A DNA stretch of 36,417 nt from positions 1-36,417 of the IMG/VR virus record IMGVR_UViG_3300028800_000053; one strand, 5' to 3'. The stretch is from a virus. Of this stretch, positions 1 through 36,417 are shown in pieces. A model generated the notes under the pieces. It was not told where the DNA came from and did not search any database. It was given only the letters and a program-made list of their open reading frames with translations. Position 1 is the first letter of the stretch, and every line of letters starts with the position of its first letter. The position numbers and the translations under genes are program-made.

Positions 1-127
1 CTAACCAAATTACCACAACAGGTTCTGGTCATCAAGTGGCCATAAGTCTACCCGCGGCTGTCACAGCTCCCGGATCGGTAACGGCAACGACCTCGTTAAG
101 CGCCACAACAACTGTGACAGGTGGAAC
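1..127. repeat. Terminal direct repeat, left copy
   Basis: These 127 bases are identical to 36291-36417. The repeat lies inside one open reading frame that stays in frame when the ends are joined, so it is best read as the assembly overlap of a circular (or circularly permuted) genome, not a biological repeat. A 127-base overlap is a common k-mer size in short-read assembly. Confidence 0.95.
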
Positions 128-515
128 CGGCGTTACAGCTACTACCGGTGATGTCACTTCAACAGCGGGTAATTTGGTCGCCTCGGCTGCAGGTAAAGGG
201 ATCTCGTTAAATGCAACTACAGCGTCCGGCGCAGCTTCCGGTCCAGTAGTGCTGAACGCACGCGCAGGCCAAGTGACATTTACAAGCGTATCTATTGCAG
301 CTGGTGCCGATCTGACCTTGACCATGACTAACTCCGCCATATCAAGCTCGTCCACTCAGTTGATCTATTCCTTAGCCGGCGCAACTTCCGGGTCTGCTCT
401 GTCGGTTAAATCGATTACTCCCGGGTCTGGCACCGTCGCTTGGGTTATCACAAACGGCACGGGCGCTACAACCACAACCGCAAATATTGCGATTACGTTC
501 CTGGTGGTCAACTAA
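1..515 (+). CDS. Receptor-binding/tail fibre-like protein, 3' part of a gene split by the window ends
   Basis: This is the 3' part of the gene that starts at 36002. Bases 1-2 finish a GCT codon whose first base is 36290, and the frame stays open to TAA at 513-515. The joined protein has 267 residues. This part is rich in Thr, Ala, Gly and Ser with short beta-strand-like repeats (TTSLSATTTVTGGTG, TSTAGNLVASAAGKG), as in trimeric phage fibre shafts, and ends in a compact hydrophobic beta segment. It resembles phage appendage proteins by composition and by the anchor of its paralogue at 537. The C-terminus differs from all four neighbours, which suggests a different ligand. A capsid decoration role is less likely. 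The exact function is inferred. Confidence 0.75.
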   Translation, partial: NQITTTGSGHQVAISLPAAVTAPGSVTATTSLSATTTVTGGTGVTATTGDVTSTAGNLVASAAGKGISLNATTASGAASGPVVLNARAGQVTFTSVSIAAGADLTLTMTNSAISSSSTQLIYSLAGATSGSALSVKSITPGSGTVAWVITNGTGATTTTANIAITFLVVN

Positions 516-536
516 TCAATAGGAGTTTAACAGACT

Positions 537-1220
537 ATGGTCAATTTTCCAACGCCCAACCTGTCCCTATATGGTTTCGGTCAGGCACCTAATCCCGCGA
601 ACGTTATATCAACAACCGGCGCGCCCTCGACCAACACAACCGAATTGCCCCTGGGGACATTGGCCGTCGATAATGCGGCCGCTGTTATTTATGCTCTGGT
701 GTCTCTCGCGGGCGGGACCGCCACATGGACATCTCTAGGAGGCGGAACATCGCAGGTCAGCACACTCACCGGAGACTCGGGCACAGCTACTCCCTTGGCG
801 GGCAACATCCAAATCGCCGGCGGTTCAGGTATTTCTACGTCGGCTTCAGGTCATGTTCTGACCGTAACCGCTTTGGGTGCTGGATTTACCTGGAACCAAG
901 TCAACAGCACGATACCGACCAATCCCGTACCCATGGCAATTGAGAACGGATACATCACAACTGACGGTTCCGTACGCGTGACGTTAAAATTACCCGCCAC
1001 AGCGCCTTTTGGGTCCACAATCAAAGTTTTAGGACGCGGCACAGCGGGATGGGAGGTCATCGCAAATACCGGACAAATTATTGAACTCCAGAGTAGCACG
1101 ACATCAGTAGCCGGGAACATACAATCAGGGCTCGGCACAGATAGCATCGAATTAGTTTGTACCGACAGCAACACGGTATGGACTGCCGCAGGTCCCGCAG
1201 GAAATATAACATTTGCTTAA
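537..1220 (+). CDS. Receptor-binding/tail fibre-like protein, anchor type 1
   Basis: The product has 227 residues, preceded by AGGAG about 10 bases from ATG. Residues 1-95 match the N-terminus of the protein starting at 36002 at 84 of 95 positions (MVNFPTPNL.LYGFGQAPNP), so this is a shared attachment module. Next comes a short GSGISTSASGH linker, then a beta-rich C-terminal domain with the pattern NGYITTDGSVRVTLKLPATAPFG...GRGTAGWEVIANTGQ...ELVCTDSNTVWTAAGPAGN. The same domain ends the next protein (1231), although the two N-termini are unrelated. The arrangement suggests modular exchange of binding domains. Assignment as a receptor-binding protein is by domain style and position after the tail genes on the circular map. 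Confidence 0.7.
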   Translation: MVNFPTPNLSLYGFGQAPNPANVISTTGAPSTNTTELPLGTLAVDNAAAVIYALVSLAGGTATWTSLGGGTSQVSTLTGDSGTATPLAGNIQIAGGSGISTSASGHVLTVTALGAGFTWNQVNSTIPTNPVPMAIENGYITTDGSVRVTLKLPATAPFGSTIKVLGRGTAGWEVIANTGQIIELQSSTTSVAGNIQSGLGTDSIELVCTDSNTVWTAAGPAGNITFA

Positions 1221-1230
1221 GGAGTAAATA

Positions 1231-1728
1231 ATGGCTACACAAAACGCAATCAATCTGAATGCCACCGGGATGACCGCATATGACGGTAACGGAACATTCT
1301 TCGGCAGAACAATAACCGCTGGTAACGCCGGTATCACAATCACAAATGGCAACGGAGTGTCCGGCAACCCGACTATCTCGGTAACCGGCGGCGGGGGTGT
1401 AGCCTGGACTGACGTAACTGGCGCAACACAAACGCTAGCTACAAACAACGGTTATGTAACTGATCACAGCACAACCGTTACTTATACCCTTCCAGCCTCT
1501 GCAAACCTCGGGGATGCAATCTATATCGTCGGAAAACTTGGACTTGCGACGGTTGCGCAGAACGCTAACCAGCAAATCCTCCTTTCTTCTTCTAGCTCTA
1601 CAGTAGGCGCTGGTGGCTCGATCACAGCAACTAACGTGGGTGATTGCATTACTCTTATATGCATAACCTCCGGAGCCTCAACGGTTTGGAGAGCAAACGA
1701 CGTCGTGGGTAACTGGACAATAGTTTGA
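1231..1728 (+). CDS. Receptor-binding/tail fibre-like protein, anchor type 2 (copy 1)
   Basis: The product has 165 residues, with AAGGAG seven bases before ATG. The N-terminus MATQNAINLNATGMTAYDG matches the starts of the next two proteins and defines the second anchor type. A short segment follows (AGNAGITITNGNGVSGNPTISVTGGGG), then the C-terminal domain shared with the protein at 537: NNGYVTDHSTTVTYTLPAS...GDAIYIVGK...LATVAQNANQQ...CITLICITSGASTVWRAN...GNWTIV. It is the shortest of the five, nearly only anchor plus knob. Likely a homotrimeric minor appendage, by analogy with small phage fibre proteins. Confidence 0.7.
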   Translation: MATQNAINLNATGMTAYDGNGTFFGRTITAGNAGITITNGNGVSGNPTISVTGGGGVAWTDVTGATQTLATNNGYVTDHSTTVTYTLPASANLGDAIYIVGKLGLATVAQNANQQILLSSSSSTVGAGGSITATNVGDCITLICITSGASTVWRANDVVGNWTIV

Positions 1729-1744
1729 CGGTAATTGGACATTA

Positions 1745-2452
1745 ATGGCCACAAATAATGCCATAAATCTGAAAGCATCCGGTATTGTCAGTTATGACGG
1801 TGCTGGTACTTTTTCTGGTTTGACAGACCCTTTGCCTGCCACCCACGGCGGTACCGCACAGAGTACCTATGCGTCTGGAGATATTCTATATGCTAGCGCC
1901 ACAAATACTCTTAGCAAATTAGCTAAAGGCACCGACACTCAGGTTTTGACGTTATCGGGCGGATTGCCTACTTGGGCTGCGGCGGGTGGTGGAGGGGGTG
2001 CAGGCACCACAGGATTTTTAGTGTACCCATCGGCTGATCTTACTGGCGTCACGGGAGATGGCACAGTTTATACGATACACTATGATACAAAATTGTATGA
2101 TCCCGGAACAAATTTCAGTTCTCAAACCACCTATACAGCGCCTTCAACTGGATTTTATGTTTTTTATGTCCAACTGACACAGAATGCTGACACTGACACA
2201 AATAGGCTGATTGTCAACTTGGTCACCACTTCCTTTACCTATAGATTGGTTTTCGGCCAATGGGCAATACAAGGACAAGTTGAGGGTATCAATTATTATG
2301 AGACTTACACCGCGTGTCAAACTGCGTCATTAACGGCAGGTAATACAGTTCAGGTTCAATACAGTGCGAATGGAGACGGCGCGGCTCAGAATAGCGTATT
2401 TGGGGGCAACGCACCTATTTTAACATCATTTTCAGGATATAAGGTGGCTTAA
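1745..2452 (+). CDS. Receptor-binding/tail fibre-like protein with C1q-like head (anchor type 2, copy 2)
   Basis: The product has 235 residues. The anchor MATNNAINLKASGIVSYDG is followed by a Gly/Thr/Ser linker (GGTAQSTYASGDILYASAT, QVLTLSGGLPTWAAAGGGGG) of the kind common between phage fibre domains. From about residue 95 the pattern GDGTVYTIHYDTKLYDPG, FTAP-like TYTAPSTGFYVFYVQL, LTAGNTVQVQYSANGDG and a terminal SFSGYKV is that of a C1q/TNF-like jelly-roll head, which is trimeric and often binds sugars or proteins. The ribosome site is weak (GGA), so translation may couple to the upstream gene, which stops 16 bases earlier. Confidence 0.72.
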   Translation: MATNNAINLKASGIVSYDGAGTFSGLTDPLPATHGGTAQSTYASGDILYASATNTLSKLAKGTDTQVLTLSGGLPTWAAAGGGGGAGTTGFLVYPSADLTGVTGDGTVYTIHYDTKLYDPGTNFSSQTTYTAPSTGFYVFYVQLTQNADTDTNRLIVNLVTTSFTYRLVFGQWAIQGQVEGINYYETYTACQTASLTAGNTVQVQYSANGDGAAQNSVFGGNAPILTSFSGYKVA

Positions 2453-3262
2453 ATGGCGACAAACAATGCAATCAACCTAACCGCGGCCGGGCTGGCTAAA
2501 TATGATGGTGCCGGAGCTTTTTCGGGAGTCACCGTTACGCAGCGCAATCTGCTGATCGGAGCGGCCTCAAACGGTATTACATCTGTTGCCCCTTCTGCTA
2601 CCTCCGGAGTTCCGGTTATATCTCAAGGCGCTTCTGCTGATCCAACCTTTGGCACTGCGGTTGTAGCGGGTGGTGGAACGGGCAACGCGACACAGGCAGC
2701 CTACAGTTTGGTTGCGGGCGGAACAACCACGACCGGAGCGTTTCAGGCCGTCGGCCCCGCGTCAACAGGCCAGGTATTGGCCAGCGGTGGAGCGAGCGCA
2801 CTACCCGCCTTTACAGCAACTCCTTCCGTAACTTCAATTACGTTAGGTGGCACAACTGCCCTGAATCAATATCGTGAGGGTACATTCACTCCTACAATAT
2901 TTGGCACCTCAGTTCCAGGTACCACCACTTATAGCGCACAAAGCGGTTCTTACACAAGAATTGGGAGATTAGTTTTTTTCACGCTAAACGTAGTATGGAC
3001 CAATGCCACAGGCACCGGCGTTATTCAGATAGGCGGGTTACCCTTCAATTTTGGTTCTGGTTTCAACGAGATGGTTTCATATGGAACGGGCATTTTAGTT
3101 GCGACTGCGACCGGATTGCGAGTTTATGGTCAGAGCGGAAATCAACAGATCGCCATTTACGGTTATATTGCTTCTACTGGCGCCAGCGTGAACAGTTCTC
3201 TAGCCGCAAATACCAACACATACATAGACTGCACGGGCTGTTATTTTACCGGGGATGCGTAA
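2453..3262 (+). CDS. Receptor-binding/tail fibre-like protein (anchor type 2, copy 3)
   Basis: The product has 269 residues and its ATG directly follows the TAA of the previous gene. The anchor MATNNAINLTAAGLAKYDG leads into an Ala/Gly/Ser-rich stalk with QVLASGGASALPAF, then a C-terminal domain beginning EGTFTPTIFGTS, YSAQSGSYTRIGRLVFFTLNV, GVIQIGGLPFNFGS. That pattern is widespread at the ends of phage fibre and lysogen-derived tail proteins. It is the last gene of the five-member array. The stalk also has AAYSLVAGGTTTTGAFQ, a spacer typical of repetitive appendages. Confidence 0.72.
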   Translation: MATNNAINLTAAGLAKYDGAGAFSGVTVTQRNLLIGAASNGITSVAPSATSGVPVISQGASADPTFGTAVVAGGGTGNATQAAYSLVAGGTTTTGAFQAVGPASTGQVLASGGASALPAFTATPSVTSITLGGTTALNQYREGTFTPTIFGTSVPGTTTYSAQSGSYTRIGRLVFFTLNVVWTNATGTGVIQIGGLPFNFGSGFNEMVSYGTGILVATATGLRVYGQSGNQQIAIYGYIASTGASVNSSLAANTNTYIDCTGCYFTGDA

Positions 3263-3314
3263 GTCATTTATTAGAAATAACTTGAGATAACGCAACAAAC
3301 ATTGTAGGTATCGA

Positions 3315-3446
3315 ATGTGTTTTGTGAAATTTTTTTTTGTTTCATGTGTCGTATTAGTCGTCACGGGATGTTCTCTTGTCTCCGATGTTTTGCCTGAGAG
3401 GTCAAAACCGTCAGACACATGTAGCGTCGGGCCCCACCGGCGATGA
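3315..3446 (+). CDS. Small lipoprotein, possible o-spanin (Rz1-like)
   Basis: A 43-codon gene in the gap after the fibre array. AGG lies six bases before ATG. The protein starts MCFVKFFFVSCVVLVVTGC, a positively charged then hydrophobic stretch ending in a clear lipobox (V-V-T-G-C, Cys19). The mature part is only about 25 residues, with Pro and Ser/Lys. Size, lipobox and a translationally coupled membrane peptide behind it fit an outer-membrane spanin subunit, but no partner i-spanin is certain. It could also be an exclusion lipoprotein. Composition alone cannot decide. The internal GTG at 3324 is a possible alternative start. Confidence 0.5.
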   Translation: MCFVKFFFVSCVVLVVTGCSLVSDVLPERSKPSDTCSVGPHRR

Positions 3447-3535
3447 GTGATTCGGCGTTGGTTACTCCTCCAGATGGTGAAAATCTACTCATGGGCCTCC
3501 TCGTCAGCGTCATCGTCATCTTTTCCGTAGTTTAA
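3443..3535 (+). CDS. Tiny membrane peptide, holin-like candidate
   Basis: The ATG overlaps the TGA of the lipoprotein gene (ATGA), implying translational coupling. The product has 30 residues, MSDSALVTPPDGENLL followed by one transmembrane segment (MGLLVSVIVIFSVV) at the very C-terminus. The last 51 bases are antisense to the end of the minus-strand gene at 3485, where they encode an Asp/Glu run. That overlap means the hydrophobic stretch could be a by-product of the acidic tail on the other strand, so confidence is limited. If real, it would be a pinholin-like or regulatory lysis peptide. Confidence 0.35.
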   Translation: MSDSALVTPPDGENLLMGLLVSVIVIFSVV

Positions 3536-3814
3536 ATTACTTTTCAAACACGGGTTGGTCGAACGCGGCAATATATGCGGGACCTCACATCGACATCCCC
3601 CCCTTAACGTCGGTTCGCATTTATTACAGTGAGCTCTGCCATCGATCATGAGAACAAAGCCATAACAGCTAGCACATATCAGCGTGTCAAGGCGCGGACA
3701 TGATATTTCGCCGTCCGCTAATGGAATAACGGCACATTGATGAAAAATGCAGCTCTGATAAATGATTTCTTCACATCCCGGGCAACGATTTCCATTGAAG
3801 TAAAAATCATTCAT
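3485..3814 (-). CDS. Cys-rich putative zinc-binding protein
   Basis: The product has 109 residues; GGGGGAG lies six bases before ATG. It has several CxxC-type pairs (RCPGCEEII, CASCYGFV, CNKCEPTLRGGCRC) spread over residues 8-75, as in treble-clef or zinc-ribbon proteins, and an acidic tail (GKDDDDADEEAHE). It is the most downstream gene of the replication-side minus operon, three bases from its neighbour. I do not recognise a specific family. Probably a small nucleic-acid- or protein-binding factor. Confidence 0.65.
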   Translation of the reverse strand: MNDFYFNGNRCPGCEEIIYQSCIFHQCAVIPLADGEISCPRLDTLICASCYGFVLMIDGRAHCNKCEPTLRGGCRCEVPHILPRSTNPCLKSNLNYGKDDDDADEEAHE

Positions 3815-3817
3815 CTA

Positions 3818-4141
3818 TCACTCCCCCTTCCGGATTACGATGCGTCGTTTCGGTTGACCCGGAAAGCAAAAGTCATTGTCGACATACGCATGTAACTCCT
3901 CCATCGTATTCAGCATTGACGCCTGATCACCAGTGTTGTAGAAAAAATACATACGCATGCACAGAGACATGATGTGATCTTCTACGCACCGGGATCGGTG
4001 ATTGACCAATGCGACGTTAACCTCGTGGGGCGTTGTCGCCGCACCGACATCGTGGATCATTTTCCATAGCTCCAATTCACGCTCGTTTCCTTCAACCGTG
4101 ATCGGCACCACCAGTGCAGCCACAAATATCAAAAACTTCAT
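3818..4141 (-). CDS. Exported small protein of unknown function
   Basis: The start at 4141 is chosen because it gives a good signal peptide (MKFLIFVAALVVPITVEG) and has GGAG seven bases upstream; the longer frame upstream begins at a TTG and adds a hydrophilic stretch. The mature protein has about 90 residues with cysteines at RCVED, SLCMRM and NDFCFPG, which could form disulfides in the periplasm. It ends in a basic RRIVIRKGE. No enzyme motif is visible. A role in the envelope (exclusion or lysis control) is possible but unsupported. Confidence 0.6.
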   Translation of the reverse strand: MKFLIFVAALVVPITVEGNERELELWKMIHDVGAATTPHEVNVALVNHRSRCVEDHIMSLCMRMYFFYNTGDQASMLNTMEELHAYVDNDFCFPGQPKRRIVIRKGE

Positions 4142-4246
4142 TAAACGCTCCAGGTTGCATTTTTTTGTTAGGTACGTATGTTGCCATTGAAAAGTTACGA
4201 TAAAGCAAGGAAGGCCATTTTCCGTTCGTTTTTGAGGCATCTCCAA

Positions 4247-4462
4247 TCATACACTCAACCCCGATCGGTTTCCGTAACTTTGTCCGGTCCACGTTGCCTT
4301 CAACGCGTCGCTGCTCCAGATCGGCTTTTTGCGTTTCGCACGATATTCCGCCTGAGCACACTCCCGACAAATATTACCCTTCATCGAAAAATGATGCACG
4401 GCAATTTTTGTCTCGCGGCATCTGGGACAATGTTTTGTCGCAAATTGAAAATCACAATCCAT
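4247..4462 (-). CDS. Small zinc-finger-like protein
   Basis: The product has 71 residues. The pattern HCPRCRETKIAVHHFSMKG followed by ICRECAQAEYRAKRKK (CxxC, 17 residues, CxxC) is the zinc-knuckle plus basic helix seen in many small phage proteins and at the N-terminus of some HNH endonucleases; the local HNH protein at 27327 begins in a similar way. No HNH core is present here, so it is a stand-alone binding module or a remnant. AGG lies seven bases before the start. About 100 bases without a gene separate it from the next minus-strand start at 4141. Confidence 0.65.
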   Translation of the reverse strand: MDCDFQFATKHCPRCRETKIAVHHFSMKGNICRECAQAEYRAKRKKPIWSSDALKATWTGQSYGNRSGLSV

Positions 4463-4465
4463 CGC

Positions 4466-5152
4466 TTAACCTATGCATTTATTTTCCCCCGCTCTGTAGA
4501 CAAATTGCTTGCTCGGGCGCAAGTCGGGCCCTTTGATTTCCATAATCATCCATTCCTGAAAACGGGATGTTATGGCTTCGTCCAGATTGCTAGACAGCAC
4601 GTCCAAATTTAAATTGGAGGTAATGATCGTAGGCAATCCGCTGGTATATCTATTATCAAAAATTTCAAAATATTGGCGCTTAATGCGATCCGATCGGGTC
4701 TCGCGCCCCAGGTCATCGATGAATAATAAATCCGCCTCGGCCAGAGTATTTAAAATTTGCATATCTCCGGCGTCCAACAGGTTCTTAAGCAGGAGCGAGT
4801 CAAGCCTGGGACTGGTATGATATACCGGCCAAAAACGGGCCCGCTGGGTAAGCATCATCTCCCAAATCAAGGCGAAAGCATAATGCGTCTTGCCGACACC
4901 CACAGGGCCGTGAATAAATATGCTCTGGGGATTTTTGGCCCATTCCATGCCATAATCAACGCATTCCGCCGGAACATTTTTACAGTTATCCAACCGCGCC
5001 GAACGGAATTTCGCAGGGCAAATTTTATTATGAAACATATTCATTCTGGTCCGATAAAGCCACTCTTCACTCATCTTTTCTTTCGGGGAGGGGCGGACTG
5101 GTGAATGACATATCGGGGGCACGATGTTTTTTGACGGGTTTTGATTCTTCAT
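4466..5152 (-). CDS. DnaC-like AAA+ helicase loader
   Basis: The product has 228 residues. Walker A GPVGVGKT is at 82-89, Walker B LLFIDD at 142-147, sensor-1 TSN at 178-180 and a probable arginine finger AITSRF near 197. This is the DnaC/IstB type of AAA+ ATPase. In such phages it loads the host replicative helicase at the origin, the role of lambda P or of DnaC. It lies directly downstream of the initiator gene, overlapping it by 86 bases if the start at 5152 (GGAG 12 bases upstream) is used. A shorter start at 5074 would overlap by only eight bases but has a poor ribosome site. No helicase gene was seen in the genome, so the host enzyme is the likely partner. Confidence 0.88.
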   Translation of the reverse strand: MKNQNPSKNIVPPICHSPVRPSPKEKMSEEWLYRTRMNMFHNKICPAKFRSARLDNCKNVPAECVDYGMEWAKNPQSIFIHGPVGVGKTHYAFALIWEMMLTQRARFWPVYHTSPRLDSLLLKNLLDAGDMQILNTLAEADLLFIDDLGRETRSDRIKRQYFEIFDNRYTSGLPTIITSNLNLDVLSSNLDEAITSRFQEWMIMEIKGPDLRPSKQFVYRAGENKCIG

Positions 5153-6083
5153 AACGTCTTTTTTCTCCGTGTTGGGTAGGTTTAGGTCTCAGGACAAATT
5201 GTCCCCATAACTGGGCAAACTTTTCGCGTAGTTTAGCGGGAGAACGGATATTCACGCACCAAAAATGATCCTTAAATGTCTTATCTATAATTATTTGTAT
5301 CTCTTCAGGTGTGTGACCGTCCAGCCGTATCATGCGGTCGAACTCACGCATCCATCCCCGTAAGTCCGCCGGAATCTTGAGTTTTGGGTTGAAAGATAAT
5401 GCCTGGACGAAATGTTTCACCAGACGCTGCACGTCCGGAGAAAATTCATCTTTGGGAGGTTTATCCGGTGGATGCCTCGGAGGCGAAGGTTTCTTCCCCG
5501 AATCATCAGCGCGATCCAACCGATGGGGACAAAAATGTCCCTTCGTAAACATTTTTTTATTCTCCTCGGAATTTTTATTAGAATTCGAAAAGGGGGCAGC
5601 GCGATCCGAAGCCGAAGGCGAGGTCTCGCGCGTTTCTTTTTCTTTCTTAAGAACTATACCTACTAAACGGTTTGTTCTTTCTTTAGTGTCCCCGTTTTGG
5701 GGAAGCGGTACCGCGTCCCCGTTTTGGGGAAGCGGACGAAATTTTTTAAATTTAGGGGTCTCTGACACAAAGTACTCAACCCCTCCAAATTTACCCGTTC
5801 TTTTCTGTTCGCGATGAACGTAGCCGGCTGCAATCGCTTCGTTGATCGTACGGTAAACTTTATTTCGACCCCAGTGACCTTCCAATTCTTTGATAAGTTG
5901 CGCCGCTCTAATTACCCAATCTCCGGAATTCGAGAGCAGTCGAATAATCAGCCAACGGCAATCCGGAGAAATCGAATGATCTCGAATGAGAGCGTTCGAA
6001 ATCATTGTGTATGGATTTTCGGCATCATGAGGACAACGGCGAAAAGTCGATTCGTCAGCATTTTTTCCGCGGGGATTTATCAT
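5067..6083 (-). CDS. Replication initiator with winged-helix domain (lambda O-like role)
   Basis: The product has 338 residues. ATG overlaps the upstream stop (ATGA) and follows GGGGGG. Residues 20-100 form a winged-helix domain (PYTMISNALIRDHSISPD, GRNKVYRTINEAIAAGYVHR). A middle region of low complexity carries the repeat PLPQNGD twice, and residues 215-300 form a helical C-terminal domain (LRGWMREFDRMIRLDGHTPEEI, KLREKFAQLWGQF) like those of phage initiator or DnaD-like proteins that bind the loader. The gene order initiator then loader, and inverted repeats inside the gene, mirror lambda O-P. Function is inferred from this architecture. Confidence 0.78.
   Translation of the reverse strand: MINPRGKNADESTFRRCPHDAENPYTMISNALIRDHSISPDCRWLIIRLLSNSGDWVIRAAQLIKELEGHWGRNKVYRTINEAIAAGYVHREQKRTGKFGGVEYFVSETPKFKKFRPLPQNGDAVPLPQNGDTKERTNRLVGIVLKKEKETRETSPSASDRAAPFSNSNKNSEENKKMFTKGHFCPHRLDRADDSGKKPSPPRHPPDKPPKDEFSPDVQRLVKHFVQALSFNPKLKIPADLRGWMREFDRMIRLDGHTPEEIQIIIDKTFKDHFWCVNIRSPAKLREKFAQLWGQFVLRPKPTQHGEKRRYEESKPVKKHRAPDMSFTSPPLPERKDE
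5688..5735. repeat. Putative origin iterons inside the initiator gene
   Basis: Two identical 21-base units (5688-5708 and 5715-5735) lie 27 bases apart. Each contains TCCCCGTTTTGGGGA, a five-base-pair inverted repeat around GTTTT; on the gene strand it reads TCCCCAAAACGGGGA. AT-rich stretches flank both sides (5640-5686, and 5740-5756 with a run of T and A). Lambda iterons, also inside the initiator gene, have the same plan of TCCC and GGGA arms around a CAAAACG-type core. Looser relatives are at 5525-5541 (GGGAC...GTCCC) and 5196-5208 (GGACAAATTGTCC). Confidence 0.6.
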
Positions 6084-6445
6084 ATTTCATCCCCCCGTAA
6101 ATTCTCGATTTCTTTTTTTGATGGGTTTGACAAATTATAAACCACTCCGGATAAGTTGTTTTCATTCGTAACATGACGTTCTATATACCCATATTCCATC
6201 GCCTCGTTTACAAGCTCCCGGATTCGGTCGCGACCAATACGACCCTGATAGTGTTTTAGTAACGCTTCGGTGGATATATCCTCCTCTCCGCAATGCGAAA
6301 GAAGGTACGAAAGTAATGCGATACATTCGGGCGACATTTTTTTATGACGCAGAAGCGCAATCGGAAGCATCGCATAGGGACATTCCCCGTCGCTCTCACA
6401 ACGGCGAAATTCGCTAGAATCAAGATTTTCTTTACGAGATTTCAT
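6080..6445 (-). CDS. Winged-helix protein, paralogue of the initiator N-terminus
   Basis: The product has 121 residues from the ATG at 6445, which has GGGAGG nine bases upstream; a longer frame reaches further but adds a Cys-rich tail without a ribosome site. It aligns with the first 100 residues of the next gene: FRRC-x-D-x-E-PYxM, ALxR, SPxC, LLSxxGxxxI, GRxxxxxxxNEAxxxGYxxR. It lacks the repeat region and the C-terminal domain. It is probably a duplicated origin-binding domain that could modulate initiation or repress the operon. Confidence 0.72.
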   Translation of the reverse strand: MKSRKENLDSSEFRRCESDGECPYAMLPIALLRHKKMSPECIALLSYLLSHCGEEDISTEALLKHYQGRIGRDRIRELVNEAMEYGYIERHVTNENNLSGVVYNLSNPSKKEIENLRGDEI

Positions 6446-6474
6446 CAGATTTTGCCTCCCATCAAAAAAAGCGC

Positions 6475-6503
6475 TTGAACAAAAACGTTGTGGCGTGCAT
6501 AAT
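6475..6503 (+). promoter_or_regulatory. Candidate sigma70 promoter (TTGAAC-17-CATAAT)
   Basis: The -35 hexamer TTGAAC is at 6475-6480 and the -10 hexamer CATAAT at 6498-6503, with a 17-base spacer. It points away from the replication operon, and a terminator follows 34 bases downstream. Confidence 0.45.
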
Positions 6504-6509
6504 GGAAAG

Positions 6510-6578
6510 CACACGCACACACGTGGTTTTTGTTTGGTGGTTGAAGAGTTTGCAGCTCCTCAACCACATTTTTATTTT
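6510..6578 (+). ncRNA. Candidate small RNA of about 69 nt
   Basis: This is the interval between the expected start site of the 6475 promoter and the end of the terminator. It has no convincing reading frame. The 5' part is CA-rich (cacacgcacacacgtgg) and the 3' part is the terminator hairpin. It does not overlap a gene on the other strand, but sits in the leader of the divergent replication operon. Speculative. Confidence 0.3.
6537..6578 (+). terminator. Rho-independent terminator
   Basis: Stem GTGGTTGA (6537-6544) pairs with TCAACCAC (6560-6567), extended inward by GAG/CTC after one mismatch, with a seven-base loop, and followed by ATTTTTATTTT. The T-run is on the plus strand only. No plus-strand gene lies just upstream, so it would end the short transcript described here. 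Confidence 0.6.
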
Positions 6579-6645
6579 GAGCCATAGTGCCTCATAAAAA
6601 AAGATTTGGTTGGGTTCGTGCTTTTCAGATTTTTTTCATCACCGC

Positions 6646-6674
6646 TTGACATAATTCCTGTCAGGGATTAAAGT
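6646..6674 (+). promoter_or_regulatory. Promoter with overlapping operator (TGACA-N7-TGTCA)
   Basis: TTGACA at 6646-6651, a 17-base spacer and TAAAGT at 6669-6674. The inverted repeat TGACA (6647-6651)...TGTCA (6659-6663) covers the -35 box and spacer. The same arms with six bases between them overlap the -35 of two other promoters, at 9817-9832 and 10447-10462. It probably serves the plus-strand genes from 6819. Confidence 0.6.
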
Positions 6675-6690
6675 TAGGTTATCTTTCTTG

Positions 6691-6735
6691 GCCCGCTGGA
6701 CAGATTGACCTCTTCCGCCAGCGGGCTTCTTCTTT
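6691..6735 (+). terminator. Terminator or attenuator in the 6819 leader
   Basis: Perfect nine-base-pair stem GCCCGCTGG (6691-6699) with CCAGCGGGC (6718-6726), an 18-base loop, then TTCTTCTTTT. It lies about 20 bases after the 6646 promoter, so transcripts would either stop at roughly 55 nt (a second small RNA) or read through into the gene at 6819. Confidence 0.6.
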
Positions 6736-6818
6736 TCATATCAGATGTTTATTTTGGCGTGTACAAAAAAATGCGCCCGACCTATCTTTGACGCAAATAC
6801 ACACCGATAGGAACGCAT

Positions 6819-7157
6819 ATGACCATTCAGAACGATCCCGAAGCCAAGGAGCGCTTAGACAGGTTTTTTATCCAAGTCAAAAAGTTGCAGGCTCTAGAAA
6901 ATTATTGCCGCTCCGGCAGGTTGAATCATGAGCCATACGTCCAGCTGCTCAAACAGTGCCTAGCCCGCGGTTGGCTCGGCGATGATGAAGAAAAATTTAT
7001 CGATCGGCTCATAGAAAGATACCAAATGGATTGGCGCACATGGTCCACAAAAATTTCCAGCGTCAAAAAACGTATGGCGGAGATGGAGATGGAAACGGTG
7101 CCCGCCAGACAGACCAAATATTGCGCCGCGCTGCTTCAAAAGGAACTGGGAATATGA
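6819..7157 (+). CDS. Small acidic/helical protein of unknown function
   Basis: The product has 112 residues, with AGGA six bases before ATG. It is almost entirely charged alpha-helix (AKERLDRFFIQVKKLQALENY, DDEEKFIDRLIERYQMDW) with no recognised motif. It is the first gene of a two-gene plus-strand unit lying between two minus-strand operons and behind a regulated promoter and attenuator. That position, next to the replication genes, suggests an early accessory or regulatory role. Confidence 0.65.
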   Translation: MTIQNDPEAKERLDRFFIQVKKLQALENYCRSGRLNHEPYVQLLKQCLARGWLGDDEEKFIDRLIERYQMDWRTWSTKISSVKKRMAEMEMETVPARQTKYCAALLQKELGI

Positions 7158-7507
7158 CCTTGGCGTTTTTATTGGGCATAACAATCAGCCATTGGTGCTT
7201 TAGCGCCTTTCTCTATTTTCGCCTGGGACGCATCTGGTCCCAACTAAACACACTCCAACGTAGATTAGATCAGTCATGTCGTACCCCATCGGCGCCCACA
7301 CCACAAAAAAAACAGCGGCCCCGCAGGACCGCCGAACAGAAAGTAAAAATGTCCCAAGCAGCAAAAGCCGCCTGGGATAAAAAGAAGGCTACCCAACCTG
7401 CTCTGACAGCCCAGGTGCCGAATCAAGCCACGCAACATATGACCCCCGGAACCGCGTCAAATATTGCGGATCCAACGCTTGCTCCACAATACGATGCATT
7501 GGAGTAG
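7154..7507 (+). CDS. Membrane-anchored basic protein
   Basis: ATG overlaps the upstream stop (ATGA). The 117-residue product starts with a transmembrane segment (MTLAFLLGITISHWCFSAFLYF), a short amphipathic part (WSQLNTLQRRLDQS), then a basic Pro/Lys/Arg-rich tail with RRTAEQKVKMSQAAKAAW, a motif seen in small phage and plasmid DNA-binding tails. The last 119 bases are antisense to the 3' end of the ERF gene. The anchor plus basic tail could tether DNA or a protein at the membrane; the function is unknown. Confidence 0.6.
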   Translation: MTLAFLLGITISHWCFSAFLYFRLGRIWSQLNTLQRRLDQSCRTPSAPTPQKKQRPRRTAEQKVKMSQAAKAAWDKKKATQPALTAQVPNQATQHMTPGTASNIADPTLAPQYDALE

Positions 7508-8054
7508 TTGAGTCCGCAGCCAACGATAAAATATAGCTATTCAGTGGGCCAGTATCAATACCTTCCGCATCCAACAAAATACGCAACGCATCAATATTCT
7601 GCTCCAACGTAGGCGGCTTGGGAACACGTGGCTTTTTTGGCGCAGCCGCCCCGTCCCGGACAACGATACTCTCCGCATCGTCATCCACGTCCGCCACAAC
7701 ACCCACGATCGCAGCTAATCCATAACGCCGCGTATACGTCATCGCCGCACCAATCCCCTGCGCGTCCATCTTAGCCGACAAAATGGGCGTAAAGCTGCGC
7801 ATCCATTGCCCGCTGCTATGACATAATGTCGTAACCATGTAATACGCGCCATCAATGGTGGCCGGACCCTGTACCACAGCCAACCCATTAGCGCTCAGCG
7901 CACCGCGACACGCCGACCATACGCTCGTAAGGTCCGCATACTTGCTCTTAAAGTACGGGTTGCTGCTGTCTTTGATCGCCGGGGTGATCTCCCCCTGCGC
8001 CTTAGCCAAGGCCGCCACCAATTCGTTGATCTGCTCACTCTGTAACTGTTCCAT
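7389..8054 (-). CDS. erf: ERF-family single-strand annealing protein
   Basis: The product has 221 residues, with GGAG seven bases before ATG. The N-terminal 140 residues carry the ERF pattern: INELVAALAKAQGEI, NPYFKSKYADLTSVWSAC, LSANGLAVVQGP, and AMTYTRRYGLAAIVGV followed by an acidic VADVDDDAES. ERF proteins anneal single strands during recombination-dependent replication and genome circularisation. Residues 150-221 form a separate helical tail after an Ala/Pro/Lys linker. It ends the minus-strand early operon and partners with the nuclease at 9868 and RusA at 12733. Confidence 0.9.
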   Translation of the reverse strand: MEQLQSEQINELVAALAKAQGEITPAIKDSSNPYFKSKYADLTSVWSACRGALSANGLAVVQGPATIDGAYYMVTTLCHSSGQWMRSFTPILSAKMDAQGIGAAMTYTRRYGLAAIVGVVADVDDDAESIVVRDGAAAPKKPRVPKPPTLEQNIDALRILLDAEGIDTGPLNSYILSLAADSTTPMHRIVEQALDPQYLTRFRGSYVAWLDSAPGLSEQVG

Positions 8055-8305
8055 TATTGATCTCCATAATCTGATTCAAAATCCGGCTCGGGTTCCTCAA
8101 ACTCACACCCACAGCCTGAACACACAAAACTTCCGCTCGACCAAAATGCATCGCCCGCGCATTCAAGGCACACACACGCATCATATTCCGCAACATAAAG
8201 GTACGACGGATCTAGTTGACTGTCTAACATATACCCACCAAATTCGTTAAATTCATTTTTTGAAATTAAATGTCTAAACAAATTTGTTGGTACTTCAACG
8301 GCCAT
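8054..8305 (-). CDS. Zinc-ribbon-like small acidic protein
   Basis: The product has 83 residues. CVCLECAGDAFWSSGSFVCSGCGCEFEE is a four-cysteine zinc ribbon in the second half (CxxC, 15 residues, CxxC), followed by an acidic end (PEPDFESDYGDQ). The stop overlaps the first base of the ERF start. The start at 8305 (GAGG close by) overlaps the upstream gene by 40 bases; an inner ATG at 8230 preceded by GGTGGG is a fair alternative and keeps the ribbon. Function unknown. Confidence 0.55.
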   Translation of the reverse strand: MAVEVPTNLFRHLISKNEFNEFGGYMLDSQLDPSYLYVAEYDACVCLECAGDAFWSSGSFVCSGCGCEFEEPEPDFESDYGDQ

Positions 8306-8514
8306 ACCTCACGGCAAATAAGACGAAACAATGTCGTGTGCGCCGCCATCTTCTCAAGCCACAAATCACGCTTACGCGTATTGGCCGGATCGGCTCTGTG
8401 CATCGCATACGCTTCATCCCACTCCGCTTCCGCAAATCGCAGAAGCTCCACCATGCGGGCCGTAAATTTGTTGATCAATTCGCGCTCTTGTGATATCTCT
8501 TGTGACATAATCAT
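8266..8514 (-). CDS. Small helical protein of unknown function
   Basis: The start at 8514 is chosen for GGAGG six bases upstream. The product has 82 residues, MIMSQEISQERELINKF then a charged helix (RMVELLRFAEAEWDEAYAMH) and LWLEKMAAHTTLFRLICREV. No known motif. It sits inside the early minus-strand operon where nearly every gene has a strong GGAGG site. Confidence 0.55.
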   Translation of the reverse strand: MIMSQEISQERELINKFTARMVELLRFAEAEWDEAYAMHRADPANTRKRDLWLEKMAAHTTLFRLICREVWPLKYQQICLDI

Positions 8515-8566
8515 GACTGACCTCCTATTGGTTTTGATTGACCCCGGCTGCAACCGGGGTGTTTGA

Positions 8567-8974
8567 TTACTTGCACTTGCCTTCCAAGGCGTCAAGGCGC
8601 TGTTGGACAGTGTCTATTTTTGCTGCTAAGCTCACAACCTGATCTGATAATTTGTTGTGTCCTTCAATCGCGTTGTGCAAATACTCCGACAACATCCGCA
8701 GGCCATCACGGTTTTTAATTACGCTATCACTCAAGTCGTCTAACCACTTTTCCATTGTCGGCAATATGGCCGTATCACCATCAGCTAATGTAGTTCGCAG
8801 GTCCCGAATGTCATCGTATAACAAGCCAATTGCCTTCCATTGCTTTTGATCGATCGTCATTTCATGGTCAGGGGTATTATCCCAAGGACGTGGCCCGTCT
8901 TTAGTCCACGCTTCTCCACAGGCCGTTCCCATCAAGGAACAGCCAACACACAACGTTAAGATAAATTTATTCAT
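8567..8974 (-). CDS. Secreted/lipoprotein-like coiled-coil protein
   Basis: The product has 135 residues, with GGAGG four bases before ATG. The N-terminus MNKFILTLCVGCSLMGTAC looks like a lipoprotein signal with a lipobox-like G-T-A-C. The rest is hydrophilic, with a coiled-coil end (HNKLSDQVVSLAAKIDTVQQ, RLDALEG). An anchored periplasmic coiled coil would fit a spanin-like or superinfection-exclusion protein. Its place in an early-type operon rather than a lysis cassette favours exclusion. The next upstream gene also has a lipobox. Confidence 0.6.
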   Translation of the reverse strand: MNKFILTLCVGCSLMGTACGEAWTKDGPRPWDNTPDHEMTIDQKQWKAIGLLYDDIRDLRTTLADGDTAILPTMEKWLDDLSDSVIKNRDGLRMLSEYLHNAIEGHNKLSDQVVSLAAKIDTVQQRLDALEGKCK

Positions 8975-8998
8975 ATGACCTCCAATTAGTGGTTAATA

Positions 8999-9286
8999 TT
9001 ATTTGTCCTTCTTGCCTTCCTTGAAACCTTCCATGTACAAGTCATCATCCAAGTACACCGGACGGCGCCCATTGATACCGGCATAATATCCGTCATCCCA
9101 GGCCTCGCAATCGGCTTGACCGCATTCATATCCCTCTTTCTGCGATTCGCTAGCCCAACGAGATGGTTCGCTTTCCTGTTCCCACGCAGATTCATACCCT
9201 TTGTCCCAGTCTTCACCACTACCGGTGCCGCATCCGGTAAAAAAACAAATGATGGCCAACGGAATCCATACGATATCCTCTTTCAT
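8999..9286 (-). CDS. Probable small lipoprotein
   Basis: The product has 95 residues; GGAGG lies seven bases before ATG, and ATGA overlaps the upstream stop. The signal MKEDIVWIPLAIICFFTGC ends in a lipobox-like F-T-G-C (Cys19), although the N-terminus lacks the usual lysines apart from one. The mature part is acidic and aromatic-rich (GEDWDKGYESAWEQES, WDDGYYAGINGRR, YMEGFKEGKKDK). Phage early lipoproteins are often superinfection-exclusion factors blocking receptors; that is inference here. Confidence 0.6.
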   Translation of the reverse strand: MKEDIVWIPLAIICFFTGCGTGSGEDWDKGYESAWEQESEPSRWASESQKEGYECGQADCEAWDDGYYAGINGRRPVYLDDDLYMEGFKEGKKDK

Positions 9287-9477
9287 ACTGTCACCTCCTC
9301 TGTGCTCTCAACGACTCCATTGACTTCCGTTAAGATCGCCAACCGCCTGACACGCTCGGCACCAAAACTGTTTAAGACAAAATTAATGGCCGCTTCCCGC
9401 GTCCGATGCGTATACCTGCTAATAGTGGGTAAATCGCCAACTATCCCGTATGCCGCCCTGTATCTTGTGCCTTCCAT
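9283..9477 (-). CDS. Small protein of unknown function
   Basis: Start at 9477 with GGAGGAGG upstream, giving 64 residues: MEGTRYRAAYGIVGDLPTI, then THRTREAAINFVLNSFGAER and a hydrophobic, acidic end (RRLAILTEVNGVVESTEE). The frame is open for 123 bases upstream, but those starts have no ribosome site. Its stop overlaps the next gene's start, so it is translationally coupled to the lipoprotein. It looks like a small alpha/beta protein. No family recognised. Confidence 0.55.
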   Translation of the reverse strand: MEGTRYRAAYGIVGDLPTISRYTHRTREAAINFVLNSFGAERVRRLAILTEVNGVVESTEEVTV

Positions 9478-9502
9478 TTTGACCTCCTCCATGTTTGTTT
9501 TA

Positions 9503-9706
9503 TTAGTTAACAATAAATTTATAGCCATACTTGGCCTCATGCAACGCCTCGTACCGATCCATAAAGTCTTGATCGGTCGCACAACGATAATTACAGACAC
9601 GGTCCGCTAATTCCTCGCCCATGAGGTTTACCGCCGCCTCAAACTCCACCGTCACCGTAGTCCCGCACTTACCGTTGGCATACACGTATGATTTATCTAC
9701 ACTCAT
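9503..9706 (-). CDS. Small protein of unknown function, first gene of the early minus operon
   Basis: The start at 9706 has GGAGGG four bases upstream. The 67-residue product (MSVDKSYVYANGKCGTTVTV, LADRVCNYRCATDQDFMDRY) has three cysteines and is mixed alpha/beta. It is the first gene after the promoter at 9804-9833, with a leader of about 90 bases. No family recognised. Confidence 0.55.
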   Translation of the reverse strand: MSVDKSYVYANGKCGTTVTVEFEAAVNLMGEELADRVCNYRCATDQDFMDRYEALHEAKYGYKFIVN

Positions 9707-9763
9707 TTTTCCCTCCATTCTAATTTTTTCTGTTTACATCACGCCGCTACAACTAGCCGATTT

Positions 9764-9781
9764 TGGTGGACCGGTCACCTA
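9764..9781. promoter_or_regulatory. Palindrome in the early-operon leader
   Basis: GACCGGTC (9769-9776) is a perfect eight-base palindrome flanked by GGTG and CACC arms. It lies just downstream of the expected start site of the 9804-9833 promoter, so it could be an operator or leader hairpin. Confidence 0.3.
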
Positions 9782-9803
9782 GGAGACTGACGTTGTTGGG
9801 CTA

Positions 9804-9833
9804 AATATAGCTGAAATGACATTAATCTGTCAA
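9804..9833 (-). promoter_or_regulatory. Early minus-strand promoter with operator
   Basis: On the minus strand, TTGACA (9828-9833) is followed 18 bases on by TATATT (9804-9809), or 17 bases on by CTATAT. The inverted repeat TGACA-TTAATC-TGTCA at 9817-9832 overlaps the -35. It drives the operon 9706 to 7389. Confidence 0.65.
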
Positions 9834-9867
9834 TCAAATGACGCGGATGGGAGAAAAAAAATTAAGA

Positions 9868-10425
9868 TTATGGCAGTTTGGCCGAGAAGAATTCGTCTAC
9901 AAGCGTTTCACACTGCGCCCACACGCTATCGTCACGCACATATTGACATATTTCCGGCAAATGCCCGTCGCGATCAAGTTTCAAGAACATAAACAGATCA
10001 GACACGTGATAATGATTGACGCTGAGCAGATATGCGTAAAAATGCGCTTGTAATGCCCACGCATCGTGATCAGCCCGCGCGGAGGTTTTGTAATCGCACA
10101 GCAGGAGGGTGCCCCGCCGCGTATCGGAAATGATAGCATCTATTTGACCTGTGATCATCAGCTTGTCGCAGTAGTATCTGCGTTCTGATTGGAGTATTAG
10201 GGGTTGGAAATATCTGCACCACACCCGGTAGGATTCGAAGTATCCCATGGCTTCCGGGGATAAATTTAGGGGCCGTCCGGCGTAGTCATCTGCGATCGCC
10301 TGATGTACCTCGGATCCTATGCGCGTTTTGCGCTCCAATACGCCGGGTGGTATTTTCGTAAAGTCTTTAGTTGAAGATAGTATGTCACTCACTCGAGCGT
10401 ACATTTTCCCATTATATTCCAACAT
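9868..10425 (-). CDS. PD-(D/E)XK family nuclease (recombination exonuclease-like)
   Basis: Start at 10425 with GAGGAGG upstream; 185 residues. The fold is visible: GSEVHQAI near 37-44, Glu82 in SERRYYCD, Asp96 in TGQIDAII, Asp111-Tyr-Lys113 in LLLCDYKTS, and the RecB-type QAHFYAYLL motif at 127-135. Such nucleases commonly resect double-strand ends to supply single strands for an annealing protein; here that would be the ERF protein of the next operon. It lies alone between the two operator-bearing promoters. A Cas4-like cysteine cluster is not seen. Confidence 0.82.
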   Translation of the reverse strand: MLEYNGKMYARVSDILSSTKDFTKIPPGVLERKTRIGSEVHQAIADDYAGRPLNLSPEAMGYFESYRVWCRYFQPLILQSERRYYCDKLMITGQIDAIISDTRRGTLLLCDYKTSARADHDAWALQAHFYAYLLSVNHYHVSDLFMFLKLDRDGHLPEICQYVRDDSVWAQCETLVDEFFSAKLP

Positions 10426-10445
10426 AATGTCCTCCTCGCAAACCG

Positions 10446-10474
10446 TTGACAATAACATGTCACATGATTATAAT
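10446..10474 (+). promoter_or_regulatory. Consensus promoter with operator
   Basis: TTGACA (10446-10451), 17 bases, TATAAT (10469-10474): both hexamers match the sigma70 consensus exactly. TGACA-ATAACA-TGTCA (10447-10462) overlaps the -35 and spacer. It drives the long plus-strand operon starting at 10500. Confidence 0.85.
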
Positions 10475-10499
10475 CTACCAAAAAAAACATGGAGGGGTC

Positions 10500-10790
10500 A
10501 TGGTATTTAAAGGAAAAATGACGCTGGCGCGTTGGCTATGGATGCACCATTTATCGGTGCCGCAATTCGAGGAGATGAGCGGCATACATAGGCGCACGAT
10601 CTATCGAATCCTGGAAGATATGGGATATCGTCCACGGGAGCGGGTGCGCAAAAGTGTGTACCTTGCCACGGGAGGTGAAGTGGTCATCGATGCCGAGGGT
10701 GGCTATCGCCCGCGAACAAAGACGATTATGAGACGGCTAAAACGCAACAACGATCTGTTATCTGAGGTAGGCGATGAAGGCGATCAATAA
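10500..10790 (+). CDS. Small helix-turn-helix protein, candidate early regulator
   Basis: The product has 96 residues; GGAGG lies four bases before ATG, about 25 bases behind the promoter -10. Residues 7-45 (MTLARWLWMHHLSVPQFEEM, SGIHRRTIYRILEDMGYRP) read as a helix-turn-helix of the Cro/XRE type. The rest is basic (RVRKSVYL, RPRTKTIMRRLKR). As the first gene of its operon, directly under an operator shared with two other promoters, it is the best candidate for the protein binding TGACA-N6/7-TGTCA. That is inference from position. Another helix-turn-helix gene follows. Confidence 0.65.
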   Translation: MVFKGKMTLARWLWMHHLSVPQFEEMSGIHRRTIYRILEDMGYRPRERVRKSVYLATGGEVVIDAEGGYRPRTKTIMRRLKRNNDLLSEVGDEGDQ

Positions 10791-11214
10791 TGATATTGTT
10801 TTTGAGACCGTACGCGAGTGTGCGGACTATGGTGGAGTGTGTCGGTCGGCAGTGCAAAAGCTTGTCGCGAATGGGCGTCTGAAACACACGCGTGTTGGGC
10901 GGGCGGTACACATATTGAGATCGGATTATGACGCGTATCGCGATGGCCGCTATAAGCGAAAGCCGCGCATAGACGGGGGCACATGTTTTACGATCGAAAA
11001 TGGATGGTACACAATCAAAGAGATGTCGGCGTACGCGACGAACCTGTTGGGTGAACGAGTCTCGGCGCAAAAACTTCATTTCCAATTGCGCACCGGACGT
11101 CTGAGAGCGCTGCGGGTACGTGGGGGATATGTTATCGCCGTGCATGATATGGAGGCATGGATTAACGCTTATGTCGCGGGCAAGCTAACAGACAGGAGGC
11201 TAAAGCATGGATAA
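10774..11214 (+). CDS. Double excisionase/MerR-type DNA-binding protein
   Basis: The product has 146 residues, overlapping the previous gene by 17 bases, with GAGG six bases before ATG. It has two similar winged-helix units: residues 8-56 (ETVRECADYGGVCRSAVQKL, GRLKHTRVGRAVHILRSDYD) and 75-135 (WYTIKEMSAYATNLLG, AQKLHFQLRTGRLRALRV, GGYVIAVHDMEAWINAY). Each follows the excisionase/AlpA layout of helix-turn-helix, basic wing (GRLKxxRVG, GRLRALRVRG) and a terminal D-x-x-A helix. Two such units in one chain would bind paired half-sites. It may act in transcription control. Confidence 0.65.
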   Translation: MKAINNDIVFETVRECADYGGVCRSAVQKLVANGRLKHTRVGRAVHILRSDYDAYRDGRYKRKPRIDGGTCFTIENGWYTIKEMSAYATNLLGERVSAQKLHFQLRTGRLRALRVRGGYVIAVHDMEAWINAYVAGKLTDRRLKHG

Positions 11215-11335
11215 TAATGAGCAATGGCGGCAGGCATCTTCTCTATCCCGTAAAATCCATAAAGTATTTTTCCGGCACTTTGAGATACCCGTCTTTGCAG
11301 CAGGTCGGGGATGCAAGCGGTGCAGAAGCTCATGA
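11207..11335 (+). CDS. Small basic protein (42 aa)
   Basis: A short gene with a strong AGGAGG seven bases before ATG, overlapping the end of the previous gene by eight bases. The product begins MDNNEQWRQASSLSRKIHK and ends with CKRCRSS, a CxxC pair in a basic tail. No family recognised. The ribosome site and tight packing are the main evidence. Confidence 0.5.
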   Translation: MDNNEQWRQASSLSRKIHKVFFRHFEIPVFAAGRGCKRCRSS

Positions 11336-11349
11336 ATCGGAGGCTAGGA

Positions 11350-11637
11350 ATGGATGACAACGGCATAGATAGTTGGTCGGTAGAGATAAGGCAGATTGCT
11401 GATGTGCTGATGACTGCGGTGCAGAATCATTTGAAGGTTCAGGGCCGCGGCGCCGCCATTGGCAAGGAGGAGATTCTAAAATTATTATTGGCTACGAGCG
11501 CTTTAACAGGTGCATTGATACAGTTCGCATGCCTGGGTTTACATCCCGATCATCTGATTTTCCGCAATAAAATATTTGATTATAGTAGAAGATGGTTGGG
11601 GGGGGATAAAAAGAGGAGAGACCGCAATGAGCGCTAG
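11350..11637 (+). CDS. Unknown helical protein
   Basis: Start at 11350 is preferred because GGAGG is six bases upstream; an ATG at 11332 overlapping the previous stop is an alternative. The product has 95 residues with a helical middle (IRQIADVLMTAVQNHLKVQG, EEILKLLLATSALTGALIQF) and a basic end (RRWLGGDKKRRDRNER). The central hydrophobic stretch is moderate and not a clear membrane span. Unknown function within the early or middle operon. Confidence 0.55.
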   Translation: MDDNGIDSWSVEIRQIADVLMTAVQNHLKVQGRGAAIGKEEILKLLLATSALTGALIQFACLGLHPDHLIFRNKIFDYSRRWLGGDKKRRDRNER

Positions 11638-11648
11638 GTTTGTAAGCC

Positions 11649-11933
11649 ATGAATGAAGTCAAGGAATGCCATTGGTACCATGTGAGCGAGGATTTGCCCC
11701 GGGAAAAAGAGGTTGTTTTGGCCTACTCGGAGGTTCATGGGACATACTTTCTGGTATGCTTTATAGCGGCGCGCGGGTGGATTAACCCCCGAAGGGAGAG
11801 TATGTATCTGATTACGCGTTGGTGCAATGTAAAGTTATTTTTGCCTTGGGAGATCCTCAATACGATTGATAAGGACGCGGCCGCGAATTATGGAGTAGAT
11901 TTAGATTTATTTAATCAGGGGACGATGACATGA
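11649..11933 (+). CDS. DUF551-like small protein
   Basis: The product has 94 residues. WYHVSEDLPREKEVVLAYSE followed by a beta-rich middle (YFLVCFIAARGWI) and a conserved-looking TRWCNV near residue 57 resembles the DUF551 pattern (W-x-P-V-S-x-x-L-P ... VLxY ... W), which occurs in many phages with no known role. The ribosome site is weak, and a nine-codon frame (11627) ends just over the start, so reinitiation is possible. It overlaps the next gene by four bases. Confidence 0.6.
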   Translation: MNEVKECHWYHVSEDLPREKEVVLAYSEVHGTYFLVCFIAARGWINPRRESMYLITRWCNVKLFLPWEILNTIDKDAAANYGVDLDLFNQGTMT

Positions 11934-12292
11934 ATGATGGTGAGAGACGCCGTGTGGTGCACAAGCATTTAATGCACTACGAGGATAAGGTCGGGGAGCC
12001 GGCGAGGAAGCATATGTTGAAGCTGTTATCCAAATATGCCGCGTGCATCAAAAGTGACGATGAGGCTATGGGTTTGTTGGGTAGTCTCATAAAATCATCA
12101 TCGGCTGTTTTTTGCTACGCCGTGAGGCTTATGCACACGGTCGAGTCCCCCAACTGTACATTGCAGATGCTGATCGAAATGCATGACGTGGGCGTGTCCG
12201 GAATTTTGCGTGAAAATTATGTGATGGACCGCGATATAATCAGCGAATGGCCAATAAAGCATTCTGAGGAAGGAGAAGAAAGCAATGAGTGA
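11930..12292 (+). CDS. Helical protein, first of a paralogous pair
   Basis: The product has 120 residues; ATGA overlaps the previous stop. It aligns along most of its length with the next gene: MLKLLSKYAACI with MYQLLKNHAEPL, a hydrophobic SSAVFCYAVRLM with GAPFLHAVEASR, and ILRENYVMDRD with VLGERYVMESG. The pair is a tandem duplication that has diverged strongly. Both are alpha-helical with no motif that I recognise. Confidence 0.6.
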   Translation: MNDGERRRVVHKHLMHYEDKVGEPARKHMLKLLSKYAACIKSDDEAMGLLGSLIKSSSAVFCYAVRLMHTVESPNCTLQMLIEMHDVGVSGILRENYVMDRDIISEWPIKHSEEGEESNE

Positions 12293-12665
12293 AAATAATC
12301 TAGGTGGGGGCGAGACAAGAAGCTTGAAGGAGTATTATCATGAGTTGATCAGTCAACCGACACAAAGTTATATGTATCAGTTGCTTAAAAATCATGCGGA
12401 GCCACTGACTGATCCTGAGAAATTAAGCGCGGTGATTTTTACGCTTATTGAGTTAGCAGGAGCGCCTTTTTTGCATGCGGTGGAAGCTTCGCGTGCTGCG
12501 GGGATAAATATAACGGTCGATGAATTGGGGGAAGAGCTACAGCGGACTATCTTCGCCGTTTTAGGTGAGCGTTACGTAATGGAGAGCGGTAATGTCGGCA
12601 CGTGGACGTTGACGGATGAATTTGCAAAAGAGGTGAGGCCGCAAGAGAAAAAAGCCGGTCCATAA
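12285..12665 (+). CDS. Helical protein, second of a paralogous pair
   Basis: The product has 126 residues and overlaps the previous gene by eight bases, with GGAG-type bases (aaGGAGaagaaagc) before ATG. It matches 11930 in the C-terminal half (ILRENYVM/VLGERYVM) and in the first helix. The end is basic (RPQEKKAGP). It is the last gene before a 67-base gap holding a hairpin, so it may close a transcription segment. Unknown function. Confidence 0.6.
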   Translation: MSENNLGGGETRSLKEYYHELISQPTQSYMYQLLKNHAEPLTDPEKLSAVIFTLIELAGAPFLHAVEASRAAGINITVDELGEELQRTIFAVLGERYVMESGNVGTWTLTDEFAKEVRPQEKKAGP

Positions 12666-12703
12666 AAAAACATTTCACAAAAAATATATATAACCTTATT
12701 GGA

Positions 12704-12723
12704 CGATTTTAGGGTAAAAATCG
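12704..12723. promoter_or_regulatory. Hairpin ahead of rusA
   Basis: CGATTTT (12704-12710), six-base loop, AAAATCG (12717-12723): a perfect seven-base-pair stem 10 bases before the GTG start of the RusA gene, preceded by an AT-rich TATATATA stretch. It could regulate translation or be a weak terminator; there is no T-run. Confidence 0.3.
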
Positions 12724-12732
12724 GGTAACAGG

Positions 12733-13173
12733 GTGTTTCAGTTTGAGATAATCGGTAAGCCGGTGCCACAGCAGCGCACGCGGTTCTCTATGGTCAATAA
12801 GCGCGTCTATAATCCCTCTAAGCGCGATGAGGAGATGATTAAGTGGCAGATCCAGCCTTTCGCGCCGGATACGCCTATAGCGGGTCCTGTCGAGCTTAGC
12901 GTTTATTTTTTCTTGCCTATACCTCCCAAGACGGGTCGGCGGCTGCGCGAGCAGATGATCAATCGGGTGATTCTCCCGGACCATGCGCCGGACGTGGATA
13001 ATCTAGCGTACATCGTCACTAATGCTCTCAAGAAACTTGTTTACGACGACGATAAGCGGGTGTGCGCGTTGCATATGTATAAATTTTACGGTGAGACGCC
13101 CAAGACGGTTGTGCGTGTGCGTCCGATATTGCAGGCTCAGCCGCTGGGGTTACGCGATGCGGATGATATTTGA
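12733..13173 (+). CDS. rusA: RusA-family Holliday junction resolvase
   Basis: The product has 146 residues from a GTG start with a weak ribosome site. The RusA layout is clear: N-terminal beta hairpins (FEIIGKPVPQQRTRF), then VELSVYFFLPIPP, and the catalytic region PDHAPDVDNLAYIVTNAL with Asp87 and Asp89, followed by VYDDDKRV (Asp105-107). These acidic residues bind the metal that cuts four-way junctions. The lysine after the DxDN pair in typical RusA is replaced by Ala-Tyr here. It would resolve branched concatemers before packaging, working with ERF and the 9868 nuclease. Confidence 0.88.
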   Translation: MFQFEIIGKPVPQQRTRFSMVNKRVYNPSKRDEEMIKWQIQPFAPDTPIAGPVELSVYFFLPIPPKTGRRLREQMINRVILPDHAPDVDNLAYIVTNALKKLVYDDDKRVCALHMYKFYGETPKTVVRVRPILQAQPLGLRDADDI

Positions 13174-13327
13174 GCACGTGGAGGGCATGGACTATATTGA
13201 ACTGCAACTGAGCTATGCCGAGTACAAGGCGATTAAGGACTATGGCGCTTGCCAAGAGTTTGACCGGGTAGCAAAACCCTCCCTTAACGTATTTATAAGA
13301 TTGACTAACCAAAACGATGAGGATTGA
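13157..13327 (+). CDS. Small protein of unknown function
   Basis: The product has 56 residues and overlaps the end of rusA by 17 bases in another frame; it is followed within three bases by the next gene. The sequence (MRMIFEHVEGMDYIELQLSY, AEYKAIKDYGACQEFD, LNVFIRLTNQNDED) looks like a small alpha/beta fold with normal composition. The ribosome site is weak, so coupling to rusA is likely. Confidence 0.5.
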   Translation: MRMIFEHVEGMDYIELQLSYAEYKAIKDYGACQEFDRVAKPSLNVFIRLTNQNDED

Positions 13328-13329
13328 TA

Positions 13330-13518
13330 ATGCCATTCAAATCCAAAGCGCAGCAAAAATTTTTGTTCGCCAATGAACCTGAGGTGGCGGAAGAATTCGC
13401 CGCGCATACGCCCAAGGGTGCGTATAATAAGCTTCCGGAACATGTCAAGTCTAAGGCGAAGAAAGTTGTCAAAAAACCTGTGAAAAAGACTGTCAAGAGG
13501 GCGGCTAAGAAAAAATGA
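13330..13518 (+). CDS. Small basic phage protein of the MPFKSKAQQ type
   Basis: The product has 62 residues; GAGG lies seven bases before ATG. MPFKSKAQQKFLFANEPE, EFAAHTPKGAYNKLPEHV and a Lys-rich tail (KKVVKKPVKKTVKRAAKKK) follow a pattern common in small phage proteins of unknown function, where the N-terminal half is conserved and the basic tail varies. It probably binds nucleic acid. It overlaps the next gene by four bases. Confidence 0.65.
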   Translation: MPFKSKAQQKFLFANEPEVAEEFAAHTPKGAYNKLPEHVKSKAKKVVKKPVKKTVKRAAKKK

Positions 13519-13712
13519 GTAAGACTATCGGTATAGAGTTGGATGAGAAATTAAAATCCCCACTGCAGTTTCTGTGTGCGCAAGCGGCTGATCATACAAA
13601 ACGCTGTGTTAGGCCGGCGGAGATAGTGGGGGCGCTTATTAATTGGGCATCGGGTGCGTCACTTCCTTGGATTTGGATGGATCATCTACCCACAGAGGGG
13701 GAAAAATGTTGA
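13515..13712 (+). CDS. Small protein of unknown function
   Basis: The product has 65 residues, ATGA-coupled to the previous gene. MSKTIGIELDEKLKSPLQFL, a CAQAADHTKRC segment and RPAEIVGALINWASG suggest a small helical fold resembling ribbon-helix-helix type proteins (a strand-like GIELDEKL followed by two helices), but the match is loose. It overlaps the next gene by seven bases. Confidence 0.5.
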   Translation: MSKTIGIELDEKLKSPLQFLCAQAADHTKRCVRPAEIVGALINWASGASLPWIWMDHLPTEGEKC

Positions 13713-13864
13713 GTTATTTGATGGCGGCTTGGCTGCCGCATAATGTGACGTCGGAAGTAGGTACTCTCAGCGTGACCGCTTTTTTAATGATGACGGGTGG
13801 TTTGGTTCTGATCGTGACGGTATTGACCGCCGGATTGGTATGGCTGCTGGAAAAAAAGGGGTAA
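13706..13864 (+). CDS. Small membrane protein, holin-like candidate
   Basis: Start at 13706, with GGGG/GAGG bases upstream (agaGGGGgaaaaATG). The 52-residue product has one strong transmembrane segment (FLMMTGGLVLIVTVLTAGLVW) ending in LLEKKG, and a semi-hydrophobic N-terminus (MLSYLMAAWLP). The topology is N-out, C-in by the positive-inside rule. One-span proteins like this can be class III-type holins or anchors. The position in the middle operon, not in a lysis cassette, makes the role uncertain. Confidence 0.5.
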   Translation: MLSYLMAAWLPHNVTSEVGTLSVTAFLMMTGGLVLIVTVLTAGLVWLLEKKG

Positions 13865-13866
13865 TT

Positions 13867-14082
13867 ATGTCGGATTCGATCGAAAAAGAGCCGGAAATAC
13901 AGCCTGATTGGAAGATGCATTTGGATGCTAAGACGCCATTAAAGGATTGGTTGTGGGATGATTTGAGAGAGGTTCTAAACCATAATGAAGAAGTTGACGT
14001 TAGGCTGCTTGCGGCGATTTGTTCGGAGGTTTTGCGCCGTCAATTATCTCACGAGGATATGCTTGACAGAATTCCCTGGTAG
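13867..14082 (+). CDS. Small acidic protein of unknown function
   Basis: The product has 71 residues, starting two bases after the previous stop. It is acidic and Trp-containing (PDWKMHLDAKTPLKDWLWDD, EVLNHNEEVDVRLLAAICSE, LRRQLSHEDMLDRIPW), probably all helical. No motif recognised. It is the last gene before an 85-base gap. Confidence 0.5.
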   Translation: MSDSIEKEPEIQPDWKMHLDAKTPLKDWLWDDLREVLNHNEEVDVRLLAAICSEVLRRQLSHEDMLDRIPW

Positions 14083-14096
14083 ACCAACATAATTGA
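14063..14096 (+). promoter_or_regulatory. Weak promoter candidate before 14168
   Basis: TTGACA at 14063-14068 lies inside the end of the previous gene, and CATAAT follows after 19 bases (14088-14093), a longer than usual spacer. The 14083-14167 gap is AT-rich with no gene. Only a tentative call. Confidence 0.25.
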
Positions 14097-14167
14097 AATT
14101 ATCAGTCGCGTGCAAGAAAAGATTATTGTTATATGAAATATTTTAAATTTTCTCCACTGAGGATGTG

Positions 14168-14488
14168 ATGACCACAGATCAGATAAAATATGCAATCTAT
14201 GAAGTTCTCAAATGCATCTCATGCATCTATTCGGCAACGGGACTTATAGGCTTAAGACATGGGGAGGAACTAAGCTCCCAGCAGGCCTTGTGCTTAGAAA
14301 ATTCCCAAGAATTCCTGTTGGACGCGTTGGATGAAATGGATAGGCTATATGATGCGTTAGATAATAACGATGAGCAAGATATGTGCGGTACGGAAGATTG
14401 CGCATGCAATCGGGAAGGTTTCTATTGGACAGATTTGGTGGCGCGATTAGAGGAATTGAACAAGAACTTAGACAAACCAAGGAAGTAA
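14168..14488 (+). CDS. Unknown acidic helical protein
   Basis: GAGG lies five bases before ATG 14168 (a GTG three bases earlier is possible). The product has 106 residues: QIKYAIYEVLKCISCIYSA, an EFLLDALDEMDRLYDALDN acidic helix, then a cysteine group (MCGTEDCACN) and a helical end. Five cysteines in total could bind metal. Unknown family; it begins the gene run leading to the small terminase. Confidence 0.55.
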   Translation: MTTDQIKYAIYEVLKCISCIYSATGLIGLRHGEELSSQQALCLENSQEFLLDALDEMDRLYDALDNNDEQDMCGTEDCACNREGFYWTDLVARLEELNKNLDKPRK

Positions 14489-14490
14489 GC

Positions 14491-14664
14491 ATGGCCGAGC
14501 ATAAGCCCCCTCCTCCGCTTGAGGTTAGTTTGAAGTATTTAGCATGGGATATCAAGGAATTATCTCAGACGATGAAAGAGATCAAATCGATGCTTTCAAC
14601 CTACATTATGGAACTGCGCGGTGGTCGCGCGGATGCATCAGATGATCCCAGGTTACCATTTTGA
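14491..14664 (+). CDS. Small protein preceding the small terminase
   Basis: Start at 14491 with GGAAG five bases upstream; 57 residues (MAEHKPPPPLEVSLKYLAWD, IKELSQTMKEIKSMLSTYIM), a proline-rich start and then a helix that could coil. The stop overlaps the TTG start of the terminase gene (TTGA). Unknown function. Confidence 0.5.
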   Translation: MAEHKPPPPLEVSLKYLAWDIKELSQTMKEIKSMLSTYIMELRGGRADASDDPRLPF

Positions 14665-15038
14665 GTAAGCCAAAAAGAGCAGCCCCGGACGGTTCGATTC
14701 CGGTAAGAACAAAACCTAAGGATAGATTCCCATCGCCGCGGGTGGATGAAGCATTGTTATGCAGGCTTGCAGATACATTGCTAACCATTGAAAGCATAGC
14801 CAAAATCTTGCAGGTTCCGCGTAGCTATTTGTATGATAACTATGGGGACGTTTTGGAACAGAGAGCCGAGACGCGAAAGAGCAAATTGTCGGAGGTTATG
14901 TGGCACAAAGCATTAGTTGAGCGCGATTCGCGTATGATGATTTGGCTAAGTAAGCAGTTCCTTGGAATGCGCGATACGCAGCCCGAGGTGACGAGTAACG
15001 TTCAATTTAATATTGTATGTAACGAGGTACCGAAATGA
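14661..15038 (+). CDS. terS: Terminase small subunit (probable)
   Basis: The product has 125 residues from a TTG start coupled to the previous stop. The helix-turn-helix LLTIESIAKILQVPRSYLYD (about 38-57) is followed by a long helix and DSRMMIWLSKQFLGMRDTQP, the small-terminase signature in which a DNA-recognition helix precedes a ring-forming helix ending in M-x-IWLxKQxLGxxD. TerS binds the packaging site and stimulates the large subunit. It sits about 1.7 kb and seven small genes upstream of terL, an unusually wide gap. Confidence 0.75.
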   Translation: MSKPKRAAPDGSIPVRTKPKDRFPSPRVDEALLCRLADTLLTIESIAKILQVPRSYLYDNYGDVLEQRAETRKSKLSEVMWHKALVERDSRMMIWLSKQFLGMRDTQPEVTSNVQFNIVCNEVPK

Positions 15039-15238
15039 ATTTATTTTTATGCGGCCTTTTGGTGGGTTTCGCAGGGGGTTGGCTATATAGAAGACACAAG
15101 TTTCCCTTCCCATATCGGGGTTTAAGAACATATGAACGGGGATCTAATCCGAATGGGGACCTGATGCGATGCAACCATCCGACAATCACCAATGAAAAAT
15201 GGATAGTTGCCCTTGATATGGAGCCCGGTGCGCTATGA
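15035..15238 (+). CDS. Small protein with N-terminal membrane segment
   Basis: ATGA overlaps the terS stop. The 67-residue product begins with a hydrophobic MNLFLCGLLVGFAGGWLY followed by basic RRHKFPFPYRGLR, so one membrane span with the rest probably cytoplasmic. It is directly coupled to another membrane peptide at 15235. The two might form a small membrane pair; the function is unknown. Confidence 0.5.
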   Translation: MNLFLCGLLVGFAGGWLYRRHKFPFPYRGLRTYERGSNPNGDLMRCNHPTITNEKWIVALDMEPGAL

Positions 15239-15324
15239 CATGGCATGAAGTTTTAATGGCTAACCTGCCGATTATGATTTGTGCGGTCGCTGTATGCATG
15301 ATAATCTACACTACGCGCGATTAG
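15235..15324 (+). CDS. Tiny membrane peptide (29 aa)
   Basis: ATGA overlaps the previous stop. The product MTWHEVLMANLPIMICAVAV continues CMIIYTTRD: almost entirely one transmembrane helix with a polar end. Such coupled micro-proteins in phages are often lysis modulators or anchors. Confidence is limited by size, although the start-stop overlap on one side and GAGG for the next gene on the other support a real coding slot. Confidence 0.4.
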   Translation: MTWHEVLMANLPIMICAVAVCMIIYTTRD

Positions 15325-15331
15325 AGGTTAG

Positions 15332-15745
15332 ATGATTATTGATTACCATTTCGCCAAGTGGGCGTTTGGCGATGATGTATGGTTTAGATACCTTACAGAT
15401 GAATGTGATCCTGTGGACGTAATGGACGCATGGAACAATTTGCATTCGGATATATTTCGAATCGAACATTACAGCTCCCTTTTCGAAGATATGGGCCGCA
15501 TGAGACAAGCATATGAAATGCATAAACACGGTGAGATTATGGATAGGAAAATGCGTAAGGTTACGGGCATTATGAAAAAGGCTGAGTCCGAGATAAAAAA
15601 AGGAAAGCCGAATGCGGCCGCAAAGACGATAAAACAGGCCGAGAAGAAAAACGACAAGCTTGCTGACATCGATGAAAAAGTTCGCGATCCAAAAATAGCT
15701 AAGTGTGACGCGGTGAAAAAGAAGCACCCTAAGGATTTTAGATAA
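15332..15745 (+). CDS. Unknown Lys-rich protein
   Basis: The product has 137 residues; GAGG lies four bases before ATG. The N-terminal third is acidic and aromatic (IIDYHFAKWAFGDDVWFRYL, DECDPVDVMDAWNN). The rest is a long Lys-rich helix (MRKVTGIMKKAESEIKKGKP, AAAKTIKQAEKKNDKLADID) likely to form a coiled coil, ending in KKKHPKDFR. Resembles small structural or DNA-associated phage proteins by composition only. Unknown function. Confidence 0.6.
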   Translation: MIIDYHFAKWAFGDDVWFRYLTDECDPVDVMDAWNNLHSDIFRIEHYSSLFEDMGRMRQAYEMHKHGEIMDRKMRKVTGIMKKAESEIKKGKPNAAAKTIKQAEKKNDKLADIDEKVRDPKIAKCDAVKKKHPKDFR

Positions 15746-15791
15746 GGGAGCAAGCTACTCGTAAAGGGTATTCATCAACAGAGGACAGGCG

Positions 15792-15989
15792 ATGAAAAAA
15801 AATGCGACGGAAATAACTGTGATTTTGAAAGACTCGGAAAGGTCGTACCGACAGAAGTTTCTGCAGTACGACGATTTGATGAGTCAAGCGGGAGTGGATC
15901 AAATCAACCTGGCGATTGCAGAAGCCGGTAAAAACTTCGAGGGTGACCCCGAAGATATTCAGGTGCGTTTACTGATGGTGATAAAATGA
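15792..15989 (+). CDS. Small protein of unknown function
   Basis: The product has 65 residues, with AGAGGA eight bases before ATG. MKKNATEITVILKDSERSYR suggests a beta-strand N-terminus; QKFLQYDDLMSQAGVDQINL and AEAGKNFEGDPEDIQVRLLM follow as helices. A small alpha/beta protein with no recognised family. ATGA-coupled to the next gene. Confidence 0.5.
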   Translation: MKKNATEITVILKDSERSYRQKFLQYDDLMSQAGVDQINLAIAEAGKNFEGDPEDIQVRLLMVIK

Positions 15990-16183
15990 GGACAACAAAG
16001 CTCAAACGTCTACCTCAGAGGAGAAAGTTTAACTTAGGTCGACTTAAAACGGCGTTGTCTCTGGGTGCCAACAATTCACCGATTGACAATGCGCCGCGGG
16101 TTTTTAAATCCATTATTTGGGAACTCATGAAGTGTCAAACACGAATCACTCGCCTTGAACAGTTGATGGAGAGACTGCGATAA
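15986..16183 (+). CDS. Small basic protein
   Basis: The product has 65 residues, ATGA-coupled to the previous gene. The N-terminus is very basic (MRTTKLKRLPQRRKFNLGRL), followed by a short Gly/Asn linker and a C-terminal helix with heptad spacing (IIWELMKCQTRITRLEQLME). It could bind DNA or RNA as a dimer. It ends just before two GC-rich hairpins. Confidence 0.5.
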   Translation: MRTTKLKRLPQRRKFNLGRLKTALSLGANNSPIDNAPRVFKSIIWELMKCQTRITRLEQLMERLR

Positions 16184-16187
16184 ACCA

Positions 16188-16241
16188 GCCCCGGAAAACC
16201 TGCGCCTCCCGGGGCCTTATCGTACGGGGGACCGCCCCCCG
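16188..16241 (+). terminator. Pair of GC-rich hairpins
   Basis: GCCCCGG (16188-16194) pairs with CCGGGGC (16209-16215), and GGGGG (16226-16230) with CCCCC (16235-16239) around ACCG. They start five bases after the stop of the previous gene. Only a short CTTAT follows the first stem, so this may be a terminator, an RNA processing site, or part of a packaging site, since it lies between terS and terL. The rest of the 16184-16317 gap has no gene. Confidence 0.4.
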
Positions 16242-16317
16242 CCATCTTGCATCTTAACGCATGATTCCGTCCGTTTCAACGTGATGGTCGCCACCCATTT
16301 TATGTTAAGGAATGTTT

Positions 16318-16557
16318 ATGTCAAGTGAAGATTTAGAACGCGACGAAAGTCGTGTTGACAGCATAGTCAAAGGCATTATAGAGAGAAGAGAAGAGATCGT
16401 TTCACGTTTCGGGCAAGCCTATTTGGCTTCTTTATCTATCACAGAGAACGTATCCCTTTCGGAGCTCATTCAGGAGGTCGAATTACATGAGCAGGAAACA
16501 AGAGAAGGCGGAAAATTCGGGTTTATATACTGGTTTGAGAGAAGAAAAACGCTATAG
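16318..16557 (+). CDS. Unknown acidic helical protein
   Basis: ATG 16318 is used because AAGGA lies six bases upstream; ATG 16312 adds two residues. The 79-residue product (MSSEDLERDESRVDSIVKGI, ERREEIVSRFGQAYLASLSI, LIQEVELHEQETREGGKF) is charged and helical. Its last 71 bases are shared with the next gene in another frame. Unknown function. Confidence 0.5.
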   Translation: MSSEDLERDESRVDSIVKGIIERREEIVSRFGQAYLASLSITENVSLSELIQEVELHEQETREGGKFGFIYWFERRKTL

Positions 16558-16732
16558 CACGGTCGAATTGCGCGATATTTGCAACAAGATAGACGGGTTG
16601 CTAGACTGCGTTAGGCTGTGCGCAACCCATCCTGAAAGCGAAATACTGAGTCCGCACCAAAAAATAAATTATCTGATTGACATAATTTCTGAAAAAGTCC
16701 AAGTAGTCGAAAAAGCACTCCGAAACCATTGA
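16487..16732 (+). CDS. Unknown small protein ahead of terL
   Basis: GGAGG lies nine bases before ATG, inside the previous gene. The 81-residue product has a basic, disordered start (MSRKQEKAENSGLYTGLREE) and a helical remainder (ELRDICNKIDGLLDCVRLCA, HQKINYLIDIISEKVQVVEK). The 71-base overlap in a different frame is long for this genome, but both frames have good ribosome sites. Unknown function. Confidence 0.5.
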   Translation: MSRKQEKAENSGLYTGLREEKRYSTVELRDICNKIDGLLDCVRLCATHPESEILSPHQKINYLIDIISEKVQVVEKALRNH

Positions 16733-16740
16733 TGTAGACT

Positions 16741-18069
16741 GTGCAGGAAATAACTTTAGAGCTCCCATTTGCGTACTCCGCCCGCTCGTATCAAATCCCG
16801 TTTTGGGAGGCGATGCGAGCGGGAATTAAACGCGCAGTGCTAGTGTGGCACAGGAGAGCCGGCAAGGAGAAAACGTCATGGAATTATTTGATCATGCAAG
16901 CGTGCAAGCGCATTGGCATCTATTATTATTTTTTCCCCCATTTTTCCCAAGGCCGAAAAATCCTGTGGGATGGCGTAGACCGAGACGGATTCAAACTTCT
17001 TAGGCATATCCCTGAAGACCTTTTGGACGGGAAACCTAATTCAACGGAAATGAAAATAAGGCTCAAAAATGGATCACTTATTCAGATTATTGGTACCAAT
17101 AACATTGATTCTATCGTTGGGACTAACCCTATTGGTTGCGTGTTTACTGAATACAGCTTGCAAGACCCTCAGGCATGGGGGTTTATCCGCCCGATCCTTA
17201 GAGAAAATGGCGGGTGGGCGGTGTTTAACTTTACACCTCGGGGCGCTAATCACGGCAAGGAGCTTTACGACATGGCTTGCCGTAATCCAGATTGGTATTG
17301 TCAGCTACTTACTGTTGATGACACTCATGTTTTAACGCCGCAGGATATCGACAAAGAGCGCGCTGAGGGAATGTCTGAGGACATGATACAGCAAGAGTAC
17401 TACTGTTCGTTTACTTTGGGTGTCGAAGGCTCATATTATGCCAAATATCTGCAGGATGCGCGCGATGAAGACAGGATCTGCGCGGTTCCATGGAATAAGC
17501 AGTCTCTTGTGCATACGGCCTGGGACATAGGTTTCGGCGACTCTACATCCATTATTTTCTATCAGGTAGTGGGCGTTGAAATCCATATCATCGATTACTA
17601 TGAGTCTCATGGAGAAGGTTTTGCTCACTATGCGGGAGTGTTGCGGGACAAAGATTATCTCTACGGGGATCATTTTGCTCCCCACGATATCGAGTCGCAT
17701 GATTTCACCAGTGGATTATCCGCAAAAGAGGTGGGAGCATCGCTGGGAATACGTTTTAAGGTCCTACCCACTCTTAAACTAACGGTGGAAAGTGGCATTG
17801 AAGCTCTGCGAGGGATTTTTCCACGTGTGTATATCGATGAGGAAAAATGCAAATATCTGATCAAGTGTCTGGAAAATTATCGCAAGGAATTTGACGATCG
17901 TTTGGAAGTATACAAGAACCGACCGCGACATGACAAGTGGAGTCACGGGGCCGACGCGGCGCGCTACCTGGCTATTGCTGTTCGAATTCATGTTGACAAT
18001 CGATCCGCAGGCGTGGATGATAAACAATCTGATAGATGGTTTAAAGAAGCTAATCCATTGTTTGGTTAA
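16741..18069 (+). CDS. terL: Terminase large subunit
   Basis: The product has 442 residues from a GTG start. The ATPase half has the modified Walker A WHRRAGKEKTS (36-46) and Walker B CVFTEYS (133-139), where the usual Asp-Glu is Thr-Glu. The nuclease half has TAWDIGFGDSTS with Asp262, PHDIESHDF, and KWSHGADAARYLA with Asp405, the RNase H-like metal site. It cuts concatemers and pumps DNA through the portal. The closest style is the P22-like or terminase-6 group. There is no usable start upstream of GTG with a better ribosome site. Confidence 0.93.
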   Translation: MQEITLELPFAYSARSYQIPFWEAMRAGIKRAVLVWHRRAGKEKTSWNYLIMQACKRIGIYYYFFPHFSQGRKILWDGVDRDGFKLLRHIPEDLLDGKPNSTEMKIRLKNGSLIQIIGTNNIDSIVGTNPIGCVFTEYSLQDPQAWGFIRPILRENGGWAVFNFTPRGANHGKELYDMACRNPDWYCQLLTVDDTHVLTPQDIDKERAEGMSEDMIQQEYYCSFTLGVEGSYYAKYLQDARDEDRICAVPWNKQSLVHTAWDIGFGDSTSIIFYQVVGVEIHIIDYYESHGEGFAHYAGVLRDKDYLYGDHFAPHDIESHDFTSGLSAKEVGASLGIRFKVLPTLKLTVESGIEALRGIFPRVYIDEEKCKYLIKCLENYRKEFDDRLEVYKNRPRHDKWSHGADAARYLAIAVRIHVDNRSAGVDDKQSDRWFKEANPLFG

Positions 18070-18075
18070 ATTCGC

Positions 18076-18207
18076 GCAGGGTGGGGACGAGGTTATGCGT
18101 TCGAGGATACGGAACAGGAAGACGTATCTTCACTTTTAAGGTTTGAAAAGGTTGAAGGGTGCGAATACCCCGTTGGCCCTTATACGCGTTCGATTCGCGT
18201 GCCCTGC
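18076..18207 (+). other. tRNA-like fold between terL and the next gene
   Basis: A seven-base-pair helix GCAGGGT (18076-18082) with GCCCTGC (18201-18207, one G-U pair) abuts a perfect T-arm: ACGCG, loop TTCGATT, CGCGT (18184-18200). The loop fits the T-loop consensus TTCRANY. Inside are a D-arm-like hairpin (18085-18102, loop AGGTTATG) and an eight-pair hairpin (18104-18130, loop of 11). At 132 bases with no anticodon arm of normal size it is not a canonical tRNA. The 3' part overlaps a possible GTG start (18159) of the next gene, which argues for caution. Confidence 0.35.
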
Positions 18208-18224
18208 AAGTTTTTGAGAGAATT

Positions 18225-18683
18225 ATGGATAATATTTCACTCGATCTAGACGACGATTGCCTAAGAAGTGTCGTCACTCCCAACAACTACCTGTATGATA
18301 AAAACTATAAAAATATCTCCATTCGAGAATGGATAAATTTATCCCGCGACGAAGACTATGTTACGGTCTCTCGGGATATGTTGGGCGGCTACATTGTTAG
18401 AACGGCGTGGACAGGCGTTGACTTTGACGCTCAAGTTCAGTCAAAAGACCCTCAAATTTTTCATTGTACGATCATCGATCCGAACGATCTTTCTACGCTA
18501 TACGAACGGCGTTTTTCCCATATATTTTCGGGATTGGAACTACATAAACATACGTGTTTTTTGCTGTTTCGAATGCTTCAAGGTGAGATCACAAAGGAGC
18601 AGTTGAGACGCATGGCTATAGACTTGCGAGATTCTTATTATGGTAAAGATCGCATAAGATTGCGCTATGACGAAGAGGACTAA
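18225..18683 (+). CDS. Unknown protein between terL and portal
   Basis: The product has 152 residues from ATG 18225 (GAGAG upstream); GTG 18159, with AAGG seven bases upstream, would add 22 residues. MDNISLDLDDDCLRSVVTPN begins an acidic, aromatic protein with MLGGYIVRTAWTGVDFDAQV and FHCTIIDPNDLSTLYERRFS in the middle, and a basic helix (GEITKEQLRRMAIDLRDSYY) near the end. No family recognised. Its position beside packaging genes is the only hint of role. Confidence 0.6.
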   Translation: MDNISLDLDDDCLRSVVTPNNYLYDKNYKNISIREWINLSRDEDYVTVSRDMLGGYIVRTAWTGVDFDAQVQSKDPQIFHCTIIDPNDLSTLYERRFSHIFSGLELHKHTCFLLFRMLQGEITKEQLRRMAIDLRDSYYGKDRIRLRYDEED

Positions 18684-18818
18684 ATGACAGAATATATTAT
18701 GTATGTGTCATCTATGTTTTTCGCGTGGCTTTTTGTATTTTTGGGTCGTCCCGCTTACGCTATATTCTTTATTTTGGAATACTTTGCGTGGCTCACCCAC
18801 GTTCAGGCTAAACTTTAA
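18684..18818 (+). CDS. Small membrane protein (44 aa)
   Basis: ATG follows the previous TAA directly, with AGAGG five bases upstream. The product is nearly all membrane helix: MTEYIMYVSSMFFAWLFVFL, GRPAYAIFFILEYFAWL, THVQAKL. Two spans in a hairpin are likely (GRP turn). This is the size and topology of a small class II-type holin, but no endolysin is nearby. The end of the gene overlaps a promoter-like motif. Confidence 0.5.
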   Translation: MTEYIMYVSSMFFAWLFVFLGRPAYAIFFILEYFAWLTHVQAKL

Positions 18819-18837
18819 ATGTTCACTATGCTATATT
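18808..18837 (+). promoter_or_regulatory. Late promoter-like motif
   Basis: TAAACTTTAAATGTT (18809-18823) followed by CTATGCTATATTC. TAAACTTTAAAT also occurs at 19547-19558 before the portal gene, again followed by TATAAT-like bases. It may drive the genes from 18852. Confidence 0.3.
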
Positions 18838-18851
18838 CAGGTTAAAGGCAG

Positions 18852-19163
18852 GTGTATTTGGGCAATCAACTTGGGCCATTCGCAAGACCTGTAGATACGT
18901 CTACGGGAGGTGCTGGTGGAGGCGGGGCGGGTGGTTTTTCCGGTGGTTCCGGGACCACTATGATACCTATCCCGCCCAGAGCTAGGCCCTTTCCGTGGCC
19001 CTATCCCGAAGGCGCGCAGCAAGGAGCGGTCGGTGGTATGGGCGGCTTGGGTATGGTTAGTGTACCGAAACCACCATATTACGGACCTTTCCAACCCTAT
19101 TGGCCTTATGCCATACCTGATCAATATTATCGCGGCCTTCCAACCCCTCCAGTAGTGTGTTAA
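18852..19163 (+). CDS. Pro/Gly-rich small protein
   Basis: The product has 103 residues from GTG 18852; TTG 18858, with AGG five bases upstream, is an alternative. Gly-rich (STGGAGGGGAGGFSGGSG) then Pro/Tyr/Trp-rich (PPRARPFPWPYPEG, KPPYYGPFQPYWPYAIP), so low-complexity and probably disordered. A similar Pro-rich peptide is encoded at 19372. These may be flexible virion or assembly proteins. No family recognised. Confidence 0.55.
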   Translation: MYLGNQLGPFARPVDTSTGGAGGGGAGGFSGGSGTTMIPIPPRARPFPWPYPEGAQQGAVGGMGGLGMVSVPKPPYYGPFQPYWPYAIPDQYYRGLPTPPVVC

Positions 19164-19379
19164 ATGGAAAATAATTACGATGAGTGGGCCAGAATTGAGT
19201 TTTTATCAGATGAGATTCAAAAGAAATTTCTTCAAAATGAGGCGACAACGAACGAGGTCGTCAAAACTTTATGTGCTGTGCTAGCTCATATAATTCTCCA
19301 GCAGAAAAATATTATGGGTGCGTGGAAAGAGACCAGTTGGATCTTGCGTGACACAGTATTGGAGAACTTAGATGTCTAG
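19164..19379 (+). CDS. Small helical protein of unknown function
   Basis: The product has 71 residues and starts directly after the previous TAA. MENNYDEWARIEFLSDEIQK and ATTNEVVKTLCAVLAHIILQ, then a Trp-containing end (MGAWKETSWILRDTVLENLD). All helical, possibly a small adaptor. The stop is overlapped by the next start. No family recognised. Confidence 0.5.
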   Translation: MENNYDEWARIEFLSDEIQKKFLQNEATTNEVVKTLCAVLAHIILQQKNIMGAWKETSWILRDTVLENLDV

Positions 19380-19524
19380 AGGAATGGTTACTAACCCCCC
19401 ACCTCCTCCTGTGGTGCCCCGCTCGCCAATGTCTCCTATCGGGGTTCAAAGTCCCTTCATTCCCTATCCTCGCATTCCATATCCCCCCGGGACCGTTAAC
19501 CATCCCCAACAAGTCAATCCATGA
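19372..19524 (+). CDS. Proline-rich 50-residue protein
   Basis: GGAG lies seven bases before ATG, inside the previous gene (eight-base overlap). The product is very Pro-rich: MVTNPPPPPVVPRSPMSPIG, PFIPYPRIPYPPGTVN. Composition resembles the protein at 18852. About 14 of 50 residues are Pro. It probably forms an extended polyproline arm; it may bind the virion or a scaffold. Function unknown. Confidence 0.5.
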   Translation: MSRGMVTNPPPPPVVPRSPMSPIGVQSPFIPYPRIPYPPGTVNHPQQVNP

Positions 19525-19540
19525 CCATTGTCGCAATTTT

Positions 19541-19590
19541 TGGGTGTAAACTTTAAATTTTATTGTATATAATAAAATTTAAATCACCCA
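19541..19590. promoter_or_regulatory. Large AT-rich palindrome with TATAAT before portal
   Basis: TGGGTG (19541-19546) and CACCCA (19585-19590) flank a perfect 13-base-pair inverted repeat, TTTAAATTTTATT (19552-19564) with AATAAAATTTAAA (19571-19583), loop GTATAT. TATAAT is at 19568-19573. It shares TAAACTTTAAAT with 18809. Probably a late promoter or operator, ending 10 bases before the portal start. Confidence 0.5.
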
Positions 19591-19599
19591 GGTTGCTAC

Positions 19600-21657
19600 A
19601 TGGCCTCCCCGATGTCCGACTATTCTCGTTCACAAGATTCAACAGAATTTCTTGAACATTTTCGACGCGAAACGGTTAAAAACGACCCCCGCCTCGAATT
19701 TCATCAAGATATTATAAAAGATTTTGGAGAATCATATGAGAGAGCTTATCAACTTTTCAATACGTATTATGCGGAAGCTTACAAGGATCTGTCGTACTAT
19801 CTTGGAAACCAGTGGTCTCTTGAAGAGCTCGCCTACCTCAACAACCAAAGACGCTCTTCGTTCACATACAACAAGATTCGACGACTTATTAACTTGGTCC
19901 AAGGATATCAGCGCAAGAATAGGCTCAGCTCGGTCATTTCTCCTATCGAAAATGCTTCTGAAGACACGGCTACAATGCTATCGGATACCATGCAATACGT
20001 CATGCAGTATGCGGATGGTTACGATATCATCAGTTCAGCATTTAAGGGGGCATTGACTACGGGGATGAGTTTTGTCTCACCTTGGGTGGATTATCGAAAC
20101 GACCCTGTGTCGGGGGATATACGATTCCACCAAGACGACTGGAACGCTGTGATCCTAGACCCTTTCTTCACCAAAAAAGATTTTTCTGACTGTTCCTTCA
20201 TCGCGCGACGCAAATTTTTAAGCCGGACCGAAGTAATCAGTCTTTTGCCCGATAAAGAAGATGTTATCAAAGCGCTTCCATGGGGATCTAGAGACGACAA
20301 ATTTACATACATGCCCTATGCAAGACAATGGGGTATGCAAAAACTCCTCAACTATACAGAATATTGGCGCACTAAATGGGAGACCAAAGAAGTGTTGGTC
20401 GACCTTGAGACCGGAGAGACAAAAGAATGGTCCGGCGATCATAAAAGGCTCAAGCTATATCGTGAAGTATATCCGCAGCTGGAATTGATCCGAAAACCTG
20501 TGAAGCAAGTCGAACTGGGTATCATCGTCGAAGGGGAGCTTCTGTATTATGGTAAAGATCCTTTTGGCCTTAATGATTATCCTTTTGTGCCTTTTATGGC
20601 TATATTTGAGCCTTCTTACGATCTATATTCTTGGAAAATACAGTCTCTGGTGCGCATTATGCGAGACCCCCAGACGGAGATCAACAAACGCCGTTCTAAA
20701 ATGGTTGATATCCTGGATTCGCAGCTAAACAACGGATATATCGCCAAGACCAACTCCGTAAGTAACCCCACAAGCCTGTATAAGAGCGGTCAGGGGCAAG
20801 TTATCTTCTTAAAACCAGAAGCGAATATGGGCGATATCCAACGAATCGACCCTCCCGGTATAAACCCTTCCATGTTCCAGCTAGAGGCCGAATTCGAGAA
20901 AGATCTATTCGAAATTATCGGCGTTAGCCCCGAAAACGTTGGTATGGCCGAAAATGACAAGATCGAAACAGCTGGGATCTTATCGAAGGTGCGTCAAGCG
21001 GCCGGGTGGATACCTCTACAGGATGTCTTCGATGGGTTGCGCGAATCGCAAAAACTACTTGGCCGCAAAGTTATGAAGCTCATTCAATTGAACTTCACTC
21101 CCGAAAAAATACGGCTTATCACCAAAAAAGACCCGACACCCGAATTTTACTCAAAAGTCTTCTCACAATATGACGTGGTGGTTGAGGAGGGCGTTCTCAC
21201 TGATACTCAAAAACAACAACAGTTCATTCAATTGTGCGCTCTTAAAGGTATGGGAGTGGATGTTACCGATGAAGAGCTGGTGGCCAATAGCACCCTTCAT
21301 GACAAAAAACCCATGGAAGAGCGTTTCAAAGCACAACGCGAAGCCGCTATGCAGCAGGCGCAGCAGCAGCAAGAAATGGCTATGCAGCAACAAGCGGTCG
21401 TCACCGAGTCGTTACAAGCAAAAGCCTACTCAGACCATTCCTTGGGACAGGAAAGACTTGCCAAAATCCAACTGGATCAGGCGTTAAATGTCGAAAGGAT
21501 ATCCCGCTCCGAAGAAGATCGTACTGCAAGCGAGTTAAACCTTGTGAAAGCGTTAAAAGAACTTCAAGGTATGGATCTAGACCAAATTGCCAAAGGCATT
21601 GAAATATTAAAAGGCATCTCTGTAAGCCATCAGACTGAAAATCCCGAATCGGCATGA
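19600..21657 (+). CDS. Portal protein, P22-like
   Basis: The product has 685 residues, close to P22 portal size. It opens with an acidic helical region and has P22-portal features: YYAEAYKDLSYYLGNQWSLE, FTYNKIRRLINLVQGYQRKN, GMSFVSPWVDYRN with WNAVILDPFF, and a central RDPQTEINKRRSKMVDILDS, the stem and wing area. The C-terminal 100 residues are Gln/Met-rich (AAMQQAQQQQEMAMQQQ), compatible with a barrel-type helical tube. Twelve copies would form the DNA entry ring and bind TerL. AGG lies seven bases before ATG, just after the large palindrome. Confidence 0.92.
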   Translation: MASPMSDYSRSQDSTEFLEHFRRETVKNDPRLEFHQDIIKDFGESYERAYQLFNTYYAEAYKDLSYYLGNQWSLEELAYLNNQRRSSFTYNKIRRLINLVQGYQRKNRLSSVISPIENASEDTATMLSDTMQYVMQYADGYDIISSAFKGALTTGMSFVSPWVDYRNDPVSGDIRFHQDDWNAVILDPFFTKKDFSDCSFIARRKFLSRTEVISLLPDKEDVIKALPWGSRDDKFTYMPYARQWGMQKLLNYTEYWRTKWETKEVLVDLETGETKEWSGDHKRLKLYREVYPQLELIRKPVKQVELGIIVEGELLYYGKDPFGLNDYPFVPFMAIFEPSYDLYSWKIQSLVRIMRDPQTEINKRRSKMVDILDSQLNNGYIAKTNSVSNPTSLYKSGQGQVIFLKPEANMGDIQRIDPPGINPSMFQLEAEFEKDLFEIIGVSPENVGMAENDKIETAGILSKVRQAAGWIPLQDVFDGLRESQKLLGRKVMKLIQLNFTPEKIRLITKKDPTPEFYSKVFSQYDVVVEEGVLTDTQKQQQFIQLCALKGMGVDVTDEELVANSTLHDKKPMEERFKAQREAAMQQAQQQQEMAMQQQAVVTESLQAKAYSDHSLGQERLAKIQLDQALNVERISRSEEDRTASELNLVKALKELQGMDLDQIAKGIEILKGISVSHQTENPESA

Positions 21658-21661
21658 AAAA

Positions 21662-21698
21662 GCCCCTCGACAAAGCCTTATAGGCCGTTGTCGGGGGC
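21662..21698 (+). terminator. Hairpin after the portal gene
   Basis: GCCCC-CGACAA (21662-21673, one bulged T) pairs with TTGTCG-GGGGC (21688-21698); an inner GCC/GGC stem extends it. It starts a few bases after the portal stop. No T-run follows, so it may act as a processing site or weak terminator that lowers downstream transcription. Confidence 0.45.
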
Positions 21699-21840
21699 GC
21701 GCTCGTTATAGGAGTGGTTACAACCATATTCCGAAAACAAAAGATTTGTGTCAACTGGCTCGTTTAATCCTCTTTAAGAATCCATTCCAGGATCGATTCC
21801 GCATCCGACAGTGTCTATCTTCGTAAAGAATTTAAAGATT

Positions 21841-21876
21841 AATTATACACATTATTGCTCTCTATCGTGTATAATT
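21841..21876. promoter_or_regulatory. Inverted repeat with TATAAT, late promoter candidate
   Basis: AATTATACAC (21841-21850) and GTGTATAATT (21867-21876) are perfect 10-base arms around 16 bases. TATAAT is at 21870-21875, and TTTAAA precedes the left arm. The gene at 21910 follows. The gap 21699-21840 shows no gene or other signal. Confidence 0.45.
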
Positions 21877-21909
21877 CAAATTTGAAAGACCCACTACCAG
21901 AGGTGCCCT

Positions 21910-22101
21910 ATGCACGTTAATTTCCCGCTGTTTGACCACCCTTCGGAGTCCTACAGCCGACAACTTGACAATCATGTCGCAGCCCAAGAGTTCCCTTATG
22001 GTTATAACAATTCTCCTCCTCCTGCTGATACTGGTGATTTCGATCAAAGACGACTGGAGTCGAATAAACAATATACCGTGAGACATGGACGGATCAGCTA
22101 A
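21910..22101 (+). CDS. Small protein of unknown function
   Basis: GAGG lies six bases before ATG. The 63-residue product is polar (MHVNFPLFDHPSESYSRQLD, VAAQEFPYGYNNSPPPADTG, DQRRLESNKQYTVRHGRIS) and probably disordered. Its end overlaps the next ATG. Another frame inside it encodes a 35-residue membrane peptide (21974-22081) without a ribosome site. Unknown function. Confidence 0.5.
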   Translation: MHVNFPLFDHPSESYSRQLDNHVAAQEFPYGYNNSPPPADTGDFDQRRLESNKQYTVRHGRIS

Positions 22102-22286
22102 TGGCAAAAAAATGGACACAAGAGGCGATCGATCCCGAACATAAGGGGTCACTTCGTAAAGCTCTAGGAGCCAAAAAAGGCAAACCGATTCCGGCTAAAG
22201 AATTGGCCGCGGCTGCAAAAGGTAAAGGCGTAACCGCTAAAAGAGCGCGGCTTGCCGAAACGTTAAAGAAAATGCACCCCAAGTAA
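22101..22286 (+). CDS. Small basic phage protein of a common conserved type
   Basis: The product has 61 residues: MAKKWTQEAIDPEHKGSLRK, ALGAKKGKPIPAKELAAAAK, KRARLAETLKKMHPK. This pattern (a short WxxxAI start, HKGSLRKALGxKKGxPIPxxxL and a basic helical end) occurs in many phage genomes near structural genes and is of unknown role. Strongly basic and small, so it may bind DNA inside the head or the mRNA. Confidence 0.65.
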   Translation: MAKKWTQEAIDPEHKGSLRKALGAKKGKPIPAKELAAAAKGKGVTAKRARLAETLKKMHPK

Positions 22287-22295
22287 GGAGCACCA

Positions 22296-22595
22296 ATGAA
22301 ACATCAATCAATGAAAGACCGCATGCATGAAGGCGAAGGCATGGTTCGACATATGATGCACAAACATCACATGCAGCACGAATCCCATGCCAATGAGCAT
22401 GGCATGAAAGGCGGATACAAGCACCAAGTCGACGAACCTCGTGTTCCTGCTGAAGGGCACATGGAGTCTGGCTGGGGTTGTGCTTCTTTCAAAGATCAAG
22501 CCGATCCTATCTCGTACGGTCAAGCCGGCGTGCCAGGATGCAGATCCGACGAAAAGAAAATGCACAGCCAATTCAAAGATTATCACTGGGATTAA
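22296..22595 (+). CDS. His/Met-rich protein
   Basis: AAGGAG lies seven bases before ATG. The 99-residue product is extremely rich in His and Met in the first half (MHEGEGMVRHMMHKHHMQHE, SHANEHGMKGGYKHQ), then GWGCASFKDQADPISYGQAG and an end with CRSDEKKMHSQFKDYHWD. The His/Met content suggests metal binding, but phage structural proteins with such composition are not well characterised. Function unknown. Confidence 0.6.
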   Translation: MKHQSMKDRMHEGEGMVRHMMHKHHMQHESHANEHGMKGGYKHQVDEPRVPAEGHMESGWGCASFKDQADPISYGQAGVPGCRSDEKKMHSQFKDYHWD

Positions 22596-22598
22596 TCG

Positions 22599-22964
22599 AT
22601 GGTCCAGCAGCTGGGTGAAAGCCGCGAGGCATGGGGTCATGATGTTTGGGCGCAAGCCGAAGCATTTGGAAACTCCATGAAACACGAGGTAAAGCCATTC
22701 TACATTGTCTACGCGTGCAAACCCGACACGAGCAATCGTGGCGTTTTCCGCCAGACGTTTAGAGCCTATTACCAAAGACCGCCTGCCATCATAGGCATAC
22801 TGGTTTGGTACGTAAACCATCCAACAGGTCAGTTTGAGTTTGTACCCGAACTCAGCTCACCCCCAGACATCCCCGTTGACGAACGTTTACTTTCTGATAA
22901 AGCGTGCGACGCGTCAGAACGTGTAATGCAGCAGGGGAAACAACTCAACGTTTTAGTTTCCTGA
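22599..22964 (+). CDS. Unknown protein between portal and scaffold
   Basis: The product has 121 residues and starts four bases after the previous stop. VKPFYIVYACKPDTSNRGVF, RAYYQRPPAIIGILVWYVNH and QFEFVPELSSPPDIPVDERL suggest a beta-rich fold with a helical end (SDKACDASERVMQQGKQL). No family recognised. Position suggests a head-assembly accessory. Confidence 0.55.
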   Translation: MVQQLGESREAWGHDVWAQAEAFGNSMKHEVKPFYIVYACKPDTSNRGVFRQTFRAYYQRPPAIIGILVWYVNHPTGQFEFVPELSSPPDIPVDERLLSDKACDASERVMQQGKQLNVLVS

Positions 22965-23005
22965 GATGGGCGTAAAGTGCACCGCCGCCAGGTTTAGGAG
23001 CAGAA

Positions 23006-23779
23006 TTGGATACAGATATAGATATAAGAAGTTTGACGGGCGCAGATTTTGATTCCGCCGCCGGGAATCACCAAGCCGAGACGAATTCCTATCATCAAGA
23101 AGCAGACGATTATCCGGTTCAACAAGAGCTACTGGACGTAACACCAGAGCCAGCAGCGGCGACACCGGATCAAAATCCGCAAGCGGAACATTTCCGCGCT
23201 TTAAGAGAAGAAGTCGACCGGATGAAAGCAGAACGGGATTCGGAACGCAAAGATTACCAGAATCAACTGGAAATGTTGCGGGCCAACCTTGAGCGCAAAC
23301 ACGCCCCAGAAGAACGCCAAGAACGCAGGTTTTTGGAAGGTCTCCGGGATGATGAAGTACCCAACGTTGCCGAACTCAGACAAGAGTGGGAACAAAGGGA
23401 AGCTTCATACGTTGCAAGACTTGAAGAGCTTCAAGTGGCTCAAATGCACCCCGATTATGCTGAGGTAATTGAAAAGTTTGCATTACCTCTGGTGAAACAA
23501 AAACCGCATCTTGCCGAGGGAATTCAAGGCGCACGCAACAAAGCATTGTTTGCGTACGAGCTTGGTAAAATGGCTCAGCAAATGCAGCAAACTCCATCAG
23601 CACCGAGTGCGCAGCCTCAAGTAAACGAGAATGCGCAACGTATGGTCGAAAACTCTCGCAAGCCGGGCACACTATCCCAAGCCGGGGGTCAGGGAGCCTT
23701 ATCCAAGGCCGACTATTTCGCCACGATGTCAGATCAGGAGTTCATGCGCATGGCTAGCCGCAACCTCGAAGGGATCTAA
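23006..23779 (+). CDS. Scaffolding protein (probable)
   Basis: The product has 257 residues from a TTG start with GGAG five bases upstream. Acidic disordered start (MDTDIDIRSLTGADFD), long charged coiled coil (LREEVDRMKAERDSERKDYQ, QLEMLRANLERKHAPEERQE, LRQEWEQREASYVARLEELQ) and a conserved-looking end (LSKADYFATMSDQEFMRMAS), which in phage scaffolds binds coat. It lies directly before the major capsid gene, 16 bases away. It would guide procapsid assembly and be released or cleaved. No protease gene is apparent. Confidence 0.8.
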   Translation: MDTDIDIRSLTGADFDSAAGNHQAETNSYHQEADDYPVQQELLDVTPEPAAATPDQNPQAEHFRALREEVDRMKAERDSERKDYQNQLEMLRANLERKHAPEERQERRFLEGLRDDEVPNVAELRQEWEQREASYVARLEELQVAQMHPDYAEVIEKFALPLVKQKPHLAEGIQGARNKALFAYELGKMAQQMQQTPSAPSAQPQVNENAQRMVENSRKPGTLSQAGGQGALSKADYFATMSDQEFMRMASRNLEGI

Positions 23780-23795
23780 CCTAACGAGAAATTAA

Positions 23796-24734
23796 ATGGC
23801 GATTACAGGATTAACACAATTGCCACCGGAAGTAAGAACCTATTTCGATAGGTTGCTACTTACGCTGGCTCGCCCCTACTTCATCTACGATCTGTTCGCT
23901 CAAAAACGACAGATTCCGTTGAACTCCGGGGATCAAATGGTATTCCGCCGCTACGGTACTCTTACCGCGGCTACAGTGCCACTAACGGATGGACAAACAC
24001 CTCCAGGCGATCAGCTTTCGGTCACTGACTTCAAAGCTCAGATCCAATGGTACGGTTCGTTCGTAACTATCACAGACCAAGTGCAATACGTCGTTCAGGA
24101 CCGCGTTTTGAACGAAGCAACTAAAGTATTGAGTTTGCAGCTTGGTTTGACAATCGACACGCTGATTAGAGACATGATGGTTTCTACAGCGAGTACGATT
24201 TTGTGTTCCCATGGTTCGAACGGGAACACGCCTACAGAAATTACGGATGCGGACATTCAGACCGCCGTTATCGCGCTTCGGCAAGGTAACGCCCGCCTGA
24301 TGACTAACCCGCTACCTGGCGAAAACAAATTCAACACCGCGCCAGTTCGTTCGTCTTATTGGGGCTTTATGTCTGTCGATCTTCAGGCAGATCTTGAAGC
24401 AGTTACGTCGTTCATTCCCGCGGCTAACTACCCCAACCCGATGAATGCTCTGGAAGCCGAGTGGGGCGCAACCCGTAACGTTCGCTGGTTGCTCAACACT
24501 AATGGTTACAGCAACGGTGCGTCGCCTAACGTTTACTCAAGCTTTATCTTGGGTCAAGAGGCGTATGGCGTCGTCAGATTGGGAGCCAAAGAGGCCGAAT
24601 TTATTGTGAAGCCATTGGGTGCTTCCGGTACGGCCGACCCCTTAAACCAAAGAGGTACAGTTGGTTACAAATATCCTTTTACAACTAGGATTTTGAACGA
24701 CAACTGGATTACTCGTCTGACCTCAACAATTTAA
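23796..24734 (+). CDS. Major capsid protein, N4-gp56-like
   Basis: The product has 312 residues. The N-terminus LPPEVRTYFDRLLLTLARPY, FIYDLFAQKRQIPLNSGDQM, FRRYGTLTAATVPLTDGQTP and the WYGSFVTITDQVQYVVQDRV segment match the N4-gp56 family of HK97-fold capsids. The same order follows in the rest: EATKVLSLQLGLTIDTLIRD, EITDADIQTAVIALRQGNAR, and a C-terminal FILGQEAYGVVRLG. It lacks a long N-terminal delta domain, consistent with the separate scaffold gene. Probably the most abundant virion protein. Confidence 0.9.
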   Translation: MAITGLTQLPPEVRTYFDRLLLTLARPYFIYDLFAQKRQIPLNSGDQMVFRRYGTLTAATVPLTDGQTPPGDQLSVTDFKAQIQWYGSFVTITDQVQYVVQDRVLNEATKVLSLQLGLTIDTLIRDMMVSTASTILCSHGSNGNTPTEITDADIQTAVIALRQGNARLMTNPLPGENKFNTAPVRSSYWGFMSVDLQADLEAVTSFIPAANYPNPMNALEAEWGATRNVRWLLNTNGYSNGASPNVYSSFILGQEAYGVVRLGAKEAEFIVKPLGASGTADPLNQRGTVGYKYPFTTRILNDNWITRLTSTI

Positions 24735-24744
24735 GGAGTAAATC

Positions 24745-25467
24745 ATGGCTATCGTAAGAAAAGGTACGTTAACCGTAACCACCGGCGGCGCAGCTCAAAA
24801 CCTGGCTCTCGGATTCGTTCCGTCCTATTTTAGAATGGAAAACAAAACCAAAATCGTTGGAAACACCAACGGCGTGCAAATCGTCGAATGGTGGGACGAT
24901 ATGGTTAATGCGTCCGCTTATCTGTGGACCACAACCAGTGGCGCACCCGTTATCACTTATATCAGCTCTAACGGTATCACGCCTTACTCTACTGCTGATG
25001 CTTCTCTATTCCCTTCGTCTAATCTGACGATTACCGGGATTTCGAAAGCAGCTCAAGCGGTAGTGACCGCCAACAACAGCTTTACTTCGGCTGACTATGG
25101 CGTAACGGTTGTGACTTTCCACGGTGTAGTAGGTATGACTCAGATCAACACGCTCAGCGGCGTTGTTCAGAGTGCATCCGGTGGCACAAGCTTCGTAGTA
25201 AATATCAATACTACAGGCTTTACCAGCTACACAAGCGGCGGGATCGCCAACATTATCACAGGTATTCCAGCTCTCCAAGGGGGCTTGATTACTTCCGGTA
25301 ACGCACCTGGCTTCCCTCCTGCGCAAACCAACACAACGCAAGTATTGAATGCTCCTCTGTACAACACGGGCACGATCGGCTTGACATTGGGTAGTTCTGT
25401 CATGGTCACCACAAGTGACGTATGGCAGTACACCGCATTGCTGGACGCCGACTTTACTTCTGCGTAA
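24745..25467 (+). CDS. Capsid decoration-like protein with FCCH-like module
   Basis: The product has 240 residues; AAGGAG lies seven bases before ATG. Residues 1-90 are beta-rich (MAIVRKGTLTVTTGG, LGFVPSYFRMENKTKIV, VQIVEWWDDMVNASAYLW). Residues 94-175 hold a module also present in the protein at 25597: AVVTANNSFTSADYGVTVVT, GVVGMTQIN, FVVNINTTGFTSYTSGG. This resembles the FCCH-type barrel found in some phage head and tail proteins. Position right after the capsid gene and a strong ribosome site suggest an abundant head decoration or head-tail protein. Confidence 0.65.
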   Translation: MAIVRKGTLTVTTGGAAQNLALGFVPSYFRMENKTKIVGNTNGVQIVEWWDDMVNASAYLWTTTSGAPVITYISSNGITPYSTADASLFPSSNLTITGISKAAQAVVTANNSFTSADYGVTVVTFHGVVGMTQINTLSGVVQSASGGTSFVVNINTTGFTSYTSGGIANIITGIPALQGGLITSGNAPGFPPAQTNTTQVLNAPLYNTGTIGLTLGSSVMVTTSDVWQYTALLDADFTSA

Positions 25468-25544
25468 TGAATAGATGGGGTGGGGCTTTACTGGCGCACC
25501 CCAAAAAGTCTGGTAGTGCCCTCTTTGAAGGTAGCAGCCAGCCG

Positions 25545-25574
25545 GTCCCCCAAGGATCAGATCTTTGGGGGGAC
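25545..25574 (+). terminator. Long stable hairpin after capsid genes
   Basis: GTCCCCCAAGGATC (25545-25558) folds back on ATCTTTGGGGGGAC (25561-25574) with a tiny loop and one bulged G; GTTTTAC follows. It sits between the 24745 gene and 25597 and could reduce transcription beyond the highly expressed capsid genes or protect the upstream mRNA. The rest of 25468-25596 has another GGGGTG/CACCCC stem (25480-25500) and no gene. Confidence 0.55.
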
Positions 25575-25596
25575 GTTTTACATAAGGATGCATTAA

Positions 25597-25977
25597 ATGC
25601 CATCGAATGCTGTACCTCCAAGTGTTGTGCCTCCATCGCCTAACGAATGGCTTTCTACGGTGCATACGGTAACCAATATAACTAATGCTAGGCAGGCTAT
25701 CGTAACGGCTCCAAGTCATGGTTATACATCGGCAGACAACGGTATCACATCGATCATGTTTAAGCAGGTGGTCGGAATGCTTCCGATCAATGGTATGAAT
25801 GCTGTCATACAGCAGGTTTTCGATGCCAACAGTTTCAGTGTCAATATCAATACTACGCAATTTCCCCTTTATAGAAGTGGAGGCGTTGTAATCACAGATA
25901 CGGGAGAACCTCCGGTACAAACCCAAGGTTTTCAGACATTCAACACTCCCTGGCAGAACGTAGCAACAACCAATTGA
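25597..25977 (+). CDS. Small structural protein with FCCH-like module
   Basis: The product has 126 residues; AAGGA lies seven bases before ATG. After a Pro-rich start (MPSNAVPPSVVPPSPNEWLS), residues 25-105 repeat the module of the 24745 protein: RQAIVTAPSHGYTSADNGIT, MFKQVVGMLPINGMNAVIQQ, SFSVNINTTQFPLYRSGGVV. The shared module suggests both bind the same head site, or one evolved from the other. A minor head or head-tail protein is likely. Confidence 0.65.
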   Translation: MPSNAVPPSVVPPSPNEWLSTVHTVTNITNARQAIVTAPSHGYTSADNGITSIMFKQVVGMLPINGMNAVIQQVFDANSFSVNINTTQFPLYRSGGVVITDTGEPPVQTQGFQTFNTPWQNVATTN

Positions 25978-25984
25978 GGATATT

Positions 25985-26386
25985 ATGGTAACCAAAAAAA
26001 GCAAATTCAAAGACGCGGCACCAGAAGTAATCACGGAGAATCTATTTAAAGAGAATCCCGATGGTTTGCCCGATCACACTCCTCACCCGTCAGGCATTGT
26101 GTTAAGTACACATGTTCCACAGATACGGAAAATCAATTTCATCAACAACCGGGATCCTGGTTATCCTCTCGAATTTCACTACTCGTCCGCAACCCATCCT
26201 CTAAAGCATTATGTGCTTTACCACGGATACAATCACGAGCTTCCCGAAGAGGTTATAGAGCATTTGGAATCATGCGCCGAAAATGATTATGCATATCGCA
26301 AATCAGTGCATGGACATCCCGAAATGTATGTCAAAGGACAACGTAGCCTTTATCAACTGCGTAAACCTAAACCCGTGGCGGCATAA
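25985..26386 (+). CDS. Unknown virion-associated protein
   Basis: The product has 133 residues; GAGG lies five bases before ATG. IRKINFINNRDPGYPLEFHY, HPLKHYVLYHGYNHELPEEV and CAENDYAYRKSVHGHPEMYV give it a mixed alpha/beta look with many His and Tyr. The last bases overlap the next start (TAATG). Its place between capsid and adaptor genes suggests a head completion or joining protein, but no family is recognised. Confidence 0.6.
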   Translation: MVTKKSKFKDAAPEVITENLFKENPDGLPDHTPHPSGIVLSTHVPQIRKINFINNRDPGYPLEFHYSSATHPLKHYVLYHGYNHELPEEVIEHLESCAENDYAYRKSVHGHPEMYVKGQRSLYQLRKPKPVAA

Positions 26387-27270
26387 TGGCAGCAGGTTGG
26401 ACATTAGCTGATATTCGAGCAAAGGTACGTGGAATCACTGGTCGGCCAAGCACTGACCAAATCTCTGATTCGGACCTAGATGATTACATAAACAACTATT
26501 ATGTGTACATCATGCCCTTTGAGCTGAAGGAGCAAATCACCAACCAGTATCTGCAATTCAAGACAACTCCGGGGACCAATGTCTATGCATTCCCCGGAGG
26601 TTACTTTACCGATTCGCCGGGAGCTTATGCCGATGGTTTCCCGCTTATCTTTTACCAAGACCCGGACATATTTTTTCAAGACTGGCCGCAACAATATTCC
26701 GTGGATAACTTAGCCAATGGCGATGGGGCCACCGTGAACTTTTCGGGAAGTTTGCAGAACCCTCCCGTGATTATCGGCAGTCTGTTTATCACCTCGGATG
26801 ATGTGAATAATGTCCAGTTGCAATTGGTTGATCAGGGCGATGGAACGTTAACAGGTGATGGTACCGGTACCATTGACTACATTACCGGCGCATACAATGT
26901 GACGTTCAACACAGCCCCCTCTAGTTCGGCGGTAATTTACGCTAAATATCAAGGTTACTCGGGTAACCGTCCACAGGGTGTTTTGTGGTGGAATAACCAG
27001 TTTACCTTTATGCCCGTTCCAGATCAATCCTATGCCATCTTGATGCAGGGATATATTCAGCCAGACGTTCTTTCATTATCGACGGACACCCCTTTGCAAC
27101 AAGAATGGGGTCAAGTAATAGCGTATGGAGCCTCCCTTGATATCTTTGCTAGTACTGGCGATGTCGACAATTATGATCGGTATTATGAAATTTTTAAAAG
27201 AATGGAAAATGTGGCGTTAGGTCGAACTATCCAACAGTACAGTGTACAACAAAGTGTGCCCCGTTTTTGA
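26386..27270 (+). CDS. Tail adaptor, P22 gp4-like (probable)
   Basis: The product has 294 residues. The N-terminus MAAGWTLADIRAKVRGITGR, STDQISDSDLDDYINNYYVY is the pattern of P22 gp4-type head-tail adaptors, which bind under the portal. Residues 112-191 hold an extra beta module (GDGATVNFSGSLQNPPVI, DQGDGTLTGDGTGTIDYITG, NVTFNTAPSSSAVIYAKYQG) with a relative in the 28587 protein. The end (MQGYIQPDVLSL, WGQVIAYGASLDIFASTGDV) is helical. The assignment is by this N-terminus and by gene order. Confidence 0.72.
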   Translation: MAAGWTLADIRAKVRGITGRPSTDQISDSDLDDYINNYYVYIMPFELKEQITNQYLQFKTTPGTNVYAFPGGYFTDSPGAYADGFPLIFYQDPDIFFQDWPQQYSVDNLANGDGATVNFSGSLQNPPVIIGSLFITSDDVNNVQLQLVDQGDGTLTGDGTGTIDYITGAYNVTFNTAPSSSAVIYAKYQGYSGNRPQGVLWWNNQFTFMPVPDQSYAILMQGYIQPDVLSLSTDTPLQQEWGQVIAYGASLDIFASTGDVDNYDRYYEIFKRMENVALGRTIQQYSVQQSVPRF

Positions 27271-27326
27271 CTGTTTTTTTATTTGTAAAATGATATTCTC
27301 TCTCCTAAAAATGATGGAGGGGGGTG

Positions 27327-28016
27327 ATGAAAAGGGAGTGTATCAGGTGCGGCCAAACAAAGACAGAAAAGTCGATGAAATCCTCCTATTGTGGAGAATG
27401 TGCTAGTGCCAAGGCCAGAAAATGGGAATTGGATAACAGAGATAGGGTTAAAATATCGGTTGAAAAAAGAAGGAAGATAAGACAGGAGGCAATTTGCGTT
27501 GTTTGTGATAGCAGATACCAGAAGTTAAGAGGAGAATCCGTCTGCTCCGCGAAATGTAAATTAATTAATATAACTCATACAGATGAAAATGAGTGCTGGA
27601 ATTATCCTTCACCAGGATCAAGGGGATACGGCCAATTCTCATTTCGCGGAGAGAAAAATAAACTGGCTCACAGGATATCTTATCGAGAATTTAAGGGAGA
27701 AATACCGACTGGTAAGTGCGTGTGTCATAAATGTGATAATCCTAGGTGTGTCAATCCTGAACATTTGTTTGTTGGAACACACAAGGAAAACGTGCATGAC
27801 GGAATAAAAAAAGGTCGAATCAAACACCTAGGAGCTAAGGGGAGAAATTGCAAATTTACGAATCTAACCGAAGTTCAGATCTACGAAATGCGGAAACTAT
27901 ATGCAGAAGGCCTGGACTACACACGACTTTCAAGAATTTTTAATTGCGGACGTGATTACGTAGGAAAAATTATAAGACTAAAAGCGAGAAAACCAGATGA
28001 CTACATACAATCCTAA
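27327..28016 (+). CDS. Free-standing HNH homing endonuclease
   Basis: ATG 27327 has GGAGG six bases upstream (the GTG just before is too close). The product has 229 residues. Residues 1-30 have a CxxC pair set (ECIRCGQTK, YCGECASAK). The HNH core is KLAHRISYREFKGEIPTGKC, VCHKCDNPRCVNPEHLFVGT, HKENVHDGIKKGR, typical of the HNH_3 type. The end has a helix-turn-helix-like LYAEGLDYTRLSRIFNCGRD. It interrupts the tail genes, is more AT-rich in codon choice (many ata/aga/aaa) and its end overlaps the next gene by 20 bases. Such genes spread by cutting sites in related phages. Confidence 0.88.
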   Translation: MKRECIRCGQTKTEKSMKSSYCGECASAKARKWELDNRDRVKISVEKRRKIRQEAICVVCDSRYQKLRGESVCSAKCKLINITHTDENECWNYPSPGSRGYGQFSFRGEKNKLAHRISYREFKGEIPTGKCVCHKCDNPRCVNPEHLFVGTHKENVHDGIKKGRIKHLGAKGRNCKFTNLTEVQIYEMRKLYAEGLDYTRLSRIFNCGRDYVGKIIRLKARKPDDYIQS

Positions 28017-28587
28017 CATCCCCCAACCGGGCGATCTGATCTCTAACAGTCAGCCTCAGATCTTGGGAAACTTTGACCAGCTTAACACGCAATTCGGTAT
28101 TGATCACGTGGCATTTAATACCGGCTCAGGCAACGGTACGGGTTATCACAAAGTCATTTCCATTCCAGTGGTCCAAGGATCGGCACCGGCGCTTCCCTCC
28201 GGTGCCAGTCCGGGGATTATGTATACCAAAACCGCTCAAGGAGCCAGCCAGCTTTTTTGGCGGAATGCAAACGATGAGCAGCAAATTACGCAGGAAGTCC
28301 CACTAAGAGCCTCCATAGTATTCACGGGAGCGACGGGCGTTCATTTGGGTACGCCATTTAACGCAAATGATGCCACAATTGGGGGAGGCAATCAATATAC
28401 ATGGACGATGCCTACTCCCCCTCCGTCGGTCAATTACTATTACAACATTAGCTTTGTCACTGCCAACGGAGCCTCCAGGGTAACGATAAACTCCAAATTA
28501 TCCAATGGTTTGGTATTCCAGTTTTTCAATACGGGTACAACTCCCGTTTTACCTGCTGAGGTATGCATTATGGTTTGGGGGGGGTAA
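27997..28587 (+). CDS. Small tail protein, fibre/needle-like
   Basis: The product has 196 residues. NIPQPGDLISNSQPQILGNF, LNTQFGIDHVAFNTGSGN and YTKTAQGASQLFWRN follow a pattern common in P22-like and related marine podovirus tail genes of uncertain role. The rest is a beta-rich C-terminal half (YTWTMPTPPPSVNYYYNISF, ASRVTINSKLSNGLVFQFFN). The start lies inside the end of the HNH gene with no clear ribosome site, so translation may depend on it. Likely a trimeric minor tail protein. Confidence 0.65.
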   Translation: MTTYNPNIPQPGDLISNSQPQILGNFDQLNTQFGIDHVAFNTGSGNGTGYHKVISIPVVQGSAPALPSGASPGIMYTKTAQGASQLFWRNANDEQQITQEVPLRASIVFTGATGVHLGTPFNANDATIGGGNQYTWTMPTPPPSVNYYYNISFVTANGASRVTINSKLSNGLVFQFFNTGTTPVLPAEVCIMVWGG

Positions 28588-30494
28588 TGACGGCATTACA
28601 ACCGTACCTGATCAGCGAGTTTAAGTCCGGGATCAACAATTACGTGCAACCTTGGATGCGCCCGCAGGATGCATTTGATCCATTGGTTAATGCATATATG
28701 TATCGCGGAACCATCAATAAGCGGGCCGGTATTGCACCTTTTGCTAACCGTTTAGCGGACCATAATCCCGTCATGGGAATCATGCAAAGGATCGATGAAA
28801 GTACGGGCCAAACTAACCTTGTCGTATGCTCTACTCAAAATCTCTATTTGTACGATACCGGAGGTGCGACGTTCAATGCTATAACTTCGGTTTCCAACAG
28901 CAATTTTTGGATTGGAACTGCGACGGGAACGAAAACACTCCCTACGTTTTTTCCTAACCTTGCACCCAGCTCAGTAAGCATAACGAATGGTATTACAACC
29001 ATCACAGACGATGGGGCGGGTAACTTAAGTAGTGGAGGCATTTTTGCTGCTGGAAGTACGATTAATTATGCTACTGGAGTAGCTACATTAAACTTCACCG
29101 GAAGCACAGCGAATACATCTCTTAAGCTTACGGCAACCTCAACAAACTACTTCACAGGAAATAATACAAATTTCTTTAACCATATCAATTGGCAGCCTAC
29201 TTCGCAAACCACCGGGGTAGAGTCCATAAGCTACCTTTACCTAACCAATAATGTAGATCCCGTAACGTTATTTGACGGCACGAGCTTAAGCCGTCCTATA
29301 TTGTATATCGATAGCGCTCATACCAATTACATCAAGACAGCATCAGACGTTAACGTATATAAGAACTCCTTACTGCTATTTAAGCCGACCCTGTTCAGCG
29401 AAATTAATCCCGAAAATCAGGCCATCTATTGGAGCGCGGTAAGCAATCCGACGAATTTTATTATTGACGTACCCGGCAATGGTGGAGTGAAGGTTGCTCC
29501 GACGGGAGATGTCTTTATTGCTGAAGATATTTTGCGCGACCAGGTGATATGTTTCTTCAGCAACTCTACCTGGATTTTCCGCTTTACCGGAATCAATTCC
29601 GACCCATTCCGTATCGACCGTATATCCGTCAATAAAAGAAACGCGGTGCCCTATGGAACGGTATCCTATGACGAGCGTTGTACTTCTTTAGGTTCGACCG
29701 GTTTTATCGCATGCGATGGCGTGAACGTACAAAGATACGATATTCCCATAATCGACTATTTTGAAACCCAGATGTCTGAGCAATACTACGCTCAATGCTA
29801 TAGCCAACGATATGACAACCTCAATCAGACATGGATGAATTACGTCAGCAACGGAACCAACAATCCGGTTATTGGTCTGGGCGCTCCGGGTGCGGATAGT
29901 TGCCTGATCTATAATCATTTGGAAAATACATGGGCGACGTTCACGTGGCCGGTGCCGGCTACCTGTTTGGGATTATTTTTCCTTCAGGCCGGCACGCGCT
30001 GGGAGGATCTAACGCAGTCTTGGGAGTCGACGCAGGTTGCGTGGCGCTCATTTGTTATGCAGAAAGCTTCACCGATTCTTTTGATGGGTGATGTCAATGG
30101 CTTTGTCTATCAGGTAGACAATGAGCTCAACTTAGACGATGACGGAACGGCTATCAGCGTCGATCTGTTAAGCACTCGATGGAATCCTTTCGCTCAAGCG
30201 GGTCAAAAAGTGCAGGTTGAGTATATCGATGTCTATTACAGCATAAGTTCCACCGATCCGACTAATCCGGTGCAGTTGGGGCTTTACTTTTATGCGGATA
30301 ACTCCGAATTACAGGCTTTACAAAAAGTGCTGACACTAGACGGTCCTGCGCAGAGCGAGTTCGCGTGGAAGCGTGTTTATTGCAATCTGATCGGAGAGTT
30401 TATTCAGATGGAGATTATAGGGTCCGAAAACGGTAATTTCCAAATCCTGGGGCTTAACCTTTGGATGCGGCCAGCCGGGAGGTTCACACCGTGA
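28587..30494 (+). CDS. Tail hub/stabilisation protein, P22 gp10-like (probable)
   Basis: Start at 28587 (TAATG with the previous stop, G-rich upstream); 635 residues. Starts LQPYLISEFKSGINNYVQPW, MYRGTINKRAGIAPFANRL. Residues 110-184 contain a beta module like that at 112-191 of the 26386 protein (DDGAGNLSSGG, STINYATGVATLNF). The remainder has repeated blade-like beta segments (ICFFSNSTWIFRFTGINSDP, GFIACDGVNVQRYD, CLIYNHLENTWATFTWPVP), consistent with a propeller like that of gp10, the tail-closing protein. It is longer than P22 gp10 (about 470 residues). Assignment is by fold impression and order. Confidence 0.65.
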   Translation: MTALQPYLISEFKSGINNYVQPWMRPQDAFDPLVNAYMYRGTINKRAGIAPFANRLADHNPVMGIMQRIDESTGQTNLVVCSTQNLYLYDTGGATFNAITSVSNSNFWIGTATGTKTLPTFFPNLAPSSVSITNGITTITDDGAGNLSSGGIFAAGSTINYATGVATLNFTGSTANTSLKLTATSTNYFTGNNTNFFNHINWQPTSQTTGVESISYLYLTNNVDPVTLFDGTSLSRPILYIDSAHTNYIKTASDVNVYKNSLLLFKPTLFSEINPENQAIYWSAVSNPTNFIIDVPGNGGVKVAPTGDVFIAEDILRDQVICFFSNSTWIFRFTGINSDPFRIDRISVNKRNAVPYGTVSYDERCTSLGSTGFIACDGVNVQRYDIPIIDYFETQMSEQYYAQCYSQRYDNLNQTWMNYVSNGTNNPVIGLGAPGADSCLIYNHLENTWATFTWPVPATCLGLFFLQAGTRWEDLTQSWESTQVAWRSFVMQKASPILLMGDVNGFVYQVDNELNLDDDGTAISVDLLSTRWNPFAQAGQKVQVEYIDVYYSISSTDPTNPVQLGLYFYADNSELQALQKVLTLDGPAQSEFAWKRVYCNLIGEFIQMEIIGSENGNFQILGLNLWMRPAGRFTP

Positions 30495-30925
30495 GTGTAC
30501 CTCCATATGGCTTACCTTATGTTTTTCCTACCACTGTTGTCCCGGATCAATGGGATCTATATGTACCTTATTTCAATCGTGTCTATGAACAGATTGCGCA
30601 GACGGTGAACAACAAAGACAATATCTCCTATACAATGCCCATCAGCTCTACAGCGACAGATATTCTGAGCGCACCGCGGTATGGGGCATTTATCATCTGT
30701 GTTTCAGGTGTCGATTCTACGCTGCCCACCCTAACGGCAAGCCTGTGTAAGGCAGATGCAACCGCAGCTGGTTCTATCGCCGTTTTAGGTTCACAGGCAG
30801 GTACAGGAGCATGGGCAGCCAATAATTTAACCATCACTTCAACCACCACAAACTTTCAGATCGCCCATGACCGTACAGGTGTAACGGGGGCATTTTCTAT
30901 TCGGCTAATCGGAACTCAAATGTAG
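30491..30925 (+). CDS. Small tail protein of unknown function
   Basis: GTG 30491 overlaps the previous TGA, with GGGAGG eight bases upstream; 144 residues. PPYGLPYVFPTTVVPDQWDL and YVPYFNRVYEQIAQTVNNKD look like an N-terminal docking part. The C-terminal 90 residues are beta-rich (ILSAPRYGAFIICVSGVDST, IAHDRTGVTGAFSIRLIG). Likely a tail accessory protein, similar in style to other tail-end proteins of podoviruses. Function not known. Confidence 0.6.
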   Translation: MSVPPYGLPYVFPTTVVPDQWDLYVPYFNRVYEQIAQTVNNKDNISYTMPISSTATDILSAPRYGAFIICVSGVDSTLPTLTASLCKADATAAGSIAVLGSQAGTGAWAANNLTITSTTTNFQIAHDRTGVTGAFSIRLIGTQM

Positions 30926-30932
30926 AGGACAT

Positions 30933-31382
30933 ATGTCTACTGAGACGGAAAAAATGGCAAACATTGACGACCTTGAATTTGTGCGGCTGTTCTTACCGCG
31001 ACTCATTCCGGTCGAACTAATCGAAAACGTAAAGGGGCGTACATTCACTCCTGAACAGTTTTATGATTACCAAGAGGACCAGAGAAACAACCCTCAGAAC
31101 TATTTGTACGCACTGGTGGATAATCAAAAGAAGATCCACGGATATCTGTGGGCCGAATCAAATAGTCTAGATGGGTCACTATTTGTTAACACATTTTCTG
31201 TGTCCAAGAAATATTGGGGAAAGGGCGCGGCGATCGAACGTGTGACCAATTTTTTACATCAGCTGACCGATCGCCTAAACCCCCCAAAAGTGTTTTGGGT
31301 GACCACAAATGAAAAGTTTTTCCTCAAACACGGATTCAAGCGTTCAAAAAATATCTTGATGGAATATAATGTAAATAAATAG
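30933..31382 (+). CDS. GNAT-like acetyltransferase domain protein
   Basis: The product has 149 residues; GAGG lies four bases before ATG. The core LFVNTFSVSKKYWGKGAAIE, RVTNFLHQLTDRLN followed by VFWVTTNEKFFLKHGFKRSK is the acetyl-CoA-binding motif A/B of GNAT proteins: a beta strand, then a Q/K-x-x-G-x-G/A-type loop (KYWGKGAA) and helix. Such proteins sit in many podovirus tail or head-tail clusters without known substrate. It may modify a virion protein or have become structural. Confidence 0.68.
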   Translation: MSTETEKMANIDDLEFVRLFLPRLIPVELIENVKGRTFTPEQFYDYQEDQRNNPQNYLYALVDNQKKIHGYLWAESNSLDGSLFVNTFSVSKKYWGKGAAIERVTNFLHQLTDRLNPPKVFWVTTNEKFFLKHGFKRSKNILMEYNVNK

Positions 31383-31395
31383 ATACAGGTGAACT

Positions 31396-31887
31396 ATGGG
31401 CCAGTCCAAGGGCTATAAAAAAGTCAGCACCGTTTCCCCGGAGCAAAACACTTTCATTCAACAAATGCTTGCGCAAGCGTTGCCCAACCTACAACAGGCC
31501 GCTGAGGGATACAAGCAATTCCTTCCCGGTGGTGGTGGCGGACAGCCCTTTGTAAATCAGGCTAACCGAAACTTTCAGCAGCAAACAATTCCTTCTATTC
31601 TGAATGCCTTCGGACGCGATTCTAAGGGCTCTTCTGCGCTAAACCAAGCATTGGCTGCCGGGGGTGCAAATCTTAACACCGATCTAGCATCTACCTTGGC
31701 ACAACTACAATTGCAGGCATCTCATGGGTTAAGCGGACAGGCGCAAGCCGGAGGACAACAAGGTTTGACTCCGACATTTGCCCTACAACAGCGCCAGCAA
31801 CCTTTTTGGCAATCTTTGTTATTGGGTGGATTGAACACGGGCGCACAACTGGGCAGGGCCTATTTGGGCGGAGGGTTAGGTGGCTAA
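31396..31887 (+). CDS. Gln/Gly-rich virion protein, candidate ejection protein
   Basis: The product has 163 residues, with AGG six bases before ATG. Gln/Ala/Gly-rich helices (EQNTFIQQMLAQALPNLQQA, LNTDLASTLAQLQLQASHGL) and a Gly-rich end (GGLNTGAQLGRAYLGGGLGG). Composition and place after the tail genes match the small P22 ejection proteins (gp7-like), which leave the capsid with DNA. No sequence signature is certain. Confidence 0.55.
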   Translation: MGQSKGYKKVSTVSPEQNTFIQQMLAQALPNLQQAAEGYKQFLPGGGGGQPFVNQANRNFQQQTIPSILNAFGRDSKGSSALNQALAAGGANLNTDLASTLAQLQLQASHGLSGQAQAGGQQGLTPTFALQQRQQPFWQSLLLGGLNTGAQLGRAYLGGGLGG

Positions 31888-32113
31888 AAACAGTTTTAAA
31901 TCCTTCAACACACAGTTCAGAGGGGGATATTACCCCCAAGAGCATTGGGATGAAAGTACCCGCACCAACGGCCACGAGGTCGCTTCACCTTCCAAGGTTA
32001 AGAATCGCCAAGGCATCGCGTTGGGATCTCAAGTAGAGGCTCGTCCAGGAATGGTTGGAAAGGCTGATTTTAGCAGAAAAGCTACGAAACAAAGATCGGC
32101 GAGGAAAAAATAA
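31880..32113 (+). CDS. Small basic protein within the ejection-gene cluster
   Basis: GTG 31880 has GGAGGG four bases upstream and overlaps the previous gene by eight bases. The 77-residue product (MAKNSFKSFNTQFRGGYYPQ, EHWDESTRTNGHEVASPSKV, FSRKATKQRSARKK) is polar, basic and probably disordered. It is coupled by TAATG to the next gene. No family recognised; possibly a DNA-associated internal protein. Confidence 0.5.
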   Translation: MAKNSFKSFNTQFRGGYYPQEHWDESTRTNGHEVASPSKVKNRQGIALGSQVEARPGMVGKADFSRKATKQRSARKK

Positions 32114-33075
32114 TGGTTCAAATTCTGCCCTACGTACCCGGATTCGGAGAAAAACTCGCCGATGCCTTCAGTAACGCCGCGGGCCAGTTAGGCCAAGGAT
32201 ATTTTGAAGGTCGTCAAAAGAAAAACGATCTACAGACTATTGAAGAGCTCTCCCAAGGTAATTTAAGCCCCATGCAGCAGTTCAACGCGTTTGCTAGGTT
32301 GAGTCAAGATCGGCAAAAAGCGCTGACACCGGCTTTTACGACACTTCTTCAGGGTCAACATCAGGCTCAACAAAATGAGCTAAATCGACAATCACAATTG
32401 CAGGCCGCCCAGATCAGAGCCGCCGCCAAAGGACAACAACTAAATCCCTTCGAGAAGACATTACAGAGCAAAGGCGCGGACGAATACGTAAAGCTTCAAA
32501 CAGAGATTCCGAAATTGAAAGACACGTTAAAGAATGTCGATGTTCTCCGTGAACAGAGTAAGAATTTCCGAGGTCCGAAAGGATATCTAAAAGGATATAT
32601 CGGAGCCGGAGGCGCGGCCGATTTCGATGCCACCGGTCTTTTGATGATCGAACCTTTGCTGAAAGTATTCAACCCTGTTGGAGCTATCCCCATAGCAAAG
32701 ATTAAGATTATACAAGAAAAATCTTCTCCCAAAGCAACCGATCCACAATGGGTCATCGACGGTAAATTGAACGCGATTGAACGAAACGCGCAAGATGCTC
32801 TTAGACGCGCCGAACGCCGGGAACAAGTTCTAGCGGAATATGGCGGTTTGCCTCCTCGCGAAGTTACGCGTCAACTGGATGCTGAAGATAATGCCGCGGC
32901 AGATGCTTATGAAGAGGAATTAAATGCGCTGGAAGGGATCGAAAAGAAGGTAGGTCAGAAACAACAAACCGTTGAAGAATTACCTCCCAAAGGTAGTTTT
33001 AAAGGACAGACCGCTACCGACAATGATACTGGTCAGGTATACGTTTGGGATGGTTCACACTGGAATAAAAAATAA
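32113..33075 (+). CDS. Candidate DNA ejection (internal virion) protein
   Basis: The product has 320 residues, coupled by TAATG at both ends. It is helical and Gln/Lys-rich (EELSQGNLSPMQQFNAFARL, TLLQGQHQAQQNELNRQSQL), with a hydrophobic loop at about 156-190 (GYIGAGGAADFDATGLLMIE, LLKVFNPVGAIPIAK) and a C-terminal EELPPKGSFKGQTATDNDTG, VYVWDGSHWNKK. The position corresponds to P22 gp20/gp7. The mid-protein Gly-rich stretch could insert in a membrane. Inference by synteny. Confidence 0.5.
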   Translation: MVQILPYVPGFGEKLADAFSNAAGQLGQGYFEGRQKKNDLQTIEELSQGNLSPMQQFNAFARLSQDRQKALTPAFTTLLQGQHQAQQNELNRQSQLQAAQIRAAAKGQQLNPFEKTLQSKGADEYVKLQTEIPKLKDTLKNVDVLREQSKNFRGPKGYLKGYIGAGGAADFDATGLLMIEPLLKVFNPVGAIPIAKIKIIQEKSSPKATDPQWVIDGKLNAIERNAQDALRRAERREQVLAEYGGLPPREVTRQLDAEDNAAADAYEEELNALEGIEKKVGQKQQTVEELPPKGSFKGQTATDNDTGQVYVWDGSHWNKK

Positions 33076-35069
33076 TGGCATTTACTCTATCTTCTCAGCC
33101 CCAAGAATCTCCTAAAGGGCGATTTACGCTTTCGTCGACACCCGAAACAGAGCCAGAAGAGTCTTTCGGCAAAGAAGCCGCCAGAACCGCGTTGCAAGCC
33201 CCTTTAGGTTATCTTAAGAAATATCCCGCTTCATATGTGCCCGATATCGTCAATGCCCTTGCTCAGGGTGCGACACCAGAGGTTGCCGCAGAGCTTGAAG
33301 AAAGCGATTGGATCAATCAGATGTTCAATCCCGAACATCCCTCAATCAATCGTGAGCAGGTAACACAAGTAGGTCGCGAAGCCATAGGGAAATATGCGCC
33401 GTCTCAAGAGAATCTAGAAGGGCTGATAGAGCATTTTACCGGCGCGCCGTTACGTCCTCAAGGACCCGTTCAGGAGGCGTTTCGTCTTGGCGGTATGGCA
33501 GCGGGTTTTCGTCCGGGTGGTGTCGGCCAGAAGGCTGCCGCGGGTGCTATTGCACCTGTCGCCAAAGAAACATTAGAAGCTATCGGACTACCTCCCGCAT
33601 TGGCGGAGATCGCGGGGCTTGTACTTTCCGGAGTCGCCCCCCTTCCCAATAGCGTCGGCAAAGCAACCAAACCTTCCGGTCTCACTACGCGCAGATTCGA
33701 ATCGGTAAAAAAACCTACTCATGTTAGCCCAGAGACGGCCAATCGCATTTCTTCAAAAGTCGAAGGAGATTTCCGAAAAATCGCTGATAAGCATCTGACA
33801 AAGAACAAAACATACGCGGAACTCAAGGAAAATCCCAATTATAAAAATGAAGTCTCAGAAATTTTTGACGAAGTGAAAGGACTGTCTAGAACCATTCCGG
33901 GAGAAGTGGCTCCCGAAGAGGTTGGGAAGGCTTTTGACACGCGGCGTAAAACATTGTCAGCAGAAAGCCGAGGCTTCACGCCATCTGAGTATGAAAAGAC
34001 ATTGAATAAAGAAATTGGCGAGTTGCGTAACGATATAGCCGCATCATCGCGAAAAACCCTTTTCGCGAACGACCTGGAGACCCAATTCAGAAAAAATAAT
34101 CAATCTTTGGGAGAATTGTTTGAACCTGGAAAATCATCCGCCGCTAACCGCGCGAAAAAGAATGCGCTGCTAGAGTACAACCGCGCCATTGAAGATGTGA
34201 TTGAACAAAAATGGCCCGCCAGCCAGTTCTCAAGGCTGTTTAAAGAATCCAACGAGCGCTGGTCGCAACTGATGGCCGTTGAAGAGGCCGATGCGTTCAT
34301 TGACTCGATTTTCAAAGATAAGATCGATTACAAACACGCCAAAAAGTTACTGGATTCGGAATATTACCAAAGACCCTTTCAAAAGCTCCTGGGTAAGGAA
34401 GGATACAAAGACATACGCCAGTTGGTCGAAGATTTGGCTTCCACAGAAAAACCAATGAAATTGATCAGGCGTGCCCAAAAAGAGGGATGGTCCGACGTGG
34501 CCAAAAAAGCTGTTTTGTTTGGATTCGTTCCTCCTGCCGGCTACGCAAGAGAAGGGTTCAAAATCGCCAAAGATGTTTGGAAATCTCTTCTGTCTCAACC
34601 CAAATTGGCGGTCAAATGGGACCACGGTCTGAACGCATTCAAGAATGGCAAATGGGCGCAAGCGGATAAAGACTTCACAGAATTGCACAACGAGATCAAA
34701 CGCAATGCGCCAAAACACCCCGAAGTAGAAGTGCCTAAAAAGGCCCCTGCTGCGCCAAAACAAGCTCAGACGGTGAATATCACTCCCAAGACAAAAGAAG
34801 TCGCTGGAGGGCAAACAAAGCGCCTTATAGGACCATCACATTCCAAACAGATAATCCATCAAAAACCGAGTCCTAAGCCAAAGCCTTCTCTGCATGAGAT
34901 GACCCAAAAATCAAAAAAATATAAATTCTCTAAATCGATTCAGATTCTCAAAGATGAAATAAAAGTTTTGGAAAAAAGACTCAGGGTCACGAAAAATAAA
35001 AGCGAACGGCTAAAAACAAAACAACAGATCGATCATATAAATAAATTAATATCAAAATCAATTAAATAA
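33075..35069 (+). CDS. Large candidate DNA ejection protein
   Basis: The product has 664 residues; TAATG links it to the previous gene. An N-terminal disordered segment (TLSSQPQESPKGRFTLSSTP) is followed by an Ala/Gly-rich hydrophobic stretch at 130-195 (LGGMAAGFRPGGVGQKAAAG, GLPPALAEIAGLVLSGVAPL), long helices, and a Lys-rich end with coiled coil (LKDEIKVLEKRLRVTKNKSE). This layout, with a membrane-active segment in a long helical protein, fits the large internal virion proteins that cross the envelope with the DNA. No lysozyme or transglycosylase motif is seen. The last structural gene before the minus-strand cluster. Confidence 0.55.
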   Translation: MAFTLSSQPQESPKGRFTLSSTPETEPEESFGKEAARTALQAPLGYLKKYPASYVPDIVNALAQGATPEVAAELEESDWINQMFNPEHPSINREQVTQVGREAIGKYAPSQENLEGLIEHFTGAPLRPQGPVQEAFRLGGMAAGFRPGGVGQKAAAGAIAPVAKETLEAIGLPPALAEIAGLVLSGVAPLPNSVGKATKPSGLTTRRFESVKKPTHVSPETANRISSKVEGDFRKIADKHLTKNKTYAELKENPNYKNEVSEIFDEVKGLSRTIPGEVAPEEVGKAFDTRRKTLSAESRGFTPSEYEKTLNKEIGELRNDIAASSRKTLFANDLETQFRKNNQSLGELFEPGKSSAANRAKKNALLEYNRAIEDVIEQKWPASQFSRLFKESNERWSQLMAVEEADAFIDSIFKDKIDYKHAKKLLDSEYYQRPFQKLLGKEGYKDIRQLVEDLASTEKPMKLIRRAQKEGWSDVAKKAVLFGFVPPAGYAREGFKIAKDVWKSLLSQPKLAVKWDHGLNAFKNGKWAQADKDFTELHNEIKRNAPKHPEVEVPKKAPAAPKQAQTVNITPKTKEVAGGQTKRLIGPSHSKQIIHQKPSPKPKPSLHEMTQKSKKYKFSKSIQILKDEIKVLEKRLRVTKNKSERLKTKQQIDHINKLISKSIK

Positions 35070-35080
35070 TTTTTATAAAA

Positions 35081-35173
35081 TTAGTCACCTCGTATAATCT
35101 GCCCAATGCAAATCAGCAATAGGTATCCCGGTAACCAGGCGATTATTTCTGCAAAGCTCCATCCTAACAACAT
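35081..35173 (-). CDS. Tiny membrane peptide (30 aa)
   Basis: GGAGG lies nine bases before ATG on the minus strand. MLLGWSFAEIIAWLPGYLLL then ICIGQIIRGD: one hydrophobic helix with an acidic/basic end. It is the last gene of the minus-strand membrane cluster, three bases after its neighbour. Size and topology suit a holin-type or regulatory peptide. The short length limits certainty, but the strong ribosome site supports it. Confidence 0.45.
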   Translation of the reverse strand: MLLGWSFAEIIAWLPGYLLLICIGQIIRGD

Positions 35174-35175
35174 AT

Positions 35176-35463
35176 TTATTTTCCTCCGTTTATTTTTGAC
35201 ATGCATATTTTCAATTCACCAATATCTTTTTGGCATTCGGCGATAAGTTTGTCAGTGTCCCTCTGAAAATTCATGAAGGCATAAATCAGTTTATCCATGC
35301 GCTCACCCTGCTTATCAATTCGCTGACATGCCTCTTTTACGTCTGAGTGAATGCCGCTTATTTCTACGGACAATCTTCCCATAATCCAATAGAGACAGCC
35401 ACCTACCGCTACGATAGCTCCTAAAATACTTACGCATATGCTAAACGTTTGATACCAGTCCAT
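35176..35463 (-). CDS. Membrane-anchored coiled-coil protein, related in layout to its neighbours
   Basis: The product has 95 residues; AGGGGA lies seven bases before ATG. MDWYQTFSICVSILGAIVAV then GGCLYWIMGRL is the membrane segment; residues 33-90 are a charged helix (VEISGIHSDVKEACQRIDKQ, GERMDKLIYAFMNFQRDTDK) that could coil. It shares the MDW-x-Q start with the two next genes but not their terminal motif. An i-spanin- or holin-like role is possible; the lipoprotein at 3315 would be the o-spanin candidate. Unproven. Confidence 0.55.
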   Translation of the reverse strand: MDWYQTFSICVSILGAIVAVGGCLYWIMGRLSVEISGIHSDVKEACQRIDKQGERMDKLIYAFMNFQRDTDKLIAECQKDIGELKICMSKINGGK

Positions 35464-35464
35464 T

Positions 35465-35665
35465 TTATTTTCCCCTGTTTCGTTCTTCTATTGCGCATAG
35501 TCTGCCATGGAAGTCTTTAATTTCGTCCTGAATGGAACGGATGATCTGCAACATATCCCTACGATCCGCAGCGGATTCACTTCTTAGGAGGTTCAGGTCC
35601 GATCGTAACCATCCCCACATACCAATAATTGAAATTAAAAATAGGCTAAATTGTATCCAATCCAT
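35465..35665 (-). CDS. Small membrane protein, paralogue of the next gene
   Basis: GGAGGAGGG precedes ATG. The 66-residue product has MDWIQFSLFLISIIGMWGWL (membrane), a short LRSDLNLLRSESAADRRDML linker, and the end SIQDEIKDFHGRLCAIEERN. The last 20 residues match the upstream paralogue (35667) at nearly every position. The conserved EIKDFHGRLCAIEER tail, with one Cys, must face the cytoplasm or periplasm as a fixed interaction surface. Function unknown; lysis or membrane anchoring is suggested by size. Confidence 0.6.
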   Translation of the reverse strand: MDWIQFSLFLISIIGMWGWLRSDLNLLRSESAADRRDMLQIIRSIQDEIKDFHGRLCAIEERNRGK

Positions 35666-35666
35666 T

Positions 35667-35858
35667 TTATTCCCTCCTCCTACGCTCTTCTATGGCACAT
35701 AGTCTACCGTGGAAGTCTTTAATTTCTAGTTGTATCGATTGTACCAGGGCAAAAATCTGTCTTTGATCGACTCTGGCTTCTGATCGGCTCCATAAAAACA
35801 AAGGCAACACCATCGTCAGATTGCTTAACACGATCATCAGTACTTGCATCCATTCCAT
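35667..35858 (-). CDS. Small membrane protein with conserved EIKDFHGRLCAIEER tail
   Basis: First gene of the minus-strand cluster; GGGAG lies six bases before ATG. The 63-residue product begins MEWMQVLMIVLSNLTMVLPL (membrane), has SRSEARVDQRQIFALVQSIQ, and ends LEIKDFHGRLCAIEERRRRE. The promoter at 35883-35911 is just upstream. The tail is the same as in 35465 and differs only in its basic end. I recognise the tail as a common phage type without known function. Confidence 0.6.
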   Translation of the reverse strand: MEWMQVLMIVLSNLTMVLPLFLWSRSEARVDQRQIFALVQSIQLEIKDFHGRLCAIEERRRRE

Positions 35859-35882
35859 ATTTTTCTCCCGTGTTTCCTGATC

Positions 35883-35911
35883 ATCTTAGCATATAAAGCC
35901 TTTTGACTCAA
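35883..35911 (-). promoter_or_regulatory. Promoter of the membrane-protein cluster
   Basis: On the minus strand TTGAGT (35906-35911), 17 bases, TAAGAT (35883-35888), with an extended -10 TGC directly before TAAGAT. An inverted repeat TGACT-CA-AGTCA (35904-35915) covers the -35, and a stable ACTTTTTC-TTT-GAAAAAGT hairpin (35915-35933) lies upstream. It would drive genes 35858 to 35081. Confidence 0.6.
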
Positions 35912-35950
35912 GTCACTTTTTCTTTGAAAAAGTTCTTACGTTTAAATCGA

Positions 35951-35984
35951 GTATGCTTTAAAATTTGAATTATATAGAACATAC
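35951..35984 (+). promoter_or_regulatory. Late promoter candidate for the fibre array
   Basis: GTATG (35951-35955) and CATAC (35980-35984) flank an AT-rich core with CTTTAAAATTTGAATTATAT, resembling the TTTAAA...TATA elements at 18809, 19552 and 21831. The fibre gene starts at 36002, with AGGAG seven bases before ATG. Confidence 0.4.
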
Positions 35985-36001
35985 CCTCCAGGAGCCCCTC
36001 T

Positions 36002-36417
36002 ATGGTCAACTTTCCCACGCCTAATCTTGCCCTCTACGGATTTGGACAAGCCCCAAATCCCGCTAACGTTATCCCTACGACGGGTGCACCGGGCGCCAAT
36101 CTGACTGAATTGCCTCTAGGCACATTAGCGGTGGATAACGCAGCAGCTGTGATTTACGCACTTGTTTCGTTAAGCGGTGGTACAGCGACCTGGGCAAGTT
36201 TAGGCGGCGGTAGCTCGCAGGTAAGCACCTTGACCGGAGATACCGGCACAGCCACTCCTTCGGCCGGAAATATTAAAATCGCAGGTACCGCTAACCAAAT
36301 TACCACAACAGGTTCTGGTCATCAAGTGGCCATAAGTCTACCCGCGGCTGTCACAGCTCCCGGATCGGTAACGGCAACGACCTCGTTAAGCGCCACAACA
36401 ACTGTGACAGGTGGAAC
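36002..36417 (+). CDS. Receptor-binding/tail fibre-like protein, anchor type 1, 5' part of a gene split by the window ends
   Basis: This is the 5' part of the gene continued at 1-515. AGGAG lies seven bases before ATG. Residues 1-95 form the type-1 anchor (MVNFPTPNLALYGFGQAPNP, TELPLGTLAVDNAAAVIYAL, STLTGDTGTATPSAGNIKIA), 84 of 95 identical to the paralogue at 537, although the DNA differs at most third codon positions. The rest is the Thr/Ala-rich shaft described under 1-515. It is the first of the five receptor-binding genes; the anchor would fix it to the tail. Confidence 0.8.
   Translation, partial: MVNFPTPNLALYGFGQAPNPANVIPTTGAPGANLTELPLGTLAVDNAAAVIYALVSLSGGTATWASLGGGSSQVSTLTGDTGTATPSAGNIKIAGTANQITTTGSGHQVAISLPAAVTAPGSVTATTSLSATTTVTGG
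36291..36417. repeat. Terminal direct repeat, right copy
   Basis: Identical to 1-127 over 127 bases. Joining the copies closes the genome at 36,290 bp and makes one uninterrupted reading frame from 36002 through 515. Confidence 0.95.

Follow-up and report, generated by a model that had tools for sequence, protein, structure and literature searches.

Three early promoters carrying a shared palindrome as the predicted targets of a phage-encoded Cro-like protein

The early region of virus record IMGVR_UViG_3300028800_000053 (36,417 bases, analyzed in full and hereafter called the window) carries the palindrome TGACA-N6/7-TGTCA on promoters that face different genes, which raises the question of whether these sites form one regulon and which protein reads them. 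A preliminary description of the sequence had listed three sites and expected 0.03 by chance. A scan of the whole record confirmed the sites, with exact copies at 6647-6663 (N7), 9817-9832 (N6), and 10447-10462 (N6) and no others in the 36,417 bases. In dinucleotide shuffles, the mean was 0.08 copies, and 0 of 100 shuffles reached three. The chance figure of 0.03 holds for one spacing; allowing both spacings raises it to about 0.07. Based on the sequence comparisons below, we consider it quite probable that the 96-aa protein predicted at 10500 is a Cro-type early repressor that controls its own gene and that all three palindromes serve as its operators.

The palindromes had also been described as lying on good sigma70 promoters, and this was borne out: each copy overlaps a sigma70-type promoter (Table 1), at its -35 element and the first part of its spacer, with consensus scores of 12/12 (10446), 11/12 [9833(-)], and 10/12 (6646). 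These promoters rank first to third within the 4- to 13-kb stretch and are among the 16 promoters scoring at least 10/12 in the whole record. The promoter over 9817-9832 drives the minus-strand operon that ends at 7389, as proposed, with the operon given here as 9718-7389. The left arm, TGACA, is part of the -35 consensus; therefore, the right arm and the spacing are the informative part. When any 5-bp arm was allowed at neighboring spacings, about ten arms reached three to four copies in the record. Three copies of some 5-bp arm are not rare, and the weight of the finding lies in the positions of the copies on promoters. A palindromic -35 element was present in 3 of the 16 strong window promoters, compared with 0 among the 207 promoters of equal strength in related records, and among the relatives' promoters scoring at least 9/12, it occurred at a gap of 6 to 7 in 3 of 1,500. 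Looser matches to the motif (one or two mismatches) were not clearly above chance.

Table 1. Early-region features of the window and nuclease-end palindromes of related phages
Feature	Position	Strand	Remarks
Operator c, TGACATAATTCCTGTCA	6647..6663	.	Exact motif, N7
Sigma70-type promoter, TTGACA-17-TAAAGT	6646..6674	+	10/12; under operator c
Intrinsic terminator	about 6690..6740	+	Directly 3' of the 6646 promoter; fold -21.7 kcal/mol, z -3.3
Weak promoter-like sequence, TGTACA-17-TATCTT	6760..6788	+	Probable own promoter of orf6819
Leftward operon terminators	7377-7352 and 7334-7313	-	
Remaining leftward operon	7389..9480	-	Some five small genes followed by the ssDNA-annealing protein Erf (7389-8054)
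AcrIC5-like anti-CRISPR candidate, 71 aa	9503..9718	-	First gene of leftward operon, behind operator 9817
Sigma70-type promoter, TTGACA-18-TATATT	9804..9833	-	11/12; for leftward 9718-7389 operon
Operator b, TGACATTAATCTGTCA	9817..9832	.	On leftward promoter (pL-like), directly beyond nuclease gene 3' end
PD-(D/E)XK (RecB/Cas4-like) nuclease	9868..10425	-	Divergent from Cro-like gene
Sigma70-type promoter, TTGACA-17-TATAAT	10446..10474	+	12/12; for 10500 and rightward early operon
Operator a, TGACAATAACATGTCA	10447..10462	.	On rightward early promoter (pR-like), between nuclease gene and Cro-like gene
Cro/YdaS-like HTH protein, 96 aa	10500..10790	+	Proposed regulator; SD GGAGG before ATG at 10500
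HTH_17 (MerR/excisionase-type) protein	10774..11214	+	Second gene of rightward operon; conserved neighbor
G011 palindrome past nuclease gene			AAAGGTAG-N-CTACCTTT
G021 palindrome past nuclease gene			TAAATGTAG-N-CTACATTTA
G013 palindrome past nuclease gene			CAAATGAT-N-ATCATTTG
G006 palindrome past nuclease gene			ATTATC-N6-GATAAT
G032 palindrome past nuclease gene			ACTGTA-N3-TACAGT

The record ends in a direct terminal repeat of 127 bases, so that its map is probably complete and circular. Its genes include a P22-type portal, Erf, RusA, the PD-(D/E)XK nuclease, and O-like and DnaC-like replication genes. We gathered 41 related loci via the portal and read 20 records entire or almost so. The early region had no BLAST hit among cultured phages, the portal is only about 22 to 24% identical to those of cultured phages, and a portal scan of bacterial genomes found no prophage; this is a phage family without any close cultured relative. 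Direct queries of viral contigs with the 10500, 10774, and nuclease proteins found no relatives because divergence is too high, and the relatives of the early-region proteins were recovered through the portal and synteny. The gene order was kept in the related records: O(-), orf6819(+), leftward genes(-), and nuclease(-), followed by the small HTH gene(+), the HTH_17 gene(+), and RusA(+). Neither an integrase nor an S24-type CI repressor (Peptidase_S24) was found above cutoff in the window or in 14 relatives, which favors a lytic program with Cro-type early shut-off and leaves room for a diverged repressor.

The 10500 gene is the first of the rightward early operon, a conserved slot. Its product, whose homology begins at the ATG at 10518, aligns with the small HTH proteins found in this slot in the relatives, at a divergent 17 to 31% identity. 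A profile built from this alignment hit a single copy in the window and one to two copies in each of the 14 relatives, and it matched G009 and G020, which were outside the alignment, in the same slot (E values of 2e-18 and 2e-20). A Cro-like gene was thus present in 14/14 scanned relatives and almost always occupied this slot. The family profile also matched the Escherichia coli YdaS/Cro structures 8co2 and 8c7k (E value, 2-3e-8). The AlphaFold model of 10500 has lambda-repressor-like helices with a pLDDT near 90 over the HTH, and its VIA structure matches included YdaS, 434 Cro, and P22 C2, which have lambda-repressor-type DNA-binding folds (Z about 6 to 7). Foldseek with the same model gave E values above 0.1 throughout, and the assignment of a lambda-repressor-like HTH fold is based on the profile match and the VIA matches. 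Searched alone, the 10500 sequence gave weak HTH scores, and none of the Pfam or NCBIfam models matched it above cutoff. Because no Peptidase_S24 domain and no integrase exceeded cutoff in the window or the 14 relatives, we call this protein Cro-like only and not the Cro of a lysogeny switch. The proposal of a small regulon with the 10500 HTH protein as its best candidate regulator thus gained support from the comparison: the protein is Cro/YdaS-like and holds a conserved slot, and operator positions are paired in the relatives.

The preliminary description had proposed scanning related phages for the motif; the exact TGACA-N6/7-TGTCA was absent from 36 related records. We rejected this absence as a refutation, since different palindromes occupy the same places there; the positions are kept and the sequence is not. 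Several relatives have strong palindromes directly beyond the 3' end of the nuclease gene, the place of window site 9817 (Table 1), with a shuffle p of at most 0.003 for G011, G021, and G013. The best second match to the G011 palindrome, genome-wide, was the promoter of its small HTH gene (the place of window site 10447), and in G013, that promoter was the sole other close match. For 12 relatives, we took the best palindrome past the nuclease gene and searched for it in the promoter region of the HTH gene. The combined result was a Fisher p of 3e-7 (8e-6 against windows of matched G+C), with 5 of the 12 not significant individually, and own-phage operator pairs exceeded swapped pairs in 200,000 of 200,000 permutations. 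When palindromes were instead taken from the Cro promoter region and repeats were sought in the relatives, little emerged beyond the G013 pair. Further, G006 (L070) carries a third operator copy, ATTATCGCAAACGATAAT, at 37493-37521 (-) in record coordinates, on an 11/12 promoter (TTGACA-17-GATAAT) that precedes a small leftward operon within the rightward early region. Because of this third copy on another promoter, the window is not alone in having a predicted regulon of three promoters. The recognition helix of the Cro-like protein correlated with the operator at a level that is only suggestive (Spearman 0.43, p 0.05, 21 nonindependent pairs). As a separate observation, a plus-strand intrinsic terminator (G+C-rich hairpin and T run) adjoins the nuclease-end palindrome in G006, G011, G013, and G034; because it adjoins the leftward promoter, it also lies within the 5' leader of the leftward mRNA.

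We weighed three other explanations for the palindromes. Coincidence, with the left arm supplied by the -35 consensus and the right arm adjoining by chance, is the least probable of them. Three-copy palindromes of some 5-bp sequence are expected in such a genome, and the looser matches showed no enrichment, both of which fit coincidence; it was already disfavored by the frequency of palindromic -35 elements in the strong window promoters compared with the relatives and by the relatives' independent possession of matched palindromes at the same two places. It is also very unlikely that the phage is temperate and that Cro and a CI-type repressor both read the sites as common operators in a lysogeny switch. 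The divergent early promoters, together with the Cro-like, O-like, and DnaC-like genes, do recall the layout of a lambdoid immunity region, but it is a nuclease gene rather than a repressor gene that diverges from the Cro-like gene, and neither an S24-type CI repressor nor an integrase exceeded cutoff in the window or the 14 relatives.

Somewhat less improbable, yet still unlikely, is a real operator whose main ligand is another protein, either the HTH_17 protein (10774) or a host repressor. The 10774 protein has a clear HTH_17 domain (E value, 2.7e-12) and is also conserved beside the site, and the weak HTH scores of 10500 when searched alone favor another ligand as well. HTH_17 proteins of this type are usually of the excisionase or MerR-like kind, for which binding to simple palindromes is not a requirement, and we counted this against 10774. 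The variation of the operators from phage to phage argues against one conserved host factor, and it is the Cro-like gene that lies directly behind operator a and is present in every relative scanned (14).

We next consider the genes that the Cro-like protein would control, beginning with the leftward operon. Its first gene probably encodes an anti-CRISPR protein of the AcrIC5 type, judging from a match to PF22147 (E value, 4.2e-10; 40 bits, curated cutoff of 27) and from a phmmer alignment of 43 residues to the solved AcrIC5 (PDB 7yhr; E value, 4.7e-5). AcrIC5 homologues are spread over several phyla (PMC7913775). In this phage group, the candidate was absent from the 36 relatives, so that the window is the only 1 of 37 records to carry it. 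Repression of acr operons by Aca proteins acts at an inverted repeat located within the core promoter (PMC9410906), and palindrome 9817-9832 likewise overlaps the -35 element and spacer of a promoter, the one followed by the AcrIC5-like gene. The predicted circuit thus resembles Aca control (PMC9410906, PMC9410881) in pairing an HTH repressor with the strong early promoter of an anti-CRISPR operon, a promoter that requires shut-off and whose core contains an inverted repeat. It differs in that acr-aca operons carry aca downstream in the same operon, whereas here the regulator lies in the divergent operon about 0.8 kb away and also has predicted sites on other promoters. The 10500 gene lies outside the acr-like operon, in the opposite one, and we did not class its product as an Aca.

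Site 6647 required a revision. The 6646 promoter had been described as directed toward 6819; however, an intrinsic terminator lies between them, and orf6819 has its own promoter-like sequence at 6760-6788, a place at which several relatives have a promoter-like sequence too. The 6646 promoter probably yields a short RNA (about 6681-6740) and not the orf6819 mRNA. Because of the terminator and the separate promoter-like sequence, direct control of orf6819 by site 6647 is less likely than control of this short RNA or of an attenuated transcript. The site has a spacing of N7 versus N6 at 9817 and 10447, and no counterpart was seen at the corresponding place in the relatives examined; it is a presumed member of the regulon. 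Elsewhere in the window, 16677-16692 (+), just 5' of the terminase gene, reads TTGACATAATTTCTG, which repeats the left part of operator c (TTGACATAATTCCTG) without the right arm.

A second small RNA was observed nearby. At 6475-6577 (+), a promoter and an intrinsic terminator define an OOP-like RNA divergent from the O-like gene, and such an RNA of about 70 to 110 nt is also present in ten relatives (G030, G008, G011, G021, G031, G034, G006, G033, G032, and G020). Like lambda OOP RNA (PMC5869508), it is a short, terminated, divergent RNA just ahead of the O gene. Unlike lambda OOP RNA, in several relatives it contains a same-sense copy of 9 to 14 bases from the O-mRNA leader of that phage, and the window gave no Rfam match. 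The likeness between a phage's own O leader and its own OOP-like RNA exceeded that of swapped pairs in 20,000 of 20,000 permutations (longest word, p = 2e-5), with a weak signal in the window itself. Antisense pairing of the RNA to the O ribosome-binding site was not adopted to explain the shared leader sequence, as own-phage pairing was not above cross-phage pairing. For most of these phages, folding predictions place the Shine-Dalgarno sequence of the O-like mRNA in the paired part of a leader hairpin [window leader, about 6440-6510 (-)]. The window has two adjacent O-like genes, at 5067-6083 (-) and 6080-6520 (-), with similar N-terminal parts. Both match one single O gene in G008 and in G021, and for this reason they seem to be a partial duplication.

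Returning to the Cro-like protein as the reader of the three palindromes, we propose the following course. Host RNA polymerase would fire all three strong early promoters together, presumably with no need of an activator, given the strength of their sequences. The 10500 repressor would then build up from the rightward transcript that starts at 10446. Its dimer would cover the -35 element and spacer at TGACA-N6/7-TGTCA, a palindrome of 16 to 17 bp whose arm centers are about one helical turn apart, and could so block the -35 element in the manner of Cro. Shut-off would extend to its own promoter (10446), to the 9833(-) promoter of the leftward operon from the AcrIC5-like gene to Erf, and to the 6646 promoter of the short terminated transcript. 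Across the family, operator sequences would differ from phage to phage, each fitting the Cro-like protein of the same phage. In this scheme, we infer the dimeric binding, the repression rather than activation, and the timing.

Footprints of YdaS cover 18-bp palindromes that lie over the promoter of its own gene and over the opposite one (PMC8630535). The proposed regulator resembles the Cro/YdaS proteins of lambdoid phages (e.g., CP-933P YdaS, 8co2, and 8c7k) as a small lambda-repressor-like HTH protein encoded by the first rightward early gene, with a palindrome on the promoter of that gene and one on a further early promoter. In contrast to those systems, no CI partner or integrase was found in this phage, single palindromes lie on separate promoters instead of tandem arrays of three or four, and sequence identity to 10500 is very low. 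Beyond the window, we offer as a tentative and rather doubtful generalization that in these apparently virulent podoviruses, which lack CI and integrase, one Cro-like protein serves as the global early shut-off of its own operon, an acr-led operon, and a short noncoding RNA beside the replication genes, with operators that have coevolved in each phage.

What began as a conjecture from the bare sequence is now a regulatory circuit that can be put to the test, in phages without a close cultured relative. The predicted circuit would join early shut-off of the Cro type to the kind of control that Aca proteins exert on anti-CRISPR operons. Because the repressor sequence and the palindromes at the two shared places differ from relative to relative, these phages offer a natural series in which repressor and operator may be followed as they change together.
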